Positions 1 to 64,000 of a stretch of 64,000 nucleotides of DNA are shown here, piece by piece. The position numbers and the translations under genes are program-made. Under the pieces are notes generated by a model, which worked only from the letters and a program-made list of their open reading frames with translations, had not been told where the DNA came from and made no database searches. This stretch comes from Haloarchaeobius amylolyticus (lineage in GTDB: Archaea > Halobacteriota > Halobacteria > Halobacteriales > Natrialbaceae), in contig NZ_JANHDH010000002.1 of NCBI RefSeq assembly GCF_026616195.1, positions 744,001 to 808,000 of the forward strand, in the 5' to 3' direction. The stretch's first letter is position 1, and the number at the start of each line of letters is the position of its first letter.

Positions 1-245
1 ACCTCGTCCGCGAAGAAGGCGTCGGGCGTCTGGAGCAGGATGCCGGCCCCGTCGCCGGTGTTCGGTTCGGCGCCGGTCGTCCCGCGGTGTTCGAGGTTCT
101 GCAGGAGCTGGAGTCCGTCCGCGACCACGTCGTGGTCGGTCGCGCCGTCGAGGTTCATGACGACCCCGACGCCGCAGTTCGAGCGTTCGTCGGTGGGGTC
201 GGCCAGTCCCTGCGAGGCAGGGGCTGCCCGGTGTGGCTGAGTCAT
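1..245 (-). CDS. gltB: Glutamate synthase large subunit, N-terminal part (cut by window edge)
   Basis: The first 81 codons of a minus-strand gene that continues past the left edge. The protein begins MTQPHRAAP and soon shows NCGVGVVMNLDG, NLEHRGTTGAE and GDGAGILLQ. These are hallmarks of the class II glutamine amidotransferase domain of glutamate synthase, which releases ammonia from glutamine to convert 2-oxoglutarate to glutamate. Cys24 fits the N-terminal nucleophile, exposed in the family by removing a short propeptide. An in-frame ATG two codons upstream (251) is possible, but a TATA-like box centred near 270 places leaderless initiation at about 245. The synthase domain lies outside the window. 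Confidence 0.88.
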   Translation of the reverse strand, partial: MTQPHRAAPASQGLADPTDERSNCGVGVVMNLDGATDHDVVADGLQLLQNLEHRGTTGAEPNTGDGAGILLQTPDAFFADE

Positions 246-265
246 GTGCATTGCTGCCACGCACT

Positions 266-274
266 CGTATAAGA
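266..274 (-). promoter_or_regulatory. TATA-like box of gltB
   Basis: On the minus strand this reads CTTATACGA, centred about 25 nt upstream of the ATG at 245. That spacing is normal for a haloarchaeal leaderless transcript. The remaining DNA up to the next gene (about 275-364) is AT-rich for this genome and shows nothing else I recognise. Confidence 0.5.
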
Positions 275-364
275 GGCTACTCCTCAATGACTAAGGGTAT
301 TAATAACACATACTAGTGGATTTAAGGAGTATAGTTGAGCGATTTGTAGAACCGAGGGAATCCG

Positions 365-1552
365 TCAGCACTGGACCGTGACACCGGCGAACTCGAATCG
401 GGCACCGCCCGCCGCGCCGGTCGTCACGGCCGCCGTCCACCCGTGGGCGTCGGCGATGCGCTCGACGATGGCCAGCCCGAAGCCGGTCCCACGGGGGGCG
501 GTCGTGTAGCCTGTCTCGAACACCGTCTCCTGTTCGCCCTCGGGGATGCCCGGCCCGTCGTCGGCGACGTAGAAGCCGTCTCTGGCGTCTCCCTCTTGGG
601 CGTCTTCGTCGGCTCCGTCGTCGCCGGCGGCGAGGGCCCCGACGGTCACCGTGGTCGAGCCGTCGGCGTGGGTCGCGGCGTTCGCGAAGAGGTTCTCCAG
701 CAGTCGTTCCAGCCGGCTTTCGTCCGCCACCACCGTCAGGTCGCCCTGTACCACGAGCGAGAGGTCACCCGTGTCCGCCGTCTCCCAGGCGTCGCGGGCC
801 ACCTCGGCGAGCCCGACCCGTGACTGCTCGTCGACCGTCCGGCCGTCGCGGGCGAGCGCGAGCAACTCGTCGATGAGGCGCTCCATGCGGTCGAGGCCGT
901 TCCGGGCGTCCCCGACGTACTGGGTGTCCCCGGTGTCCTCGACGAGGTCGAGGAACCCCCGGACCGCACCGAGCGGGTTCTTCAGGTCGTGGGCGACCAC
1001 CGAGGCGAACTCGTCGAGGCGTTCCCGCTCCGTGGCGAGTTGCCGGCGCTTCTCGGCCCGGTCGAGGACGGCCGTCGTGTTCCCCGCCAGGATCTCGGCG
1101 AGGGCGACCTCGCGCTCGGTGAACGCGCCGTCTGTCTTCCCGACGCTCAGGAGGCCGTGCTCGCCGAGTGGGACGTACATCGTCTGGACGAACGAATCGC
1201 GGTCGAAGCGGTCGTCCTCCGGCACGTCCTCGACGACGGTCTCGCCGCGCCTGAAGGCCCGGCCGTGGGGCGAGTCCGCCACGTCGTACGGGGGCCGGCT
1301 CTCGATGTCGCCGACGCGCCCGCCCAGCGCGACGTGGTGCAGGGTCTCCGTCTCGGCGTCGTAGGCCCGGACGCCCGACCCGGGGAACCCGAGCACGTCG
1401 CTGGCCGCCTCCCCGGCGACCGTCAGGATGTCCTCGTGGTCGTCGGCACGCAGCAGCCGCCTCGTCGCCGCGTGGAGTTCGCCGAGTGATTCGTCTTCGG
1501 TATCGAGCGCTGCGTCCCGCCCCGCCGTCGCCGGTTCGTTGCTATCACTCAT
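365..1552 (-). CDS. GAF-domain sensor histidine kinase
   Basis: A cytoplasmic sensor kinase of 395 residues with no membrane segment. Residues about 25-165 look like a GAF sensor domain. A HisKA domain follows with the phosphoacceptor His188 in VVAHDLKNPLG. The HATPase domain has an N-box (ENLFANAATHA), DDGPGIPEG and GTGFGLAIVERI. The start at MSDSNEP is preferred because the upstream in-frame extension is arginine-rich and unlike haloarchaeal coding sequence. No response regulator is adjacent, so the partner and signal are unknown. A stretch of Asp/Glu/Gly between the N-box and G1 box looks like a surface loop. Confidence 0.85.
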   Translation of the reverse strand: MSDSNEPATAGRDAALDTEDESLGELHAATRRLLRADDHEDILTVAGEAASDVLGFPGSGVRAYDAETETLHHVALGGRVGDIESRPPYDVADSPHGRAFRRGETVVEDVPEDDRFDRDSFVQTMYVPLGEHGLLSVGKTDGAFTEREVALAEILAGNTTAVLDRAEKRRQLATERERLDEFASVVAHDLKNPLGAVRGFLDLVEDTGDTQYVGDARNGLDRMERLIDELLALARDGRTVDEQSRVGLAEVARDAWETADTGDLSLVVQGDLTVVADESRLERLLENLFANAATHADGSTTVTVGALAAGDDGADEDAQEGDARDGFYVADDGPGIPEGEQETVFETGYTTAPRGTGFGLAIVERIADAHGWTAAVTTGAAGGARFEFAGVTVQC

Positions 1553-1659
1553 CGTTCGTGGGGCCCCGCCGCGGACCCGGTCGGTGGCAACTGCAGCGTA
1601 CTGGTACTTTGCTCTTGGCACCCGGCAGTCGCGTTACAGAAGAGAAGAGACAGGCCGCG

Positions 1660-3114
1660 TCAGTAGGACTTCGCGAAGTAGGCGATCTCGGTGGCCTCGT
1701 CACCGCACATCGTACACTCGTCGGCGTCGGGTTCAGCCTCCTCGTTCATCGGGAGCATGACGATCTCGGCGTGGACCTTCTCCTTGACGACCTCCTCGCA
1801 GGCCTCGTCGCCGCACCACGGCGTCTTCACGTAGCCGCCGTGCTGGCCGATGGTGCCGAGTATCTCGTTGACCTCGTCGACCTCGCGGACGTTCTCCTCG
1901 AGGTTCTCCTCGGCCGCCTCGTAGAGCTTGTCGTACACGGCGTCGAGGTGTTCGTTGGTGGCCTCGACGATGTCGGCGCGGTCCTCGACGACCTCCTCGC
2001 CGTCGGGGCGGTGGACCACGGTGACCTCCTCGTCCTCGACCTCGTAGCCGCCGATCTCGAAGCGGACCGGGACGCCCTTGAGCTCCCACTCGTTGAACTT
2101 GAAGCCGGGATTGCGCTCGTCGCGGTCGTCGACGTGGACGCGGACGCCGTCCTCCTGCAGTTCGGCGGCGACCTCGTTCGCGTACTGGAGCACGTCCTCC
2201 CGGGTGTCGTCGTTGTAGATGGGGACGACGACGACCTGCTCGGGCGCGAGTGCCGGAGGCAGGACGAGCCCCTGGTCGTCCGAGTGCGTCATGATGAGCG
2301 CGCCGAGGGCACGCCACGAGAGCCCCCACGAGGTCGTCCACGCGGTCTGCTCCTCCTCGTCCTCGTCGGTGAACGTCACGTCGTACGCCTCCGCGAACGA
2401 CTGGCCGAGGTGGTGGGAGGTGCCACCCTGCACCGACTTCCCGTCGGGCATCAGCGCCTCGACGGTCGTCGTCTTGTTCGCGCCGGGGAACTTGTCGTGG
2501 TCGGGCTTGCGGCCGCGCATCACCGGGATGGCGAGCACGTCCTCGTAGAGCTGCTCGTACTGGCCCAGACGCATCATGACCTCGTCCATGGCGTCGTCCT
2601 CGGTGGCGTGGGCGGTGTGACCCTCCTGCCAGAGGAACTCCTTCGTGCGGAAGAACGGCTTGGTCTCGGTCGCCTCCCAGCGGATGACGCTACACCACTG
2701 GTTGAGCTGCAGCGGGAGGTCGCGGTAGCTGCGGACCCACTGGCTCATGAAGGGGGTGATGATGGACTCGCTGGTCGGGCGGACCGCCAGACGCTCCTCC
2801 AGTTCGTCGTGGCCGCCGTGGGTGACCCACGCGACCTCGGGGTCGAACCCCTCGACGATGTCCTTCTCCTGTTCGAGGTAGCTCTCGGGGATGAGGACCG
2901 GGAAGTAGCTGTTCTGGACGCCCGTCTCCTTGAACCAGCCGTCGAGGTGGTCCTGGAGGCGCTCCCAGAGTTCGTAGCCGCGGGGGCGGGTGACGATGAA
3001 CCCGCCCATCGGCGCGTAGTCCGCGAGCTTCGCCTTCTGGACGAGCTCGGCGTACCACTCGCCTGTCTGATGCTCCTTGCTCTTGGTCATCCCGAGTTCC
3101 TGCTCTCCACTCAT
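1660..3114 (-). CDS. proS: Prolyl-tRNA synthetase, archaeal/eukaryal type
   Basis: Charges tRNA-Pro with proline in the cytoplasm. The 484 residues fit the short archaeal/eukaryal class. Class II motifs are visible: RPTSESIITPF, the motif 2 region WCSVIRWEATETKPFFRTKEFLWQ (written here only as a landmark, split as WCSVIRWEATET and KPFFRTKEFLWQ), and GLSWRALGALIMTHSDDQGL near motif 3. An anticodon-binding domain follows (VVVVPIYNDD, VHVDDRDERNPGFKFNEWE). The C-terminal zinc module has WCGDEACEE and CTMCGDEA cysteine pairs and the protein ends in the conserved Tyr. A TATA-like box lies 27 nt before the ATG. Genes on both sides appear to be separate units. Confidence 0.96.
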   Translation of the reverse strand: MSGEQELGMTKSKEHQTGEWYAELVQKAKLADYAPMGGFIVTRPRGYELWERLQDHLDGWFKETGVQNSYFPVLIPESYLEQEKDIVEGFDPEVAWVTHGGHDELEERLAVRPTSESIITPFMSQWVRSYRDLPLQLNQWCSVIRWEATETKPFFRTKEFLWQEGHTAHATEDDAMDEVMMRLGQYEQLYEDVLAIPVMRGRKPDHDKFPGANKTTTVEALMPDGKSVQGGTSHHLGQSFAEAYDVTFTDEDEEEQTAWTTSWGLSWRALGALIMTHSDDQGLVLPPALAPEQVVVVPIYNDDTREDVLQYANEVAAELQEDGVRVHVDDRDERNPGFKFNEWELKGVPVRFEIGGYEVEDEEVTVVHRPDGEEVVEDRADIVEATNEHLDAVYDKLYEAAEENLEENVREVDEVNEILGTIGQHGGYVKTPWCGDEACEEVVKEKVHAEIVMLPMNEEAEPDADECTMCGDEATEIAYFAKSY

Positions 3115-3136
3115 TGTATGAGCAAACTCCCGTCTC

Positions 3137-3145
3137 TATCTTAAA
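3137..3145 (-). promoter_or_regulatory. TATA-like box of proS
   Basis: The minus strand reads TTTAAGATA centred about 27 nt from the proS ATG, so the mRNA is probably leaderless. No ribosome binding site is needed or seen. Confidence 0.55.
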
Positions 3146-3290
3146 CCCCTTGAAGGTGTGCCAGCCAGCCACGCCCCGGCCACACGCCCGGTAACGGCCG
3201 ACTCACGTCGTTACTCACGGCATACTTATCGTCCTGCCAGACCTCTCTACAGGACATGATATCGGGGGAACCGGTGCAGGGGGCGGGACA

Positions 3291-3983
3291 GTGACGAAGA
3301 TGCTCAAGGGGGAGTGGCGCGTGCTCGGCTTCCGGGCGGAGGAGGAGAAACTCCTCTTGCACCCGCTGTTCGAGGTCGAGGACCCGGGCAAGTACTGGGT
3401 CGGTGCGGCCATGCCGGTCGGGACGGCGAACTACGGTGGCGACCTGCAGGAACTCGTCGACGCCCTCGAACCGGGCAACCGGGTCTACGCGGGCGTCTAC
3501 CCCGGCCGGCCGGGGCGGTTCGCCGAACTCGAACTGCTCGCCGACCAGCGCCTGCTCATCGGCTTCGAGTCCGAGACGGTGCCGACGTTCGTCCACGAGA
3601 TCTGGCTCGAGGCGCTCTCGACCCACGACGGAGCCGGCCCGGTCGCCGTGAGCCGGCGGCTGGACGTGCCCGGGACCGTCGCGGAGCTGTACGTCGCCTC
3701 GGCGACCGACCAGCGCCCCAACGACCTCTGGTGGGTGTTCGTCGGCGGTGGCGGCGACGACGCGTTCTTCGAGTCGTTCGAGCACGCCGAGGGCACGCCG
3801 GCCGAGTTCGTCGCGGCGAACCCCGAGTCGACCCCGTACTTCTGGGTCGTCAAGTTCGGGGACCGCGACACCGCGGTCGCGAAGAACCTCGCGAACCAGA
3901 CCGGCATCGTCCGCGACCCGGAGGCGGCGCTCGAGGAACTGCTCGAGAAGCACGGGATGAGCGGCAGCGTCGTGCCGAAGTAG
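3291..3983 (+). CDS. Conserved haloarchaeal protein of unknown function
   Basis: A soluble acidic protein of 230 residues. It contains no catalytic motif, membrane segment or signal that I recognise. The fold looks alpha/beta with long beta stretches (RVLGFRAEEEKLLLHPLF, WWVFVGGGGDDAFFESFE, YFWVVKFGDRDTAV) and a helical C-terminus (DPEAALEELLEKHG). The start can be GTG at 3291 or ATG at 3300, both in frame (MTKMLKGEW). The codon and amino-acid pattern is typical of a real haloarchaeal gene. It lies divergent from proS and convergent with the Nudix gene that follows, 7 nt away. I know of haloarchaea-only families of this type but do not assign a function. Confidence 0.75.
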   Translation: MTKMLKGEWRVLGFRAEEEKLLLHPLFEVEDPGKYWVGAAMPVGTANYGGDLQELVDALEPGNRVYAGVYPGRPGRFAELELLADQRLLIGFESETVPTFVHEIWLEALSTHDGAGPVAVSRRLDVPGTVAELYVASATDQRPNDLWWVFVGGGGDDAFFESFEHAEGTPAEFVAANPESTPYFWVVKFGDRDTAVAKNLANQTGIVRDPEAALEELLEKHGMSGSVVPK

Positions 3984-3990
3984 GGAACGC

Positions 3991-4509
3991 CTACTCCCAC
4001 ACCGGGGTTTCGGAGGGTGCCGGGAGCGACTCGCCGACCGTGAGTTCGTACGCCAGCAACTCGTCGCCGTCGTCGTCGAAGTCGAACCGGCCGTGGACCG
4101 ACTCCTCGTCGAGCAGGTGCGGGAGCCAGTAGCGGTCGTCCTCCCACATCTGGTCGTAGGGGACGCTGTCCTGTCGGAACCATTCCGGGTCGGCCTCCGG
4201 CGTCTCGGTCGGCGTGCCGGCGTACGATTCCGTCCGGTAGCAGTGACACCGGAACAGGGGGTCCTCGCCGAAGTAGAACGTGATGTCGCCGAGGCGGCTG
4301 AGGTCCGACACCTCGAGGTGGACCTCCTCGCGGACCTCGCGGACCACGGCCTCTCGCGGCGTCTCGCCCGGTTCGACCTTGCCGCCGGGGCCGTTGTACA
4401 GCCCGGCACCGATGCCGCGTTTCTTCTCGATGAGCAACACCTCGTCGTCCTCGCAGACGAAACAGAGCGTCGCCTGGTCGATGCCTCCGTCGGCTCCCGC
4501 GTCGTCCAT
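3991..4509 (-). CDS. Nudix hydrolase, MTH1/8-oxo-dGTP diphosphatase-like
   Basis: A 172-residue Nudix protein. The Nudix box is clear: GGKVEPGETPREAVVREV followed by REEVHLEV, with the REVREE metal-binding core. The preceding KKRGIGAGLYNGP closely matches the segment before the box in MTH1-type enzymes, which hydrolyse oxidised purine nucleoside triphosphates. Sanitation of the nucleotide pool is therefore the best guess, though Nudix substrates are hard to predict. The conserved Gly after EE is His here (EEVHL). The start at MDDAGADG is chosen because the upstream in-frame extension lacks the acidic composition. It is convergent with the preceding unknown gene. Confidence 0.82.
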   Translation of the reverse strand: MDDAGADGGIDQATLCFVCEDDEVLLIEKKRGIGAGLYNGPGGKVEPGETPREAVVREVREEVHLEVSDLSRLGDITFYFGEDPLFRCHCYRTESYAGTPTETPEADPEWFRQDSVPYDQMWEDDRYWLPHLLDEESVHGRFDFDDDGDELLAYELTVGESLPAPSETPVWE

Positions 4510-4640
4510 ACCCGGGGTCGGGACCGCCGCCGGATTAGTTCTGCCGACGTCGGTCGACCAGCCAGACCACACCCGCCGTCGGCACCGCGACCAGCGACGG
4601 CCACCGGCTCGAACAACCGTTTGCGGTTCCCGTCAGCCGA

Positions 4641-5099
4641 CTAGCTGGTTCCCGCGTCGAGTCCCTCGACCAGTTCCTCGCGCAGGATGGTCCGGTGACA
4701 GCGCTTCTTCTCGGTGTTCTCGAAGCAGACGAGGACGAGGTCTTCGCCGTCTCGGAGGCGGTCGCGGAGGCCCTCGACCGCATCCCGGGCCGCGGCCGAT
4801 TCGCGGAGGTGCTCCCGGTAGCGGCCCGCGAAGTCCACCGCGTCCCACGCCGCGTTGTGCGCCTCCTCGTCGCAGATGCCCCGCATCTGCAGGGCCTCCT
4901 GTTCGTCCTTCACCTCGTCCAGCAGGTCGGCCGGGGGGCCGAGCGCTGGCAGGTTCTCGTCTACCGCGCCGCCGAACCAGCGCGTCGGCCGCCGGACCAC
5001 GCCGACCAGCGTCTCGTCGGGCTCCGGTTCGAACAGGTCGTGCTGGAGCGCGGCGAGGTAGGTGTCCCGGACGTGGCCGGGGTCGGCCGTGTCGGTCAC
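4641..5099 (-). CDS. DUF488-like protein
   Basis: A 152-residue protein whose C-terminal part contains LVLVCFENTEKKRCHRTIL, resembling the 'LLCxE...CHR' signature of DUF488 proteins (function unknown). It begins with GTG, and its GTGA overlaps the TGA stop of the upstream gene by 4 nt, so the two are translationally coupled and should work together. No membrane segment or signal. Cys and His of the CHR motif are present. I cannot say what it binds or modifies. Confidence 0.7.
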   Translation of the reverse strand: MTDTADPGHVRDTYLAALQHDLFEPEPDETLVGVVRRPTRWFGGAVDENLPALGPPADLLDEVKDEQEALQMRGICDEEAHNAAWDAVDFAGRYREHLRESAAARDAVEGLRDRLRDGEDLVLVCFENTEKKRCHRTILREELVEGLDAGTS

Positions 5100-5599
5100 G
5101 GTTCGTCCTCACCTCGCGGTGGCACCGAGAAGGGGCTCTCGCGTTCGGTCCATTCCCAGCCGGGGATGACCTCCTGGAAGCCCGCGGCGAGGGCCGCGTC
5201 GAGGTCGTCCGCGCCGGCGGCGTCCCCGTCGTCGCCGTGGGTCATGATGTCCGCGTAGTGGAACGTCGCCTCGCCGAGCAGCCGGAGTGGCTGCGTGCCC
5301 GCGATGGTGGCCGCGAGCTCGCGCCCGAGCACCTCGTCGACGACGAAGCCCGGGTAGTCGCCCTCCACGTCGAGGTCGCGCAGGATGGCGACCATGGCCG
5401 CGACGTTCACCGCCCGGTCGCCGTCGGCGAACAGCTCGTCCACCGCGGCGACGTACTGTGCCTCCGAGATGGGGTCGACCGGGACCGCGAACTGGTCGGC
5501 CAGTCGCTCGCGGATGTCGTTGACCAGCGGGACGACCACGTCGGCCCGGTCTCTGACCCAGTCTCGCTCCTGTACGACGCGCGCCGGTGTCACCTGCAT
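5096..5599 (-). CDS. Haloarchaeal protein of unknown function coupled to DUF488-like gene
   Basis: A helical, acidic protein of 167 residues starting MQVTPARVVQERDWVRDRAD. I do not recognise a family. It contains a probable helical bundle (VNDIRERLADQF, AAVDELFADGDRAVNVAAM) and ends in an Asp/Glu-rich tail. It is the first gene of a two-gene unit, since its stop codon overlaps the GTG of the DUF488-like gene. A TATA-like box (5641-5650 read on the minus strand) lies about 45 nt upstream of the ATG. The 100-residue in-frame extension upstream is discarded: it is rich in Arg, Cys and Trp and covers non-coding DNA. Confidence 0.7.
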   Translation of the reverse strand: MQVTPARVVQERDWVRDRADVVVPLVNDIRERLADQFAVPVDPISEAQYVAAVDELFADGDRAVNVAAMVAILRDLDVEGDYPGFVVDEVLGRELAATIAGTQPLRLLGEATFHYADIMTHGDDGDAAGADDLDAALAAGFQEVIPGWEWTERESPFSVPPRGEDEP

Positions 5600-5934
5600 A
5601 CGCGGGTGTTCGGGAGTGACACCCCTGAGTATTGCGAAGGCTTTTATAACTCGAATGGCATACCGTCGAGTAAGCGGGTTCTCCCTGGGTCCTCCCGCAC
5701 AGACGACTGTCTGGGACGGGCTCCAACCGCAGGTACCACGAACATGTACCCGGCCGATACTCCAGACTTCCAGCGTTTCCACCGTGACAGCCACCACGGC
5801 ACACAGCCACGCGACTGTCCGGTGTCGAACGCCAGGCCGGGACGGCCTGCGACCGGAATCCAAGGACCCGTCCGCAGGTGCGGTGGACGACGCCGCCCGC
5901 ATTCGGACAGCATGGCACTACCTTTTCCCGAGAT
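5600..5934. other. 335-bp intergenic region upstream of aCPSF1
   Basis: No credible gene lies here. The open frames that cross it have Cys/Trp/Arg/Ser-rich translations, unlike the acidic proteins of this genome. It holds the symmetrical TATA element at 5641-5650 and then about 260 bp of mixed-composition DNA reaching the aCPSF1 start. It may be an untranslated leader or contain a small RNA. I recognise no known RNA family in it. Confidence 0.5.
5641..5650. promoter_or_regulatory. Symmetrical TATA element between divergent genes
   Basis: CTTTTATAAC reads as a good TATA box on both strands (GTTATAAAAG on the minus). To the left it would serve the coupled DUF488 unit starting at 5599. To the right it would start a transcript near 5672, giving aCPSF1 a leader of about 260 nt. 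I see no better TATA box in the 60 nt before the aCPSF1 ATG. Confidence 0.45.
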
Positions 5935-7854
5935 ATGAGTTCCGTAGACCAACAACTCGAAGAATTACGAGCAGAGATCACGAGCGAAATTCCCAACGAC
6001 ATCTCCGTCTCCGCGGTCAAGTACGAAGGCCCGGAGCTGGTCGTCTACACGCGCGACCCGAAGAAGTTCGCCCAGCAGGGCGACCTCATCCGGAAACTCG
6101 CCTCGAAGCTTCGCAAGCGCATCACCGTCCGTCCCGACCCGGACGTCCTCTCGCCGCCGGAATCGGCGCGCGAGAAGGTCATGAACGTCATCCCCGAGGA
6201 GGCGGGCGTCACCGACCTCGACTTCCACGCCGACACCGGCGAGGTCGTCATCGAGGCCCAGAAGCCGGGGATGGTCATCGGCCGTCACGGCTCCACGCTG
6301 CGCGAGATCACCCAGCAGGTCGGCTGGACCCCCGAGGTCGTCCGCACGCCGCCCATCGAGTCCTCGACCGTCTCGAACGTCCGGAACTTCCTCAAGCAAG
6401 AGCGCGAGGAGCGCCGCGACATCTTAGAGCGCGTCGGGCGACAGATCCACCGCGAGGAGATGTCCAACGACGAGTGGGTGCGCATCACCACCCTCGGTTG
6501 CTGCCGCGAGGTCGGGCGCGCCTCTTTCATCCTCTCGACGCCCGAGACCCGCATCCTCATCGACTGCGGTGACAAGCCCGGTGCCGAGGACGAGGTGCCG
6601 TACCTCCACGTCCCCGAGGCGACCCCCCTCAACTCCATCGACGCGGTCGTCCTCACCCACGCCCACCTCGACCACTCCGCGCTGGTCCCCCTCCTCTACA
6701 AGTACGGCTACGACGGTCCCATCTACACGACCGAGCCATCCCGCGACCTGATGGGGCTGCTCACGCTCGACTACCTCGACGTGGCGGCCAAGGAGGGCCG
6801 CACCCCGCCGTACGAGTCCGAGATGGTCCGCGAGGCCATCAAGCACACCATCCCGCTGGAGTACGGCGACGTGACCGACATCGCGCCCGACGTGAAGCTC
6901 ACGTTCCACAACGCGGGCCACATCCTCGGTTCCGCCGTCTCGCACTTCCACATCGGCGACGGCCTCTACAACGTCGCCTTCTCCGGCGACATCCACTACC
7001 AGGACACCCGCCTGTTCAACGGCGCGGTGAACGACTTCCCGCGGGTCGAGACGCTCGTGATGGAGTCGACCTACGGTGGCCGCAACGACTACCAGACCGA
7101 CCAGGAGGACTCCGAGCAGAAGCTCATCGACGTCATCAACAAGACCCACGACAAGGGCGGGAAGGTCCTCATCCCGGCGTTCGCGGTCGGTCGGTCACAG
7201 GAGATCATGCTCGTGCTCGAGGAGGCGATGCGCAACGGCGACATCCCCGAGATGCCCGTCCACCTCGACGGGATGATCTGGGAGGCGACGGCCATCCACA
7301 CGACCTACCCCGAGTACCTGCGTGACGACCTCCGCGACCGCATCTTCCACGAGGACGAGAACCCCTTCCTCGCCGAGGAGTTCAACCACATCGACGGCGG
7401 TGAGGACGAGCGACAGGACGTCGCCGACGGCGGTCCCTGCATCATCCTCTCCACGTCAGGGATGGTCACCGGCGGGCCCATCATGTCCTGGCTCCGCCAC
7501 ATCGGCAGCGACGAGAAGTCCCGGCTGGTCTTCGTCGGCTACCAGGCACAGGGGACGCTCGGTCGCCGCATCCAGAACGGCTGGGACGAGATTCCGGTCA
7601 ACGGCCGCAACGGTGGCGGGCGCTCCGACACGATGAAGATGAAGATGGACGTCGAGACCGTCGACGGCTTCTCCGGTCACGCCGACCGGCAGGGCCTGAT
7701 GGACTTCGTCCGGACCATGAACCCGCGCCCGGAGAAGGTGCTCTGTGTCCACGGCGACGAGTCCTCGGTGCAGGACCTCTCGTCGGCGCTGTACCACGAG
7801 TTCAACATGCGGACGTTCGCCCCGAAGAACCTGGAGACGTTCCGGTTCAAGTAG
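5935..7854 (+). CDS. aCPSF1, KH-domain beta-CASP ribonuclease (transcription termination factor)
   Basis: A 639-residue archaeal CPSF1. The N-terminal ~145 residues contain two KH-type RNA-binding domains ([31 protein letters not shown]). A metallo-beta-lactamase domain follows, with HAHLDHS near residue 242, then a beta-CASP domain ([60 protein letters not shown]). The family cleaves nascent RNA at U-rich 3' ends and acts as the general termination factor of archaea. Length and architecture are complete. The ATG at 5935 is chosen because the [12 protein letters not shown] start is the usual family N-terminus; the 19 upstream in-frame codons do not look coding. Confidence 0.95.
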
Positions 7855-7873
7855 GGCCGCGGTCCGCGCTCGC

Positions 7874-8086
7874 TCACAGGATGAGCGAGAGGACGGCGAG
7901 GATGAGGAAGATGCCGACGAGTATCTTGGCGATCTCCATCGAGATGCCGGCGACGCCGCGCATCCCGACGACGCCGGCCACGATGGCGACCACGAAGAAC
8001 ACGAGCCCGTAGTAGAGGAAGTCTCCCGAGAACAGCAGCGGGAGCAGCCCCTCGAGTACGGGCACCGTGCTGGCGGTCAGTGACAT
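7874..8086 (-). CDS. DUF1328 family small membrane protein
   Basis: A 70-residue protein with two membrane segments (FLYYGLVFFVVAIVAGVVGM and IAKILVGIFLILAVLSLIL) joined by a short Gly-rich loop (MRGVAGISMEIA). This matches DUF1328 (YtjA-like) proteins, small membrane proteins of unknown function found across prokaryotes. The ATG at 8086 (MSLTASTVPVL) starts just ahead of the first hydrophobic segment. Upstream in-frame codons would add a Cys/Arg-rich stretch and are rejected. It is convergent with aCPSF1, with 19 nt between the stop codons. Confidence 0.8.
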   Translation of the reverse strand: MSLTASTVPVLEGLLPLLFSGDFLYYGLVFFVVAIVAGVVGMRGVAGISMEIAKILVGIFLILAVLSLIL

Positions 8087-8428
8087 GCTTCGCCCTCCGT
8101 CGGGTCGCGGGCAGTGAACTGGTTGGTCATCGTCACATCGTAGCAAGGACACCCAGACGATTCAATCGGCCACCTACGCTGCATAGGGCCGACGACCCGG
8201 ACTGTCAGGGCGCCTGAACCGTCCGGGAACCACGGTGGTCTCGTCTCCGCTCTGGTCCCCGAGTTCAAGTACGGAGCCGCGGCCACGCCCGGTGTGCCCT
8301 GCTCACGGCGGCACGGTGGTCGCGGTCGTGCGACACTCCCACCGTGTCACGGTCCCGCCCCGAGAGTGTCGCCTGCTCGTCATTCTGGAGTGACAATGCT
8401 TTTCCACGAGGGGGCGGTCCGGGGGACC
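8087..8428. other. 342-bp intergenic region with a 9-bp hairpin
   Basis: Lies between divergent genes (DUF1328 left, EamA right). An inverted repeat with arms GCGACACTC (8330-8338) and GAGTGTCGC (8364-8372) forms a perfect 9-bp stem with a 25-nt loop, ending 56 nt before the EamA start. A weak TATA-like stretch (ATGCTTTT, about 8396-8403) precedes the EamA ATG. A 17-codon frame on the minus strand (8077-8130) overlaps the DUF1328 start; I do not call it. The rest shows nothing I recognise. Confidence 0.45.
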
Positions 8429-8842
8429 ATGCTCAACTCTCCCGTCTCGTGGGCGGTGCTGGCGATGCTCGCCTGGGGGCTCTGGGCCGTCGTCGCCGAC
8501 CTCGCGACCCGGAGCGTCTCCCCGACGGTCGCGATGGTCGTCTCGTACTTCGTGGGGTCGGCCCTCGCGTTCGGCTACGTCCTCACGCGGCCGGAGACGG
8601 TCGAGTACACCCGCGACGGCCTGGTCGTCGCCGGCGTCGCGGGCGTGTTCGCCGGCCTCGGCGCGGTCGCCTTCTACGCTGGGCTCGCGAGGGGCTCGAC
8701 CAGTATCGTCACCACCATCTCGGCGCTCTACTTCGTCGTCGCGGCAGCCATCGGTATCGCGGTACTGGACGAACCGCTGACGCTCCAGCGCGTCGCCGGT
8801 ATCGGGTTCGCGGTCGTCGCAGTCGCCCTGCTGGCGCGGTGA
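8429..8842 (+). CDS. EamA/DMT-type membrane protein with a single repeat
   Basis: A 137-residue hydrophobic protein with about five membrane helices: WAVLAMLAWGLWAVVADL, VAMVVSYFVGSALAFGYV, GLVVAGVAGVFAGLGAVAFY, SIVTTISALYFVVAAAIGIA and VAGIGFAVVAVALLA. LDEPLT before the last helix is characteristic of the EamA domain of drug/metabolite transporters. It has one EamA unit rather than the usual two, so it would have to dimerise, as other half-size DMT proteins do. The ATG at 8429 gives the usual N-terminus just before helix 1; an ATG at 8399 is less likely. The substrate is unknown. Confidence 0.8.
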   Translation: MLNSPVSWAVLAMLAWGLWAVVADLATRSVSPTVAMVVSYFVGSALAFGYVLTRPETVEYTRDGLVVAGVAGVFAGLGAVAFYAGLARGSTSIVTTISALYFVVAAAIGIAVLDEPLTLQRVAGIGFAVVAVALLAR

Positions 8843-8846
8843 CCGG

Positions 8847-10604
8847 TCAGGCCGTCTCGGCCGCCGCCGGGAAGCACAGCCGCACCCGGGTTCCGTCGGT
8901 GTCGTCCACGTCGACCGTCCCGCCCACGCTGGTCGTGACCCAGTAGACCAGCCAGAGTCCGAGGCCGCTCCCGTGCTTGAGGGCCGTCTCCCTGGCCTCG
9001 GTGAGTATCGCCCGTTCCTGGTCGCTGAGTCCCGGGCCGTCGTCGTCGACGACCAGTTCCACCTCGTCGCCGTCGTCGACGAACCGGATCGAGACGTTCA
9101 CCGACGGTCGCTCGCCGGCGTGCTTCTTCACGTTCTCGCACAGCTCCCAGATGGCGAGGACGACCCGTTCGTCGGCAGCGATGCGCGCCCGGTCCGGGAG
9201 GTCGAACGTCACGTCGATCTCCGGCGCCTCGCCGCGCGCACGCTCGATGCACTCCTCGACCACCCTGACGAGGTCGACCTGCGCTTCGGCGGACTCGAGC
9301 TCCACGGCTCGCCTGACGGTCCGGGCCTTCCGGCTGAGCCGGTCGAGCCCCGCGACGGTTTCCGCGATGTGGTCGAAGGCCGACCGGGCCGCCGGGTCGC
9401 CCGGGAGGTACCCGTCGAGGACCTCGAGGTAGCCGGTGATGACGGTCAGGTCGTTCCGGAGGTTGTGCCGGAACACCCGGTGGAGGACGTCGAGCAGCTG
9501 CTCGCGGCGGCGCTGGGCCGTGACGTCCCGGGCTGCCCCGAGGATGCCGACGACCTCGTCGTCGCGGCGGACGGGCGTCGTGTTCAGTTCGAGCACGACC
9601 CGGCGTCGGCGTTTCGTCTCGACGATGAGCTCGTAGTCATGGACGGTCTCGCCGGCGAGTACCCGCGTGAAGACCTCGTTGGCGGTGGGAAGGCTCTCCG
9701 GGGCGACGAGTTCGGCGAAGTGCATCTCGGCGAACTCGGCCCTGGTATAGCCGAGCGTCTCGACGGCGGAGTCGGAGACGAACTCGAGCCAGCCGTCGCC
9801 GTCGAGGCGGTACAGCATGTCGAAACTCGTCTCGGTGATGCGCCGGAACACCTGCTCGTTCTGGGAGAGTGCGGCGCTCTGGCGGAGCTCATCGCTCCGG
9901 TCGTGGAACACGCCGAGCAGCAGCGTCTCGTCCCCGGTACGGAGGTGCTGGAGGCTCACCTCGACGGGGATGACGTCGTCTCCGGTCGTCTGCAGTTCCC
10001 CAATCTGGACCCCGCCGTCGCCGATGGCCGCCTTCGGTTCGGTTGTGGCTGTCGAGAGGTGGTTCTCGACGCGTTCGGCGTCCTCCGAGAGCAGGAAGTC
10101 GGTGAACTGCCGGCCGACGATGGCCTCGCGGTCGTCTCCGAGTCGCCTGATGGCGGTCTCGTTCGCGTCGACGACCGTCCGAGAGTCGAGGTCCACGACG
10201 AGGACCATGTCCGGCAGCAGGTCCACGATGTCGTCGTAGACGTATCGCTCGTCCGCGATGGCTCGCGTCACCGCGGCGTCCAGCTCGTCGCCGTCGTCGA
10301 TGGCGTCGAGTGGGATGTACTCGTCGGCACCCGCGGCGACCGCGTCGCTCGCGAGTCGTTCGGTGCCGTCACTGGCGATGAAGACGACGGGACAGTGTGC
10401 GGTCTGTTCGAGGACGGACAGTCCGTCGATTGCCGGTGGCTCGTGGACACATATCACGCACCCGACATCGTCTGTCTCGACCGCATCGGGCCCATCGACC
10501 GGGTGGACATCCCGACCGAGTTGTGACTGGAGTAGTGACAGAATACGGTCGTTACAGCCGACGTAGAGCACGTCTGCCCCCTCGGTCGAGGGACTATACG
10601 ACAT
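8847..10604 (-). CDS. PAS-domain sensor histidine kinase with receiver-like N-terminus
   Basis: A soluble sensor kinase of 585 residues. Residues about 5-115 resemble a response-regulator receiver, but the strand that should carry the phosphorylated Asp reads [13 protein letters not shown], so it looks like a non-phosphorylated pseudo-receiver. Two PAS domains follow (about 125-235 and 255-375; [31 protein letters not shown]). The HisKA-like segment has [16 protein letters not shown], and the HATPase domain has DDDGPGLSD and [14 protein letters not shown] 10604 is preferred over GTG 10610. It is divergent from mgsA and convergent with the EamA gene, 4 nt apart. Confidence 0.87.
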
Positions 10605-10721
10605 TGGCACGAGTTGGTAGCATTAGATTATATACCTGTCGCCCGACGAACCTTTATCCTGGGAGCGGCGAGTGCTGCGCCTGCGCGAAGTTACTTGCCC
10701 GGTCCACGCGCAACGAGACGT

Positions 10722-11108
10722 ATGCGACTCGCACTCATCGCCCACGACGAGAAGAAGCCAGACCTCATCGACTTCGCAGACAATCGGACCGACGACCTCG
10801 CGCGCTTCGACCTGATGGCCACGGGGACCACCGGGAAGCGGCTCATGGAGGCGACGGGGCTGGACGTCGAACGCAAGCAGTCCGGGCCCATCGGCGGCGA
10901 CTTGCAAATCGGGGCCGAGATAGCCGACGACGACTGCGAGGGCGTCATCTTCCTGCGCGACCCGCTCACCGCACAGCCCCACGAGCCGGACGTGGCGGCG
11001 CTGTTGCGCATCTGTGACGTACACGAGGTCCCACTGGCGACGAACCTCGCGAGTGCCGACGCCGTGCTCGACGAGCTGGTGGACCGACTGGAAGCCGGGG
11101 AGGAGTAG
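10722..11108 (+). CDS. mgsA: Methylglyoxal synthase
   Basis: A 128-residue protein of the methylglyoxal synthase family, which converts dihydroxyacetone phosphate to methylglyoxal and phosphate, bypassing lower glycolysis. Family motifs are all visible: [14 protein letters not shown] at the N-terminus, [10 protein letters not shown] (phosphate binding), [15 protein letters not shown] with the catalytic Asp of GGD, and [20 protein letters not shown] followed by [11 protein letters not shown]. The length is close to bacterial MgsA. The ATG at 10722 starts right at the first strand; the 36 upstream in-frame codons do not look coding. It is divergent from the PAS kinase and convergent with nth. 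Confidence 0.93.
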
Positions 11109-11114
11109 GCGCGC

Positions 11115-11921
11115 TCACTCGGGCGCGTCGGCGGGGTCGACGACCTCGCCCGTCTCGGGGTAGACGCCGACCTGCTCGCAGACGTCCGCCATCGGGCAGG
11201 CCTCCGGGTCGTCCAGGCAGGCGGGCTTGCGGGCGGTGCAGTACTCGCGGCCGAACTGTATCATCGCGGTGTGCCCGAAGCCGCACTTCTCGGCCGGCAC
11301 GTCGCGTTCGAGGAACTCGCGGACCGTCTCGTGGTCGGCGTCGGCGGGGGCGATACCCAGCCGGCGCGCGATGCGATGGACGTGGGTGTCGACCGGGAAG
11401 ACGCCGCCGCGGCCGCCCGAGAACAGCAACACGCAATCGGCGGTTTTCGGGCCGACGCCCTTGACCCCGAGCAGGGTATCCCGGACGTCGTCGGGGTCGC
11501 CGTCGCGGACGAACGCGTCGAAGGCGGTCGTCGACCCGAACTCGTCGAGGACCCACTCGGCGGCGCGCTGGATGACCTCGGACTTCTGGTTGTAGAGGCC
11601 CGCCGCGGAGATGGTCTCGGCGAGGTCGTCGCGGGCGACATCGACCAGCGTCTCGGCCAGTTCGTCCTCCGGGCCGTACCGGGCCATGAGCTGGTCGTGG
11701 GCGGGCTGGCTCGCCTTGTCGCTCGTGTTCTGGCTCAGGATGGTCCGGACGAGGCACTCGAAGGCGTCCTGTCCGCCGTAGGCCTTCTGCCAGTACATGT
11801 CGCCCAGGCGGTCGACGACCTCCTCGGCGCGGGTGCTTCCCTCACCAGGCTGGAACTCGGCGGCGACGCCGCCGCCACCGGGACCGCCGGAGATGTTCTC
11901 GGCAGGCTCGTCGTCTGACAT
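11115..11921 (-). CDS. nth: Endonuclease III, base-excision DNA glycosylase/AP lyase
   Basis: A 268-residue HhH-GPD glycosylase that removes oxidised pyrimidines and cuts at abasic sites. The helix-hairpin-helix reads LGVKGVGPKTADCVLLF with the catalytic Lys of GPKTA, and the catalytic Asp is in FPVDTHVHRIARR. The 4Fe-4S cluster cysteines are present as C-x6-C-x6-C-x5-C in CTARKPACLDDPEACPMADVC (written split: CTARKPAC, LDDPEAC, PMADVC). Bacterial Nth normally has C-x6-C-x2-C-x5-C, so the middle loop is four residues longer. The N-terminal ~30 residues are a Gly/Glu-rich extension. The start MSDDEPAEN is chosen over an upstream Pro/Ala-rich frame. Confidence 0.94.
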   Translation of the reverse strand: MSDDEPAENISGGPGGGGVAAEFQPGEGSTRAEEVVDRLGDMYWQKAYGGQDAFECLVRTILSQNTSDKASQPAHDQLMARYGPEDELAETLVDVARDDLAETISAAGLYNQKSEVIQRAAEWVLDEFGSTTAFDAFVRDGDPDDVRDTLLGVKGVGPKTADCVLLFSGGRGGVFPVDTHVHRIARRLGIAPADADHETVREFLERDVPAEKCGFGHTAMIQFGREYCTARKPACLDDPEACPMADVCEQVGVYPETGEVVDPADAPE

Positions 11922-11987
11922 GGGCGGGCCTTGGGACGGGAGCGGCAAAACCGCCGCGCTCCGGGCGGGGAGCACGGCGAGGGAGAA

Positions 11988-12404
11988 TCAGGCGTCGACC
12001 TCGAGGGTCACGGTGGCCTCGGCTCCCTCGGCGAGTGCGGCGACGAGGTCGCGGTCGAAGCCCTCGGCGGCGTGGGGGGCGGCGAGCATGATGGTGCGGT
12101 CGTCGACGTAGTCGGAGGTGCGCCCGACCATGCTGCGGTCGCTGGTGACCTCGAGAGAGGGGTGGCCGAGGCCGGTCACCGAGTCCGAGTAGCCGCCGGC
12201 CTCGATGGTGAAGGTGATGCGTGCGCCCTGCGTCTGGCACGCCTCGACGAACGCGGGGTCGAAGTCGGCGGGGCTGCGGTCGGCGTCGACGGCGAGGATG
12301 CAGTCGCCGGCGGGCGTGAGGTAGTCGTCGGTGGTCACCTCGAACGTGCTCGTGTGCTCGGCGGAGACGTTCTCGTGACCGCGGGCGTGGATGACCTCCT
12401 TCAT
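11988..12404 (-). CDS. DUF371 family protein
   Basis: A 138-residue protein matching the archaeal DUF371 family: EVIHARGHENVSAEHTSTFE at the start, then TPAGDCILAVDADRSP, and a C-terminal segment with GRTSDYVDDRTIMLAAPHAA. The family has no known biochemical role. No membrane segment or signal peptide. The start at MKEVIHARG coincides with the family N-terminus; the long upstream frame runs antisense through the next gene and is rejected. It lies 25 nt before a small zinc-ribbon gene on the same strand, and the two may share a transcript, with nth downstream. Confidence 0.85.
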   Translation of the reverse strand: MKEVIHARGHENVSAEHTSTFEVTTDDYLTPAGDCILAVDADRSPADFDPAFVEACQTQGARITFTIEAGGYSDSVTGLGHPSLEVTSDRSMVGRTSDYVDDRTIMLAAPHAAEGFDRDLVAALAEGAEATVTLEVDA

Positions 12405-12429
12405 GCCCCGGGGTTTCCGACCGGTGGCC

Positions 12430-12582
12430 TTAGTCCTCGCGAACGACGGTGACGGTGACCGCACCGCAGGTGCACTCGTAGGCGCGGCGCGCCCCGCCCT
12501 CGGTCCGCATGGTGAGCATGAGGCGGTCCGCGTCGAGTGTGGCGTCACAGCCCTCGCAGGTGGCGGTCAGGTGTTCGAGCAT
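12430..12582 (-). CDS. Small zinc-ribbon-like protein, 50 residues
   Basis: A short gene translated MLEHLTATCEGCDATLDADR and ending in CTCGAVTVTVVRED. Two cysteine pairs, C9-x2-C12 and C37-x-C39, form a probable single zinc ribbon. Such mini zinc proteins are frequent in haloarchaea and usually lack a known function. Support for a real gene comes from the paired cysteines, the acidic composition, the compact position upstream of DUF371 on the same strand, and a stop codon 25 nt before the next start. Confidence 0.65.
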   Translation of the reverse strand: MLEHLTATCEGCDATLDADRLMLTMRTEGGARRAYECTCGAVTVTVVRED

Positions 12583-12686
12583 ACTAGCGGAATCGGCACG
12601 GTCCCATGTAAGGGTCCGCCAACCGCGCGGTGAAAGTGAAAGTGGTCGCAAGACCTTTCGTGGTCGCGGGTGGTGTGTGTGTCCAT

Positions 12687-14540
12687 ATGCCGAGTCAGTG
12701 GGAGGGCGGGACGGTCGTGACGGCCCGTGACACGGAGCCACCGGTGGTCGACGAGTGGGCTCCAGTTTCGGTCCCCGGGCGGCCGGCCCGGTTCGCCGGT
12801 GAGGACGCCGTCGCCTACCGGCTCCAATTCTCGGACCCACGGGCGGCCCGGGACCAGCGCACGCTCCTCGACTTCCGCGGGGTGTACGGCCGGGCACGCT
12901 TCTGGCTCGACGGCGAGTTGCTGGGCGAGCACGACACCTACTTCGACCCGGCCCGCTTCGAGTTCGAGCCTGGACCGGAGAACGAACTGATCGTCGAGTG
13001 CCACCGGCCGACGGACGGGTTCGGCGGGGTGTACGAGACCGACATGGTGCCCGGGGAACTCGCGGTCCCGGGCGTCTGGTGGGGCGCACACCTCCGATTG
13101 CGGCCGCCCGCGTTCGTCACCGACCTCGTGGTGAACCCGCGACTGACCGACGACGGGGCGGTCATCGACACCGCGGTCTGCGTCGACGCGGCGGAACCGG
13201 TCGACGAGTCGGTCACGCTCACGCTCCGCCCCGAGGGCTTCCGCGGCGGCGGCACGATGGAACGGGTCCAGGTCGATGCCGACGCGGGCGAGCGCGTGAC
13301 CGTCACCCGGACGCTGGAACTACACGACCCCTCGTACTGGTGGCCGCAGGGGTACGGCGACCAGCACCGGTACACGGTCCGGGCGAAGTTCCGGGACCAC
13401 GAGCGCACCCGGACGACGGGCATCTGCCCGGTCCGGTACGAGGGCGGGCTCTGGGCCAACGGCCAGCGCGTGCAGGCCCGGGGCGTGAACCTCCTGCCGA
13501 GTGACTCGCCGCGGGCGGACCTCGCGGCGGCCGCGGAGGCCGGCTTCAACCTCGTCCGTGTCCACGCGCACGTGCTGCCACAGTGGTTCTACGACGCGGC
13601 CGACGAGGCGGGGCTTCTGGTCTGGCAGGACCTCCCCCTCACCGGCCCGGCGGCGGTCGACCCGGCCCGGGGGCAGGCCCTCGCCCGGACGCTGACGGGC
13701 GAGTACGACCACCACCCCTCGGTCGCCATGTTCGGCGTCCACGACGACCCGGTCGAGTCGTTCCCGGAGCGCCTCGGGACCGGTCGCCTCGCGCGGCTTC
13801 GCTTCCGCCGGCGCGTGAGCGGGACGACGTTCGACCGGGCGACAGCCGACGCCATCGCGAGCGCGTTCCCCGACGACGCGACGGTGTTCCCGGTCTGCGG
13901 GCCGCCGGGGTGTTCGCCCGACGCGGCGCACCTCTACCCCGGCTGGGACTACGGCGACGCCGACACGGTCGACTGGCTGCTCGCGAAGTATCCCGAGTTC
14001 GGCCGCGTCGTCACCGAGTTCGGCGCTGGCTCGCTCACGGAACGCGGCGCGCGACCGGTCGGTCTGGACCGGGAGCGCCACGACGCGGTCGTCGGTGACG
14101 ACGGTGCGGGCGCGTCGCAGGCGACACAGGCCAGGATCGTCAAGCGGGTCGCCGAGGCGCTGCGCATCGACGGGGCAGACGTCCTCGCGGCGTTCTGCCT
14201 GCGGGACGTCGCTTCCGGCGGCGGGATGGGTGTGGTAGCCCACGACGGGACACCGAAACCGGCCTACGACGCGCTCGCGGACTCGTTCCAGCCCGTCGTC
14301 GCGCTGTGCGATGGAACCCCACCAGGGTCCGTCGACGTGACCGTGGTGAACGACACACCGGACCAGCTCGACGGGACCTTCTCCTGGACCGCCGGTGAGG
14401 CGGGCGAGTCGGTCCCGGTAGTCGTCGCACCGGGCGCGAGAGAGCCCGTCGGCACGGTCTCGGTCCCGGCGGACGCGGACACCCTCGAACTGGTGGTCGA
14501 CGGCGAGGGTCGCCGGACCGTCAACAGGTACTCTTTATAA
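12687..14540 (+). CDS. Glycoside hydrolase family 2-like protein (beta-mannosidase type), probably altered catalytic site
   Basis: A 617-residue soluble protein with the order sugar-binding jelly roll (about 25-170: VYGRARFWLDGELLGEHD), immunoglobulin-like domain (170-270, ending PSYWWPQGYGDQHRYTV), TIM barrel (275-520) and a C-terminal beta domain. WWPQGYG is typical of the mannosidase branch of GH2. The nucleophile position is present (VVTEFGAGSLTE). Where GH2 enzymes carry the Asn-Glu acid/base after a 'HPSV' segment, this reads HPSVAMFGVHDDPVESF, without NE. It may be a divergent enzyme or a carbohydrate-binding protein. No signal peptide, so it should be intracellular. The ATG at 12687 (MPSQWEGG) gives the expected N-terminus. 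Confidence 0.75.
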   Translation: MPSQWEGGTVVTARDTEPPVVDEWAPVSVPGRPARFAGEDAVAYRLQFSDPRAARDQRTLLDFRGVYGRARFWLDGELLGEHDTYFDPARFEFEPGPENELIVECHRPTDGFGGVYETDMVPGELAVPGVWWGAHLRLRPPAFVTDLVVNPRLTDDGAVIDTAVCVDAAEPVDESVTLTLRPEGFRGGGTMERVQVDADAGERVTVTRTLELHDPSYWWPQGYGDQHRYTVRAKFRDHERTRTTGICPVRYEGGLWANGQRVQARGVNLLPSDSPRADLAAAAEAGFNLVRVHAHVLPQWFYDAADEAGLLVWQDLPLTGPAAVDPARGQALARTLTGEYDHHPSVAMFGVHDDPVESFPERLGTGRLARLRFRRRVSGTTFDRATADAIASAFPDDATVFPVCGPPGCSPDAAHLYPGWDYGDADTVDWLLAKYPEFGRVVTEFGAGSLTERGARPVGLDRERHDAVVGDDGAGASQATQARIVKRVAEALRIDGADVLAAFCLRDVASGGGMGVVAHDGTPKPAYDALADSFQPVVALCDGTPPGSVDVTVVNDTPDQLDGTFSWTAGEAGESVPVVVAPGAREPVGTVSVPADADTLELVVDGEGRRTVNRYSL

Positions 14541-14620
14541 GCACGACCTGCTAGTGTGCTACCACTTTACACACCCTGTGTCGGCGCTGGCTATCGATTC
14601 CGGGAATACAGGCAATCGGT

Positions 14621-14632
14621 ACATTTAAATTA
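14621..14632 (+). promoter_or_regulatory. TATA box for the coiled-coil gene, distal
   Basis: ACATTTAAATTA is a strong TATA box but lies about 155 nt before the ATG at 14788. Transcription starting about 26 nt downstream would give an untranslated leader of roughly 130 nt. An inverted repeat TGGTAC-6 nt-GTACCA (14640-14657) sits at the predicted start site, where a repressor could act. Confidence 0.5.
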
Positions 14633-14673
14633 CTTGCCGTGGTACTAACTGGTACCAGAACGCCGCCGGTGTT

Positions 14674-14751
14674 CCGGTAGCATCGTTAGCCGACCAGAAT
14701 GACACGGAATCTTGTCCCCGAGAGGTCGCAGGCCGCCAGCGATTGCTACCG
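14674..14751 (+). promoter_or_regulatory. Long-range hairpin in the leader of the coiled-coil gene
   Basis: CCGGTAGCATCG (14674-14685) can pair with CGATTGCTACCG (14740-14751), 11 base pairs with one bulged T, enclosing about 54 nt. The structure ends 36 nt before the ATG. It lies inside the predicted untranslated leader, so it could control translation or stability. The gap 14541-14787 contains no gene. Confidence 0.4.
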
Positions 14752-14787
14752 TTCCGGCGCGGGACGGAATCGAGGTACGACTAAACA

Positions 14788-15678
14788 ATGGCTGATTCGA
14801 TAGACACATCCAAGAACGTAGAACTCACAGAAGACGACCTTGAGAACAAATCCAAGGGTCAACTTATCAAACTCGCAGGACAACTGCGAGACCGCCGTAA
14901 CGATCTCAACCAGATGGCTTCTGAGCGTGCTTCCAGCCGTGACGACCTGAACGCGAAGACTCGCGAGAAGGTCGACGAGGCACAGGAGCACCGCGAGAAG
15001 CGCGACGAGCTCAACGAGCTGGTCCAGGAGCACAAGCAGAAGCGCAACGACCTCAACGCCGAGGCCAACGAGCTCTTCGACAAGGTCGAGGAGATGAAGT
15101 CCGACCTCGAGCTCGACGACGGCAAGGACCTCGAGGAGCTCGAGTCCGAGATCGAGGACCTGGAGTTCAAGCAGCAGACCGAGGTCCTCTCCTCCGAGGA
15201 GGAGAAGGAGCTCATCGAGAAGATCGAGTCCAAGCGCGAGGAGTACCAGAGCCGCAAGGAGAAGATGGGCCAGAACGACGACCTCGACGAACTCGTCGAG
15301 GAGGCCGAGGAGGTCCGCTCCGAAGCGTCCAAGCACCACCAGAAGGTGACCGAGCTGGCCGACAAGGCTCAGGAGCACCACAACCAGATGATCGAGGCCT
15401 ACCGCGAGGCCGACGACATCCGTGACGAGGCCGACGAGATGCACGAGAAGTTCGTCGAGGCCCAGGAAGCGGCCGACCGTCACCACGAGGACTTCGTCCG
15501 CGTCCAGAAGCGCCTGCGCGAGCTGGACAAGAAGGAGGAGGAGGCCAAGCAGTCCGAGCGCGACCAGAAGCGCGAGGAGGTCGAGGCCGAGGCCGAGGAG
15601 ATCTACCAGAAGTTCAAGGAAGGCGAGACCCTCGACACCGAGGACCTGATGAAGCTGCAGAAGGCTGGCCGCCTCTAA
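14788..15678 (+). CDS. Large coiled-coil protein
   Basis: A 296-residue, extremely charged protein, almost all Glu, Lys, Asp, Arg, Gln and Leu. It is predicted to be one long coiled coil from about residue 15 to 275, broken near residues 110-130 (LELDDGKDLEELESEIEDLE) and 165-170 (GQNDDLDELV), which suggests a hairpin of two antiparallel rods. Archaeal proteins of this kind fall in COG1340 (uncharacterised coiled-coil proteins). No enzyme motif. The C-terminus ends EDLMKLQKAGRL, a short conserved-looking tail. It is monocistronic with a long, structured leader. Codon use is strongly biased to a few codons (GAG, GAC, AAG), suggesting high expression. Confidence 0.8.
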   Translation: MADSIDTSKNVELTEDDLENKSKGQLIKLAGQLRDRRNDLNQMASERASSRDDLNAKTREKVDEAQEHREKRDELNELVQEHKQKRNDLNAEANELFDKVEEMKSDLELDDGKDLEELESEIEDLEFKQQTEVLSSEEEKELIEKIESKREEYQSRKEKMGQNDDLDELVEEAEEVRSEASKHHQKVTELADKAQEHHNQMIEAYREADDIRDEADEMHEKFVEAQEAADRHHEDFVRVQKRLRELDKKEEEAKQSERDQKREEVEAEAEEIYQKFKEGETLDTEDLMKLQKAGRL

Positions 15679-15779
15679 GCGCCCGACTCGGGGACTCTCT
15701 CTGTTTGCGGTCCCAGCGCGCAGCGAACTGATACCGTTTTTCTGACCACCGAGAGCCCCGCGGCTGTCGGTCACGGCAG

Positions 15780-15788
15780 TTTTTTATC
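15780..15788 (+). promoter_or_regulatory. TATA box of the DUF373 gene
   Basis: TTTTTTATC ends 24 nt before the GTG at 15812. The spacing fits a leaderless transcript and so supports this GTG as the start. Confidence 0.5.
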
Positions 15789-15811
15789 CCTTTGCGTGTT
15801 CGCATGCAGTA

Positions 15812-16960
15812 GTGGCTACGCTGGTCGTGTGTGTCGACCGGACCGACGATATCGGACGGAAGACGGGCCTCGAGACGCCCGTCGTGGGCTGGGAGGCCGT
15901 CCGCTCGCTCGTCACCGACGTCGGTCTCGCGGACCCGGAAGACTCCAACGTGAACTGCCTGCTGGAGACCCTCCGGGTCGCGCGGGACCTGCGCGACGAG
16001 GACGAAGAGACCGTCGTCGCGGTCGTCTCCGGCGCGAGCGAGAACGTCGTCGGAGCGGACCGGTCGGTCGCGCACCAACTGGACGAACTCATCAGCCGGT
16101 ACGACCTCGACTCGGCGGTCGTCGTCATCGACAGCGCCCAGGACGAACGCCTCGTGCCGGTCGTCGAGTCCCGACTCCGCGTCGACTCGGTCGACCGCGT
16201 CGTCGTCAGGCAGGCCCGGGACATCGAGTCGACGTACTACCTGCTGAAGCAGTTCCTCGCCGACGAGGAGCTGCGCCAGACCGTCCTCGTCCCCCTCGGG
16301 GTCGCGCTCGTCGCCTTCCCGGCGCTGGCGTTGACCTGGGGGCCGGCGGTCGGTGCGGCGACCATCACCGCCATCGTCGGGGTGTTCCTGCTGTACAAGG
16401 GCTTCGCGGTGGACGAGCTGGCGAAAGACGGCGCGGCACAGGTCCAGACCGCGCTCTACTCGGGGAACGTCTCCGTCGTCACCTACGTCGTCGCGGCCGG
16501 GCTGACGATGGTCGGGATGTTCGTCGGGGCGCTGGAGGTCTCGCGCATGACGGGCGTCGAGGGCGTCCTGTTGCCCTCGATGATGTTCGTCTTCCACGCC
16601 GTCCCGTGGCTGGCGATGGCGGGCGCGACCGCGAGCATCGGGCGCGTGCTCGACGAGGCCATCGACTCCGAGGGCGTCCCGAACGCGATGTTGAACATGC
16701 CGTTCATCCTCGTCGCGGTCTCGCTGGTCATCCGGGGCTTCTCGGCGTACTTCCTCGAACGCTCGGAACTCATCGACCCGCTGCGGGTTCCCCGGGTGAC
16801 CGTCGGCCAGAGCGCGTTCGGCGCGTTCGACCTGCTGCCGGGCGAGCGCCTGGCCGGCTTCGTCGTCGCGGCGGTCCTGCTCGCACTCGTCGGGGTCCGC
16901 ATCGCCGCCGCGCTCTCGGGGACGAACATCGAGGAGGCCGAACTCGAACAGGGCTCGTGA
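15812..16960 (+). CDS. DUF373 family membrane protein
   Basis: A 382-residue protein with a soluble N-terminal half (ATLVVCVDRTDDIG, ETPVVGWEAVRSLVTDVGL, DPEDSNVNCLLETLRVARDL) and about seven membrane helices from residue 155 on (VLVPLGVALVAFPALALTW, AATITAIVGVFLLYKGFA, VVTYVVAAGLTMVGMFVGAL, and so on). This is the architecture of the archaeal DUF373 family, whose function is unknown. The start is GTG, supported by a TATA box at leaderless spacing. It ends 43 nt before dph6, which has its own promoter-like TTTACTC stretch. Confidence 0.87.
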   Translation: MATLVVCVDRTDDIGRKTGLETPVVGWEAVRSLVTDVGLADPEDSNVNCLLETLRVARDLRDEDEETVVAVVSGASENVVGADRSVAHQLDELISRYDLDSAVVVIDSAQDERLVPVVESRLRVDSVDRVVVRQARDIESTYYLLKQFLADEELRQTVLVPLGVALVAFPALALTWGPAVGAATITAIVGVFLLYKGFAVDELAKDGAAQVQTALYSGNVSVVTYVVAAGLTMVGMFVGALEVSRMTGVEGVLLPSMMFVFHAVPWLAMAGATASIGRVLDEAIDSEGVPNAMLNMPFILVAVSLVIRGFSAYFLERSELIDPLRVPRVTVGQSAFGAFDLLPGERLAGFVVAAVLLALVGVRIAAALSGTNIEEAELEQGS

Positions 16961-17003
16961 GGAGTCCGTCACACGTTTACTCTCGCGGGTCGCTTGCTCA
17001 GCT

Positions 17004-17726
17004 ATGACAGCCGACGGTTCGTGGGTGAGCCTCTTCTCCGGCGGGAAGGACTCCTCGTGGGCGCTCTACCGGGCGCTCGAGGAGGACCTGCCCGTCTCGC
17101 ACATGCTGACGGTCCACCCCGAGGGCGAGTCGTACATGTACCACGTCCCGGCGACGGAGCTCACGTCGCTCGCGGCAGAGAGCATCGGTCTGGAACACGT
17201 GAACGTCACCCCCGAGGACTTCGACGCGATGGCCGCGACGGATTCCGCGGCACAGGGTGACGCGGAACTGGAGCCTCTGGAGGCCGCACTGGTCGACCTC
17301 GCCGACGACCTCGACGGTGGCCTCGCTGGCGTCACGGCGGGCGCCATCGAGAGCGAGTTCCAGACCTCGCGCATCCAGGCGATGGCCGACCGCCTCGGCT
17401 GTGACGTGTTCGCGCCGCTGTGGCAGCGCGACCCGTCCGAACTCGCCGCGGAGATGCTCGACGCGGGCTTCGAGATCACCATCCTGCAGGTCGCCGCCCA
17501 CGGCCTCGACGAGTCGTGGCTGGGGCGGACGCTGGACGCCGACGCATTCGCCGAGCTGGCGGCGCTCAACGAGGAGTACGGCGTCCACGTCCTCGGTGAG
17601 GGTGGCGAGTTCGAGACCTTCGTCACCGACGGCCCGCACATGGCGCGGCCCATCGAGCTGGAGTACGAGACGGTCTGGGAGGGGACGCGCGGGCACATCG
17701 AGATAACGGACGCCTCCCTCGGCTAG
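17004..17726 (+). CDS. dph6: Diphthine--ammonia ligase (diphthamide synthesis)
   Basis: A 240-residue ATP-dependent ligase that amidates diphthine to diphthamide on elongation factor 2. The PP-loop reads VSLFSGGKDSSWALYRAL at the N-terminus. The ATP-grasp-like Dph6 features follow: GLAGVTAGAIESEFQTSRI, CDVFAPLWQRDPSELAAEML, VHVLGEGGEFETFVTDGP and the C-terminal strand GTRGHIEITDAS. The length is normal for archaeal Dph6. The last 114 nt, coding ETFVTDGP through the stop, are found again at 17845-17958 after a hairpin element. Only five bases differ, none changing the protein. Confidence 0.92.
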   Translation: MTADGSWVSLFSGGKDSSWALYRALEEDLPVSHMLTVHPEGESYMYHVPATELTSLAAESIGLEHVNVTPEDFDAMAATDSAAQGDAELEPLEAALVDLADDLDGGLAGVTAGAIESEFQTSRIQAMADRLGCDVFAPLWQRDPSELAAEMLDAGFEITILQVAAHGLDESWLGRTLDADAFAELAALNEEYGVHVLGEGGEFETFVTDGPHMARPIELEYETVWEGTRGHIEITDASLG

Positions 17727-17748
17727 ACTGTCGCTGTACTGTACTCAT

Positions 17749-17767
17749 CCGCCGGCTCTGCCGGCGG
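17749..17767 (+). terminator. Hairpin with T-run after dph6
   Basis: CCGCCGGC-TCT-GCCGGCGG is a perfect 8-bp stem with a 3-nt loop, followed by TCTTTTTGG. This is the shape of an intrinsic terminator, 22 nt after the dph6 stop. In the other copies of the composite element (26443-26465, 26568-26592) a hairpin also precedes a T-rich stretch. Confidence 0.55.
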
Positions 17768-17779
17768 TCTTTTTGGCCC

Positions 17780-17837
17780 AGCTTTTTCGAGGAGCGGTTC
17801 GCGAGCGAATGCGAGCGCACCCGACGACGAAAAAGGT
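17780..17837. repeat. Hairpin element, copy 1
   Basis: A 58-nt imperfect palindrome starting AGCTTTTT and ending AAAAAGGT. The left arm AGCTTTTTCG...GGTTCGC faces the right arm GCGCACC...CGAAAAAGGT, and the apex is GAGCGAATGCGA. The terminal T5/A5 tracts are part of the stem. Copies 2 and 3 lie at 26480-26536 and 26606-26680. They have different arm sequences but the same ends and nearly the same apex. Immediately to the right (17845) the dph6 3' end is repeated. Confidence 0.6.
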
Positions 17838-17844
17838 GGTTCCT

Positions 17845-17958
17845 GAGACCTTCGTGACGGACGGCCCGCACATGGCGCGGCCCATCGAGCTGGAGTACGA
17901 GACGGTCTGGGAGGGGACGCGTGGGCACATCGAGATAACGGACGCCTCCCTCGGATAA
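17845..17958 (+). pseudogene. Duplicated 3' end of dph6 (38 codons including stop)
   Basis: A second copy of 17613-17726 lies here, separated from the first by the terminator-like hairpin and hairpin element copy 1. The 114 nt differ at five positions: two in GTCACC/GTGACG, one CGC/CGT, one GGC/GGA and one TAG/TAA. All are silent, so the 37-residue protein segment is identical. An open frame continues upstream through the hairpin element (TTG at 17773), but that extension is non-coding in character. I read it as a gene fragment made by partial duplication. Confidence 0.75.
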
Positions 17959-18024
17959 GCCAGCGACCCCGCGAGCACGTCCGGGACCCAGAGACTTTAC
18001 ACGGGGACTCTCGAATGACACGGT

Positions 18025-20106
18025 ATGTCAGAGAGCGGTGAGACCGCCCCACGGGTCAGCATCGTCGCAGGGGGCGACGAGTTCGGGTCGGTGCTCGCCT
18101 CTGCGGTGACAGATGCAGGTGGGGAGGTGGCGGTCGTGGACGTGCCTGACAGCGTGACCAGTCGCGAGCAGCCGCCGGACTGCGTCGTCGTGACCGACCA
18201 CACCGCCGGGGACGACCGGCTCGGCGTGGTCCGCCAGGTCCGGTCGACCCACCCCAGCATCCCCGTGGTGTTCGTGGCACGGGACGGCGACGAGTACCTC
18301 GCCAGCGACGCCATCCAGGCCGGCGTCGCCGATTACGTCCCGTTCGACGACGGCGAGACTGACCCGGCGGCGGTCGCGAGCCGAGTGCTCGACGCGGCCA
18401 CGGCGGCCGCGGCTGCGGGCGACGAGGAGAACGAGGCGCTGGCGCGGCGGGAACGCGCGCTCAGGGAGGCCTACGACATCGCGGCCGACATGGAGCGACC
18501 GTTCGAGGACCGGGTCGCGGACCTGCTGCATGTCGTCCGCGAGACGGTCGGGACCGACTACGCCACCCTCTCGCGGGTCCACGACGACGACTACGTCTTC
18601 GAGTCCATCGACGCGCCCACGGACGCCGACCTGGAGGCCGGCGACGTGATTCCGCTGGAGGCGACCAACTGCGAGCGCGTGGTCGAGACCGAACGGACCC
18701 TGGTGCTGGACGACGTCGAGCGCGACGCCCCCGAGCTGGCCGACAAGTCCGGGAACGCCGACTGGGGCATCTCGTGTTACCTCGGCGCGCCGGTCATCGT
18801 CGGTGGCGAGCCGTACGGGACGTTCTGCTTCTACGACACCGAGGCACGGGAGGAGGCGTTCTCGGAGTGGCAGGTGACGTTCGTGGACATCTTCGCGGAC
18901 TGGGTGAGCTACGAACTCGAACGCCAGCGCAACGTCGACCGGCTGCGGGCGCTCGACGAACTCAACGGGGTCGTCCGGGCCGTGACGGGCGAGGTCCTCG
19001 GCGAGTCGACGCGCGCCGGCGTCGAGGAGACGGCCTGCCGGTCGCTGGTGTCGACCGAGACGTACGACTTCGCCTGGCTGTGCGAGGTCGACGACACCGG
19101 AACGGTCGCGTGCCGGGCCGCCTCCACGCCGGAGGGGTCGCACGCCGCCCCGTCACGACCGCCATTCCCGGACGAGGACTCGGGGCCGGTCGACCGCGCA
19201 CACCGGACCGGCGAGGTCCAGGTCGCGAGGAACGTCACGGCGGACGGGCTCCAGGACGGCGGTGCGGACCACGAGTGGGCTGCAATCGCCGCCGTCCCCA
19301 TCGTCTACGAGGGCGAGTGCTTCGGGGTCCTGACGGTCACGACGGGTCGCGGGACCGCCTTCGACGAGGAGGAACGACACGTCCTCGCCCAGTTCGGGGA
19401 GATACTCGGGCTGTCCATCGCCGCCATCGAGCACCAGCAGCAGGTCAGGAACGAGCGCGAGCGCCTCGAGTTCATGAACCGCATCATCCGGCACAACCTG
19501 CTCAACGGGATGAACGTGGTCCTCGCCAGGGCGGAGTTGCTGGACGGGCACGTCGACGAGACGATGGTCCCGCACCTCGAGACCGTCGTGGACCGCATCG
19601 AGGACATGATCGACCTCATCGAGACCATCCAGGCGTTCATGCAGGCCATCGTCCACGAGGGCGACCACGAACTGGAGCCGGTCCGGCTCGACGAGGTCCT
19701 CCGCGAGGAGACGGCACAGGCGAAGGCGAGCTACACCGACGCGACGTTCGAGACCGGCGAGTTCCCGGTGGTCGAGGTGGTCGGTGACGACCTGCTCCCG
19801 GAGGTGTTCGAGAACCTGCTGACGAACGCGGTCCAGCACAACGACAAGGAGACGCCGGTCGTCCGGGTGACCGCCAGGGAGACCGACGAGGGCGTCGAGG
19901 TCCGCGTCGCCGACAACGGCCCGGGGGTCGAGGACGACCTCGCCGGCGCCGTCTTCGAGAAGGGCAGCAAGGGCTTCGCCAGTCCCGGCACCGGCTTCGG
20001 CCTGTACCTCGTCAGGGAGATGGTCGAGAGCTACGGGGGGGACATCGACCTGCAGACCGGCGACCTCGGCGGGGCGACGTTCGTGGTCACGCTCCCCCGG
20101 GCGTGA
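18025..20106 (+). CDS. Multidomain sensor histidine kinase (receiver-like, two GAF)
   Basis: A soluble 693-residue kinase. Residues about 8-125 resemble a receiver domain (PDCVVVTDHTAGDD, IPVVFVARDGDEYLAS, AGVADYVPFD). Two GAF domains follow, about 150-300 (GTDYATLSRVHDDDYVFES, ISCYLGAPVIVGGEPYGTF) and 310-460 (TYDFAWLCEVD, VPIVYEGECFGVLTV). The HisKA segment has RIIRHNLLNGMNVVLARAE, and the HATPase domain has ENLLTNAVQHND, ADNGPGVED and GTGFGLYLVREM. It probably senses a soluble ligand or redox state. No cognate response regulator is next to it. It starts 66 nt after the dph6 fragment. Confidence 0.88.
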   Translation: MSESGETAPRVSIVAGGDEFGSVLASAVTDAGGEVAVVDVPDSVTSREQPPDCVVVTDHTAGDDRLGVVRQVRSTHPSIPVVFVARDGDEYLASDAIQAGVADYVPFDDGETDPAAVASRVLDAATAAAAAGDEENEALARRERALREAYDIAADMERPFEDRVADLLHVVRETVGTDYATLSRVHDDDYVFESIDAPTDADLEAGDVIPLEATNCERVVETERTLVLDDVERDAPELADKSGNADWGISCYLGAPVIVGGEPYGTFCFYDTEAREEAFSEWQVTFVDIFADWVSYELERQRNVDRLRALDELNGVVRAVTGEVLGESTRAGVEETACRSLVSTETYDFAWLCEVDDTGTVACRAASTPEGSHAAPSRPPFPDEDSGPVDRAHRTGEVQVARNVTADGLQDGGADHEWAAIAAVPIVYEGECFGVLTVTTGRGTAFDEEERHVLAQFGEILGLSIAAIEHQQQVRNERERLEFMNRIIRHNLLNGMNVVLARAELLDGHVDETMVPHLETVVDRIEDMIDLIETIQAFMQAIVHEGDHELEPVRLDEVLREETAQAKASYTDATFETGEFPVVEVVGDDLLPEVFENLLTNAVQHNDKETPVVRVTARETDEGVEVRVADNGPGVEDDLAGAVFEKGSKGFASPGTGFGLYLVREMVESYGGDIDLQTGDLGGATFVVTLPRA

Positions 20107-20126
20107 GGGGTGCGAGACAGAGACAA

Positions 20127-20136
20127 ACTTTTACTA
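20127..20136 (+). promoter_or_regulatory. TATA box of xacD
   Basis: ACTTTTACTA is centred about 28 nt before the ATG at 20160, giving a leaderless mRNA and supporting that start over the out-of-frame ATG at 20149. Confidence 0.5.
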
Positions 20137-20159
20137 CGCTGCGAGTAAATGAAGCGTTC

Positions 20160-21398
20160 ATGGGAATCGACTACTCGAACCTCCACGACCCGAACGCGGA
20201 GTACACGATGCGTGAACTCTCCGGCGAGACGATGGGAGTCACGCGCGAGCGCGGCGGCGGCCGAGACGTCGAGATCACCGACGTCCAGACCACGATGGTC
20301 GACGGGAACTTCCCGTGGACACTGGTGCGCGTCTACACCGACGCGGGCGTCGTCGGCACCGGCGAGGCCTACTGGGGCGCGGGCGTCCCGGAGCTCATCG
20401 AGCGCATGAAGCCGATGGTCGTCGGCGAGAACCCGCTCGACATCGACCGCCTCTACGAGCACCTCGTCCAGAAGATGTCCGGCGAGGGCTCCGTCGAGGG
20501 TGTCACCGTCACGGCCATCTCCGGCATCGAGATCGCCCTGCACGACCTCGCGGGCAAGCTCCTCGACATCCCGGCGTACCAGCTGCTCGGCGGCAAGTAC
20601 CGCGACGAGATGCGCGTCTACTGTGACTGCCACACCGAGGCCGAGGCCGACGCCGAGGCCTGTGCCGACGAGGCCGAGCGCGTCGTCGAGGAGCTGGGCT
20701 ACGACGCCCTCAAGTTCGACCTCGACGTGCCCTCGGGCCACGAGAAGGACCGCGCGAACCGCCACCTGCGACCCGGCGAGATCCGCCACAAGGCCGAGAT
20801 CGTCGAGAAGGTCACCGAGCGCGTCAAGGACCGCGCCGACGTGGCCTTCGACTGCCACTGGACGTTCTCCGGTGGCTCCGCCAAGCGCCTCGCCAACGCC
20901 ATCGAGGACTACGACGTCTGGTGGCTTGAGGACCCCGTCCCGCCGGAGAACCTCGAGGTCCAGGAGGAGGTCACGAAGTCGACCATGACGCCCATCACGG
21001 TCGGCGAGAACCGGTACCGCGTGACCGAGGAGCGCCGCCTCATCGAGAACCAGGCGGTCGACATCATCGCGCCCGACATGCCGAAGGTCGGCGGCATGCG
21101 CGAGACCCGGAAGATCGCGGACGTGGCCAACCAGTACTACGTGCCAGTCGCGATGCACAACGTCTCCTCGCCGGTCGCGACGATGGCCTCCGCCCACGTC
21201 GGCGCCGCCATCCCGAACGCGCTCGCCGTCGAGTACCACTCCTACGAACTCGGCTGGTGGGAGGACCTGGTCGAGGAGGACGTCATCGTCGACGGCTACA
21301 TCGAGGTCCCGGAGAAGCCGGGCCTCGGCGTCACGCTGGACATGGACGCCGTCGAGGAGCACATGGTCGAAGGCGAGACTCTCTTCGACGAAGAGTAG
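20160..21398 (+). CDS. xacD: D-xylonate dehydratase (enolase superfamily)
   Basis: A 412-residue member of the mandelate racemase/enolase superfamily. It closely resembles, from memory, the D-xylonate dehydratase of Haloferax volcanii, including the N-terminus HDPNAEYTMRELSGETMGVT. That enzyme dehydrates D-xylonate to 2-keto-3-deoxyxylonate in the oxidative pentose pathway. Family residues are visible: YDALKFDLDVPSGHEKDR, the metal ligands around AFDCHWTFSGG, WWLEDPVPPENLE, ITVGENRYR and VAMHNVSSPVATMASAH. None of the other xylose-degradation genes are within the window. A related sugar acid such as gluconate remains possible. ATG 20160 fits the TATA box and family N-terminus. Confidence 0.85.
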   Translation: MGIDYSNLHDPNAEYTMRELSGETMGVTRERGGGRDVEITDVQTTMVDGNFPWTLVRVYTDAGVVGTGEAYWGAGVPELIERMKPMVVGENPLDIDRLYEHLVQKMSGEGSVEGVTVTAISGIEIALHDLAGKLLDIPAYQLLGGKYRDEMRVYCDCHTEAEADAEACADEAERVVEELGYDALKFDLDVPSGHEKDRANRHLRPGEIRHKAEIVEKVTERVKDRADVAFDCHWTFSGGSAKRLANAIEDYDVWWLEDPVPPENLEVQEEVTKSTMTPITVGENRYRVTEERRLIENQAVDIIAPDMPKVGGMRETRKIADVANQYYVPVAMHNVSSPVATMASAHVGAAIPNALAVEYHSYELGWWEDLVEEDVIVDGYIEVPEKPGLGVTLDMDAVEEHMVEGETLFDEE

Positions 21399-21448
21399 CG
21401 AAGCGGCGCCCTCCCAGCCCATAGCACCCGTCTCGGCCCCCGGCCGGT

Positions 21449-22072
21449 TCAGCCATGAGCCGCGCCGACCGGGTCCATCTTCCCGCCCGAGTAGACCAGA
21501 CTGGCGAGCAACAGCGCCACCCCGACGGGCAACAGCCACTCGAAGACGGTCAGGAGCGCCCCCGACGCGGAGACGCCGAGTGCGATGAGCACCACGGGGC
21601 CACAGCACGCGCTGCCCGAGAGCAGGGCGGGAACCGCGGCGAGGATGCCGGTCCCGGAGCCGGCCCCACCCCCGTCGATGCCGCAAGCTTTCGGGTGGCG
21701 CCACGTCAGGTAAGTGACGCCGAGGTTGATGCCCACGAGCCCGGCCAGCACCAGCCCGAGCCCGATGTTCAGGGGCGAGACGAGCAGCCGGACGACCTCG
21801 AGGTTCACAAGCGCGACGGCCTCCCAGGTGAACTGGCTCGTTGTCGGTTCGACCATCCGGGCCAGCGGGTCGCCGACGACGACGTAGCCGACGCCGAAGC
21901 CGCTCCGGATGGCGAGGTCGCCGATGGCCAGCAGGTAGACGCCGAGGTAGAGCACCGTCACGGCGAGGACGACGGCGAGGGAGTCGCGGCGGCCCAGGGC
22001 GAGCCGGACCGCGCGCCCGGTCCGGCTGAGGCGGTCGGGCACCGGCCAGCGCCCGTCCGTGGTCTCAGACAT
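21449..22072 (-). CDS. Membrane protein with vicinal-cysteine helix
   Basis: A 207-residue protein with about five membrane helices (SLAVVLAVTVLYLGVYLLAI, AVALVNLEVVRLLVSPL, IGLGLVLAGLVGINLGVTYL, GILAAVPALLSGSACCGPVV, LLTVFEWLLPVGVALLLASL). SGSACCGPVVLIALGVS places two adjacent cysteines at a helix start, as in mercuric-transport type proteins, and HPKACGID adds another Cys in a loop. Metal or thiol chemistry is therefore possible, but the family is unknown to me. Its start overlaps the end of the DUF3179 gene by 8 nt, so the two are translated from one message. Confidence 0.72.
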   Translation of the reverse strand: MSETTDGRWPVPDRLSRTGRAVRLALGRRDSLAVVLAVTVLYLGVYLLAIGDLAIRSGFGVGYVVVGDPLARMVEPTTSQFTWEAVALVNLEVVRLLVSPLNIGLGLVLAGLVGINLGVTYLTWRHPKACGIDGGGAGSGTGILAAVPALLSGSACCGPVVLIALGVSASGALLTVFEWLLPVGVALLLASLVYSGGKMDPVGAAHG

Positions 22073-23213
22073 GGATCTCGGTCGAGGGGTAGAACGCGAA
22101 CCACGCGAACCACATCGCGTCGAAGGCGGGAACGCGGTCCAGCGGGAGCGCGTCGGCGGTGTGGGTCGCGCCGTCGACCTCGTACCGGCCGTCGCCGGTC
22201 GCCGTCACCTCGCTGTCGGCCCGGTAGACGTAGCCGGTGTCGAGGGCAGGTTCGTACACCGCGACGACCGGCACGTCGCCGGCGGTCCCGGTGACGACCT
22301 GCTCCTGGCGGAGCCGTTGCTTCTGCACGGCGAACGCCCCGCTGGCGGTCCGGGCCCCGATGACGACCATCTTCGGCGGGTGCCGGCCGTCCTCCTTCTC
22401 GGGTTCGAACAGCATCCCGTCGGTCTTGTAGTAGCCCGCCTTCGGGTTGTAGGTCCCGTAGGGGTCGCGGCCGTAGTCGCGGATGTAGCCGGTGTCCTCG
22501 GTGAGCAGCGTGGTGTCGGGGTGGACCGACTGCCACTCCTCCCACGTGGTCCAGGTGACCCGGACGTGCTGGAGGCTGTGGTCCCGGTAGCCGCCCGAGA
22601 TGGCGGTGCCCATGACCTGCGGCCAGCGGCTGTCGGTCTCGCGGTCGTACATCACGAGGTTGGAGTTGAGCAGGTTCCCCGAGACGCCGAAGGTGGTGTC
22701 GCCGCGACGGTAGCCGATGGCGGTCCCGGTCAGCGGGCAGTACGAGACCGTGACGTTCTCGTCGCCGAAGGTGTCGTTGACGATCTCGTGCCAGACGAGG
22801 ATGGCCTGCGGGTACGCCTTCGCCTCGCCGTTCAGCTCGACGCCGAAGACCGGGTCGCCCGGGCGGACCCGTGACCCAACCTTCGAGGCGGCCTCGAACG
22901 TCGGGTCGTCGATGGAGGGGATACCGTCCTTCGGCGGGCCGCCGGAGATGACCCAGCCCGTGAGCGTGTCGTAGTCGTACTCGACCGTGAAGCGGTCCTC
23001 GGCCAGCGGGACCGCGGTCCCGGGGCTGCCACCCCCGGCCGTTGGGTCGGTGCCGGTGTCGGCCGCGGTGGGGTCGGTCCCACCGCCACCGCCCCCGCTG
23101 TCAGCGACCGCGGCGGTGTTGCCGCCCCCGCCACCGCCGAGGCAGCCGGCGAGGGCAGCGAGCGAGCCGCCGGTCGCGGCGAGCATCGCTCGGCGCGTGT
23201 GTCTCTGTACCAT
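22065..23213 (-). CDS. DUF3179 lipoprotein
   Basis: A 382-residue exported protein. The N-terminus has RHTRRAMLAATGGSLAALAGC, read as a twin-arginine motif, hydrophobic stretch and lipobox Cys (written as landmarks RHTRRAML and LAALAGC). A Gly/Asp/Thr-rich linker of about 55 residues follows. The DUF3179 domain then shows KDGIPSIDDPTFE, VFGVELNGEAKAYPQAIL, VSYCPLTGTAIGYRR, FGVSGNLLNSNLVMYDR and MGTAISG. The conserved Cys of SYCPLTG suggests redox or metal chemistry, but the family has no proven function. The ATG at 23213 is chosen because it places the signal at residue 5. Stop overlaps the next gene by 8 nt. Confidence 0.87.
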   Translation of the reverse strand: MVQRHTRRAMLAATGGSLAALAGCLGGGGGGNTAAVADSGGGGGGTDPTAADTGTDPTAGGGSPGTAVPLAEDRFTVEYDYDTLTGWVISGGPPKDGIPSIDDPTFEAASKVGSRVRPGDPVFGVELNGEAKAYPQAILVWHEIVNDTFGDENVTVSYCPLTGTAIGYRRGDTTFGVSGNLLNSNLVMYDRETDSRWPQVMGTAISGGYRDHSLQHVRVTWTTWEEWQSVHPDTTLLTEDTGYIRDYGRDPYGTYNPKAGYYKTDGMLFEPEKEDGRHPPKMVVIGARTASGAFAVQKQRLRQEQVVTGTAGDVPVVAVYEPALDTGYVYRADSEVTATGDGRYEVDGATHTADALPLDRVPAFDAMWFAWFAFYPSTEIHV

Positions 23214-23407
23214 GGTTGTGGGGAGGCACCGAGGGTTCTTACCCGTATCCGGAGCGTGCATCCGCGTCGCACGAGCGGGCGACCGACCTGTACTCACGAC
23301 GGTCTCGCCAGTGCTGTCGGTGTACTCGACGAGAAGTGTAGATACAGGCCCGTGAAGGGCGGCTGCGAGAAGGTGGCGCTATCGGCTGTGTGGCTCGGCG
23401 GCCGAGC

Positions 23408-24376
23408 TTACATGTAGCCGAGGTCGCGCAGGCGCTCCATAAGGTCCTCCTTGTCCTGGGCGCGGCCGGCGCGCTCGGTCGTGTTCTCCAGGTCCTGCAG
23501 CCAGGCGGGCTCCTGGTCGGCCTTGTCGGTCGAGACCTCGGAGCCGAGGCTCCGGAAGCCCTCGAAGTACTTCGGGGAGACCGGGATGTCCTCGTGGGTC
23601 AGACCGTTCGGCAGGTCGTCGTAGTCCTGCGGGACGTAGCCCTCGTCGGGGTAGTCCTCGACCGTCTCCGGCACCACGAAGTGCCAGAACGCCTCCCAGA
23701 CGTCGGCCTCGGCGAACTGGAGGATGGGCTGGATGCGGTCGTGGGGCGGGTAGATGTCGGGGTCGTGGCGCGGGCTGAAGAACGTCTCGTCGGCGCGTGC
23801 CTCCTGTTCGTCCCAGCGGATGCCCGAGATGATACCGTCGATGTCCTCGGACTCGAGGGCGTCGTTGAGCGCGACCGTCTTCAGCAGGTGGTTGCCGACG
23901 TAGGTGTCGAGCAGGAACGGGAACGTCTCCTCCTCGTACTCGAGGATGTTCCGGATGTGGTGCTGGTTGTGCTCGGAGAGCGCGTCGACCGGGATGTCGT
24001 CGCCCGGTTCCAGGTCGTTCTCCTCGACGTACTGCCCGACGTCGGTGTTGCGCGCCCAGACGACCTCGAGGTCCCACTCGTCGGCCCAGTGCTCGACGAA
24101 GTCCATGAGCTCGTCGAAGTGCTGGTAGTGGTCGATGAAGACCGTGGTCGGGAGCTCGAGGTCGTACTGCTCGGCGACCTCCTTGACGAAGTAGAGGGTG
24201 AGCGTGGAGTCCTTCCCGCCGGTCCACATCACGGCCGGGTTCTCGTACTCCTCCATACCCTTCTTCGTCACGTCGAGTGCCTTCTCGATCTTGTGCTCGA
24301 TGGACGGGTAGTCCTCGGGGGACTCGCCTTCGCCGTCCGTGTAATCGACGTCGAGGTACTCGGGGAACTCGGACAT
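23408..24376 (-). CDS. PAPS reductase/ATP-sulfurylase small-subunit family protein
   Basis: A 322-residue adenine-nucleotide alpha-hydrolase. The PP-loop reads VMWTGGKDSTLTLYFVKE, followed by TTVFIDHYQHFDELMDFVE and a C-terminal segment with ISGIRWDEQEARADE and FFSPRHDPDIYPPHDRIQPI, as in CysD/CysH-type enzymes. Haloarchaeal relatives are usually annotated as phosphoadenosine phosphosulfate reductases, but there is no assimilatory sulfate gene nearby and the catalytic Cys of CysH (ECGLH) is absent. A PP-loop nucleotidyl- or thiol-transferase role is equally possible. The start MSEFPEYLDVDY is preferred over a basic 25-residue extension. It is divergent from the DUF6517 gene. Confidence 0.8.
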   Translation of the reverse strand: MSEFPEYLDVDYTDGEGESPEDYPSIEHKIEKALDVTKKGMEEYENPAVMWTGGKDSTLTLYFVKEVAEQYDLELPTTVFIDHYQHFDELMDFVEHWADEWDLEVVWARNTDVGQYVEENDLEPGDDIPVDALSEHNQHHIRNILEYEEETFPFLLDTYVGNHLLKTVALNDALESEDIDGIISGIRWDEQEARADETFFSPRHDPDIYPPHDRIQPILQFAEADVWEAFWHFVVPETVEDYPDEGYVPQDYDDLPNGLTHEDIPVSPKYFEGFRSLGSEVSTDKADQEPAWLQDLENTTERAGRAQDKEDLMERLRDLGYM

Positions 24377-24517
24377 CTGTAATGAGATGTAATTACGAGG
24401 CCGGAAAAAGGTCTTTTGGGTTCGGTCAGGTTTGTCGGTAGTTACCACCATTGGTGCTTATAAACGCTTAGCGTCGCAGCCAGAACCTTGATACCTGCTG
24501 GTCGGGATTTCGCTCAC

Positions 24518-25183
24518 ATGGATACGAGGCGCGGCGTCGCCGCATTGGCGATCGCCGTACTGCTGGTTTCGAGCGGGTGCCTGGGCTTCGTCACCGGCGA
24601 GGAGCCACTGGAGTACGCGGCGAGCCAGGCGACGGTCGCCGACGGGGCACTCGGTGAGTCGGGCACCGGCTACGAACAGACGAAGGTCGAGAACCAGACC
24701 CTGCGGATCGACGGTTCGGAGGTCGGTATCGGTGACCGGACCATCGTCGTCGACAACTGGGTCGCCCAGTACGAGAAGCAGGACGACTTCATCGACCAGC
24801 AGGTCGGACTGTTCGCGGTCGTCTCGACCCACGAGGTCGACGTGGTCGGGCGACCGATGAACCCCGTCCGGAACATGAGCAACGCGGACCTCCTCGACCG
24901 GGTCCTCGGGCAGTACCAGACCGGGTACGGCTCCATCTCGAACGTCCGCCAGACCGGGACCGAACAGGTGACCATGCTCGGCCAGCAGACCGAGGTCGGC
25001 GTCTTCGTCGGTGAGACCAGCCTCAACGGCCAGACCGTCGAGATCAGCCTCTACGTCACGAAGGTCAAACACGGCGACGACTACGTCATCGCCATCGGCG
25101 GCCACCCGACGAAGCTCCCCAACGAGGAGGACGACATCTACACCCTGATGCAGAACGTCGAGCACGACGCCGACGAGGAGTAG
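24518..25183 (+). CDS. DUF6517-type lipoprotein
   Basis: A 221-residue exported protein. The signal MDTRRGVAALAIAVLLVSSGC ends in a lipobox; I cite it as RRGVAALAIAVLLVSSGC with the modified Cys at residue 21. The mature part contains TIVVDNWVAQYEK, GLFAVVSTHEVDVVGRPMNP, VRNMSNADLLDRVLGQYQTG and VTMLGQQTEVGVF, a pattern I associate with haloarchaeal DUF6517 lipoproteins. The function is unknown; it should face the outside of the membrane. A TATA box (CTTATAAAC, about 24455-24463) gives a leader of about 30 nt. It shares its upstream region with the divergent PP-loop gene. Confidence 0.8.
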   Translation: MDTRRGVAALAIAVLLVSSGCLGFVTGEEPLEYAASQATVADGALGESGTGYEQTKVENQTLRIDGSEVGIGDRTIVVDNWVAQYEKQDDFIDQQVGLFAVVSTHEVDVVGRPMNPVRNMSNADLLDRVLGQYQTGYGSISNVRQTGTEQVTMLGQQTEVGVFVGETSLNGQTVEISLYVTKVKHGDDYVIAIGGHPTKLPNEEDDIYTLMQNVEHDADEE

Positions 25184-25197
25184 CGACCCGCCAGCAC

Positions 25198-25533
25198 TCA
25201 GTTCTCGCCAGCCCGGTAGTACTGGTACCCTCGCCACGCGCTGACCAGCGACAGCACGACGAACGACAGGGACAGCGTCGACACCGACCCGGACCCGACG
25301 ACCGAGCCGACCGCGAGCGTCGCACCGACGACGGCGAACAGGCCGAACGCGCCCGCGACATGACGGTTCGTCCCGACCCGGAGCGAGAGCCCGAGGAGCG
25401 CGAGACAGACGCCGACGAGCGCCGTCGCGACACCGACCATGCCGCCGATGGCCGTTCCCGCGGCGATTCCGACGATACCGACGAGAAGAGAGAGGACGAC
25501 CGCTGCGCGATATCGGATCCGGTGGAGGTCCAT
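25198..25533 (-). CDS. Small membrane protein, four helices
   Basis: A 111-residue hydrophobic protein: AAVVLSLLVGIVGIAAGTAI, MVGVATALVGVCLALLGLSL, HVAGAFGLFAVVGATLAVGS and STLSLSFVVLSLVSAWRGYQ give four likely helices. There is no family I recognise. The start at MDLHRIRYR sits just before helix 1; the long upstream frame is antisense to the methyltransferase gene and is rejected. It is convergent with the DUF6517 gene (14 nt apart) and divergent from the methyltransferase. Confidence 0.65.
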   Translation of the reverse strand: MDLHRIRYRAAVVLSLLVGIVGIAAGTAIGGMVGVATALVGVCLALLGLSLRVGTNRHVAGAFGLFAVVGATLAVGSVVGSGSVSTLSLSFVVLSLVSAWRGYQYYRAGEN

Positions 25534-25641
25534 CGACTCGGAACTCCACCGCCTGTCGGATACGTGTTCTGCCACGGCTCCTGTCCAGCCACCACCGACG
25601 GGACGGCGCACTTTTGTCCCACTGTCGCGTCCGCCAACCTG

Positions 25642-26361
25642 ATGCCAGACAGCCCGGACCCGCCGGTCGCACACGACGCCTACGAGCGACTCGCGTCGGG
25701 GTACGACGAACTGGGCGATACGAAGCCCTGGAACGCGTACCTCGAACGCCCGGCCACGCTGTCGCTGGTGCCCGAAATCGATGCCGACAGGGTTCTCGAC
25801 GCGGGCTGTGGCGCCGGCCACCTGACCCGCGAACTCCAGTCCAGGGGCGCCGAAGTGGTCGGGCTCGACGCCAGTCCGGCGATGCTCCGCTACGCCCGGA
25901 ACCGGGTACCGACCGTGGGATTCGTCCGGGCGAACCTCGGCTCTCGGCTCCCCTTCCGCGACGATGCCTTCGATGGCGTCGCCAGCTCGCTCGCCTTCCA
26001 CTACGTCCGCGACTGGGGCGCGCTGTTCGACGACCTCCGGCGAATCCTCACCGACGACGGGTGGGTCGTCTGCTCGGTCCAGCACCCCCACGCCGACTTC
26101 GAGGGGTACGACGACGCCGAGGACTACCACGCGGTCGAGCAGGTCTCCGCGACGTGGGACTCCTTCGGCGACCCGGTCGACGTCCCGGCGTTCCGACGAC
26201 CGCTCGCCGCGATGCTCCAGCCCGCACTGGAAGCGGGCTTCGAACTGGACGAACTGGTCGAACCGACACCGACAGCCGAGTTCCGCGAGGTCGACCCTGC
26301 TGGATACGAACGCGCAGCGACGGAACCGACCTTCCTCTGCCTGCGATTCCATCTGGACTGA
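25642..26361 (+). CDS. Class I SAM-dependent methyltransferase
   Basis: A 239-residue methyltransferase of the UbiE/type 11 kind. Motif I is RVLDAGCGAGHLTREL, the acidic residue of motif II is in EVVGLDASPAML, then LPFRDDAFDGVASSLAFHYV and LRRILTDDGWVVCSVQHP complete the Rossmann fold. The C-terminal part (DFEGYDDAEDYHAVE, LDELVEPTPTAEFREVD) resembles small-molecule O- or C-methyltransferases. The substrate is unknown. ATG 25642 is chosen for the family-like N-terminus HDAYERLASGYDELG. It is convergent with korB across the hairpin-repeat array. Confidence 0.87.
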   Translation: MPDSPDPPVAHDAYERLASGYDELGDTKPWNAYLERPATLSLVPEIDADRVLDAGCGAGHLTRELQSRGAEVVGLDASPAMLRYARNRVPTVGFVRANLGSRLPFRDDAFDGVASSLAFHYVRDWGALFDDLRRILTDDGWVVCSVQHPHADFEGYDDAEDYHAVEQVSATWDSFGDPVDVPAFRRPLAAMLQPALEAGFELDELVEPTPTAEFREVDPAGYERAATEPTFLCLRFHLD

Positions 26362-26399
26362 CCACAGTCACCGGTTCCCGAACAGAGAATACAACCGTC

Positions 26400-26435
26400 G
26401 ACAGCACGAGCGGTTCGAAGGACCCGAGTGCTGTC
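26400..26435 (+). other. Outer hairpin of the repeat array
   Basis: GACAGCAC (26400-26407) pairs with GTGCTGTC (26428-26435), a perfect 8-bp stem enclosing 20 nt. It begins 38 nt after the methyltransferase stop. Its right arm lies inside the first copy of the 24-nt direct repeat. Confidence 0.4.
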
Positions 26436-26542
26436 GTTCAGTGGGCGCGAGCGAAGCGAGCGCCCAGCCTTTTTGGCCGAGCTTTTTGCGCGAGTGGTTC
26501 GTGAACGAAGTGAGCGAACCCGACGCGGAAAAAGGTCGTTCT
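26417..26542. repeat. Composite repeat unit 1 between convergent genes
   Basis: This 126-nt unit consists of a 24-nt direct repeat (26417-26440), a GC hairpin with arms GGGCGC/GCGCCC and apex GAGCGAAGCGA (26443-26465), a CCTTTTTGG tract, then hairpin element copy 2. The 24-nt segment recurs exactly at 26543-26566, opening unit 2. The first hairpin plus T-run could end transcription coming from the methyltransferase gene. Confidence 0.6.
26480..26536. repeat. Hairpin element, copy 2
   Basis: A 57-nt imperfect palindrome with AGCTTTTT at the left end and AAAAAGGT at the right. Inner arms GGTTCG and CGAACC (26496-26501, 26515-26520) enclose TGAACGAAGTGAG. The outer stem pairs TTTTT with AAAAA and CGCG with CGCG. 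The arms differ from copies 1 and 3 while the ends and apex are conserved. Confidence 0.6.
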
Positions 26543-26680
26543 GAAGGACCCGAGTGCTGTCGTTCACCGAGTGCGAACGGCGTGAGCACTCGGCCTTTTC
26601 AGCGTAGCTTTTTGGACCGAGTGGTTCTCGCAGGGGTTGAACGAAGTGAAACCCCGAGGAAACCCGAGGTCTAAAAAGGT
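26543..26680. repeat. Composite repeat unit 2 between convergent genes
   Basis: It opens with the second copy of the 24-nt direct repeat (26543-26566). A hairpin with arms CGAGTGC/GCACTCG and apex GAACGGCGTGA follows (26568-26592), then GCCTTTTC and hairpin element copy 3. Order and spacing match unit 1, but every hairpin arm has a different sequence. The unit ends 4 nt before the korB stop codon. Confidence 0.58.
26606..26680. repeat. Hairpin element, copy 3 (also likely end of korB transcript)
   Basis: A 75-nt imperfect palindrome, AGCTTTTT...AAAAAGGT, with inner arms GGGGTT/AACCCC around GAACGAAGTGA (26633-26655) and an outer stem pairing GACC with GGTC and TTTTT with AAAAA. Read on the minus strand it starts with CCTTTTTAG just after the korB stop, a T-rich 3' end of the type cut by aCPSF1. 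Confidence 0.58.
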
Positions 26681-26684
26681 CCTC

Positions 26685-27548
26685 TCAGTAGAACTCCCGG
26701 ACCAGGTCCATCGCGTTCTCGGGTGCGCCGTCCGGAATCTCGGACATGTTCTCGGTGACGCCGTGGACCTCGTGGTACGGGACGGATTCCTCGTCCTGGT
26801 AGAGGACGCCCATGTACTCCTTGTCGCCTTCGAGGATCTTCTGCTTGGCCGCCTCGCGGTCGGTCGGGTCGTGGCCCTCCTCCTTGAGGTCGACCAGCGA
26901 GTCGCGGAAGTAGTCGTAGGTGTCGACGTCGTTGAACGTGACACACGGGCTGAAGGTGTTGACGAAGCCGAAGCCGTCGTGCTCGATGGCCTGCTGGATG
27001 ATCTCGGCGTGGCGCATCGCGTCGGAGCTGAACGACTGGGCGATGAACGTCGCGCCGGAGGCGAGTGCGAGCGCGAGGGGGTTGACCGGGGGCTGCTGCG
27101 GGCCTTCCGGGGTCGTACTCGTCTCGAAGTCCGAGCGCGAGGTCGGCGAGGCCTGGCCCTTGGTCAGCCCGTAGATGCGGTTGTCCATGACGACGTAGGT
27201 CATGTCGGGGTTCCGGCGGACGGCGTGGACGAAGTGGCCGGCACCGATGGAGTAGCCGTCACCGTCGCCACCCGCGACCATCACTTCGAGGTCGGGGTTG
27301 GCGAGCTTGACGCCCGTGCCCACGGGGAGTGCGCGGCCGTGGACGCCGTGGAGGGCGTAGCTGTGCATGTAGGTGCCTATCTTGCCGGAACAGCCGATGC
27401 CGGCGACGACGAACGTGTTGTCGGGGTCGTTCCCCGTGTTCGCCAGTGCCTTCATCATGCCGTTCATCGTACCGAAGTCACCACACCCGGGACACCAGGT
27501 GGGCTGCTTGTCGGACTTGAAGTCGGTGAATCGAACGTCTGAGCTCAT
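26685..27548 (-). CDS. korB: 2-oxoacid (probably 2-oxoglutarate):ferredoxin oxidoreductase, beta subunit
   Basis: The 287-residue thiamine-diphosphate subunit of the haloarchaeal two-subunit oxidoreductase. It oxidises a 2-oxoacid with CoA to acyl-CoA, CO2 and reduced ferredoxin. Features: the N-terminal QPTWCPGCGDFG cysteines, GIGCSGKIGTYM, and the ThDP/Mg motif GGDGDGYSIGAGHFVHAVRR ending in MDNRIYGLTKGQ. SPCVTFNDVDTYDYF is the conserved C-terminal region. Its ATGA overlaps the korA stop by 4 nt, so the subunits are coupled. Haloarchaea also have a pyruvate paralogue; I choose 2-oxoglutarate from overall resemblance and cannot exclude pyruvate. Confidence 0.9.
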   Translation of the reverse strand: MSSDVRFTDFKSDKQPTWCPGCGDFGTMNGMMKALANTGNDPDNTFVVAGIGCSGKIGTYMHSYALHGVHGRALPVGTGVKLANPDLEVMVAGGDGDGYSIGAGHFVHAVRRNPDMTYVVMDNRIYGLTKGQASPTSRSDFETSTTPEGPQQPPVNPLALALASGATFIAQSFSSDAMRHAEIIQQAIEHDGFGFVNTFSPCVTFNDVDTYDYFRDSLVDLKEEGHDPTDREAAKQKILEGDKEYMGVLYQDEESVPYHEVHGVTENMSEIPDGAPENAMDLVREFY

Positions 27549-29296
27549 TGGTCTGCCTCCTGGGTGATCGCGTCCTTGATGTCCGCGGCGAGTTCGTCGG
27601 CCTTGAAGCGGACGCCGTTGTACTTGTTGATGCGGTTCACGCGCTGCAGGACGTCGTGTTCGACGAGGTCGGCGAACTGCCCGGTCGCGTTACACTCGAC
27701 GACGACGACGTCGTCGGCGGCTTCGACCTCGTCGGTGAGGTCGGGGCGCGGGAAGATGTACGGGACGGTGAGGACGCGCACCGAGATGTCGTCCTCCTCG
27801 AGGTAGTCGAGTGCCTCGATGAGTGCGCCCTCGTTCGAGCCCCACGAGATGACGAGGTTGTCGGCGTCCGAATCGCCGAACTCGCGGTAGTCGAAGTCCT
27901 CCTGCTCCTTCGCGGTCTCGACCTTGCGGTAGCGCTTGTCGACCTGCTCGATGCGGACCTCCGTGCTCTCGGTCCGGCGGCCGAGTTCGTCGTGCTCGAG
28001 ACCGGTGCTCATGTGGGCGCCCTGCTCCGTGCCGGGGAATGCGCGCGGCGAGACGCCGTCCTCGGTGTTGGCGTGGGGCGTGAAGCGGCCCTCGTCGTCG
28101 AGCCACTCCTCGATGGTGTCGTCGTCGACGACCTTGCCGCGGTCGACCTCGACGGCGTCCATGTCGAAGGTGTCCGGGGTGAACGTCTGCTCGGTGACCG
28201 CCAGCGAGAGGTCGGCGAGCAGGTAGACGGGCGTCTGGTACTTTTCGGCGTAGTTGAACGCCTCGACGGTCTTCCAGAAGCACTCGTCGATGGTGGTCGG
28301 GGCGACGACGAAGCGCGGGATCTCGCCGTGGCCGCCGAAGAGGGCCATGTTGATGTCGGCCTGCTCCTGCTTGGTCGGCATCCCGGTCGAGGGACCGGAG
28401 CGCATCACGTCGACGATGACCAGCGGCGTCTCGCTGGTGGCGACGAGGCCGAACGTCTCGGCCATGAGGTCGATACCGGGGCCAGAGGTTGCCGTCATCG
28501 ACCGTGCGCCGGCGCGGGCCGCGCCGAGTGCCATGTTGATGGCGGAGAGTTCGTCCTCGGCCTGGACGACGTGGCCACCGAACTGCTCGATGCGACCGGT
28601 GAGGTACTCCATCACGTCCGTCGCGGGCGTGATGGGGTAGCCCGAGTAGAAGCGACAGCCGGCGGCGATGGCGCCCATCCCGATGGCCTCGTCACCGTTG
28701 AGGAGGACGTAGTCCTCGTCGGTCGTCTCGAGGTCGAACTCGGTGTCGAGGTCGTAGTTCTCGCGGACGTACTCCGCGCCCATCCGGGCGGCCTGCTTGT
28801 TGTTCTCGACGAGCTTCTCGCCCTTCGAGCCGAAGCGCTTCTGGAGCGCCTCGTCGAGGTTCTCGATGGGGAAGTTGGTGATCTCGCAGGCGGCGCCCAG
28901 CGCGACGACGTTGCGCATGATGGCGCCACCGGCGTCGACCGCGATGGACTTCAGCGGGACGTCGACGCCCGTGATCTCGTCGGGGTACTCGGCGTCCCAC
29001 GAGCGCTCGCCGTCGTAGATGATGACGCTGCCATCGTGGAGTTCGTCGAGGTTCTCGTCGATGGTGCGCTGTGTCAGGGCGACGAGCAGGTCGAGTCGGT
29101 CGACCACGCTCTGTACGGGGTCGACGGCTGTGCGGATCTTGTAGGCGGTGTACCCGCCGCGGATCCGTGATGCGAAGTCCTTCGAGGTGAAGACGTGTCG
29201 TCCAGCACGTGACAGTGCCTGGGCGAAGATCTTGCCGGTGGAGTCGATGCCGTCTCCGGCCTCCCCGCCGATTGCCCAGTTTAAGTCCTCGGCCAT
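27545..29296 (-). CDS. korA: 2-oxoacid (probably 2-oxoglutarate):ferredoxin oxidoreductase, alpha subunit
   Basis: A 583-residue fused gamma-alpha subunit. The gamma domain occupies about 1-190 (WAIGGEAGDGIDSTGKIFAQ, FASRIRGGYTAYKIR). The alpha domain follows (FYSGYPITPATDVMEYL, VVQAEDELSAINMALGAARA, SMTATSGPGIDLMAETFGL, GPSTGMPTKQEQADINMALFGGHG). The C-terminal domain ends near ECNATGQFADLVEHDVLQ. It is the first gene of the korAB unit; the korB ATG overlaps its stop. MAEDLNWAIGGEAGDG is the normal start. Codons are strongly biased, as in highly expressed central-metabolism genes. Confidence 0.92.
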   Translation of the reverse strand: MAEDLNWAIGGEAGDGIDSTGKIFAQALSRAGRHVFTSKDFASRIRGGYTAYKIRTAVDPVQSVVDRLDLLVALTQRTIDENLDELHDGSVIIYDGERSWDAEYPDEITGVDVPLKSIAVDAGGAIMRNVVALGAACEITNFPIENLDEALQKRFGSKGEKLVENNKQAARMGAEYVRENYDLDTEFDLETTDEDYVLLNGDEAIGMGAIAAGCRFYSGYPITPATDVMEYLTGRIEQFGGHVVQAEDELSAINMALGAARAGARSMTATSGPGIDLMAETFGLVATSETPLVIVDVMRSGPSTGMPTKQEQADINMALFGGHGEIPRFVVAPTTIDECFWKTVEAFNYAEKYQTPVYLLADLSLAVTEQTFTPDTFDMDAVEVDRGKVVDDDTIEEWLDDEGRFTPHANTEDGVSPRAFPGTEQGAHMSTGLEHDELGRRTESTEVRIEQVDKRYRKVETAKEQEDFDYREFGDSDADNLVISWGSNEGALIEALDYLEEDDISVRVLTVPYIFPRPDLTDEVEAADDVVVVECNATGQFADLVEHDVLQRVNRINKYNGVRFKADELAADIKDAITQEADQ

Positions 29297-29367
29297 GTTG
29301 GTGCGGGGCTACCCCTCGTGGGAGTAAAAGGGTTCTGAAACACGGGGCAATGCGCCGGAACGGAAGG

Positions 29368-29376
29368 AATTTACTC
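29368..29376 (+). promoter_or_regulatory. TATA-like box of the flavin reductase-like gene
   Basis: AATTTACTC lies centred about 26 nt before the ATG at 29398, at leaderless spacing. The 101-bp gap also serves korA on the other strand. Confidence 0.45.
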
Positions 29377-29397
29377 GCGAACGTAACAGGTAGAATT

Positions 29398-30036
29398 ATG
29401 GACGAGACGGTAGTATCTGTGCGGGGCGTTCGCACGGTCGGACCCGACACGGTCGCACTGGACCTCGAGACACCCGACGGTTTCGACGCGCTGCCGGGAC
29501 AGTTCGTGTTGCTGCGCGCGACGATCGAGGGCGAGGAGCTGAGCCGCTACTACACGCTGTCGTCGCCGACGGTCGGCGAGACGTTCGAGATAACCGTCGG
29601 CGTCGACCCCGAAGGCGACCTGACGCCGTGGCTGGCCGACCTCGACGCGGGCGCGGAAGTCCGCATCGAGGGGCCGTTCGGGAACGTCCACTACGACGAC
29701 GAGGGCGACGTGGTCGTCGTCGCGGGCGGTCCCGGCATCGGCCCGGCCGTCGCCATCGCGGAGCGCGCGGTCGAACACGGCCACGAGGCGACCGTCGTCT
29801 ACCAGGACGACGAACCCGCACACGAGGACCGACTGGTCGAACTGGAGGACGCGGGCTCGCTGGTCCAGGTGTTCGACGACGACGCCGACGACGAGGTGGC
29901 CGACGCGGTCGGCGCGGCCACTGACCGCGGCGAAGTGTACGTCTTCGGTTTCCAGGACTTCTGCGAGCTGGTGCAGGACGCGCTTGCCGACGCCGGCGTG
30001 GACCCGGACGAGGCACACGTCGAGAGCTTCGGGTAA
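29398..30036 (+). CDS. FAD-binding oxidoreductase, ferredoxin--NADP reductase type
   Basis: A 212-residue flavoprotein. Residues 1-95 form the FAD-binding barrel, with the flavin motif LSRYYTLSSPTVGETFEITV (R-x-Y-S/T type) and DLTPWLADLDAGAEVRIEGPFG. The remainder is the NAD(P)-binding domain with VVVVAGGPGIGPAVAIAERAV and a C-terminal YVFGFQDFCELVQDALADAG. No iron-sulfur cysteines. It is divergent from korA and could recycle reduced ferredoxin made by KorAB, but that link is inferred only from position. It is complete in length for a minimal FNR module. Confidence 0.8.
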   Translation: MDETVVSVRGVRTVGPDTVALDLETPDGFDALPGQFVLLRATIEGEELSRYYTLSSPTVGETFEITVGVDPEGDLTPWLADLDAGAEVRIEGPFGNVHYDDEGDVVVVAGGPGIGPAVAIAERAVEHGHEATVVYQDDEPAHEDRLVELEDAGSLVQVFDDDADDEVADAVGAATDRGEVYVFGFQDFCELVQDALADAGVDPDEAHVESFG

Positions 30037-30175
30037 CGAGCGGTTACCGGTCGGGAACCGGTCAGAAGCTCGTATTCTCGAAACGAGAAATCTGTACTCT
30101 TACCACTCAGAGACTGTTGAATTCGGCGTTCCAGTTACCCTAATGGTCTTTTATGATTAATTCGTATGGACGGCT

Positions 30176-31075
30176 ATGCGACGCCGACAACTGCTCACCG
30201 CAATCGGTGGTACCGCCTCACTCGCAGCTGTTGGCTCCGTTGGGGGAGCCAGGGGACGCGACGCGACAGGCCGGCTGGATGCCCGGCGCCGGTACTACCG
30301 CCGGCGGTTCAGGGGCTTCGACGACCCCGAGACGGAGACGCGACCACAGGGAGGCGTCTTCCCCGAGGGAAAGACTCCCTTCGCGCGCGTGACGCTCGGG
30401 ACCCGCGACGGGGTGGACTTCCCGGAGAACCAGACCGCCCGCACCGTCCGGCTCTGGAACGACAGCGAGGAGACCCGCACCATCGGCTACCGTATCAGGG
30501 ACGGGGCACAGCTCCGCCTCTGGCAGATCCGCGAGTTCCCGGCGGGCGGCTGGCTCGAGATCACCCTGAACCAGCCGACCGACTACGTCGTCGCGGTCGA
30601 CGTCGAGGGCGCCTTCGGCGGCGAGGTCGAGGTCGGGGCCTTCGACTGCAACGTCGCGACGACGACCATCCGGGTCGACGACCTCGGCACGGTGAGTTCG
30701 ACCACGAAGTCGACGCTCATCGGCTGCCCCGGCGCCGAACTGGTCGAGACCACCCTCAGCGCCGAGAGCGGCCGGTGTGGCACGCTCGAGGACGCCGACG
30801 TCATCCGGGAGGACGAGGCGGTCGTCGTCGATGGACTGGTGCTCACGCCGAACCCGTGCTACACCGCGAAGGTCGTCGAGACGCGCCTGGAGGACGACGT
30901 GCTCCACGTCACCATCGGGGCCGAGAAGTCGACGGACGTGGCCTGCATCCAGTGCGTCGGGCACGTCCCGTACCAGTCGCGGATGCGCTTCCGGAACGCC
31001 TACCCGCGCCGCGTGGTCGTCGACCACGAGGTGAACGGGCGGCGGACGCGGATGCTCGACACGGAACTGGTGTGA
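30176..31075 (+). CDS. Secreted cysteine-rich protein, paralogue A
   Basis: A 299-residue exported protein with an N-terminal Tat-like signal (MRRRQLLTAIGGTASLAAVG). The mature part is beta-rich and contains paired cysteines: FDCNVATTTIRVDD, IGCPGAELVETTL, GRCGTLEDAD, NPCYTAKVVE and VACIQCVGHVPYQ. The same cysteine framework and the landmarks ARTVRLWNDSEETR, PNPCY and CVGxVP recur in the protein at 34882-35856, so the two are paralogues. Function unknown; disulfides or a metal are likely outside the cell. A TATA box (CTTTTATGA, about 30149-30157) precedes it at leaderless spacing. Confidence 0.75.
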   Translation: MRRRQLLTAIGGTASLAAVGSVGGARGRDATGRLDARRRYYRRRFRGFDDPETETRPQGGVFPEGKTPFARVTLGTRDGVDFPENQTARTVRLWNDSEETRTIGYRIRDGAQLRLWQIREFPAGGWLEITLNQPTDYVVAVDVEGAFGGEVEVGAFDCNVATTTIRVDDLGTVSSTTKSTLIGCPGAELVETTLSAESGRCGTLEDADVIREDEAVVVDGLVLTPNPCYTAKVVETRLEDDVLHVTIGAEKSTDVACIQCVGHVPYQSRMRFRNAYPRRVVVDHEVNGRRTRMLDTELV

Positions 31076-31097
31076 GCGTCGCGGGAGGCTGGCGCGG

Positions 31098-31517
31098 TCA
31101 CTCGCCGACCGTCTCGTCGTAGCAGACGAACTCCACGCGGTTCTCCTCCGGGTCAGAGAAGTACAGCGACCGCCACGACACCCACTCGTGGGTGGCGAGG
31201 TCGAGGTCGACGCCCAGCGATTCGAGCCGGTCGCGCTCGGCCTCGAAGTCCGCGAGGTCGACCGTGAACGCGAAGTGGTCGACCGTGGTCCGTGCCGGAG
31301 CCGGCGCGACGTACTCGGCCTCGTCGGACCGGTCGAAGAGCGCGAGGATCTGCGTGTGGCCGCCGTAGCCCTCGCGGAGGCTGAAGAAGGTGCAGTCGTC
31401 GAAGCGCCGGAGCACCGCGAGACCGACCACGTCACGGTAGAATACCGTCATCTCCTCGAGGTCAGCCACGCGGAGCGCGAGCTCACCGAGTTCCTTCACC
31501 GGGCGGTCGTCTGTCAT
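31098..31517 (-). CDS. VOC-family (glyoxalase/dioxygenase-like) protein
   Basis: A 139-residue vicinal-oxygen-chelate protein with two beta-alpha-beta-beta-beta modules: LGELALRVADLEEMTVFYRD and VDHFAFTVDLADFEAERDRL, ending SLYFSDPEENRVEFVCY. The metal-ligand positions look partly kept: His in TTVDHFAF and Glu in NRVEFVCY. The substrate cannot be predicted. ATG 31517 (MTDDRPVKELG) is preferred over GTG 31529. It is convergent with paralogue A. Confidence 0.83.
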   Translation of the reverse strand: MTDDRPVKELGELALRVADLEEMTVFYRDVVGLAVLRRFDDCTFFSLREGYGGHTQILALFDRSDEAEYVAPAPARTTVDHFAFTVDLADFEAERDRLESLGVDLDLATHEWVSWRSLYFSDPEENRVEFVCYDETVGE

Positions 31518-31600
31518 GCCCTTCGACACGACTCGCCGAGATATCGCCGTTTCGGTCGGTCGGGTGCTGGCACGCGGCAGGCGGCCGCTCCGGGCGCGCC

Positions 31601-32464
31601 TCAGCGTGGCCGCGGGGCGAACGCGTCCTCATGGTCGGCCACGAACGTCCCGAGGTCGCGCGGCTCGCGCCCGAGCACCCGGCGGGCGTCGTCGGTCACC
31701 CGGCCGGCCAGCCCGAGCCTCGCCGTCGTGTAGATGCCGAGCATCGTGACGACGAAGCCGGGGGACTCGCCGCGGCCGAGCCAGCGCCGGGCGAAGGCGA
31801 CCGCGGAGGGGTTCGGGTAGGTGATGCGCCGGTCGAGTACCTCGGTGAACACTTCGGCGGCCTCGTGGTACGTCAGGGCCACTGGCCCGGTCACGTCGTA
31901 GGCCCGGTCGGCGTGACCGCTGGTGGTGAGCGCCTCGCCCGCGACCGCCGCCACGTCTCGCGCGTCGACGAAGCTCGTCGCGCCGTCGCCGGCCGGGACG
32001 AACAGTTCGTCGTGTTCGACCACGTCCTCCAGGTGGGTCGTCAGGAAGTTCTGCATGAAGAACGACGCGCGCAGGAAGGTGTAGCGCATCCCGGACGCGG
32101 CCACGGCCTTCTCGATGCGGCGGTGGGGCAGGAGGGGGTTCTTCTCCGCGCCGAGGACCGAGAGCACCACGCAGTGTTCGACCCCGGAACGGGCGGCCGC
32201 CTCGACGAACGGCACGACGTTCTCGCTCACCCGGGTCGCCGAGGGCGGTCGGAGGAGGAACAGGCGCTCGACGCCGTCGAGGGCGAACCCCCACGTCTCC
32301 GGGCGCTCGAAGTCGAAGGCGACGGTCTCGGCCGCCTCGGGGAGGGTCACGGTCGCCGGGTTCCGGACCGCCGCCCGGACCCGCGCGCCACGGTCGAGGA
32401 GGTCGTCCACCAGCGGGGCACCGACGGTCCCGGTCGCGCCGGTGACGAGGATCGGATCGTCCAT
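31601..32464 (-). CDS. NmrA-like NAD(P)-binding protein (atypical SDR)
   Basis: A 287-residue Rossmann protein. The dinucleotide motif is ILVTGATGTVGAPLVDDLLD near the N-terminus, followed by RGARVRAAVRNP, VERLFLLRPPSATRV, SGVEHCVVLSVLGAEKNPLL and RYTFLRASFFMQNFLTTH, as in NmrA/NAD(P)H azoreductase-type proteins. The YxxxK catalytic pair of classical SDRs is absent, as usual for the group; it may be a redox sensor or reductase. ATG 32464 (MDDPILVTG) puts the glycine motif at residue 8. It is divergent from the Nudix genes. Confidence 0.83.
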   Translation of the reverse strand: MDDPILVTGATGTVGAPLVDDLLDRGARVRAAVRNPATVTLPEAAETVAFDFERPETWGFALDGVERLFLLRPPSATRVSENVVPFVEAAARSGVEHCVVLSVLGAEKNPLLPHRRIEKAVAASGMRYTFLRASFFMQNFLTTHLEDVVEHDELFVPAGDGATSFVDARDVAAVAGEALTTSGHADRAYDVTGPVALTYHEAAEVFTEVLDRRITYPNPSAVAFARRWLGRGESPGFVVTMLGIYTTARLGLAGRVTDDARRVLGREPRDLGTFVADHEDAFAPRPR

Positions 32465-32628
32465 GGGTGTCCGGAGGGCGCCGAAGAACATTACAGTAGT
32501 CCCGAAAGTTCAAGCCGCGTGGGTGTCCCGGCACGGTTCCGTCCCCCTGTTCGACCGACTGCAGGCGGCCCGGCCGTCGGCGGGCCAACAGATTCATCCG
32601 CGGGCTTACCCGAGTCTTCTGCGAGGCA

Positions 32629-33219
32629 ATGCCGCCTGCCCGCTACAACGCCAGAGAGGTCGCCAGACGCGTCGGCCGACTCACCGACGAGTACGACGAG
32701 GTGACGGTCGTCACGGAGCGCGAGGAACCGGACCGGGAGTTCGCCGAGTTGCGCCGCCACGCCGAGGACGGCTACATCGGGGGCGCCTACTGCTGGACCA
32801 CCCGCCACGACGAGCGTGGCAGCGAGTGCCGCGACGCCGACACCGGTGACGACCGTCGTCGCGTCCTCCTCGGGATGGGCCGCGACCGCGATAGCTGGTG
32901 CCCGCCAGGGGGCGGGCTGGAGGGCTACGACCCCGCCGACCCGGGCAGCGGCGAGACGTTCGAGGAGACCGCGATCCGCCGGGTCCGCGAGGAGACCGGC
33001 ATCGAGTGTCGGCTCACCGAGTGCGTCTTCGTCCACTGGGCGGTCGTGGAGGACCCCAGCAGCGAGGACGAGGTCCACATGGCCTACGTCGTCTTCGACG
33101 CGACCTACCGCGACGGGAGCGTCGCCATCGAACCCGCAGAACTCAACGGCGCGGCGTGGTTCGCCGACCTGCCGCCGAACCTGCACTACTTCGCGCAGCG
33201 ACGTGCTGCCGGGTGGTAG
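32629..33219 (+). CDS. Nudix hydrolase with expanded Nudix box, copy 1
   Basis: A 196-residue Nudix protein. The catalytic helix ETFEETAIRRVREETGIE carries the REEXGU-type metal-binding core. The loop between GG and GE is expanded: GGGLEGYDPADPGSGE instead of five residues. The N-terminal 65 residues (MPPARYNAREVARRVGRLTD, EDGYIGGAYCW) are specific to this pair. The next gene is a paralogue with the same blocks (EDGYIGGAY, LLGMGR, DPADPGSGET, AYVVF, ELNGAAWF). Two copies lie in tandem, 55 nt apart, so duplication is likely. The substrate is unknown. Confidence 0.82.
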   Translation: MPPARYNAREVARRVGRLTDEYDEVTVVTEREEPDREFAELRRHAEDGYIGGAYCWTTRHDERGSECRDADTGDDRRRVLLGMGRDRDSWCPPGGGLEGYDPADPGSGETFEETAIRRVREETGIECRLTECVFVHWAVVEDPSSEDEVHMAYVVFDATYRDGSVAIEPAELNGAAWFADLPPNLHYFAQRRAAGW

Positions 33220-33274
33220 ACGGTCACGAGAATCAGGTACGCTTTTGTCGGTCGGTCGATTTCTCACGTAGTCC

Positions 33275-33895
33275 ATGCCGCCCACACGTTACAACGCCGA
33301 CGAGGTGACACGCCGCATCGAGCGCCTGCGGGAGGCCTACGAGGTGGTCCGCGTCGAGCGGCGACGCGACGAACCCGTGGAGACGTTCGCCGACCTCCGG
33401 GGGTACGCCGAGGACGGCTACATCGGCGGTGCCTACGTCTGGGTCGTCCGCGAACCCGAGCAGGCCCACGACCTCACCGAGTCGATGCCCGACGACGCCT
33501 TCGGCGACGAGGACCGGGTCCTGCTCGGGATGGGCCGTGGCTCGAACCACTGGGGGCCGGCAGGGGGCGGGCTGGAGGGCTTCGACCCCGCCGACCCGGG
33601 CAGCGGCGAGACCTACGAGGACGCCGCGGTCCGCGAGGTCGCGGAGGAGACCGGCGTCGAGTGCGAGGTCCACGGCCCGGTGACGGTCGACCGCCTCGTC
33701 GTCGAGGACCCCGACGGCGCGGACGAGGTCCACCTCGCCTACGTCGTCTTCGGCGGCCGGTACGCCGGCGGGAGCATCGACGTCCAGCCCGGCGAGCTCA
33801 ACGGCGCGGCCTGGTTCTCCGAGCTGCCGAGCGAACTTCATCCGAACCTCGACTTCTGGCCCGAGTACTGGGCCGACAGGGGTGAGGACGCGTGA
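33275..33895 (+). CDS. Nudix hydrolase with expanded Nudix box, copy 2
   Basis: A 206-residue paralogue of the preceding gene, starting MPPTRYNADEVTRRIERLRE. It keeps EDGYIGGAYVW, LLGMGRGSNHWGP and the Nudix helix ETYEDAAVREVAEETGVE with the same long GGGLEGFDPADPGSGE loop. It differs in the middle (EPEQAHDLTESMPDD) and has a longer C-terminus with a Trp pair (LDFWPEYWADRGEDA). A TATA-like stretch (GCTTTTGTC, about 33241-33249) could drive it. Its stop overlaps the GTG start of the third Nudix gene. Confidence 0.82.
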   Translation: MPPTRYNADEVTRRIERLREAYEVVRVERRRDEPVETFADLRGYAEDGYIGGAYVWVVREPEQAHDLTESMPDDAFGDEDRVLLGMGRGSNHWGPAGGGLEGFDPADPGSGETYEDAAVREVAEETGVECEVHGPVTVDRLVVEDPDGADEVHLAYVVFGGRYAGGSIDVQPGELNGAAWFSELPSELHPNLDFWPEYWADRGEDA

Positions 33896-34383
33896 CGACG
33901 CTCACGCACGACATCGGGGACCGGCCGGTCCACGAGGAGACGATCCAGGTCGATGCCGACCGCTTCGCCTCGTTCCGTGCCGAGGCCGACCGCGGCGTCC
34001 TCGGGGGCGGTCGCGTGCTGGTCGAGAGCGAGGCCGGCCTGCTCTTCTGCCGGGTGAAGGACGACTTCGACGGCTGGGACGTGGTCGGTGGCAGCTGCGA
34101 GCCGGCGGACGCCTCCCTCGCAGCGACGGCCCGCCGCGAGGCCCGGGAGGAGGTCGGCCTCGCCGTCGACATCACGGCCCTGCTCGCGGTGAACCGGTTC
34201 TCGTTCGCCCACGACGGCGCGGCGGTGACTGGAGACTGGGCCATCTTCGCCGGCGAGAGCGCGGCGACGGGGCTCGACGTGCAGACCGACGAACTCCACG
34301 AGGCGGGCTGGTTCGACAGCCCGCCCGAGAACGTGACCCGATACCTCGGCCCGGCGCTCGAGCAGTTCGCCCGCCTCGGCTGA
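33892..34383 (+). CDS. Nudix-fold protein with degenerate Nudix box
   Basis: A 163-residue protein starting GTG (MTTLTHDIGDRPVHEE); its GTGA overlaps the previous stop, so it is coupled to copy 2. The catalytic helix ends RREAREEVGLAV, normal for Nudix enzymes. The first half of the box reads GGSCEPADASLAATA, with Asp where Glu is usual and one extra residue. It is more distant from the two upstream genes than they are from each other. It may be an active enzyme or a Nudix-derived sensor. It is convergent with the epimerase gene, with adjacent stop codons. Confidence 0.78.
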   Translation: MTTLTHDIGDRPVHEETIQVDADRFASFRAEADRGVLGGGRVLVESEAGLLFCRVKDDFDGWDVVGGSCEPADASLAATARREAREEVGLAVDITALLAVNRFSFAHDGAAVTGDWAIFAGESAATGLDVQTDELHEAGWFDSPPENVTRYLGPALEQFARLG

Positions 34384-34770
34384 TCAGTGCTGGACGAACT
34401 CCAGCAGGACGCCGCCGGTGTCCTTCGGGTGCATGAAGGCCACGTCGTGGCCCCACGCACCGGTCCGGGGCTCCTCGTCGATGAGGCGGACGCCGTGGTC
34501 GCGGGCCGTCTCGATGGCGGCCTCGATGTCGTCGGTCGCCACCGCGAGGTGGTGGATACCGGCCCCGCGGTTGTTGAGGTAGCGGGCGATGGTCCCCTCG
34601 TCCTCGATGGGTTCGAGCAGTTCGAAGTACCCGTTCCCGCAGTCGAGGAAGACGACGCGCATCCCGTCGAACTCCTCCTCGTGTGCCACCGCGAAGCCGA
34701 ACAGGTCGGTGTACAGCTCGGCCATCGAGGCGGCGTCGTCGGTCGCGACGCCGGCGTGGTCGAAGTGCAT
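34384..34770 (-). CDS. mce: Methylmalonyl-CoA epimerase
   Basis: A 128-residue VOC protein matching methylmalonyl-CoA epimerases, which interconvert the two methylmalonyl-CoA epimers for the mutase. Landmarks: FDHAGVATDD at the N-terminus with the metal-ligand His, GYFELLEPIEDEGTIARYL, AGIHHLAVATDDIEAAI with the second His, and GHDVAFMHPKDTGGVLLEFV at the end with the ligand Glu. The mutase large subunit lies 2.7 kb further on, on the same strand. ATG 34770 (MHFDHAGV) is the usual start. Confidence 0.9.
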   Translation of the reverse strand: MHFDHAGVATDDAASMAELYTDLFGFAVAHEEEFDGMRVVFLDCGNGYFELLEPIEDEGTIARYLNNRGAGIHHLAVATDDIEAAIETARDHGVRLIDEEPRTGAWGHDVAFMHPKDTGGVLLEFVQH

Positions 34771-34881
34771 ACCCTGGATGTCGACTGGCAGCCACAAGAA
34801 GGTATAGAATCCGGGTGGGCAAGGTGAAACGGCTCTCTCAGCCTGACGAACTGTTTAGGGGCCGGTGGGGCAAGTGAGGGT

Positions 34882-35856
34882 ATGAAGCGACGAGCCCTCC
34901 TCACGAGTCTCGCCGGCGGCATCGGCGCGCTCGCCGGCTGTCTCGACGAGAGCGGTGTCGGCGGCCCGGGCGGGACCGATACCACGACGCGGGACACGAC
35001 CCGCCGCACGACGACCGAGCCGACCACCGACGACCCGGCCACCACCGACGACAGGACCACCACAGACGACGACGAGACCACGACCGAGGGTTCCGACCGG
35101 TTCGAGTGGGACCCGGCTTCCGAGGAACCCTTCGCCGAGTCCGCCATCGGCGACCGCGACTCGGTCGCGTTCCCGGACAACAACCGGCCGGCCCACGTCC
35201 GCGTGTGGAACATGGCCGACGAGGCCCGCGACCTGCGCCTGACGGTCGCGGACGGGCTGACAGACGAACTGGACGGGCCGGGCAGCGTCACCTTCCCGGC
35301 CGACGAGTGGTACGAACTCACCCTCCAGGTGCCGACCCTGTACACGGTGACGCTACTCGACGGAGACGAGACGCTCCAGACCCTGGAGTTCGACCACGGC
35401 GACTTCGACTGCAACTCGGGCGCCCACATGGTCGGCGTCGAGGCCGACGGGACGACCCACGTCACCGCATTCTCGACCGCGGTCGGCTGTCCCGCGCCCG
35501 AGATCACGGCCACCTCGCTGGGCGCCGGCGAAGGGGACTGTGCGTCGCGCGATACGTCGACTGCGACCGTCTCCTTCACCGACGACGGCGTCGACATTGA
35601 GGGGACGCTCGTCACCGGCGACCCGTGCTACGAGGTGTCCGTCGGCGACATCGGCTACAACCCGAAGACCGACGAGCTGCGGGTGACCCTCACGACCCAG
35701 CCGGGCGACGGCTCCTGCATGAACTGCGTCGGGGCGGTCCCCTTCCAGGCCAGTGCCGGCCTGAAGCACGACCTGCCGGCCCACGTCGTGGTCCGCCACC
35801 AGAGCAACGGGGAGACGACGACGGTGGCCGAGGCGATGCGGAACGCCGACGCCTGA
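34882..35856 (+). CDS. Secreted cysteine-rich lipoprotein, paralogue B
   Basis: A 324-residue exported lipoprotein. The signal MKRRALLTSLAGGIGALAGC combines a twin-arginine motif with a lipobox Cys at residue 20. A low-complexity Thr/Asp linker (residues about 30-75) follows, then a domain related to the protein at 30176-31075: PAHVRVWNMADEARDLRL, FDCNSGAHMVGVEADG, VGCPAPEITAT, GDPCYEVSVGD, CMNCVGAVPFQ. The C-CxxC pattern is kept in both. Function unknown; it should be anchored outside the membrane. Monocistronic, divergent from mce. Confidence 0.77.
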   Translation: MKRRALLTSLAGGIGALAGCLDESGVGGPGGTDTTTRDTTRRTTTEPTTDDPATTDDRTTTDDDETTTEGSDRFEWDPASEEPFAESAIGDRDSVAFPDNNRPAHVRVWNMADEARDLRLTVADGLTDELDGPGSVTFPADEWYELTLQVPTLYTVTLLDGDETLQTLEFDHGDFDCNSGAHMVGVEADGTTHVTAFSTAVGCPAPEITATSLGAGEGDCASRDTSTATVSFTDDGVDIEGTLVTGDPCYEVSVGDIGYNPKTDELRVTLTTQPGDGSCMNCVGAVPFQASAGLKHDLPAHVVVRHQSNGETTTVAEAMRNADA

Positions 35857-35963
35857 CCGGGGTTTCCCGCCTCCTTCCTCTCGTCCGTGACCGAATCCGC
35901 CCGATTCCCGCCCGGCGAGAACAGTCTTGTGTATTTATGCCACTAGCGAACAACACTAGTACC

Positions 35964-36197
35964 ATGGAACGAAACGTCGGCTCCACGGACCGCATCGTCC
36001 GCCTCGCACTGGGCGCAGTACTCCTCCTCGCGGCCATCGCCATCGGCGCTGGCCTCGTGAGCGTCGGCAGTGGTACCGTCGCCATCGCCGTCCCGCTCGT
36101 GCTGGCCGTGGTCGGCCTCGTGATGCTCGTCACGGGCTACACGCAGTCCTGCCCGGCCTACACCCTCATCGGGATGCGGACCCTCCAGCGCCGGTAA
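35964..36197 (+). CDS. DUF2892-type small membrane protein
   Basis: A 77-residue protein with a polar start (MERNVGSTDRIVRLALG), two helices (AVLLLAAIAIGAGLVSVG and VAIAVPLVLAVVGLVMLVTG) and the C-terminal motif SCPAYTLIGMRT. This is the DUF2892 (YgaP C-terminal-like) pattern, where the Cys of CPxY is conserved. Function unknown. ATG 35964 is the family start; an in-frame ATG at 35940 adds eight residues. No partner gene is adjacent on the same strand. Confidence 0.82.
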   Translation: MERNVGSTDRIVRLALGAVLLLAAIAIGAGLVSVGSGTVAIAVPLVLAVVGLVMLVTGYTQSCPAYTLIGMRTLQRR

Positions 36198-36304
36198 TCC
36201 CCGATACCCCACCGGCTCGATACCTCACCACGTCCTGTTCTCCGACCACGACGAGCAGAAACACACACCTACCCACGCGACACACCACCGTACACGAACC
36301 ACAC

Positions 36305-37411
36305 ATGCACCCCGCCGACCTCCGCGACGACATGCCCGTTCTGGACCGAACCATCTACCTGAACACCGGCGCGAGCGGCCCGAGTCCCCGCCGCGTCACC
36401 GACGCGGTCGAGTCGTGGTACGAGTTCCACGAGTTCGAGGCCCCGGCCGGCGAGGGGATGTACATGCCGGCCTTCGACCTGTTCGACGACGTTCGCGAGA
36501 CCGTCGCCGGCCACGTCGGCGCCCGGTCACAGGAGATCGCCCTCACGGGGAGCACGACAGACGGCATCAGCCGACTCCCCCTCGCGATGGACTGGGACTC
36601 GGACGACGTAATCGTACGAACCGACGCCGAGCACGCCGCGGGCATCCTGCCCTGGCGCCGCCTCCGCGACGAGTACGGCGTGGAGGTGCGCGTGGTCGAG
36701 ACAGACGACGGCCGCATCCCCCGCGACGCGTGGAAGGAAGCCGTCGAGGGTGCCACGCTCGCCACCTTCTCCTCCATCTGCTGGACCTCCGGCGCGCTCG
36801 CGCCGGTGAGCGACCTCGTCGACGTCGCGCACGACGCCGGCGCCCGCGTCCTCGTGGACGCGGTCCAGTCGACCGGCCAGCACGCCTTCGACGTCCACGA
36901 GTGGGGCGCCGACGCGGTCGCCGGGTCGGCCCACAAGTGGCTGCTCGGGCCGTGGGGCGCGGGCTACCTCTTCGTCGAGCAGGACTTCGCGGAGACGCTC
37001 GAACCGGCCCAGCTGGGCTACCGGAACCTCGAGGACCCCTACGCCGACCCCTACGAGTACGCGCCGGGGGCGAAGCGCTTCGAGTTCGGGACGGTCGCGC
37101 CGGCCCCCTACGCCGGCCTGCAGGAGGCCATCGAGATGATGGAGGACATCGGCATGGCCACCATCGAGGACCACATCGCCGACCTCACGGACTACTTCAA
37201 GGGGGAACTCGGCGAGGACCGCCTCGTCTCGCCCCGCGAGTACCACTCCGGGCTGGTGTCGTTCTCGGACCCCGACCCCGAGGCGGTGGTCGAGCAGGCG
37301 GCCGAACAGGGCATCAAGATCCGGTCCATCCCGACCGCGAACGTCGTCCGGGCGTCGCTGCACGTCTTCAACACGCGTGACGACGTGGACGCGCTGCTGG
37401 ACGCGCTCTGA
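36305..37411 (+). CDS. Class V aminotransferase-fold PLP enzyme
   Basis: A 368-residue PLP enzyme of the cysteine desulfurase/isopenicillin-N epimerase-like group. The cofactor Lys is in AVAGSAHKWLLGPWGAGYLF, the Asp that contacts the pyridine in VLVDAVQSTGQH, and the phosphate-binding segment near ALTGSTTDGISRLPLAM. The N-terminus (YLNTGASGPSPRRV) matches this group. No conserved desulfurase Cys loop is visible, so the reaction is uncertain. It is convergent with the mutase gene, 24 nt apart. Confidence 0.85.
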   Translation: MHPADLRDDMPVLDRTIYLNTGASGPSPRRVTDAVESWYEFHEFEAPAGEGMYMPAFDLFDDVRETVAGHVGARSQEIALTGSTTDGISRLPLAMDWDSDDVIVRTDAEHAAGILPWRRLRDEYGVEVRVVETDDGRIPRDAWKEAVEGATLATFSSICWTSGALAPVSDLVDVAHDAGARVLVDAVQSTGQHAFDVHEWGADAVAGSAHKWLLGPWGAGYLFVEQDFAETLEPAQLGYRNLEDPYADPYEYAPGAKRFEFGTVAPAPYAGLQEAIEMMEDIGMATIEDHIADLTDYFKGELGEDRLVSPREYHSGLVSFSDPDPEAVVEQAAEQGIKIRSIPTANVVRASLHVFNTRDDVDALLDAL

Positions 37412-37435
37412 AGACCGAAACGTAGACGCTCCTCC

Positions 37436-39118
<1,683 letters not shown>

Positions 39119-39192
39119 ACGGGAACCGAGGGCCACCCCGGCCTTAACTGTTCACGAACGACCGTGATACCGCGCCGCGTTCACACGAGCGT

Positions 39193-39486
39193 TCAGACCT
39201 CGTCGTCTGGGTCGTGGGTCGCCGCCATGCGCTGGGCCTCGGTCGCGTACTGCTCGCGTTCCTCGGGGTCGTCGACCGGCCCGTAGCTGTCGGCAGGCAC
39301 GTCGAGGGCCGCCTTCGTCACGCGGTGGTCGCCGGTGAAACTGGTCAGGGCGCGCTCGCGCCGGTGGTAGAACCGGCCGTCCTCGGTGGCGTAGACGAGG
39401 ATGACGATGTTCTGTTCGTCGTCGGAGTAGGTTCGTTCGACCAGCCACATCCGCTTCGTGTCCGTCTCGCCGGTCTGTGCTCCCAT
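39193..39486 (-). CDS. Haloarchaeal small protein of unknown function
   Basis: A 97-residue protein (MGAQTGETDTKRMWLVERTY) with a predicted beta-sheet core (NIVILVYATEDGRFYHRRER) and a C-terminal acidic helix (EREQYATEAQRMAATHDPDD). It has no signal, membrane segment or metal motif. It is 73 nt downstream of the mutase start on the same strand and divergent from the membrane protein at 39559. The acidic composition suggests a real gene; no function can be assigned. Confidence 0.65.
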   Translation of the reverse strand: MGAQTGETDTKRMWLVERTYSDDEQNIVILVYATEDGRFYHRRERALTSFTGDHRVTKAALDVPADSYGPVDDPEEREQYATEAQRMAATHDPDDEV

Positions 39487-39558
39487 ACGTGTAGTATCGG
39501 CGTCGAAACCCAAACCGGTACCGGGCACTTTTTGCACGTCCGAACCCGAGCCACGTCC

Positions 39559-39870
39559 ATGGACGCGCCACTGCCGGACGACGAACCAGAGGAGGGCGAC
39601 GCGGGGCAGGCTGGCGCACCGATTCCCGACGACGACGACGAGGTCTCGCGCAAACAGGCGTTCCTGTTCATCCTCCCGTTCCTGTTGCTCGGTCTCGCCG
39701 ACGTTGTCCTGCTACTGGGCTGGGGGCTCGACCCCCTCTGGGGCTTCATGATCCTCCCGCCCATCCTCGCCATCAGTTTCATCGGCTGGATCGCCTTCAA
39801 GTACGGCTTCGTGGGCGACAACAAGCACTACGACTACGCCGAGGACGAGGACGACGTCGCCACCGAATGA
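39559..39870 (+). CDS. Small membrane protein coupled to photolyase-like gene
   Basis: A 103-residue protein with an acidic N-terminal tail (DDEPEEGDAGQAGAPIPDDD), two membrane helices (AFLFILPFLLLGLADVVLLL and FMILPPILAISFIGWIAF) and an acidic C-terminus. Not a family I recognise. Its TGA overlaps the ATG of the photolyase-like gene (ATGA at 39867-39870), so they are co-translated. A TATA-like CACTTTTTGC (about 39527-39536) precedes it. Confidence 0.7.
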   Translation: MDAPLPDDEPEEGDAGQAGAPIPDDDDEVSRKQAFLFILPFLLLGLADVVLLLGWGLDPLWGFMILPPILAISFIGWIAFKYGFVGDNKHYDYAEDEDDVATE

Positions 39871-41369
39871 GCCCGAGCCCCGTCGTCGTCTGGCACCGCG
39901 CCGACCTCCGGGTGGCGGACAACCCCGCCCTCGCGGCCGCGGCCGACGAGGGCGACCCGGTTCCCGTCTTCTGTATCGACCCCCAGTACTTCGGCGACCG
40001 TGGCCTCGCCTGCGACGACCGGTTGCTGTTCCTGCTGGCGGCACTCTCGGACCTCGACGAGCAGTACCGCGAGCTGGGCTCGTCGCTGACGCTGCTGCAC
40101 GGGGACGCGGTCGACCGACTCACGCGCCTCCACGAGTCGCTGGACGCGCCGGTGTACGTGAACCACCACACGAACGCGAGACACGGGCGAGAACGCGACG
40201 AGGCGCTGGCCGACCGCGGGTGGACGCGCTGGTTCGACGCCGACGCCATCCGGCGCGAGGTCCCCGAGCCGCGCGACGGCTGGCAGGCCCACGCCGAAGC
40301 GTACTTCGAGTCGGAGCCGGTGCCGGCACCGGATTCGCTCCCCGCGAACCCGGTCGAGAGCGACGTCACGACGGACGCGGTCCGCGAGGAGTACGACCTC
40401 ACGTCGGAGAAGCGCGACGTGCCCCGGGGCGGCCGGACCGCGGCCCTCCGCCGGCTGCGCCACTTCGCGCGGAACCTCGACCGCTACCCGGCGAGCATCT
40501 CGCCGCCGGCCGCGGCCGAGCAGCACTGCTCGCGGCTCTCGGCGTACCTCACGTTCGGCTGTCTCTCGCCCCGGGAGGTGTACCGCAGGGTGCAGGGCCG
40601 GGGGCAGGGCGAGTCCCTGTTCGAGTCCCGGCTGTTCTGGAACCAGCACTTCCGGCAGAAACTCGAGGACTTCCCGGCCGCGACGGACCGCGCCGTCAAC
40701 CCGGTGTTCCGGGGCCTGAACCGCGACAGCCACGACCCGGACCTGGTCGCGGCCTGGCAGGCGGGCGAGACCGGGTTCCCCATGGTCGACGCGGGCATGC
40801 GGGCGCTGGTCGAGACCGGGTACGTCAACTTCCGGCTGCGGGCGCTGTGTGCCACGTTCTTCAGCTACGTCCTCCGCCAGCCCTGGCAGGTCGGCGCGGA
40901 CTTCATGTACTACCACCTCATCGACGCCGACTCGGGCATCAACTACCAGCAGTGGCAGATGCAGGCCGGGACCGTCGGTGCGCACCCACCGCGCATCTAC
41001 GACCCCGCGAAGCAGGTCCGCGAGCACGACCCCGAGGGCGAGTACGTCCGGCAGTACGTCCCGGAACTCGACCCGGTCCCCGACGAGTACCTCGACCGCC
41101 CGGAACGCATGCCGAAGTCGCTCCAGCAGGAGGTCGGGGTCGTCATCGGCGAGGACTACCCGGCACCCATCGTCGACTACGAGGCGGCCCGCCAGCGGGC
41201 ACTGGACCGGTACAAGCGCCTGCAGCCGCGGGCGGAGGAGGCCCTCTCCGACCCTGGGATTCGGCGACGGGCGTCGCTCTCCCGGCGGCACGGTCGCGAT
41301 GGAGAAGACGGAGGCGCAGGCGAGGAGCAGGCCCGCAGCGAGGACCAGACGAGCCTCGACCAGTTCTGA
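39867..41369 (+). CDS. Photolyase/cryptochrome family protein
   Basis: A 500-residue flavoprotein. The N-terminal alpha/beta domain reads VVVWHRADLRVADNPALAAA and the FAD-binding helical domain covers about 200-470: RLSAYLTFGCLSPREVYRRV, FPMVDAGMRALVETGYVNFR, HLIDADSGINYQQWQMQAG. The segment WNQHFRQKLEDFP replaces the WREFY-type helix of CPD photolyases, and WQMQ replaces WQW. This marks a less-studied bacterial/archaeal branch rather than classic CPD photolyase. DNA repair is likely but light signalling cannot be excluded. The C-terminal ~45 residues are a charged disordered tail. Coupled by ATGA to the upstream membrane gene. Confidence 0.85.
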   Translation: MSPSPVVVWHRADLRVADNPALAAAADEGDPVPVFCIDPQYFGDRGLACDDRLLFLLAALSDLDEQYRELGSSLTLLHGDAVDRLTRLHESLDAPVYVNHHTNARHGRERDEALADRGWTRWFDADAIRREVPEPRDGWQAHAEAYFESEPVPAPDSLPANPVESDVTTDAVREEYDLTSEKRDVPRGGRTAALRRLRHFARNLDRYPASISPPAAAEQHCSRLSAYLTFGCLSPREVYRRVQGRGQGESLFESRLFWNQHFRQKLEDFPAATDRAVNPVFRGLNRDSHDPDLVAAWQAGETGFPMVDAGMRALVETGYVNFRLRALCATFFSYVLRQPWQVGADFMYYHLIDADSGINYQQWQMQAGTVGAHPPRIYDPAKQVREHDPEGEYVRQYVPELDPVPDEYLDRPERMPKSLQQEVGVVIGEDYPAPIVDYEAARQRALDRYKRLQPRAEEALSDPGIRRRASLSRRHGRDGEDGGAGEEQARSEDQTSLDQF

Positions 41370-41990
41370 CTAGCTGCCGGTGTCGTACTTGTAGGTCGCC
41401 TTCTCGCTGTCGATGCCGAAGTCCTCGGGCGACACCTCGTCGGGGACGACCTCGGCCTTCGCGGCCTGTTTGAACCGCTCGCGCAGGCGGTCGGGCATCC
41501 GGAACTGGCCCACGCGCAACTTCATCGGTTTGGCCTTCGGCGCGGTCTCCTCACGCTTCTCGGAGAGGCGCTCCTGGAGTACCGGCGGCAGGTCGTCCTC
41601 GCTGATGGCGGTGAAGCCGAACTGGGCGAGGTAGCCGCCGCGGTCGGTCAGCGCGTACACCGTCTCGAAGCCCTTGTCGCGGGCGTACTCGATGAGGCGC
41701 TCGACGACGTGGGCGCCGACGCCCTGCTCGCGCCAGCTCTCCAGGACACCGATACTGGTCAGTTCGCAGACGTCCTCGGCGACCTCGACCTCCCGGCGGC
41801 CGCTCTGTTTCCGGTCGCCCTCGTCGGTCGCGTGGAGGCGGATACGGCCGAAGCCGGCCTTCGAACTCGAGTCCTCGTCCACGGCGATGACGTAATCGCG
41901 GGACCGGAACGCTGTGTCGTCGAGACCCATCTCCTCGATTCGGTCGAGCAACCAGACCTCGTCCCTGTTCTTCGCGTCCCGGACGTACAT
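41370..41990 (-). CDS. GNAT family N-acetyltransferase
   Basis: A 206-residue acetyltransferase. The acetyl-CoA loop lies in LTSIGVLESWREQGVGAHVV (R/Q-x-x-G-x-G/A), followed by ERLIEYARDKGFETVYALTD and YLAQFGFTAIS, the standard GNAT motif A and B layout. A C-terminal extension of about 65 residues (PKAKPMKLRVGQFRMPDRLR, FKQAAKAEVVPDEV) is unusual. The substrate is unknown. ATG 41990 (MYVRDAKNRDEVW) is chosen; ATG 42017 would add nine residues. It is convergent with the photolyase-like gene. Confidence 0.83.
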   Translation of the reverse strand: MYVRDAKNRDEVWLLDRIEEMGLDDTAFRSRDYVIAVDEDSSSKAGFGRIRLHATDEGDRKQSGRREVEVAEDVCELTSIGVLESWREQGVGAHVVERLIEYARDKGFETVYALTDRGGYLAQFGFTAISEDDLPPVLQERLSEKREETAPKAKPMKLRVGQFRMPDRLRERFKQAAKAEVVPDEVSPEDFGIDSEKATYKYDTGS

Positions 41991-42063
41991 GGTAACTGGT
42001 AGTTCCCCGAAGGGCATAGGATTTGTCCCCAGCCGGGCGACGATTCGACCCCCGGCGCGCCCG

Positions 42064-43221
42064 TCAGTCGTCGCCTCGGACCGCCTCGAGCACGGCCGGG
42101 CAGGCGTCGATGGCGACCTCGGCGTCGCCCAGTGCCGACCCGCCGAGGCCGGCCTCGCGCTCGCGGTAGTCGTGGTAGGGCTCGCGGATGCCGTGGCCCG
42201 CGTCGGGGTGGTCGACCTGGACCGTATCTCGACCGGCCCGGTCGCGCCACATGGCGATGCGCTCGCAGAAGGCGGTCGCCGGCCAGACGGTGTCGTGGCC
42301 GCCGGAGACGAGGGTGACGTGCGCCACGTCGGCCCAGGGCAGGCCCGCCGCCTCCATGGCGTCGAAACTGGCGTCGTCGACGGCGCGCTGGAACCGGCTG
42401 GCGGTCGGTTCGGCGTCGGCCGCGTCGTCGGCAACCGGGAGGGGGTCGACCGACGAATCGGCCCCCACGATTCCCGAGAAGGCGTAGGCAGTCGGCGCGT
42501 ACCCGACGACGGTGTCGACGGCGTCGTGGTCGGCCGCGACCAGCGTGGCGGCCTCGGTCCCCCGCCCGACGCCGACGATGGAGACGGGCGCGTCCACGTC
42601 CTCGCGCGACGCGAGGAGGTCCACGGCACCCTCGACCGGCGAACACCGGACCTCGTCGTCGCCCGCCGAACTGGCCCGGTACCGGGGCACGACGACGGCG
42701 ACGCCGGCCGTGGCCAGCATCGCGACCTGTCGCCGGTGCGTGGTGGCGTCCTCGGGTGGCAGGAAGACGACGCCCGGATGCGGGCCGTCGCCCGGCGGCA
42801 CGAACACCTCGCCGTCGAAGGCGGCGGCGTCCCCGACCGGCTCGGTCCGAACCGTGGGTTCGACGAACGCGCGGATCGTATCCTGCCGGGAGACCTCGCC
42901 GTCGACCTTCGCGGAGACGACCACCGGCGTCTTCTTCGCCTCGTCGAACACCGCGTAGGGGAACTGGTGGGCCGCCTCGGGTCGGGCGTGCGAGAGCGGC
43001 ATCGCGCCCCCGATGTCCGGCCCCTCGACTACGTTCGCTTTCGTCGTGTCGAGGTCGCCGTCGGTCGTCGTCCGGTAGACGCTCTGGACGGTCAGCTCGC
43101 GGCCGGCGTCGTCGGTGACGGTCAGCCGGACCGACACCTCGGCCATGGCCGGGCCGCCGGAGAGCCGGACCGGCAGGGGGTCGCCGACGCGCGTCTCCTC
43201 GGGGAGCGAGAGTTCGGGCAT
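42064..43221 (-). CDS. BAAT/acyl-CoA thioesterase-type protein, nucleophile apparently missing
   Basis: A 385-residue two-domain protein. The N-terminal ~120 residues are the immunoglobulin-like acyl-CoA thioester hydrolase/BAAT domain (VRLSGGPAMAEVSVRLTVTD). The C-terminal half is an alpha/beta-hydrolase of the BAAT type (HPGVVFLPPEDATTHRRQVA, VAVVVPRYRAS, ETASHDTVWPA-like segment VSGGHDTVWPATAFCERI, HPDAGHGIREPY). The nucleophile elbow should be G-x-S/C-x-G but reads VGVGRGTEAATL, with Gly in place of Ser or Cys. The His region is kept. It may be inactive or use another residue. It is divergent from the acyl-CoA ligase. Confidence 0.78.
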   Translation of the reverse strand: MPELSLPEETRVGDPLPVRLSGGPAMAEVSVRLTVTDDAGRELTVQSVYRTTTDGDLDTTKANVVEGPDIGGAMPLSHARPEAAHQFPYAVFDEAKKTPVVVSAKVDGEVSRQDTIRAFVEPTVRTEPVGDAAAFDGEVFVPPGDGPHPGVVFLPPEDATTHRRQVAMLATAGVAVVVPRYRASSAGDDEVRCSPVEGAVDLLASREDVDAPVSIVGVGRGTEAATLVAADHDAVDTVVGYAPTAYAFSGIVGADSSVDPLPVADDAADAEPTASRFQRAVDDASFDAMEAAGLPWADVAHVTLVSGGHDTVWPATAFCERIAMWRDRAGRDTVQVDHPDAGHGIREPYHDYREREAGLGGSALGDAEVAIDACPAVLEAVRGDD

Positions 43222-43327
43222 GGTTCCGGGGTGGTCTGCCAGCGGGGTAAGGCTCACGACCCACCGCGAAAAGTCACGAAAGAAGAGGGCAATTTCTTTG
43301 TCACCCCCGCGAGTGTTTTCGGACGAG

Positions 43328-45334
43328 ATGGAATCCCTGGAAGACGTATCCGAGGTGGCGTTCGAACCGTCCCGCGAGTTCGTCGAGTCGACGAACGTCT
43401 GGGCGTTCATGCAGGAACACGACATCGACGACTACGACGAACTCATCGAGCGGACCACACAGGAGGTCGAGGGGGTCGACGAGAGCGGGGTCGACTGGTT
43501 CTGGGACGAACTGGTCGACTACCTCGACATCGAGTTCTACGAGGAGTACGACGCGGTCCGAGACGACAGCGACGGCCCGCAGTTCACGGACTGGTACCCC
43601 GGCGGGAAGATCAACATCGCGCACAACACGCTCGACCGCTGGGCCGCGGTCGACGAGGAGACGCGCAACTCGGTCGCCTGCATCTGGGAGGGCGAGCCGG
43701 GCGACGTGCGCGAGGTGACGTACCACGAACTCCACCGACAGGCGAACAAGGTGGCGAACTACCTCGAATCGGCCGGCATCGAGACGGGTGACACCGTCGG
43801 CCTGTACATGCCGATGGTTCCCGAGGTCATCTCGATCCTCTACGGCTGTTTCAAGGTCGGCGCCATCGCGGTGCCCATCTTCTCGGGTTTCGGGGTCGAC
43901 GCGACCGCGACCCGTATCGCGGACTCGGAGTGCTCGGTCCTGTTCACCGGTGACGGCTTCTACCGCCGCGGCAGCGAGATAACCCTGAAGGGTGCGGCCG
44001 ACGAGGCCATCGAGGAGGCCGGCCACGTCGAACACACCGTCACCTTCCAGCGCCTCGGCCACGAGCCCGGCGAGGAGCTGCCCTGGGACGACGACCGGGA
44101 CGAGACGTGGGACGAGGCGGTCGAGACGCAGGACGACGACTACGACACGAAAGAGCTCGACGCCAGCCAGGAGTCGATGCTGCTGTACTCCTCCGGCACC
44201 ACCGGCAAGCCGAAGGGCATCGTCCACACCCACGCTGGCGTCCAGATGCAGTGCGCGAAGGAACTCTACTTCGGTTTCGACCTGAAGCCCGCCGACCGGT
44301 TCTTCTGGGTCAGCGACATCGGCTGGATGATGGGCCCGTGGACGCTCATCGGGAACCACTCCTTCGGCAACACGATGTTCATGTACGAGGGCGCGCCCGA
44401 CCACCCCGAGCCCGACCGGTTCTGGGAGATGGTCGACCGCCACAAGCTCACCCAGTTCGGTATCTCGCCGACGGCCATCCGCGCCCTGCGCAAGCACGGC
44501 GACGAGTGGGTCGCAAAGCACGACCTCTCCAGCCTGCGGCTGCTCGGCAGCACCGGCGAACCGTGGGACCCCGAGTCCTGGCAGTGGTTCCTCGACAACG
44601 TCGGGGGTGGCGAGGCACCCATCATCAACATCTCCGGCGGGACCGAGATCTGCGGGTGCTTCCTCATGCCGATGCCCATCACCGACCTGAAGCCCTGTAC
44701 CCTCGGCGGGCCGGGCCTCGGCATGGACATCGACATCGTGGACTCCTCCGGCGAGTCCATCGCGGACACCCACGAGCGCGGCTTCCTCGTCGCCCGTGAC
44801 TCCTGTCCGAGCATGACGAAGTCGCTCTGGTCGGGCGACGAGCGCTACCTCGAGGAGTACTGGTCCTCCTTCGAGGACCCGCCGATGTGGGACCACGGCG
44901 ACTGGGCCCAGAAGGACGCGGACGGCTTCTGGTTCCTCCACGGCCGCGCCGACGACGCGCTCAACGTGGCGGGTCGGAAGGTCGGTCCCGCCGAGGTCGA
45001 GGGCGCGCTCATCGAGCACGAGGCCGTGAACCAGGCCGCCGCGGTCGGCGCCCCCGACGACACCACCGGGACGGCCGTCATCGCCTACGTCATCCTCGAG
45101 GACGGCGTCGCAGAGACCGACGACCTCAGGGACGAGCTCACCGCGCAGGTCGGCGAGGAGCTGGGCAAACCCTTCCGCCCGCGGGAGGTCCTGTTCGTCG
45201 ACGAGTTCCCGAAGACCCAGTCCGGGAAGATCATCCGGCGGGCCATCGAGGCGACCTACCGCGGCGAGGACCTCGGTGACATGTCCAGCATCGAGAACCC
45301 TGAAGCGCTCGAGAACCTCGAAGAGGCGCGCTGA
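43328..45334 (+). CDS. Acetyl-CoA synthetase-type acyl-CoA ligase (AMP-forming)
   Basis: A 668-residue ligase that activates a short carboxylic acid as acyl-AMP and then acyl-CoA. The ATP loop is MLLYSSGTTGKPKGIVHTH, then FWVSDIGWMMGPWTLIGNH, ISGGTEICGCFLMPMP, DHGDWAQKDADGFWFLHGRA and the C-terminal hinge DDALNVAGRKVGPAEVE. The catalytic Lys is in KTQSGKIIRR. The N-terminal region (PQFTDWYPGGKINIAHNTLD) matches acetyl/propionyl-CoA synthetases. Acetate or propionate is the best guess; propionate would fit the methylmalonyl-CoA genes nearby. ATG 43328 follows a TATA-like AATTTCTTTG at 43290-43299. Confidence 0.9.
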   Translation: MESLEDVSEVAFEPSREFVESTNVWAFMQEHDIDDYDELIERTTQEVEGVDESGVDWFWDELVDYLDIEFYEEYDAVRDDSDGPQFTDWYPGGKINIAHNTLDRWAAVDEETRNSVACIWEGEPGDVREVTYHELHRQANKVANYLESAGIETGDTVGLYMPMVPEVISILYGCFKVGAIAVPIFSGFGVDATATRIADSECSVLFTGDGFYRRGSEITLKGAADEAIEEAGHVEHTVTFQRLGHEPGEELPWDDDRDETWDEAVETQDDDYDTKELDASQESMLLYSSGTTGKPKGIVHTHAGVQMQCAKELYFGFDLKPADRFFWVSDIGWMMGPWTLIGNHSFGNTMFMYEGAPDHPEPDRFWEMVDRHKLTQFGISPTAIRALRKHGDEWVAKHDLSSLRLLGSTGEPWDPESWQWFLDNVGGGEAPIINISGGTEICGCFLMPMPITDLKPCTLGGPGLGMDIDIVDSSGESIADTHERGFLVARDSCPSMTKSLWSGDERYLEEYWSSFEDPPMWDHGDWAQKDADGFWFLHGRADDALNVAGRKVGPAEVEGALIEHEAVNQAAAVGAPDDTTGTAVIAYVILEDGVAETDDLRDELTAQVGEELGKPFRPREVLFVDEFPKTQSGKIIRRAIEATYRGEDLGDMSSIENPEALENLEEAR

Positions 45335-45377
45335 GGGTTCAGAAAGCAGTTATCCTCCTCGGCTCCCTAGGGGCGCT

Positions 45378-46442
45378 GTGACTCGATGGGTGGGCGGACG
45401 GCGACGAGCACGTTCCTGCGTCTCCCTGGCGAGCGTCGGCGCGGTCGCGATGGCCGCCTCCGTCGGCTACTACGTCGTCGACCACGACGACCCGCTGCTC
45501 GACGCGCTCGAGGTCACGGTCCCGTTCCTCATCGGCGCGGCCATCTTCACGGTCGGCGTCAGGGTGGTCCGGCGCGGGTACCGCCCGGCCCGGGTCCGTC
45601 GGCTGACCGGGTGGACCGTCGCCGGCGGTGTCGCCGGTGGCCTGTCCCTGCTCGTCTTCTCGTCCATCCACACGCTGGATTTCGGCGGCCAGCTCGTCAG
45701 CGCGCACCTCCTGCTCGACGGCCTGACCGCCGGCATCCTCGGGGCAGGCGGTGGGCTCGTTCTCGGCCTCTACGCCGACCGGCTCACGGAGCGAACCCGC
45801 GAACTCGAGGCGGCGAACGAGCGCCTCGACGAGTTCGCGAGCATGGTCAGCCACGACCTCCGGAACCCGCTCACCGTCGCGACCCTGTCGCTCAAACTGG
45901 CCCGGGAGACGGGCGAGGAGAAACGGTTCGACGCGGTCGACCGTGCCCACGAGCGGATGGGCGTCCTCGTGGACGAACTGCTCGTGCTGGCCCGGCAGGG
46001 GACCGACATCACCGACCCGGTCCCGACCGACGTCGAGGTGGTGGCCCGGGAGGCCTGGGACACGGTCGCGACCGAGGGGGCGACCCTCGTGGTCGGGCTG
46101 GAGCGGACCGTGCTGGCCGACGCCGAGCGACTGCGGACGCTGTTCGAGAACCTCTACCGGAACAGCATCGAACACGGCCGCCGGGACGCGACGGTGACCA
46201 TCGGCGAGACGGCGACAGGGTTCTTCGTGGAGGACGACGGCCCCGGCATCGACGTGGCCCGCCGCGGCGAGATCTTCGCGGGCGGCTACACCACCACGGA
46301 GCACGGGACCGGCCTCGGTCTCAGCATCGTCAGGCGCATCGCCCGGGCGCACGGCTGGCGCGTCAGGGTGACCGACGGGTCGACCGGCGGCGCCCGCTTC
46401 GAGTTCGAGGTGCGTCCCGGCGACGGCCTACAGGTCGAGTGA
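45378..46442 (+). CDS. Membrane-bound sensor histidine kinase
   Basis: A 354-residue kinase with four predicted membrane helices in residues 12-135 (SCVSLASVGAVAMAASVGYY, VTVPFLIGAAIFTVGVRVV, GWTVAGGVAGGLSLLVFSSI, LTAGILGAGGGLVLGLYADR), then a short coiled linker and HisKA with His159 in FASMVSHDLRNPLTVA. The HATPase domain has ENLYRNSIEHG, EDDGPGIDVARRGEIF and HGTGLGLSIVRRI. The start is GTG 45378 (MTRWVGGRRR), 44 nt after the ligase stop. The last 15 nt overlap the 3' end of the convergent AMP-ligase-like gene. Confidence 0.85.
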   Translation: MTRWVGGRRRARSCVSLASVGAVAMAASVGYYVVDHDDPLLDALEVTVPFLIGAAIFTVGVRVVRRGYRPARVRRLTGWTVAGGVAGGLSLLVFSSIHTLDFGGQLVSAHLLLDGLTAGILGAGGGLVLGLYADRLTERTRELEAANERLDEFASMVSHDLRNPLTVATLSLKLARETGEEKRFDAVDRAHERMGVLVDELLVLARQGTDITDPVPTDVEVVAREAWDTVATEGATLVVGLERTVLADAERLRTLFENLYRNSIEHGRRDATVTIGETATGFFVEDDGPGIDVARRGEIFAGGYTTTEHGTGLGLSIVRRIARAHGWRVRVTDGSTGGARFEFEVRPGDGLQVE

Positions 46443-47144
46443 CGCGAGGGCGAAGACGCGTGCTTCGGGTGCGTCCTCGCCGGTCGCGACCGCCACGTCG
46501 CCTTCCTCCGCCGGCCCGGGGAACAGGATCTCGCACCCGGTCAGCAACGCCCCGAGCACCCCCGCGGCGATCGTCCGCGGGTCAGCGACGGGTGCCCTGA
46601 CGGCCACGCGCTCGTCGCCGGTCAGGTCGAGCGCGTCGCGGGCCTGTCGCGCCCCGGCGAGCAGGTCGGCGTGGGTGTAGACCCGCTCTTCTGTCCAGAG
46701 GATGCCGTCGTCGGGCCGGCACGGCTCCGGCGGCATGGTCGGGTTCTCGCTCCAGACGCCGCCCTCCCAGTACCAGTACGCCGGGTCCTCGGGGTCGTCG
46801 CCGTAGCCGATTCGCTGGGTCCCCGGCGGGACCTCGTACTCGTCGAGGCGGGCGGTCGGGGCGACGAGCAGTTTCGCGTCGACCGTCGGCGGCGGGTCGA
46901 ACCGGGTCTGCGCGCCGAGCAAGGACGCCCCGAGGAAGGCGAGGACGGGCTGGGCCCGGGGCTCGGTGGCGACGGCGACGGTCGACCCGGTCCGGACCCC
47001 GTGGTGGTGCATGAAGTTCCCGGCCTTCCAGGCCGTCGTCAGGAACCGACGGTAGTCGTAGCGCTGGACGCCGTCCCCGGCCGCGGTCAGGGCGGGCGCG
47101 TCGCTCCGGCGGTCTCGGGCGAGTACGTCGGCGAGCGTCTCCAT
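46428..47144 (-). CDS. Half-length AMP-binding ligase relative
   Basis: A 238-residue protein that begins like an acyl-CoA synthetase N-terminus (ETLADVLARDRRSDAPALTA, RFLTTAWKAGNFMHHHGVRT, TVAVATEPRAQPVLAFLGAS). It lacks the canonical SSGTTGxPKG loop: at the expected point it has GILWTEERVYTHADLLAGAR. The C-terminal hinge and catalytic Lys domains are absent. The remaining part (DERVAVRAPVADPRTIAAGV LGALLTGCEILFPG) looks intact, so it is a shortened but maintained gene rather than random debris. Its 3' end overlaps the convergent kinase by 15 nt. Confidence 0.7.
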   Translation of the reverse strand: METLADVLARDRRSDAPALTAAGDGVQRYDYRRFLTTAWKAGNFMHHHGVRTGSTVAVATEPRAQPVLAFLGASLLGAQTRFDPPPTVDAKLLVAPTARLDEYEVPPGTQRIGYGDDPEDPAYWYWEGGVWSENPTMPPEPCRPDDGILWTEERVYTHADLLAGARQARDALDLTGDERVAVRAPVADPRTIAAGVLGALLTGCEILFPGPAEEGDVAVATGEDAPEARVFALASLDL

Positions 47145-47207
47145 GCGCGGCGCTTCGGGTCAGTCCGGCAAAAACACCGCGCTCTCCGCCGTCGGACACC
47201 GCCAGCC

Positions 47208-47633
47208 CTACTCGATGTCGACGTGGATGCCCGCGTCGTCGTGCCGCGTATCGTCGCTGCCAGACCCGGCCCGCCTGTCGCTGGAGAACCGGGCGAAGAG
47301 TCCGCCCGCGAGCAGCGCGCCCACGATGGCGCCGGCCACGACGCCGCGTGCCAGACTGCGGCGCTCGTCCAGCCGCACGAACCGGGTCTCGCCGTCCGAT
47401 ATCTCCAGGGCGCCGACCGGCGTCGTCACGACGCCACCGCCGTACCCGCCGCCGCTGCCGCTTCCCTCGGACCCGTCGCCCTCGCCGAACCCGCCGCCGA
47501 AGCCGTAGGCCACCCGCGCGACCGGGACGACGGTCCGGTCGCCGTGTTCGACGGGGTCGCCGTAGACGGTCCTGACGTGGGCGCTGTCCCGGAGCGATTC
47601 GACGGTCGACTGCAGCGTCTCAGAGAAGTTCAT
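47208..47633 (-). CDS. GerW/YtfJ-like protein
   Basis: A 141-residue protein resembling the GerW (spore protein YtfJ) family: NFSETLQSTVESLRDSAHVR, VYGDPVEHGDRTVVPVARVA, a glycine-rich loop (GFGGGFGEGDGSEGSGSGGG) and VTTPVGALEIS. A C-terminal hydrophobic helix (SLARGVVAGAIVGALLAGGL) may insert in the membrane. Relatives occur in non-sporulating bacteria and archaea, so a spore role is not implied. It is divergent from the membrane/PH pair across a 116-bp gap. Confidence 0.8.
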   Translation of the reverse strand: MNFSETLQSTVESLRDSAHVRTVYGDPVEHGDRTVVPVARVAYGFGGGFGEGDGSEGSGSGGGYGGGVVTTPVGALEISDGETRFVRLDERRSLARGVVAGAIVGALLAGGLFARFSSDRRAGSGSDDTRHDDAGIHVDIE

Positions 47634-47749
47634 GTGGTTGATACGTCGAGCAGCGAGATAACGATTCGTGCGCGACGGACCCGTTCGCGCTTCATATCGG
47701 GGCCAGTACAGTTTAGTAGCCGTTCTGCAACGTGACCTGTATAGGGCCC

Positions 47750-48547
47750 ATGTCACGACGGATCACGACCGGAATCGTTCGCGAACTGTACCAGGCGGTG
47801 TTCCGGCCGTCGGACTTCGTGCAGGCACGGACGAGTTCGTACACCCAGTCCCGCATCGGGACGCTGGTCGAGGCGAACCGGCTGGTCGTGGTGTACATCG
47901 TGAACCTGCTGATGTACGCGGTGCCGCTGACGCTGGCCGGGGTCGGCATCCAGAAGAGCCAGCCGGCACCGGAGTGGTTCGCGAACTCGATGTTCGCGCT
48001 GCTCGCGGAACCGACCCCGCTGTGGCAGTTCTGGACCGCACTCATCGAGAACTGCTCGTTCATCACGGTCGCACTCATCATCACGCTCGTCAACTACCAC
48101 GCGGCGGTCGCGCTGCTGTGGAGTTCGCGGGGCATCCTGCAGACGATGCACACCGTCGTCTACACCACCAGCGCGTACCTGGCTGCTATCTTCACGCTCG
48201 TCATGCACCTCTCGACGAGCCCCTCCATCCAGGTCGCCGACGACCTCGTCATCAACGTCCAGAAGGCGTTCTTCTACTTCTTCATCGACCTGCTCGGCTC
48301 GAACCTCGAGTTGCCACAGGGCAGGCCGGAGCAGATCGTCCTCACGAACGTCACGCAGGAGGGCCAGCTCGTCATCGCCGGGCTGGTCATCTCGCTGCTG
48401 TACTACCTCTACTCGCTGTACCTCGGCGCGCGCCTGAACCACGGCACGTCGCGAGTGACGGCCCTCCTCGTCATCGGGGCCGTCGGTGCCGCTCCGGCGC
48501 TGTACGTCGTCGGAATCATCCTCGCGAACACCTACGGAGCGATCTAA
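47750..48547 (+). CDS. YIP1-like multi-helix membrane protein
   Basis: A 265-residue protein with about six membrane helices (LVVVYIVNLLMYAVPLTLAG, CSFITVALIITLVNYHAAVA, TVVYTTSAYLAAIFTLVMHL, AFFYFFIDLLGSNL, GLVISLLYYLYSLYLGARL, ALLVIGAVGAAPALYVVGI). The layout resembles YIP1-type membrane proteins but the similarity is weak. The start ATG 47750 (MSRRITTGIVRELYQAVFRP) follows a TATA-like AGTTTAGTAG near 47709. It ends 1 nt before the PH-domain gene, so they form an operon. Confidence 0.75.
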   Translation: MSRRITTGIVRELYQAVFRPSDFVQARTSSYTQSRIGTLVEANRLVVVYIVNLLMYAVPLTLAGVGIQKSQPAPEWFANSMFALLAEPTPLWQFWTALIENCSFITVALIITLVNYHAAVALLWSSRGILQTMHTVVYTTSAYLAAIFTLVMHLSTSPSIQVADDLVINVQKAFFYFFIDLLGSNLELPQGRPEQIVLTNVTQEGQLVIAGLVISLLYYLYSLYLGARLNHGTSRVTALLVIGAVGAAPALYVVGIILANTYGAI

Positions 48548-48548
48548 C

Positions 48549-49193
48549 ATGGCAGGAGATACCCACACCAACGTCGCAACGAACCGCGAACAGGGACTCG
48601 GCTCGCGAACCGTCATGCGGGTCACGCCGACAACCAAGCTCGTCCTGATATACATCGGGGTGCTGGCGGTCGTCGGGACCGCACTCGGGCTGTACTTCCT
48701 CACGAACAAGCAGGCACTCGGCGAGCAGGGCTACGGCGGCATCGCGGGATGGGTCATCATCCTGCTGACCGTCATCGGCCTCGTCCGGCTGACCATCCAG
48801 TTCCTCGTCCTCCGGCGGACCGAGTACGTCCTCACCGAGGACTCCATCCGGCGCGAGTACGACCTGCTCTACAGCGAGAAGTCCCGCGAACTCCCGCTCT
48901 CGAAGGTCCGCGGCGTCGAACTCCGCCGCGGTCGCCTGCAGGCCATGCTCGGCTTCGGCGACGTGTCCTTCCTCGCGGCCGGGACCAACCGCAGCATCGG
49001 CTACATCGACTTCGACAACACCGACAGCCCGCACGAGGTCCGCGAGAAGGTGTTCGAGCTGATGGAGAAGTTCGACGGCAACCCGACCCACCGGCGCAGC
49101 GCCCCGCCCCAGCAGGCCGCAGAGGCCGAGACGCCGGCCAGCGACCCGGTCCAGGGACAGGCCGAGGCGCCGGAAGCGTCGGGCGACGACTGA
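48549..49193 (+). CDS. Membrane-anchored PH-like domain protein
   Basis: A 214-residue protein with two membrane helices (LVLIYIGVLAVVGTALGLYF and GWVIILLTVIGLVRLTIQFL), then a bacterial PH-like domain: YVLTEDSIRREYDLLYSEKS, ELPLSKVRGVELRRGRLQAM, FGDVSFLAAGTNRSIGYIDF. The C-terminal 40 residues are low-complexity Ala/Glu/Pro. PH-like domains of this type are common in prokaryotic membrane proteins and their ligands are unknown. Encoded directly after the multi-helix membrane gene, suggesting a membrane complex. Confidence 0.8.
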   Translation: MAGDTHTNVATNREQGLGSRTVMRVTPTTKLVLIYIGVLAVVGTALGLYFLTNKQALGEQGYGGIAGWVIILLTVIGLVRLTIQFLVLRRTEYVLTEDSIRREYDLLYSEKSRELPLSKVRGVELRRGRLQAMLGFGDVSFLAAGTNRSIGYIDFDNTDSPHEVREKVFELMEKFDGNPTHRRSAPPQQAAEAETPASDPVQGQAEAPEASGDD

Positions 49194-49220
49194 CGCCGGT
49201 CCCGCGGACCGACGCGACGC

Positions 49221-50402
49221 TCAGAACGAGTTCTTGATCTTCTTCCAGAAGCCCTTGTTGACCTCGACCTCCTCGCCGCCAGCCTCGGCGAAGGCCTCGA
49301 GCGCCTCGCGCTGTTCCTCGTTGAGGTCGTCGGGCGTGACGACCTGCACCTGCACGTAGAGGTCGCCGTGACCGCTCCGGCGCAGGCGCGGCATCCCCTC
49401 GCCGCGGAGCCGGATGGTCTCGCCGCTCTGGGTGCCCGCATCCACGTCGATGTCGGCCGTCCCGCCGAAGGTCTCCAGCTCGATGCTGTCGCCGAAGACG
49501 GCCTGCGGGAACGAGATGGGCAGCCGGTAGTAGAGGTCGTCGCCGTCGCGCTCGAAGTCGCCGCTCTGGTCGACCGACACCTCGATGAGCAGGTCGCCCT
49601 TCGGCGCGCCGGGGTCGCCGGGCGCGCCCTCGCCACCGAGGCGGACCGACTGGCCGTCGCGGATACCCGGCGGAATCTCGACGGTCAGCGTCGTCTCCTC
49701 CTCGACGATGCCGCGCCCACGACAGTCCGAACACGTCTCGTCGTAGATCTCGCCCTCGCCCTCGCACTGGCGACAGGTCTGGGTCTGCTGGACGCGCCCG
49801 AGCGGCGTCTGCTGGACCTTCGTGACCCGGCCCTGACCGTTACAGTTCGAACACGTCTCGGAGTCGGCGTCGGGCGGGTGCCCGTGGCCCTCGCAGGTGT
49901 CACAGTGCTCGGGCCGCGTGATGGTCACCTGCTTCTCGATGCCGTCGTACACGTCCTCCAGGTCCAGGGTGACCCGGGTCCGGAGGTCGCGGCCGGGCCG
50001 GGGCCCGCGGTCGCGCTGGCCCTGGCCGCGCTGGCCGCCACCGCCGAAGAACTGCTCGAAGATGTCGTTGATGTCGCCCATGCCGCCGGCCCCACCGCCG
50101 AAGGGACCGCCGCCACCGCCGAAGCCGCCGGCACCGCCGCCCATGCCGCCGCGGCCGTCGAAGCCGCCGCGCTTCTCGGCCTCCTTGAAGCGGTCGTGGC
50201 CCATCTGGTCGTAGGCCTGGCGCTTCTCCTCGTCGGTGAGGACCTCCTTGGCCTTCTTCACCTTCTTGAACTTCTCTTCGGCGTCCTCCGCGTCGGAGAC
50301 GTCCGGGTGATACTCGGCGGCCTTCTTGCGGTAGGCCTGCTTGATCTCGTCCTCGGACGCGTCCCTGCTCACGCCGAGGGCCTCGTAGAAGTCCTCGCTC
50401 AT
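49221..50402 (-). CDS. dnaJ: Chaperone DnaJ
   Basis: A 393-residue type I J-protein. The J domain (about 4-68) has the HPD motif in [16 protein letters not shown] glycine/phenylalanine-rich stretch follows (residues about 72-118; [19 protein letters not shown]). Four zinc-binding repeats are seen: [24 protein letters not shown] and CSDCRGRG. The substrate-binding C-terminal beta domains follow ([20 protein letters not shown]). It stimulates the DnaK ATPase. Last gene of the grpE-dnaK-dnaJ cluster, 125 nt after dnaK. Confidence 0.96.
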
Positions 50403-50527
50403 TGGTTACGCGTCGATAGCAGATTGAACCACTTGAAAAGAACGGGTTCGGTCCGCGAACCGGCGAACCGCTGGCGAGCGCCGGTGTCGGTGGCTGCCTC
50501 TACTCGTCTTCGCCTGCGCTGGCGGGG

Positions 50528-52402
50528 TTACTCGTCCTTCTCGTCCACGTCCTCGAAGTCGGCGTCGACGAACTCCTCGTCGTCGTCGCCGGGCGCGGCG
50601 CCGCCCATGTCGCCGGCACCGCCCATACCGCCGCCCATGCCACCGCCCTGTGCGGCGGCCTGCTGGTCGTACATCTGCTTGCCGATCTCCTGCAGCTCGG
50701 AGGAGAGGGCCTCGGTGGCCGCCTCGATGTCCTCCTTCGTCGCGTCGGAGTCGTCGATGACCTCCTCGACGTTCGCCATCTCGGTCTCGATGGCCTCGCG
50801 CAGGTCGTCGTCGACGTTCTCCTCGTTCTCGTCGAGGATGGTCTCGGCGCGCTGGAGGGTCGCCTCGGCGGAGTTCTTCGCCTCGATGCGCTCGCGGCGC
50901 TGGCGGTCCTCCTCGGCGTGCTCTTCGGCCTCCTGTTGCATCCGCTTGACCTCCTCGTCGGAGAGGCCGGCACCACCCTCGATGGTGATGTCCTCGCGGT
51001 TGCCCGAGCCCTTGTCCTCGGCGGAGACGTTCACGATGCCGTTCTCGTCGATGCTGAAGGTGACCTCGATCTGCGGGGTGCCGGCGGGTGCCGGCGGGAT
51101 GCCGGTGAGGTGGAACTCGCCGAGCAGTTCGTTGTCGGCGGCCATCTCGCGCTCACCCTGGAAGACGCGGACCTGGACGGAGGTCTGGTTGTCCGCGGCC
51201 GTGGTGAAGATCTTCGACTCCTCGGTCGGGATGGTCGTGTTCTTCTCGATGAGGCGCTCGAAGAGGCCACCCTTGACCTCGATACCGAGCGAGAGCGGCG
51301 TCACGTCGAGCAGGACGATGTCGTCGACCTCGCCGCCGAGCACGCCACCCTGGATGGCCGCGCCCAGCGCGACGGCCTCGTCGGGGTTGACGTTCTTCTT
51401 CGGCTCGCTGCCGAGCATCTCCTCGACCTTGTCCAGCACCTGGGGCATGCGGGTCGAGCCACCGACCAGCAGCACCTCGTCGATGTCGTCCATCTCGTAG
51501 TCGGCGTCCTCGAGGGCCTGCTCGGTCGGGGCGACCGTGCGGTCGATGAGGTCCTGGGTCAGGTTCTCGAACTTCGCACGGGTCAGGCTCTTCTCGAGGT
51601 GGATGGGGCCGTCGTCGGTCGCCGTGATGAACGGGAGGTTGATCTCGGTCTCCTTGCGCGAGGAGAGCTCGATCTTGGCCTCCTCGGCGGCGTCCTTCAG
51701 GCGCTGGAGCGCCTGCCGGTCGTCGCGGAGGTCGATGCCGTGTTCGTCCTCGAACTCCTCGGCGAGCCAGTCGATGATGGCCTCGTCCCAGTCGTCGCCA
51801 CCGAGGTCGTTGTCACCGTTCGTGGCGACGACCTCGTAGACGCCGCCGCCCAGGTCGAGGATGGAGACGTCGAAGGTACCCCCACCGAGGTCGTAGACGA
51901 GAATGGTCTGGTCGGAGTCGTCGTCGAGGCCGTACGCCATCGCGGCGGCCGTCGGCTCGTTGATGATGCGTTCGACCTCGAAGCCGGCGATCTCCCCGGC
52001 GTCCTTGGTCGCCTGTCGCTGTCGGTCGCTGAAGTAGGCGGGCACCGTGATGACCGCTTTCTCGACGTCCTCACCGAGGTACTCCTCGGCGTCCCGCTTG
52101 ATCTTCTGGAGGATCATCGCCGAGATCTGCTCCGGCGTGTACTCCTCGTCGTCGATATCGACCGTGTAGTCGTCGCCCATGTGGCGCTTGATGGACGCGA
52201 TGGTGCGCTCGGGGTTCTGGATGGCCTGGTTCTTGGCCGGCTTGCCCACGAGGCGCTCACCGTCTTCGGTAAACGCGACGACGGAGGGGGTCGTCCGGTT
52301 ACCTTCACTGTTCACGATTATCTCGGGGTCGCCACCTTCCATGACGGCGAAGGCGGAGTTAGTGGTCCCGAGGTCGATACCGAGAATCTTGTTGCTCGCC
52401 AT
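50528..52402 (-). CDS. dnaK: Chaperone DnaK (Hsp70)
   Basis: A 624-residue Hsp70. The ATPase domain begins [19 protein letters not shown] and has [39 protein letters not shown] and [19 protein letters not shown]. The substrate-binding domain contains [14 protein letters not shown] and [20 protein letters not shown]. The C-terminus is helical with a Gly/Met-rich tail ([17 protein letters not shown]) and ends in acidic residues. Haloarchaea acquired DnaK from bacteria in the remote past. Its own promoter (TTTTAAACC, about 52430-52438) lies 32 nt before the ATG. Confidence 0.97.
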
Positions 52403-52429
52403 GTTACGGGGTTATACCTCCCTCGTCGG

Positions 52430-52438
52430 TTTAAAACT
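52430..52438 (-). promoter_or_regulatory. TATA box of dnaK
   Basis: On the minus strand GTTTTAAAC is centred about 32 nt before the dnaK ATG, giving a leader of only a few nucleotides. It shows dnaK can be transcribed independently of grpE. Confidence 0.5.
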
Positions 52439-52519
52439 TGCTTTACTTAACTATCCGACGAATTAAACCTGTCAGGCGGCCGTACAACGCCCCAGAGAGC
52501 TATTTTTCGCGTTACTGCG

Positions 52520-52573
52520 GGTTAGCTTTACTCCAGATAGGCGATAGCTTCACTCCTGTTCGCCGATAGCTTC
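52520..52573 (-). repeat. Imperfect 22-bp tandem repeats across the grpE stop codon
   Basis: Read on the minus strand, GAAGCTATCGGCGAACAGGAGT (22 nt, given here as GAAGCTATCGGC then GAACAGGAGT) at 52573-52552 is followed by GAAGCTATCGCC plus TATCTGGAGT at 52551-52530 and a partial AAAGCTAACC at 52529-52520. The TGA stop of grpE lies across the junction of copies 1 and 2. Confidence 0.5.
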
Positions 52574-53530
52574 CCCGACCTCCTCGTCCGACGACGCCAC
52601 GCTTTCGGGGGATTCGTCGTCGGGCGCGCCGCCGTCAGATGCGGCAGCGTCGGTGCCGTCGTCCTCGACCTCGCCGCCGAGAGGGACGGCCTCGTCGCCG
52701 TCGTAGTCCGACCCGTTGCTCACGGTGACCTGGGCGGTCTGGATGACCTTGCCACCCATCTCGTACCCCGGTCGGTAGACGTCGACGATGGCGCCGTCGG
52801 GCTTGTCGCTGTCCACGCGGACCATGACCTCGTGGCGCTGGGGGTCGACCTCGCCGCCGGGCTCGGGCGAGACCTTCTCGACGTTCTCGTCCTCGAGGAC
52901 GCGGTCGAACTCGCGGAGGGTCGCCTCGATGCCGTCGCGGATGTCTGCGCTCTCGTCCTGTTCGAGTGCCCGGACGAGGTTGTCGCGGACGGGGACGATG
53001 CGCTCGACGAGGTCCTCCGTGGCGCGCTCCTGGATCTGCTCTTGCTTCTTCTTCGAGCGCTCCTTGTAGTTCTTGAAGTCGGCCTGTTTGCGGACGAGGC
53101 GCTGCTTGAAGTCCTCGCGCTCCTCCCGGAGGTCGTCTGCCTCGGACTCGAGTTCCTCGACGCGGGCGCGCAGCGTCTCGGTCTCGTCCTTCAGCTCGAA
53201 GGCGCGGTCGACGAGGCGCTCGACCTCGGCGCCGAGTTCCTCGTCGAGGGCGGTGACGCGGTCGACGAGGTCGTCGCCGACGGGGGTCGCCTCGGCCGAT
53301 TCGGCGTCGGTCCACTCGAACTCCACGTCGTCCTCTCCCGACGCGTCGGCCGTCTCCTCGGCTCTCGCGTCTTCGCTCGTCCCTTTGTCGGTACCTGTCT
53401 CCGGCTCCGCGGCCGAAGCGTCCGCGTCGGGAGCGTCCTGCTCTGGGGCATCGCCGGCGGGCTCCTCCGCTGCCGGAGCGTCGTCGACCGCCTCGTCGGT
53501 CGGCGTCTCCGTGTCCTCGTCTTCGTTCAT
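52550..53530 (-). CDS. grpE: Nucleotide exchange factor GrpE with long acidic N-terminus
   Basis: A 326-residue GrpE. The conserved part is about 115-275: a long coiled coil (DEELGAEVERLVDRAFELKD, RKQADFKNYKERSKKKQEQI), ERIVPVRDNLVRALEQDESA, and the beta-wing ending HEVMVRVDSDKPDGAIVDVY and PGYEMGGKVIQTAQVTVSNG. About 110 residues at the N-terminus and 45 at the C-terminus are almost purely Asp, Glu, Ala, Thr and Pro. GrpE of bacteria has about 200 residues, so the acidic ends make up the excess. It releases ADP from DnaK. First gene of the cluster. Confidence 0.93.
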   Translation of the reverse strand: MNEDEDTETPTDEAVDDAPAAEEPAGDAPEQDAPDADASAAEPETGTDKGTSEDARAEETADASGEDDVEFEWTDAESAEATPVGDDLVDRVTALDEELGAEVERLVDRAFELKDETETLRARVEELESEADDLREEREDFKQRLVRKQADFKNYKERSKKKQEQIQERATEDLVERIVPVRDNLVRALEQDESADIRDGIEATLREFDRVLEDENVEKVSPEPGGEVDPQRHEVMVRVDSDKPDGAIVDVYRPGYEMGGKVIQTAQVTVSNGSDYDGDEAVPLGGEVEDDGTDAAASDGGAPDDESPESVASSDEEVGEAIGEQE

Positions 53531-53630
53531 GTGCGGAACAAAACCCGCCAGACACCAAAAGGGTTCAGGTACGGCGTCGCGGCGACCCCGGCCCGCCGTC
53601 CCATCGTCCCGGGACCGACCTCCCGCACCG

Positions 53631-53639
53631 CTTTTATCG
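53631..53639 (+). promoter_or_regulatory. TATA box of the XPB-like helicase
   Basis: CTTTTATCG is centred about 27 nt before the ATG at 53662, at leaderless spacing. It supports that start. Confidence 0.5.
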
Positions 53640-53661
53640 CCCGGCCGGTAACTCCCGGCAG

Positions 53662-55017
53662 ATGCCGACCACGCTCCGGTACGAGGACGGGACGGTCCGG
53701 GTCGAGAGCGACCGCTCCCTCCCGGGCGTGGATCTCGACGCGCGAAGCGGGACCGGCCGGGTCCCGGCCGTCGAGTACGCCTCCCTCAGGCGTCGCCTCG
53801 ACCAGCAGGGCGTCGCGTACCGCGACGAGGTCCTGCAGCTCCCGCAGGTCGGCGACCTCGAGTCGGCCTACGAACTCCGTGACTACCAGCGAGACGCCCT
53901 CGACGCGTGGAACCGGGAGGACCCCGAGACCGGGCTCTCCCGGCGTGGCTGCCTCGAACTGCCGACCGGGAGCGGGAAGACCGTCATCGCCATCGCGGCC
54001 ATCGAGCAGTGTGCGACGCCGACGCTGGTCGTGGTGCCGACGCTCGACCTGGTCGACCAGTGGCGGCGCGAACTCGCGGCCGAGTTCGGCGAGCCGATCG
54101 GGCAACTCGGGGGTGGCGAGCAGCGGGTCGAACCACTCACCGTCTCCACCTACGACTCGGCGTACCTCCGGGCCGACGACATCGGCGACCGGTTCGAACT
54201 GGTCGTCTTCGACGAGGTCCACCACCTCGGCGGCGAGGGCTACCGGGACATCGGGCGGCTCCTCGCGGCACCCTACCGCCTGGGCCTCACGGCGACGTTC
54301 GAACGTCCAGACGGCGCCCACGAGACCATCGGGGACCTCGTCGGCCCGCTGGTCCATCAGCTCTCGGTCGACGACCTCGCCGGCGACCACCTCGCCGACT
54401 ACGACGTGAAGCGACTCCGGGTCGAGCTCACGCCCGACGAACGCGAGCGCTACGAGGAGAAACAGGGCGTCTTCACCGACTACCTCGCCCGGAGCAACAT
54501 CCAGCTCCGCAGCGGGAGCGACTACCAGGAACTCGTCAAGCGCTCCGGGACCGACCCCGAGGCCCGCGAAGCCCTGCTGGCGAAGCAGGCGGCCAAGCGC
54601 ATCATGATGGGCAGCGAGGCGAAACTCGACGCGCTCGCCGACGTGCTCGACAGGCACCGCGACGACCGAATCATCCTCTTCACCGCCCACAACGACCTCG
54701 CCTACGACATCTCCGAGCGCTTCCTCGTCCCGGTCATCACGCACCACACCGGCACGACGGAGCGCCGGGACATCCTCGACCGGTTCCGCGACGGTCGCTA
54801 CTCGCGGGTCGTCACGTCGAACGTCCTCGACGAGGGGGTGGACGTGCCCGACGCGAACGTCGCCGTCATCCTCTCGGGCACGGGGAGCGAGCGCGAGTTC
54901 ACGCAACGACTGGGTCGTATCCTGCGCCCGAAGGAGGGCGGTGGGCGGGCGCTCCTCTACGAGATCATCAGCGAGGAGACGGCCGAGACGCGGGTCGCCG
55001 ACCGGCGTCGCGGCTAG
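53662..55017 (+). CDS. XPB/Rad25-like superfamily 2 DNA helicase
   Basis: A 451-residue helicase. An N-terminal damage-recognition-like domain (LRYEDGTVRVESDRSLPGVD, VAYRDEVLQLPQVGDL) precedes ELRDYQRDALDAWNRED (Q-motif-like). Walker A is LELPTGSGKTVIAI, DEAH-type Walker B is VVFDEVHHLGGEGY, motif III is LGLTATFERPDG, and the C-terminal lobe has FTAHNDLAYDIS, VVTSNVLDEGVDVPDANVAV and FTQRLGRILRPKEGGGRALL. It resembles archaeal XPB proteins that act in DNA repair with a Bax1 nuclease. A Bax1-like DUF790 gene lies 519 nt downstream on the same strand. Confidence 0.9.
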   Translation: MPTTLRYEDGTVRVESDRSLPGVDLDARSGTGRVPAVEYASLRRRLDQQGVAYRDEVLQLPQVGDLESAYELRDYQRDALDAWNREDPETGLSRRGCLELPTGSGKTVIAIAAIEQCATPTLVVVPTLDLVDQWRRELAAEFGEPIGQLGGGEQRVEPLTVSTYDSAYLRADDIGDRFELVVFDEVHHLGGEGYRDIGRLLAAPYRLGLTATFERPDGAHETIGDLVGPLVHQLSVDDLAGDHLADYDVKRLRVELTPDERERYEEKQGVFTDYLARSNIQLRSGSDYQELVKRSGTDPEAREALLAKQAAKRIMMGSEAKLDALADVLDRHRDDRIILFTAHNDLAYDISERFLVPVITHHTGTTERRDILDRFRDGRYSRVVTSNVLDEGVDVPDANVAVILSGTGSEREFTQRLGRILRPKEGGGRALLYEIISEETAETRVADRRRG

Positions 55018-55032
55018 CCGCGGGAAGGTCGG

Positions 55033-55443
55033 TCAGGAGTCCTCCCAGTCGAGCGAGAGGTCGCCGGCCGCCGGGAACTCGAAGGTGTAGGTCTTCTCGC
55101 CGCCCGATTCCAGAGCCACCGATTGCCGGCGCTCCTGGCTCCGGTCACCCTTCGACCACGTGAGGACGAAGACGGCCTCCGCAGCCGTGGCACCGGTGTT
55201 CGTGACGACCACGTCGACGACGAACCCCTCCGTTCCGGTCGGGAGCTCGAAGACCGCCTGGAGGTTCGACGCGCCCCCCTCGTCCCCATCAGGCATGGCC
55301 TGGCCGCCCGAAGACCCATCGTAGCCCCCTTCGCCCGGCGGGGTGTGCCGGGCCCCCGGCTGGTCGCCCGGGAGCCGCCCGGCACAGCCGGCGAGGCCCG
55401 CGAGGGTACTGGCGAGAGCCGCGCAGAAGACACGACGCTGCAT
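55033..55443 (-). CDS. Small exported lipoprotein, on the opposite strand between helicase and DUF790 genes
   Basis: A 136-residue lipoprotein. The signal MQRRVFCAALASTLAGLAGC has a twin-arginine motif and a lipobox Cys at residue 20. A Gly/Pro-rich linker precedes a beta-sandwich-like domain (FVVDVVVTNTGATAAEAVFV, RQSVALESGGEKTYTFEFPA) typical of CARDB/FxLYD-like extracellular modules. The function is unknown. It is convergent with the helicase (16 nt) and divergent from DUF790, so it interrupts an otherwise co-directional helicase/nuclease pair. Confidence 0.75.
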   Translation of the reverse strand: MQRRVFCAALASTLAGLAGCAGRLPGDQPGARHTPPGEGGYDGSSGGQAMPDGDEGGASNLQAVFELPTGTEGFVVDVVVTNTGATAAEAVFVLTWSKGDRSQERRQSVALESGGEKTYTFEFPAAGDLSLDWEDS

Positions 55444-55536
55444 CGCCACCTGCTTCGCGGTGGGGGGACGAAACCCTTGTGACTCGCGCCGGGTGCGAGT
55501 GACAGGTTTTTGCGGGCCGCGCTCCGACGTGGAGCC

Positions 55537-57123
55537 ATGCTGACCAAGGACCTGCTCCGGGTCTCGCGCGCCGGCGGTGGCTACCAGCCACGGTTCGTCG
55601 ACGAGTCGGCCGAGGCCGTCGCGGCGCGCGTCCTCGGGGTCTTCCAGGGGCACGTCGGCGAGTCGGCCGAGGCCGTCGCGGCGCGCGTCCTCGGGGTCTT
55701 CCAGGGGCACGTCGGCGAGTCCTACGGCGAGCTGCAGGACGCGCTGACGGCACTGGAGGGCGAGGAGGCGGACTTCAAGCTCGTCCGGGGGTTCGCGAAA
55801 CTGGTCGAACGCGAGGCGACGGTCGAGACCAGCGCTCCACTCCCCCCGGAGCGCGCCCGGAAAGCCGCCTTCTCGGCGGCCGAGGCGGTCGGGGTGGTCA
55901 CCGCCGACGAGCGTGAGAAGGCGATGGCGCAGGCCGCCGAGTCGCTCGGGTCGGACCCCGAGTCGGTGGCGACCTCGCTGTACGCCGACCTCCCCGACGA
56001 GCAGGTCGTGACCACGGTCGACGCGCCGTGGACGCCTGCAGAGCTCGTGACGCAGTACAACCTCTCGCTGGCCCAGACCGCGCTCTTCGATGCGACCGTG
56101 GTCCGGGTCCGGTCCGGCGACCCGAAGGCACTCGTCTCCGCGGTGAAGCGCCTCCGGCTCATGTACGAGATCGAGCAGACGCCCGACGGTCGCGAGGTCG
56201 TCGTGACCGGGCCGGACAGCCTGTTCCGGAACTCGCGGCGCTACGGGACCCGGTTCGCGCGGCTGCTGCGGACGGTCGCGAAGACCGACGACTGGCGGCT
56301 CTCGGCGACCATCGACGACCGCGGGACCGAGCGCCAGCTGGTGCTCTCGGACGACGACCCGGTCCGCGTGCCGGGCACCGACCCCGTCACCGACGTCGGG
56401 TTCGACAGCGACGTGGAAGCCGACTTCGCGGCCCGGTTCACGTCGCTCGACCTCGACTGGAACCTCGTCCGGGAGCCGGAGCCGCTGGCGACGGGAACCC
56501 GGGTGATGATCCCCGACTTCGCGTTCGACTGGGCACCGGCCGGGCGGGGCGACGACGCCAGCGACTTCCGGGTCTACTTCGAGGTGATGGGCTTCTGGAC
56601 GCCCGAGTACGTCGAGAAGAAGCTCTCCCAGCTCGCAGACCTCGAGGACGTGGAGATGCTGGTCGCGGTCGACGAGTCGCTCGGTGTCGGCGAGGCCATC
56701 GAGTCGCTCGACCACCGTGCCATCCCGTACTCCGGCGGGCGAATCCGGGTGAAGGACGTGCGCGATGCCCTCCGACGGTACGAGGAGGACCTCGTCGCCG
56801 CCAGTGCGGCGGCCCTCCCCGACGAACTCGACCCGGACGCGGACGTGGTGACGCTGGCGTCGCTGGCGGCGCGCCACGGCGTCAGCGAGGAGGTGGTCGA
56901 GGGCAAGTCGTTCCCGGCGCACGAGCGCGTCGGGCGGACGCTCGTCAGGCCGACGGTGCTGGACGAGGTGGCGACGGAACTCGCGGCCGGGCTGTCGCTG
57001 GCCGAGGCGGAAGCGGTGCTCGGTGAGTACGACATCGACGAGACGAGCGCGGTGCTCTCGCGACTCGGCTATCGCGTCGAGTGGGAGGGGCTGAGTGGTG
57101 GCACCCTCCGCACGACGGACTGA
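55537..57123 (+). CDS. DUF790/Bax1-like protein with 57-bp in-frame tandem duplication
   Basis: A 528-residue protein of the DUF790 family, to which Bax1, the nuclease partner of archaeal XPB, belongs. Landmarks: MLTKDLLRVSRAGGGYQPRF at the start, QYNLSLAQTALFDATVVRVR, GPDSLFRNSRRYGTRFARLL, and the nuclease-like region IPDFAFDWAP plus VYFEVMGFWTPEYVEKKLSQ. Residues 23-41 and 42-60 are identical (ESAEAVAARVLGVFQGHVG twice), encoded by identical 57-nt stretches at 55603-55659 and 55660-55716. The frame is kept, so the protein is probably still made with 19 extra residues. It follows the helicase at 53662 with an antisense lipoprotein gene between. Confidence 0.87.
   Translation: MLTKDLLRVSRAGGGYQPRFVDESAEAVAARVLGVFQGHVGESAEAVAARVLGVFQGHVGESYGELQDALTALEGEEADFKLVRGFAKLVEREATVETSAPLPPERARKAAFSAAEAVGVVTADEREKAMAQAAESLGSDPESVATSLYADLPDEQVVTTVDAPWTPAELVTQYNLSLAQTALFDATVVRVRSGDPKALVSAVKRLRLMYEIEQTPDGREVVVTGPDSLFRNSRRYGTRFARLLRTVAKTDDWRLSATIDDRGTERQLVLSDDDPVRVPGTDPVTDVGFDSDVEADFAARFTSLDLDWNLVREPEPLATGTRVMIPDFAFDWAPAGRGDDASDFRVYFEVMGFWTPEYVEKKLSQLADLEDVEMLVAVDESLGVGEAIESLDHRAIPYSGGRIRVKDVRDALRRYEEDLVAASAAALPDELDPDADVVTLASLAARHGVSEEVVEGKSFPAHERVGRTLVRPTVLDEVATELAAGLSLAEAEAVLGEYDIDETSAVLSRLGYRVEWEGLSGGTLRTTD
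55603..55716 (+). repeat. Two identical 57-bp tandem repeats inside DUF790 gene
   Basis: Copies 55603-55659 and 55660-55716 are identical at all 57 positions and start GAGTCGGCC. The next five bases (GAGTC) start a third unit before diverging. Complete identity points to a recent event (or an assembly effect). Confidence 0.9.
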
Positions 57124-57168
57124 AAGGCAGGTGGCTGGTCAGGGCGAACAGACGGCACTGGCGAGATG

Positions 57169-57211
57169 GCCCCGTGGCGGTGTGCCGTGCGACCGCAGGC
57201 CGCCACGGGGT
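57169..57211. terminator. Perfect 11-bp hairpin between convergent genes
   Basis: CCCCGTGGCGG (57170-57180) pairs exactly with CCGCCACGGGG (57200-57210), loop 19 nt, with an extra G-U possible. A second small hairpin, CGGGCA-TTGC-TGCCCG, lies at 57228-57243. Neither is followed by a T-run. They occupy the 154-bp gap between convergent DUF790 and CBS genes. Confidence 0.45.
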
Positions 57212-57277
57212 GGTGGTCAGGTCACGACGGGCATTGCTGCCCGGTCACGTTTGAACCCTGGTACGGCGACGACGCGC

Positions 57278-57703
57278 CTAGTAGGGCGGCGACTCGCTCT
57301 TGATGACCTCGGAGAGGTCGTTCATCTCCTGGTCGATGAGCACGACGAGGTCGTCGAGCGTGACGAACCCGGCGATCTTCCCGTTCTCGGTGACGGGCAT
57401 CCGGCGGACGCTGTGCTCTTTCATCTTCGCACAGAGTTCACGGACGCCGGTGTTGGCGTCGACGCTGACGATGTTCTTCTCCATCACGTCGTTCGCGGTC
57501 GTGGTCTTCGGGTCCTTGCCGTCGGCGACGACCTTCACGGCGATGTCGCGGTCTGTTACGATGCCGATGGGTTCCTCGTTCTGGTGGATGACGACGGACC
57601 CGACCTGCTTGTTCTTCATCGTCTTCGCGAGGTCGCCGACGGGTGTGTCCGCGGTGGCTGTGACGACGGCGTCCTTCTGTCGAGCGATGTCTAACGTTGG
57701 CAT
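57278..57703 (-). CDS. CBS-domain pair protein
   Basis: A 141-residue stand-alone CBS pair. Repeat 1 (about 8-65) has VTATADTPVGDLAKTMKNKQ and VGSVVIHQNEEPIGIVTDRD; repeat 2 (about 75-130) has VMEKNIVSVDANTGVRELCA and VRRMPVTENGKIAGFVTLDD. Such pairs usually bind adenine nucleotides or SAM and act as regulators. Partner unknown. ATG 57703 (MPTLDIARQKDAVV) is chosen because the upstream in-frame extension crosses an AT-richer, non-coding gap. It is convergent with DUF790. Confidence 0.88.
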   Translation of the reverse strand: MPTLDIARQKDAVVTATADTPVGDLAKTMKNKQVGSVVIHQNEEPIGIVTDRDIAVKVVADGKDPKTTTANDVMEKNIVSVDANTGVRELCAKMKEHSVRRMPVTENGKIAGFVTLDDLVVLIDQEMNDLSEVIKSESPPY

Positions 57704-57838
57704 TGGTGTACTCCCCGACGCCGGTCGTCCGGCGTCTGCTCTCTCTAGGGCGGAGCCGATGATATGTGTTAGCAAGCAACAACGTATCGATGTCTCACGG
57801 GGCTGGTGTTCGTCCACGAACCGACAGCGACCCGAGGG

Positions 57839-58348
57839 TCACACGTCGCGCTGGCGTCCCTTCGGGACCACCGACCGCAGTTCCCCGTACAGGAACAGCC
57901 CGACGCCGAGCGGTTCGCGCTCGCCGGCGAGTTCGTGGGCCGCGATGACGTAGCCCCAGTCGCCGTCGTAGTCGAGCTCCTGGTCCTCGCCGTTCGCGAA
58001 CCGGCGGGCTTCCGCCGGGGAGAGGTCGATGACGTTCTTCGTGGCAAGTTTGCCGAAGCGCTGGACCGCGTCGGTCGTCGGTTTCCAGTGCTCCTGACGG
58101 GTGCGCAGGAACGTCATGCCGACGCCCTCGACCGCGATGTGGTCCGGCACGTCGCCGGCGAACGCCCAGATCTTGCCCTTGCCCTTCTCGTAGAACGTGT
58201 GGTCCGCGAAGGTCTCCGGCGGGATACCGAACCGTTCCTCCCACCAGCCGACGACCGCCTCGCGGGTGGCGCGTCCCTCGACCTCGCGCTCGTCTTCGGT
58301 CGCGGGCAGTCGGTCGAACCGGTGGCCCTGGTTCGTCTGTTCGCTCAT
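57839..58348 (-). CDS. PUA-like partner of the NSUN-type RNA methylase
   Basis: A 169-residue protein (ATG 58348) coupled to the methylase by a 4-nt ATGA overlap. It begins with the conserved-looking TREAVVGWWEERFGIPPETF, followed by TFYEKGKGKIWAFAGDVPDH and VGMTFLRTRQEHWKPTTDAV, ending in GVGLFLYGELRSVVPKGRQR. The pattern resembles the C-terminal PUA-like RNA-binding part of NOL1/NOP2/Sun methylases made as a separate protein. It probably guides the methylase to its RNA. No catalytic motif. Confidence 0.72.
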   Translation of the reverse strand: MSEQTNQGHRFDRLPATEDEREVEGRATREAVVGWWEERFGIPPETFADHTFYEKGKGKIWAFAGDVPDHIAVEGVGMTFLRTRQEHWKPTTDAVQRFGKLATKNVIDLSPAEARRFANGEDQELDYDGDWGYVIAAHELAGEREPLGVGLFLYGELRSVVPKGRQRDV

Positions 58349-59253
58349 GCCGTCACCTCCAGTTTCGCGGTGAAGAACCCGCCCGTGTCGTTGTGGTGCG
58401 GGTAGACGCGCTTTGCCTTCGCGACCTGCGGGTCGTACGCCTCGCCCTCCCACTCGGTGACGCCGGGGACGTGTTCCAGCGCGAGGTCGTAATCCACGAC
58501 GCGGCAGTCCTCCTCCTCGAGGACGTGGTCGAGGACGGCCTCGTTCTCCTCGGGGGCGAAGGTACACGTCGAGTAGACGACGGTCCCGCCCTCGCGGGTC
58601 ACCTGCAGGGCGCGCTTCAGGATGCCCTTCTGGACGCCCGCGACCGAGGTGACGTGGCCCATGTTCCAGTTGTCGAGTGCGTCCGGGTTCTTCCGGATGG
58701 TGCCCTCACACGAGCAGGGTGCGTCCACGAGGACGCGGTCGAACGCTTTCCCGTCGAACGGTTTCAGCGAGAAGTTTCTCGCATCCTGGTTCGTCACGAC
58801 GACGTTCGTCACGCCGAGGCGCTCGCAGTTGAACCGCAGCGCCGAGAGCCGCCCGAGGTTGTTGTCGTTGGCGACGAGGGTGCCCGTATCGCCCATCCCG
58901 GCGGCCAGTTGCGTGGTCTTCGACCCCGGCGCGGCACAGGTGTCGAACACCCGCTCGCCCGGCTGCGGGTCGAGGACGGTCGGCGGGATGGCAGACACCT
59001 CCTCCTGCCCGGTGGTCCACCCGTGGAAGCCCGGCCACGTCGACCCCGGTTTCTCGGTGTCCAGCCTCAGCACGTGGGGGTGCCAGTCCGCCTGCTCGTA
59101 CCCGATGCCCGCCTCGTCGAACGCCTCCGTGACGCGCTCCGTGGTGGTCTTGAGTGTGTTCACCCGGACCGCCATCGGTAACGGCCGTTCGCACGCGGCC
59201 AGGAACGCCTCGAAATCGTCGACGATGTCTCGATACCGTTCGAACGGCTCCAT
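58345..59253 (-). CDS. NSUN-type tRNA/rRNA cytosine-C5 methyltransferase
   Basis: A 302-residue SAM-dependent methylase of the NOL1/NOP2/Sun family. SAM-binding motifs: VFDTCAAPGSKTTQLAAGMG, TLVANDNNLGRLSALRFNCE and FDRVLVDAPCSCEGTIRKNP. Both catalytic cysteines are present: DAPCSCEG (motif IV) and YSTCTFAPEENE (motif VI). It methylates C5 of cytosine in tRNA or rRNA. Short in comparison with bacterial RsmF, because the RNA-binding C-terminus is supplied by the coupled downstream gene. Start MEPFERYRDIVDD preferred over a basic upstream extension. Confidence 0.92.
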   Translation of the reverse strand: MEPFERYRDIVDDFEAFLAACERPLPMAVRVNTLKTTTERVTEAFDEAGIGYEQADWHPHVLRLDTEKPGSTWPGFHGWTTGQEEVSAIPPTVLDPQPGERVFDTCAAPGSKTTQLAAGMGDTGTLVANDNNLGRLSALRFNCERLGVTNVVVTNQDARNFSLKPFDGKAFDRVLVDAPCSCEGTIRKNPDALDNWNMGHVTSVAGVQKGILKRALQVTREGGTVVYSTCTFAPEENEAVLDHVLEEEDCRVVDYDLALEHVPGVTEWEGEAYDPQVAKAKRVYPHHNDTGGFFTAKLEVTA

Positions 59254-59299
59254 GCCGCCCGCTTCGGGGGACGGGGGTTTGTCGCTTTCGAACGGGGGG

Positions 59300-59311
59300 T
59301 GCTTTTTACTC
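59300..59311 (+). promoter_or_regulatory. TATA box of the PAC2 gene
   Basis: TGCTTTTTACTC is centred about 28 nt before the ATG at 59334, at leaderless spacing. Confidence 0.5.
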
Positions 59312-59333
59312 GCGTCGGCGCTTCGGTTCAGGT

Positions 59334-60071
59334 ATGGCACACGTGAAGCGACGAGCCGACATGGACCTCGAAGGCGCGGTACTGGTCGAAGGACTGCCGG
59401 GCGTCGGCCTGGTCGGGAAGATCGCCACCGACCACCTCATCGAGACGTTCGACATGGAGCTGTACGGGACCTGTCACTGCGAGGGCCTCGCACGCATCGG
59501 CATCTACCACGAGGACCAGCGCGAACTCCAGTCGCCCGTCCGCATCTACGCCGACGAGGAGCGCGGCCTCGTGGCGCTCCAGAGCGACATCCCGGTCGAC
59601 GCCGAGGCCGTCGGCGAGTTCTCGTCGTGCATGACCAGCTGGATCGAGAGCGCGGGCGTCCTGCCGATCTACCTCAGCGGCATGCCCGCCCAGAAGGACG
59701 GCGTGCCGGAGATCCACGGCGTCGCGACCGCCGGCGGCGTGGGACACCTCGACGAGACCGACATCCCGCTGCCACCCGAGAACGGCGTCATCAGCGGTCC
59801 GACCGGGGCACTGCTCAGCCAGGCGGCCGAGATGGACGTCGACAGCATCGGCCTCGTCGTCGAGTCGGACCCGAAGTTCCCCGACCCGGAAGCCGCCCGC
59901 GTCCTCATCGAACACGGCATCTCGAAGCTCACCGACGTCGAGGTCGACGTCTCCGAACTGGTCGACCACGCCGAGGAGATCCGCGAGCAGAAGGAGCGCC
60001 TGGCCGAGCGGATGCAGGCGGCCAAGGAGGAGGAGAGTTCGAAGGCCCAGCCCCTCCGGATGTACCAGTAG
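59334..60071 (+). CDS. PAC2-family protein (proteasome assembly chaperone-like)
   Basis: A 245-residue soluble protein. The PAC2 fold is indicated by AVLVEGLPGVGLVGKIATDH, EGLARIGIYHEDQRELQSPV, LVALQSDIPVDAEAVGEFSS and a second half with PLPPENGVISGPTGALLSQA and SIGLVVESDPKFPDPEAARV. The C-terminus is a coiled coil (EIREQKERLAERMQAAKEEE). Archaeal PAC2 proteins resemble eukaryotic proteasome-assembly chaperones; their role is unproven. ATG 59334 (MAHVKRRADMDLEG) fits the TATA box. Divergent from the RNA methylase. Confidence 0.88.
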   Translation: MAHVKRRADMDLEGAVLVEGLPGVGLVGKIATDHLIETFDMELYGTCHCEGLARIGIYHEDQRELQSPVRIYADEERGLVALQSDIPVDAEAVGEFSSCMTSWIESAGVLPIYLSGMPAQKDGVPEIHGVATAGGVGHLDETDIPLPPENGVISGPTGALLSQAAEMDVDSIGLVVESDPKFPDPEAARVLIEHGISKLTDVEVDVSELVDHAEEIREQKERLAERMQAAKEEESSKAQPLRMYQ

Positions 60072-60114
60072 GGGCCCTGTCGGCGCCGGACCGGGGCCCG
60101 ACGGGGCTGCCCGG

Positions 60115-60894
60115 TCAGTGCAGCAGGTCGAGGACGTGCTCAGCGTGCTCGACGAACGCCTCGTCGGTCCGGCTGCGGGGCCGTGCGAGGTCGACGTCGA
60201 CGATCTCGCGGACCGTCCCGGGGTTCTCGCTGAGGACCACGACGCGGTCTGCGAGTTTCACCGCCTCTTCGACGTCGTGCGTGACGAACAGGACCGTCTT
60301 CTCCGTCTCCGCCCACACCTCCAGCAGCTCGTCGTGGAGCATGTTGCGCGTCTGGGCGTCGACGCTGCCGAACGGCTCGTCCATGAGCAGTATCTCGGGG
60401 TCGACCGCCAGCGCGCGGGCGATGCCGACGCGCTGTTTCATCCCACCCGAGAGTTCCTTCGGGTAGGCGTCGGCGAAGTCGGCGAGGCCGACGAGGTCGA
60501 GCATCGCGGCGACCCGGGACTCGCGTTCCGCCGCGGAGACCTCCTGCTGTTCGAGGCCGAAGGCGACGTTCTCGGAGACGGTTCGCCACGGGAACAGCCC
60601 GTACTCCTGGAACACCATCCCGCGGTCGGTGCCGGGACCCTCGACGCGGTCGCCGCCGAGGAAGACGCCGCCGGTCGTCGGGGCTTCGAGGCCGGCGATG
60701 ATGCGAAAGAGCGTCGTCTTGCCACAGCCCGACGGGCCGACGATGCAGACGAACTCGCCGTCTTCGACCGCGAAGGAGACGTCGTCGATGGCCTGCACGT
60801 CCTGTCGCCCCGTCTCGTAGCGCTTGCCGACGCGCTCGACCGAGACGGTCGCGGTGGTGGCGTCCTCGTCTGCCGGCTCGTTCACGCTCGCCAT
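60115..60894 (-). CDS. ABC importer ATPase, nitrate/sulfonate/taurine class
   Basis: A 259-residue ATPase of the NrtD/SsuB/TauB type. Walker A GPSGCGKTTLFRIIAGLEAP, Q-loop MVFQEYGLFPWRTVSENVAF, signature ELSGGMKQRVGIARALAVDP, Walker B EILLMDEPFGSVDAQTRNML and H-loop VLFVTHDVEEAVKLADRVVV are all intact. The 'LFPWRT' Q-loop is typical of this class. Its ATG overlaps the permease end by 13 nt. Energises the importer with the permease and binding protein upstream; substrate not determined. Confidence 0.93.
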   Translation of the reverse strand: MASVNEPADEDATTATVSVERVGKRYETGRQDVQAIDDVSFAVEDGEFVCIVGPSGCGKTTLFRIIAGLEAPTTGGVFLGGDRVEGPGTDRGMVFQEYGLFPWRTVSENVAFGLEQQEVSAAERESRVAAMLDLVGLADFADAYPKELSGGMKQRVGIARALAVDPEILLMDEPFGSVDAQTRNMLHDELLEVWAETEKTVLFVTHDVEEAVKLADRVVVLSENPGTVREIVDVDLARPRSRTDEAFVEHAEHVLDLLH

Positions 60895-61757
60895 GCCAGC
60901 ACCTCCTGCTGGACCCTCCGGAAGGCCGCGTCGCTCACCAGGAACACCGCGCTGATGACCAGCATGTAGGCCACGCTCACGTCGAGCGCGAGGTTCTGGG
61001 CGGCGATGAGTATCTGCTCGCCGACGCCGGGCGGGCCGACGAGTTCGGCGGCCACGACGATCATCCAGCACTGGCCGATGCTCGTCCGGATACCGGTGAA
61101 TATCTCGGGCATGGCGCTCGGGACGACCACCTTCCGTATCATCGTGAGGTCGTCGTCGACACCGAGGCTCGCCGCGACCTCCTTGAGGTCCTGCGGGACG
61201 GCCTCGACACCGCTGTAGGCGTTGTAGAAGGTGATCCAGAACGCGCCGATGGCGACGATGAACGTCGCACCGGTGTGGCCCGTCCCGAACCAGATGATGG
61301 CGAACGCGATCCACGCCAGCGGCGGGATGGGCCGCAGGATGCGGGTCACGGGGGTCAGCGCGTCGTCGACCAGCGTGAACCACCCCATCGCGATACCGGT
61401 CGTGGTGCCGAGCGTGGACCCGATGAGCAGGCCCGGCAGGTAGTGCTGGAGGCTCTGGAACAGCCGGACCAGTAGCTTCGGCAGGGAGACGTCGGTACTG
61501 GTCAGTGGCAGCGTGTACGTCGCGTCGGTGGTCACCTGCCCGTAGAGCGCGCCGCCGACCTCGACCGGGGTCGGCAGGATGAACGGCTTGAGTGGCATCG
61601 CGGCCACCTGCCAGAGGACGAGGAACGCGAGCGTGCCGGCGGCACCCGCACCGAGACGCCGGGTGTCGACGCGACCGCGGAGCCCGGCCGTCTCGCCGGC
61701 CGTGCCATCGTGCTCGTCGGGCTTCGTCGCCGTTGCGTCGGCGGTCTCGGTGCTCAT
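60882..61757 (-). CDS. ABC importer permease, nitrate/sulfonate/taurine class
   Basis: A 291-residue permease with six helices: GTLAFLVLWQVAAMPLKPFI, YLPGLLIGSTLGTTTGIAMG, RILRPIPPLAWIAFAIIWFG, GATFIVAIGAFWITFYNAYS, SIGQCWMIVVAAELVGPPGV and VAYMLVISAVFLVSDAAFRR. The EAA loop is EVAASLGVDDDLTMIRKVVV with the conserved Gly. The N-terminal 35 residues are a polar tail. ATG 61757 overlaps the binding-protein stop by 4 nt. Second gene of the three-gene operon. Confidence 0.92.
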   Translation of the reverse strand: MSTETADATATKPDEHDGTAGETAGLRGRVDTRRLGAGAAGTLAFLVLWQVAAMPLKPFILPTPVEVGGALYGQVTTDATYTLPLTSTDVSLPKLLVRLFQSLQHYLPGLLIGSTLGTTTGIAMGWFTLVDDALTPVTRILRPIPPLAWIAFAIIWFGTGHTGATFIVAIGAFWITFYNAYSGVEAVPQDLKEVAASLGVDDDLTMIRKVVVPSAMPEIFTGIRTSIGQCWMIVVAAELVGPPGVGEQILIAAQNLALDVSVAYMLVISAVFLVSDAAFRRVQQEVLAWRA

Positions 61758-62812
61758 TCGTTCGCGACCTCGTCGTACAGCGAGTAGTCGAAGATGTCCG
61801 AGACGCCCAGTTCCTGCTCGGTCTTCCCGAGGCGGGCGGCGTACTCCGCGAAGATCTTCGCCCCGCTCTCGATGCGGTGGGGGTTCGAGATGAAGTTCGC
61901 GCCCTTCGACTCCATCGCCTGCCGGGCGATGTCGACCGGCAGCACGTCCTCGCCGATGACGGTCGCCGCGTCCTCGGCTGCCTTCCCGGGGTTCGCGTCG
62001 ATGAACTCCGTCGCCTTCCGGTGCTGGCGGAGGAAGTCCTTCGCGAGGCCCGGACGGTCGTTCCGCAGCCGGTCGTGCATCATCGTCACGGCCGCGGGCT
62101 GGCCGGACATGAAGTCGCCGGCCCACGCGATGTTCTGGTAGCCCGCCCCTTTGGACTGGACGATGGTCGGTACCGGCTCCATGATACTCGTGCCGTCTAT
62201 CTTGCCCGCGACGAGCGCCTGTCGAACCGGCCCGGCCCCGCCGAGGGACTTGATGTTCACGTCGCTCTCGGGGTCGAGCCCGAGTTCGCTGTCGAGCCAG
62301 TACCGGAGCAGGATGTCCGGGACCGACCCCGGCGGGAAGGTGCCGAAGGTGAACTTCCGGCCCTTCTCCTGCTCGAACTTCGCGAACGCGTCGCCACCGT
62401 GTTCCTCGTAGAGCCCGGCGAACTCGTCACTGGCCATGATGAGCATCGCCTCCTCGATGTTCGCACCGGTCACCTTCGCGAAGCCGGTCTTGTCGGCGAT
62501 GATCATCGCGGGGACGACGCCGAACAGCGCCACGTCGTAGTCGCCCTTCGCGTACGCCTGCACGATGCTCGGGCCGTCGCTGAACAGCTCGGCCTCGACC
62601 GGCACGGGGAGTTCGTCGTAGTAGCCCTGCTGGTCCATCACGAAGTGCTGCATGTCCGGGTAGATGGGCATGTAGGCGACCGAGAGCGGTGCCTCGCCAC
62701 CGCCGCCACCGGTGAGCCCACCGACACAGCCGGCGAGGCCCGCGATACCGGTGCCCGTGGCTGCCTGTACGAACCGCCGCCGAGAGACCTGCTGCCCGTC
62801 GAACGTACTCAT
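61754..62812 (-). CDS. ABC importer substrate-binding lipoprotein (NrtA/SsuA-like)
   Basis: A 352-residue exported protein. The Tat signal SRRRFVQAATGTGIAGLAGC ends in a lipobox Cys near residue 29. The mature protein is a type II periplasmic-binding fold of the SsuA/NMT1 kind: LSVAYMPIYPDMQHFVMDQQ, AYAKGDYDVALFGVVPAMII, TFGTFPPGSVPDILLRYWLD, QALVAGKIDGTSIMEPVPTI. Candidates include aliphatic sulfonates, nitrate or pyrimidine precursors. First gene of the operon; TATA-like GTTAAGCG lies about 26 nt before the ATG. Confidence 0.9.
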   Translation of the reverse strand: MSTFDGQQVSRRRFVQAATGTGIAGLAGCVGGLTGGGGGEAPLSVAYMPIYPDMQHFVMDQQGYYDELPVPVEAELFSDGPSIVQAYAKGDYDVALFGVVPAMIIADKTGFAKVTGANIEEAMLIMASDEFAGLYEEHGGDAFAKFEQEKGRKFTFGTFPPGSVPDILLRYWLDSELGLDPESDVNIKSLGGAGPVRQALVAGKIDGTSIMEPVPTIVQSKGAGYQNIAWAGDFMSGQPAAVTMMHDRLRNDRPGLAKDFLRQHRKATEFIDANPGKAAEDAATVIGEDVLPVDIARQAMESKGANFISNPHRIESGAKIFAEYAARLGKTEQELGVSDIFDYSLYDEVANE

Positions 62813-62913
62813 TCGCCCGGATTTGACGGGCCACGCTTAACTGGCCACAGCACGCGGTAACTACCTCCGAGAGCGTGTGCGGGCGGGTAACCGGCACGTT
62901 ATCCGGCCACGGT

Positions 62914-62937
62914 GGCCGAATCGACCGGGATTCGGCC
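62914..62937. promoter_or_regulatory. Perfect inverted repeat in a divergent promoter region
   Basis: GGCCGAATC (62914-62922) and GATTCGGCC (62929-62937) are perfect 9-bp arms around a 6-nt spacer. They lie in the 259-bp gap between the ABC operon (left) and the aminotransferase (right), about 100 nt upstream of the former. This could be a regulator binding site. The gap otherwise contains only the two promoters. Confidence 0.4.
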
Positions 62938-63071
62938 CGCAGGCCGCGCCGAGCGCTGTTGTAGACACCGGCAATCGCTGCTGGTTCGGGGCTGCTGTGG
63001 CCGCCCAATCGGTACATATGGCAACAGCCCTCACATCAAGAGTTATCCGGTCCCCCTGCGCGTTCTATGGT

Positions 63072-64000
63072 ATGACGGAGTTCTCAGACCGCATCGAGCA
63101 GGTCAGCATCAGTGGTATCCGGAAGGTCTTCGAGGCCGCGGGCGAGGACGCCATCAACCTCGGCCTCGGCCAGCCGGACTTCCCGACGCCGGAGCACGCG
63201 AAGCAGGGGGCCATCGAGGCCATCGAGGACGGTCGTGCCGACGCCTACACGTCCAACAAGGGGACCGAGTCGCTGCGCGAGGCCATCAGCCAGCGCTACG
63301 CCACGGACCGCGACCTCCACGTGGACCCCGACGACATCATCGCGACCGCCGGTGGGTCCGAGGCGCTCCACCTCGCCATGGAGGCCCACGTCGACCCCGG
63401 TCAGGAGGTCATCTACCCCGACCCCGGGTTCGTCGCCTACGAGGCCCTGACCCACATCGCCGCGGGCGAGCCGAAGCCGGTCCCGCTCCGCGAGGACCTC
63501 ACGCTCGACCCGGCGACCGTCGAGGAACACATCACCGACGACACCGCGGCGTTCATCGTGAACAGCCCCGGCAACCCGACGGGCGCGGTCCAGTCCGAGG
63601 AGGACATGCGCGAGTTCGCCCGCATCGCCGACGAGCACGACGTTCTCTGCATCTCCGACGAGGTGTACGAACACATCGTCTTCGAGGGCGAGCACCGCTC
63701 CCCCATCGAGTTCGCCGAGTCCGACAACGTGGTCGTCGTCTCCGCGTGTTCGAAGACGTACTCGATGACGGGCTGGCGCCTCGGCTGGGTCACCGGCGCG
63801 ACCCGTCGCATCGAGCGCATGCTCCGCGTCCACCAGTACGTGCAGGCCTGTGCGTCCGCCCCGGCGCAGTACGCCGCCGAGGCCGCCCTCTCGGGCGACC
63901 AGACGGTCGTCGACGAGATGGTCGAGACGTTCGAGGAGCGTCGCGACCTCGTCGTCTCCGGCCTCGAGGACATGGGGCTGGAGGTGCCGACGCCCCGTGG
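63072..64000 (+). CDS. Class I PLP aminotransferase (cut by right edge)
   Basis: The first 309 complete codons of an aspartate aminotransferase-family enzyme. Landmarks: INLGLGQPDFPTPEHAKQGA, YTSNKGTESLREAISQRYAT, TAGGSEALHLAMEAHVDPGQ, the pyridine-contacting Asn in VNSPGNPTGAVQSEEDM, ISDEVYEHIVFEGEHRSPIE and the PLP Lys in SACSKTYSMTGWRLGWV. It likely transfers amino groups between Asp, aromatic or Ala-type amino acids and 2-oxoglutarate. ATG 63072 follows a TATA-like AGTTATCC near 63041. The C-terminus lies beyond the window. Confidence 0.92.
   Translation, partial: MTEFSDRIEQVSISGIRKVFEAAGEDAINLGLGQPDFPTPEHAKQGAIEAIEDGRADAYTSNKGTESLREAISQRYATDRDLHVDPDDIIATAGGSEALHLAMEAHVDPGQEVIYPDPGFVAYEALTHIAAGEPKPVPLREDLTLDPATVEEHITDDTAAFIVNSPGNPTGAVQSEEDMREFARIADEHDVLCISDEVYEHIVFEGEHRSPIEFAESDNVVVVSACSKTYSMTGWRLGWVTGATRRIERMLRVHQYVQACASAPAQYAAEAALSGDQTVVDEMVETFEERRDLVVSGLEDMGLEVPTPR

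Follow-up and report, generated by a model that had tools for sequence, protein, structure and literature searches.

A palindromic element directly 3′ of dph6 in Haloarchaeobius amylolyticus, followed by a copy of the gene's 3′ end, belongs to an arrangement that recurs across haloarchaea

The window (the whole stretch of 64,000 nt analyzed here) carries an intact dph6 gene, which is followed on the same strand by a hairpin element and by a second copy of the gene's own 3′ end. The features of this locus are as follows.

17004..17726, + strand: dph6 (diphthamide synthase), the intact host gene (ORF; Pfam PF01902 Diphthami_syn_2, E=3.7e-52)
17613..17726, + strand: tail 1, the functional dph6 3′ end and left copy of the direct repeat (96% identity to 17845-17957)
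17727..17769, + strand: left part of the element, with a CTGTACTG..CATCCGC motif (~17734-17752) and a GC hairpin at 17749-17767 (agrees with the left end of the mobile repeat family of genus g24; hairpin fold)
17770..17840, + strand: palindromic core, made of T5, arm CCCA, T5, the GAGGAGYGGT/ACCCGACGA internal loop, A5 and arm GGTGGT (match to model R1 at 17769-17840, E=8e-17; arms covary)
17841..17844, + strand: TCCT, a probable relic of the right terminal motif TGTACTGA (right-flank comparison)
17845..17958, + strand: tail 2, the right copy of the dph6 3′ end, presumably an untranslated remnant (repeat of tail 1)

Downstream of the dph6 TAG the order is 43 nt with the GC hairpin, T5 and the 71-nt palindromic core ending in GGTGGT, the TCCT and tail 2, and the insert between the two tails is ~118 nt. 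Pairwise alignment showed that the last 114 nt of dph6 (17613-17726) recur without gaps at 17845-17958 (96% identity, with 17613-17726 matching 17845-17957). An earlier note on this DNA had claimed that the dph6 3′ end is duplicated across a hairpin with five silent-only differences, and that the second copy starts where the hairpin element ends; sequence comparison bore out both claims, tail 2 starting 4 nt 3′ of the GGTGGT arm. The differences, all silent, are C>G at 17624/17856 and at 17627/17859, C>T at 17690/17922, C>A at 17723/17955 and G>A at 17726/17958, the stop codon (TAG/TAA) being included. Five silent differences at this pair alone are too few for any proof. The arrangement of gene, element and tail occurs once in the genome.

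The dph6 region was searched against 40 relatives, and the order dph6, hairpin element, dph6 tail was also found in other genera, including Natribaculum breve and Natronococcus jeotgali, the complete chromosome of Natribaculum breve carrying three dph6 tails. Because the arrangement occurs independently in other genomes, this complete chromosome among them, the assembly artefact considered in the earlier note is very unlikely. The comparison of the dph6 downstream region among relatives proposed there gave a divided answer: the same arrangement is found in other genera, but most congeners are without it; a decayed form is present in Haloarchaeobius sp. FL176 (L005), as perhaps also in H. iranensis (L006). 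A histidine kinase gene lies 3′ of tail 2 in the window genome (G000) and does not follow dph6 in the congener G002, and the neighbors of dph6 in G004 are unchanged in the same-genus comparison. The search also matched the element core at many sites far from dph6. Several side observations were made at dph6 itself. In Natribaculum breve (L011/L293) three tails, two identical elements and a half element lie 3′ of the stop codon, and an insertion with inverted repeats (TACTGCCGGACGTAA...TTACGTCCGATAGTA) lies 3′ of the third tail; in Halobaculum saliterrae (L255) a 50-nt copy of the dph6 tail lies ~190 nt past the stop codon, with no recognizable element; and in Natronococcus jeotgali (L304/L022) the dph6 tails contain N bases, which suggest that the repeat was collapsed in assembly.

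The consensus of the element is TTTTTGGYCCAnnTTTTTCGAGGAGYGGT-stem-ACCCGACGAnGAAAAAGGTGGT. A model (R1), built from an alignment of 19 copies, matched in 36 of 41 related genomes, with 1-46 copies each, and in 23 of 197 sampled genomes of the phylum, all 23 in the order of the window genome; among the matches listed, none lay outside this order. Rfam gave no match at the element, the core had no match in phage sequences and a single one in plasmids, and carriage by phages or plasmids was rejected on these grounds. The arms vary yet pair (CCA:TGG, CGA:TCG, GGA:TCC, GTA:TAC, GCA:TGC), and this covariation left them fully paired in 88 of 99 copies, whereas shuffled arms averaged 30 and never exceeded 46. 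On one strand the internal loop GAG-Y-GGT/ACC-CGA is conserved. The core measures ~60-85 nt in most copies and the whole element ~147 nt in genus g24, which leaves no room for a transposase, and an inverted-repeat test found one central palindrome with covarying arms, the terminal motifs in genus g24 being direct repeats. The insert at dph6 is a copy of a haloarchaea-wide, non-coding palindromic element. At one further locus (L035, in G003) the right half of the element is repeated in tandem, in 43-nt units with four successive right ends.

A second site in the window (L087, 26417-26566) is a non-coding example of element plus repeat, and the region 26417-26680 holds two element copies, the 24-nt repeat and, a few nt beyond, the stop codon of a convergent gene.

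26417..26440, + strand: left copy of a 24-nt non-coding direct repeat at the second element (sequence comparison)
26469..26539, + strand: second copy of the element in the window (R1, E=9e-13)
26543..26566, + strand: right copy of the 24-nt repeat, 3 nt (TCT) after the arm (sequence comparison)
26596..26680, + strand: third, degenerate element, a few nt short of the convergent gene's stop codon at 26685-26687 (nhmmer, 20 bits)

We counted 109 distinct elements, the assembly-damaged copy L022 being left out. At 42 of them the upstream sequence, in almost all cases a gene 3′ end, is copied starting 0-8 nt after the right arm of the palindrome, and at 22 further elements the stop codon of a convergent gene lies 0-6 nt after this arm. 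Among 275 control gene ends, taken from 400 kb of the window genome, none had a tail copy; hence the dph6 tail copy is not due to chance. When same-locus controls were shifted (80 pairs) the maximum score was 43, against up to 391 at the real loci. The direct repeats span about 25-227 nt, and in 22 of 31 the repeat ends no more than 10 nt from the stop codon. The hosts are unrelated core genes, encoding Dph6, IleS, Spt5, EtfA, citrate synthase, HisF, PurH, a phosphotransacetylase (PTA)-domain enzyme and an MBL protein, and two of the targets were struck in several genera with differing repeat starts, namely ileS (L036, L108) and a radical-SAM-like family (L081, L107, L111, L127, L134). The hairpin, treated in the earlier note as incidental, is tied to the tail copy across haloarchaea, and dph6 shows one instance of a process that recurs. 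No description of gene-tail copies was found in the open-access literature; the tail-duplicating process seems to be undescribed and to leave the host gene intact.

At two loci (L061 and L106) the repeats seem to span not a 3′ end but a divergent gene's 5′ end. Since these loci seem to cover a gene start and L087 is non-coding, what the process copies is target DNA rather than gene tails in particular. Likewise, the repeat is not a gene-specific copy, because L087 is non-coding and the repeat at the citrate synthase gene of G004 reaches ~45 nt beyond the stop codon. The joint at the palindrome base is sharp and shows no consistent microhomology. The short right-end relics at tail-copy loci (TCCT, TCT, ACT, TGT) resemble remains of TGTACTGA. 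A target motif, GAGAC at the start of the tail, looked strong at dph6 but was weak elsewhere and was rejected; it may be due in part to the element's own right end (...TGTACTGA) and to the codon usage of acidic proteins. In G027, two elements (L040, L043) lie beside tRNA genes, with partial copies of tRNA 3′ ends nearby.

Pooled over loci, the codon differences between tails were 91 silent and 29 non-silent, whereas free drift of tail 2 predicts ~55% non-silent (p = 7e-12). The mismatch, by thirds of the tail from 5′ to 3′, was 4.9%, 4.8% and 7.6% (p=0.02). These silent-dominated differences, together with the gradient of identity, suggest conversion between the tails or exchange between element-bearing and empty alleles. 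The earlier note had offered selection on both copies, gene conversion, or replacement from a related strain; conversion or exchange with related strains is reasonable in view of the pooled counts, but the data lend no support to continuing selection on the second copy. When the dph6 changes were polarized with relatives, tail 1 had 11 silent and 3 non-silent changes and tail 2 had 6 of each, one of them a nonsense codon (L016, in another genus), so that tail 2 looks relaxed at least there, in small numbers. A match of the dph6 differences to another lineage, also suggested in the note, was not obtained, tails 1 and 2 being equally distant from other genera.

Comparisons within the genus covered several loci. 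At a gatA-like gene the element is present in G000 only, and tail 2 runs into the downstream sequence of the empty site of G002 (TGAGTTCGGTC / TGAGTCGGTC). At the citrate synthase gene, a single element lies against a convergent gene in G003; G001 carries its counterpart and, in addition, a new element with a tail copy of 77 nt, the neighbors being unchanged between the two; in G004 a different element lies between repeats of ~67 nt. At a serA-like gene, G001 and G003 share one element variant, which lies against a convergent gene; G004 carries a gene X and lacks the element; and in G005 the element is accompanied by a 31-nt tail copy and gene X, with neighbors unchanged relative to G004. In polC of G002, tail 1 and the bases after the stop codon match G000 and tail 2 is divergent. 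These cases favor an insert that consists of the element plus one tail, and they fit both a tail made at installation and a later joint between alleles.

Genus g24 carries the element within a dispersed, near-identical repeat of ~147 nt (left end CTGTASTGA, right side TGTACTGA), found in G102, G108 and G140 and in none of four congeners (G028, G120, G130, G200), and homologs of the flanks that have no element stop at its borders. Because these near-identical copies are dispersed, the element is mobile in this genus. The flanking repeat of these mobile copies is at most ~9 nt (CTGTACTGA), with no long ones. Three g24 elements (L340, L345, L393) seem to lie at synteny breakpoints: in a congener with no element there, the sequence left of one copy is joined to the sequence right of another. 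No reverse transcriptase (RVT_1) was found in 17 genomes tested, and reverse-transcriptase mechanisms were rejected on this ground. TnpA (Y1 transposase) was absent from G000, G029, G108, G140 and G012, all element-bearing and one with 46 copies, and dependence on TnpA was discarded as several element-rich genomes do without it. R1 had no match in 30 TnpB loci, for which reason a TnpB/omegaRNA link was rejected, and there are zero elements in a genome that has 51 TnpB-domain matches. A DNA-level mechanism is left, since there is no reverse transcriptase, TnpA is missing in element-rich genomes and the TnpB loci are without the element.

Of the kinds described so far, SMR and PATE elements of Haloquadratum come nearest (PMC3119063). 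SMRs measure ~80-110 bp, have inverted repeats and no transposase, and their mobilization is unexplained; they are described without target duplication, and SMR-A as aimed at IS605/PATE palindromes (PMC3119063). Our element is likewise haloarchaeal, short, non-coding and transposase-free, with dispersed homogeneous copies and a species-specific presence (G102, G108 and G140 versus the four congeners). However, it sits at gene 3′ ends with a direct repeat of 25-227 nt at 42 of 109 copies, whereas the SMR rule is no target duplication, and for this reason it is not filed as an SMR. With PATE/IS605-type elements it shares palindromes near the ends, a short terminal motif and transposase-free copies, but it has no TnpB association (its ends are not common to the 30 TnpB loci), five genomes that bear it have no TnpA (Y1), and it has long repeats where those elements have none. 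Judged from its letters, the insert may also pass for an intrinsic or bidirectional terminator, with a GC hairpin and then T5 right after the stop codon and T runs on both strands; terminators, however, have neither an internal loop sequence conserved across families nor tail copies. A gene 3′ end nearly repeated on the far side of a hairpin recalls a diversity-generating retroelement, but here there is no reverse transcriptase (17 genomes) and the differences are not adenine-biased. Finally, an integrase att site also restores the gene end and leaves a remnant on the far side, but at a fixed core in one gene, whereas here lengths vary, many genes are used and the insert is ~118 nt.

On the whole, the observations tilt toward a small non-coding palindromic mobile repeat that lies directly 3′ of the dph6 stop codon and whose long direct repeat was made at installation. 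Relative to the empty site, the locus would have gained the element and, once more, the final 114 nt of dph6, with the full gene kept whole on the left and the tail remnant on the right. The repeat may have formed through staggered target duplication by an enzyme, or through template switching or recombination at the palindrome base; selection would retain those events in which the stop codon falls inside the repeat, and homologous exchange between tails and between strains would keep the tails alike, with differences mostly silent and rising away from the element. Three results count against installation: no mobilizing enzyme was found (reverse transcriptase, TnpA and TnpB were checked), the mobile g24 copies have flanking repeats of at most ~9 nt and no long ones, and the repeat ends cluster at stop codons (22/31), which random target duplication without selection would not give. 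The wider statement, that a hairpin free of transposase and reverse transcriptase integrates at gene 3′ ends with duplication of 25-230 bp, never breaks its host and spreads between strains with co-conversion of flanking coding sequence, is offered tentatively. Possible, though on present data doubtful, is an old resident terminator, with tail 2 marking an unequal recombination joint between the element allele and the element-free tail of another strain, sometimes with a new downstream gene. The silent-dominated differences, the polC tails of G002 and the histidine kinase gene that follows tail 2 in G000 speak for such a joint, as does the serA-like locus, where the element is without tail 2 in G001 and G003 and with it in G005, so that later recombination fits as well as installation, gene X having no element beside it in G004. 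Yet the downstream neighbors are the same in four informative cases, dph6 tail 2 is no closer to another genus than tail 1 is, and a sharp joint lacking consistent microhomology would still require a special mechanism.

Local tandem duplication of tail and hairpin by replication slippage at the palindrome could produce true tandem units, which are known (the three tails of L011/L293; L081, L097, L099, L100), but recombination between existing tails can account for these, and the second element predicted after tail 2 is missing at most loci, dph6 included, which makes slippage improbable. RNA-guided or retro-type homing, by a hairpin RNA with a flanking guide or by the cDNA of a transcript, would agree with a conserved structure directly followed by a match to the host gene; we consider it very improbable, as RVT_1 is absent from the 17 genomes, the 30 TnpB loci and the genome rich in TnpB domains are without the element, and the copies reach the stop codon and are far longer than a guide. 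Integrase sites typically leave duplicated gene 3′ ends, and an integrase-type scar in the dph6 3′ end could look like this. The same hairpin at unrelated genes, with differing repeat lengths, and a core with no phage match and one plasmid match make such a scar hardly credible, in agreement with the earlier note, and equally so an assembly artefact, the same arrangement being present in complete genomes.

The movement of some small transposase-free haloarchaeal repeats has been described as enigmatic (PMC3119063). With installation as the preferred reading, the precise and measurable duplication of host coding sequence gives a datable, directional footprint of each event. The element family also offers a way into the precise exchange of foreign DNA between haloarchaea, for instance the unexplained deletion-coupled insertions that have been reported in Haloquadratum. 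For annotators, many gene-end fragments may be footprints of the element and not pseudogenes.
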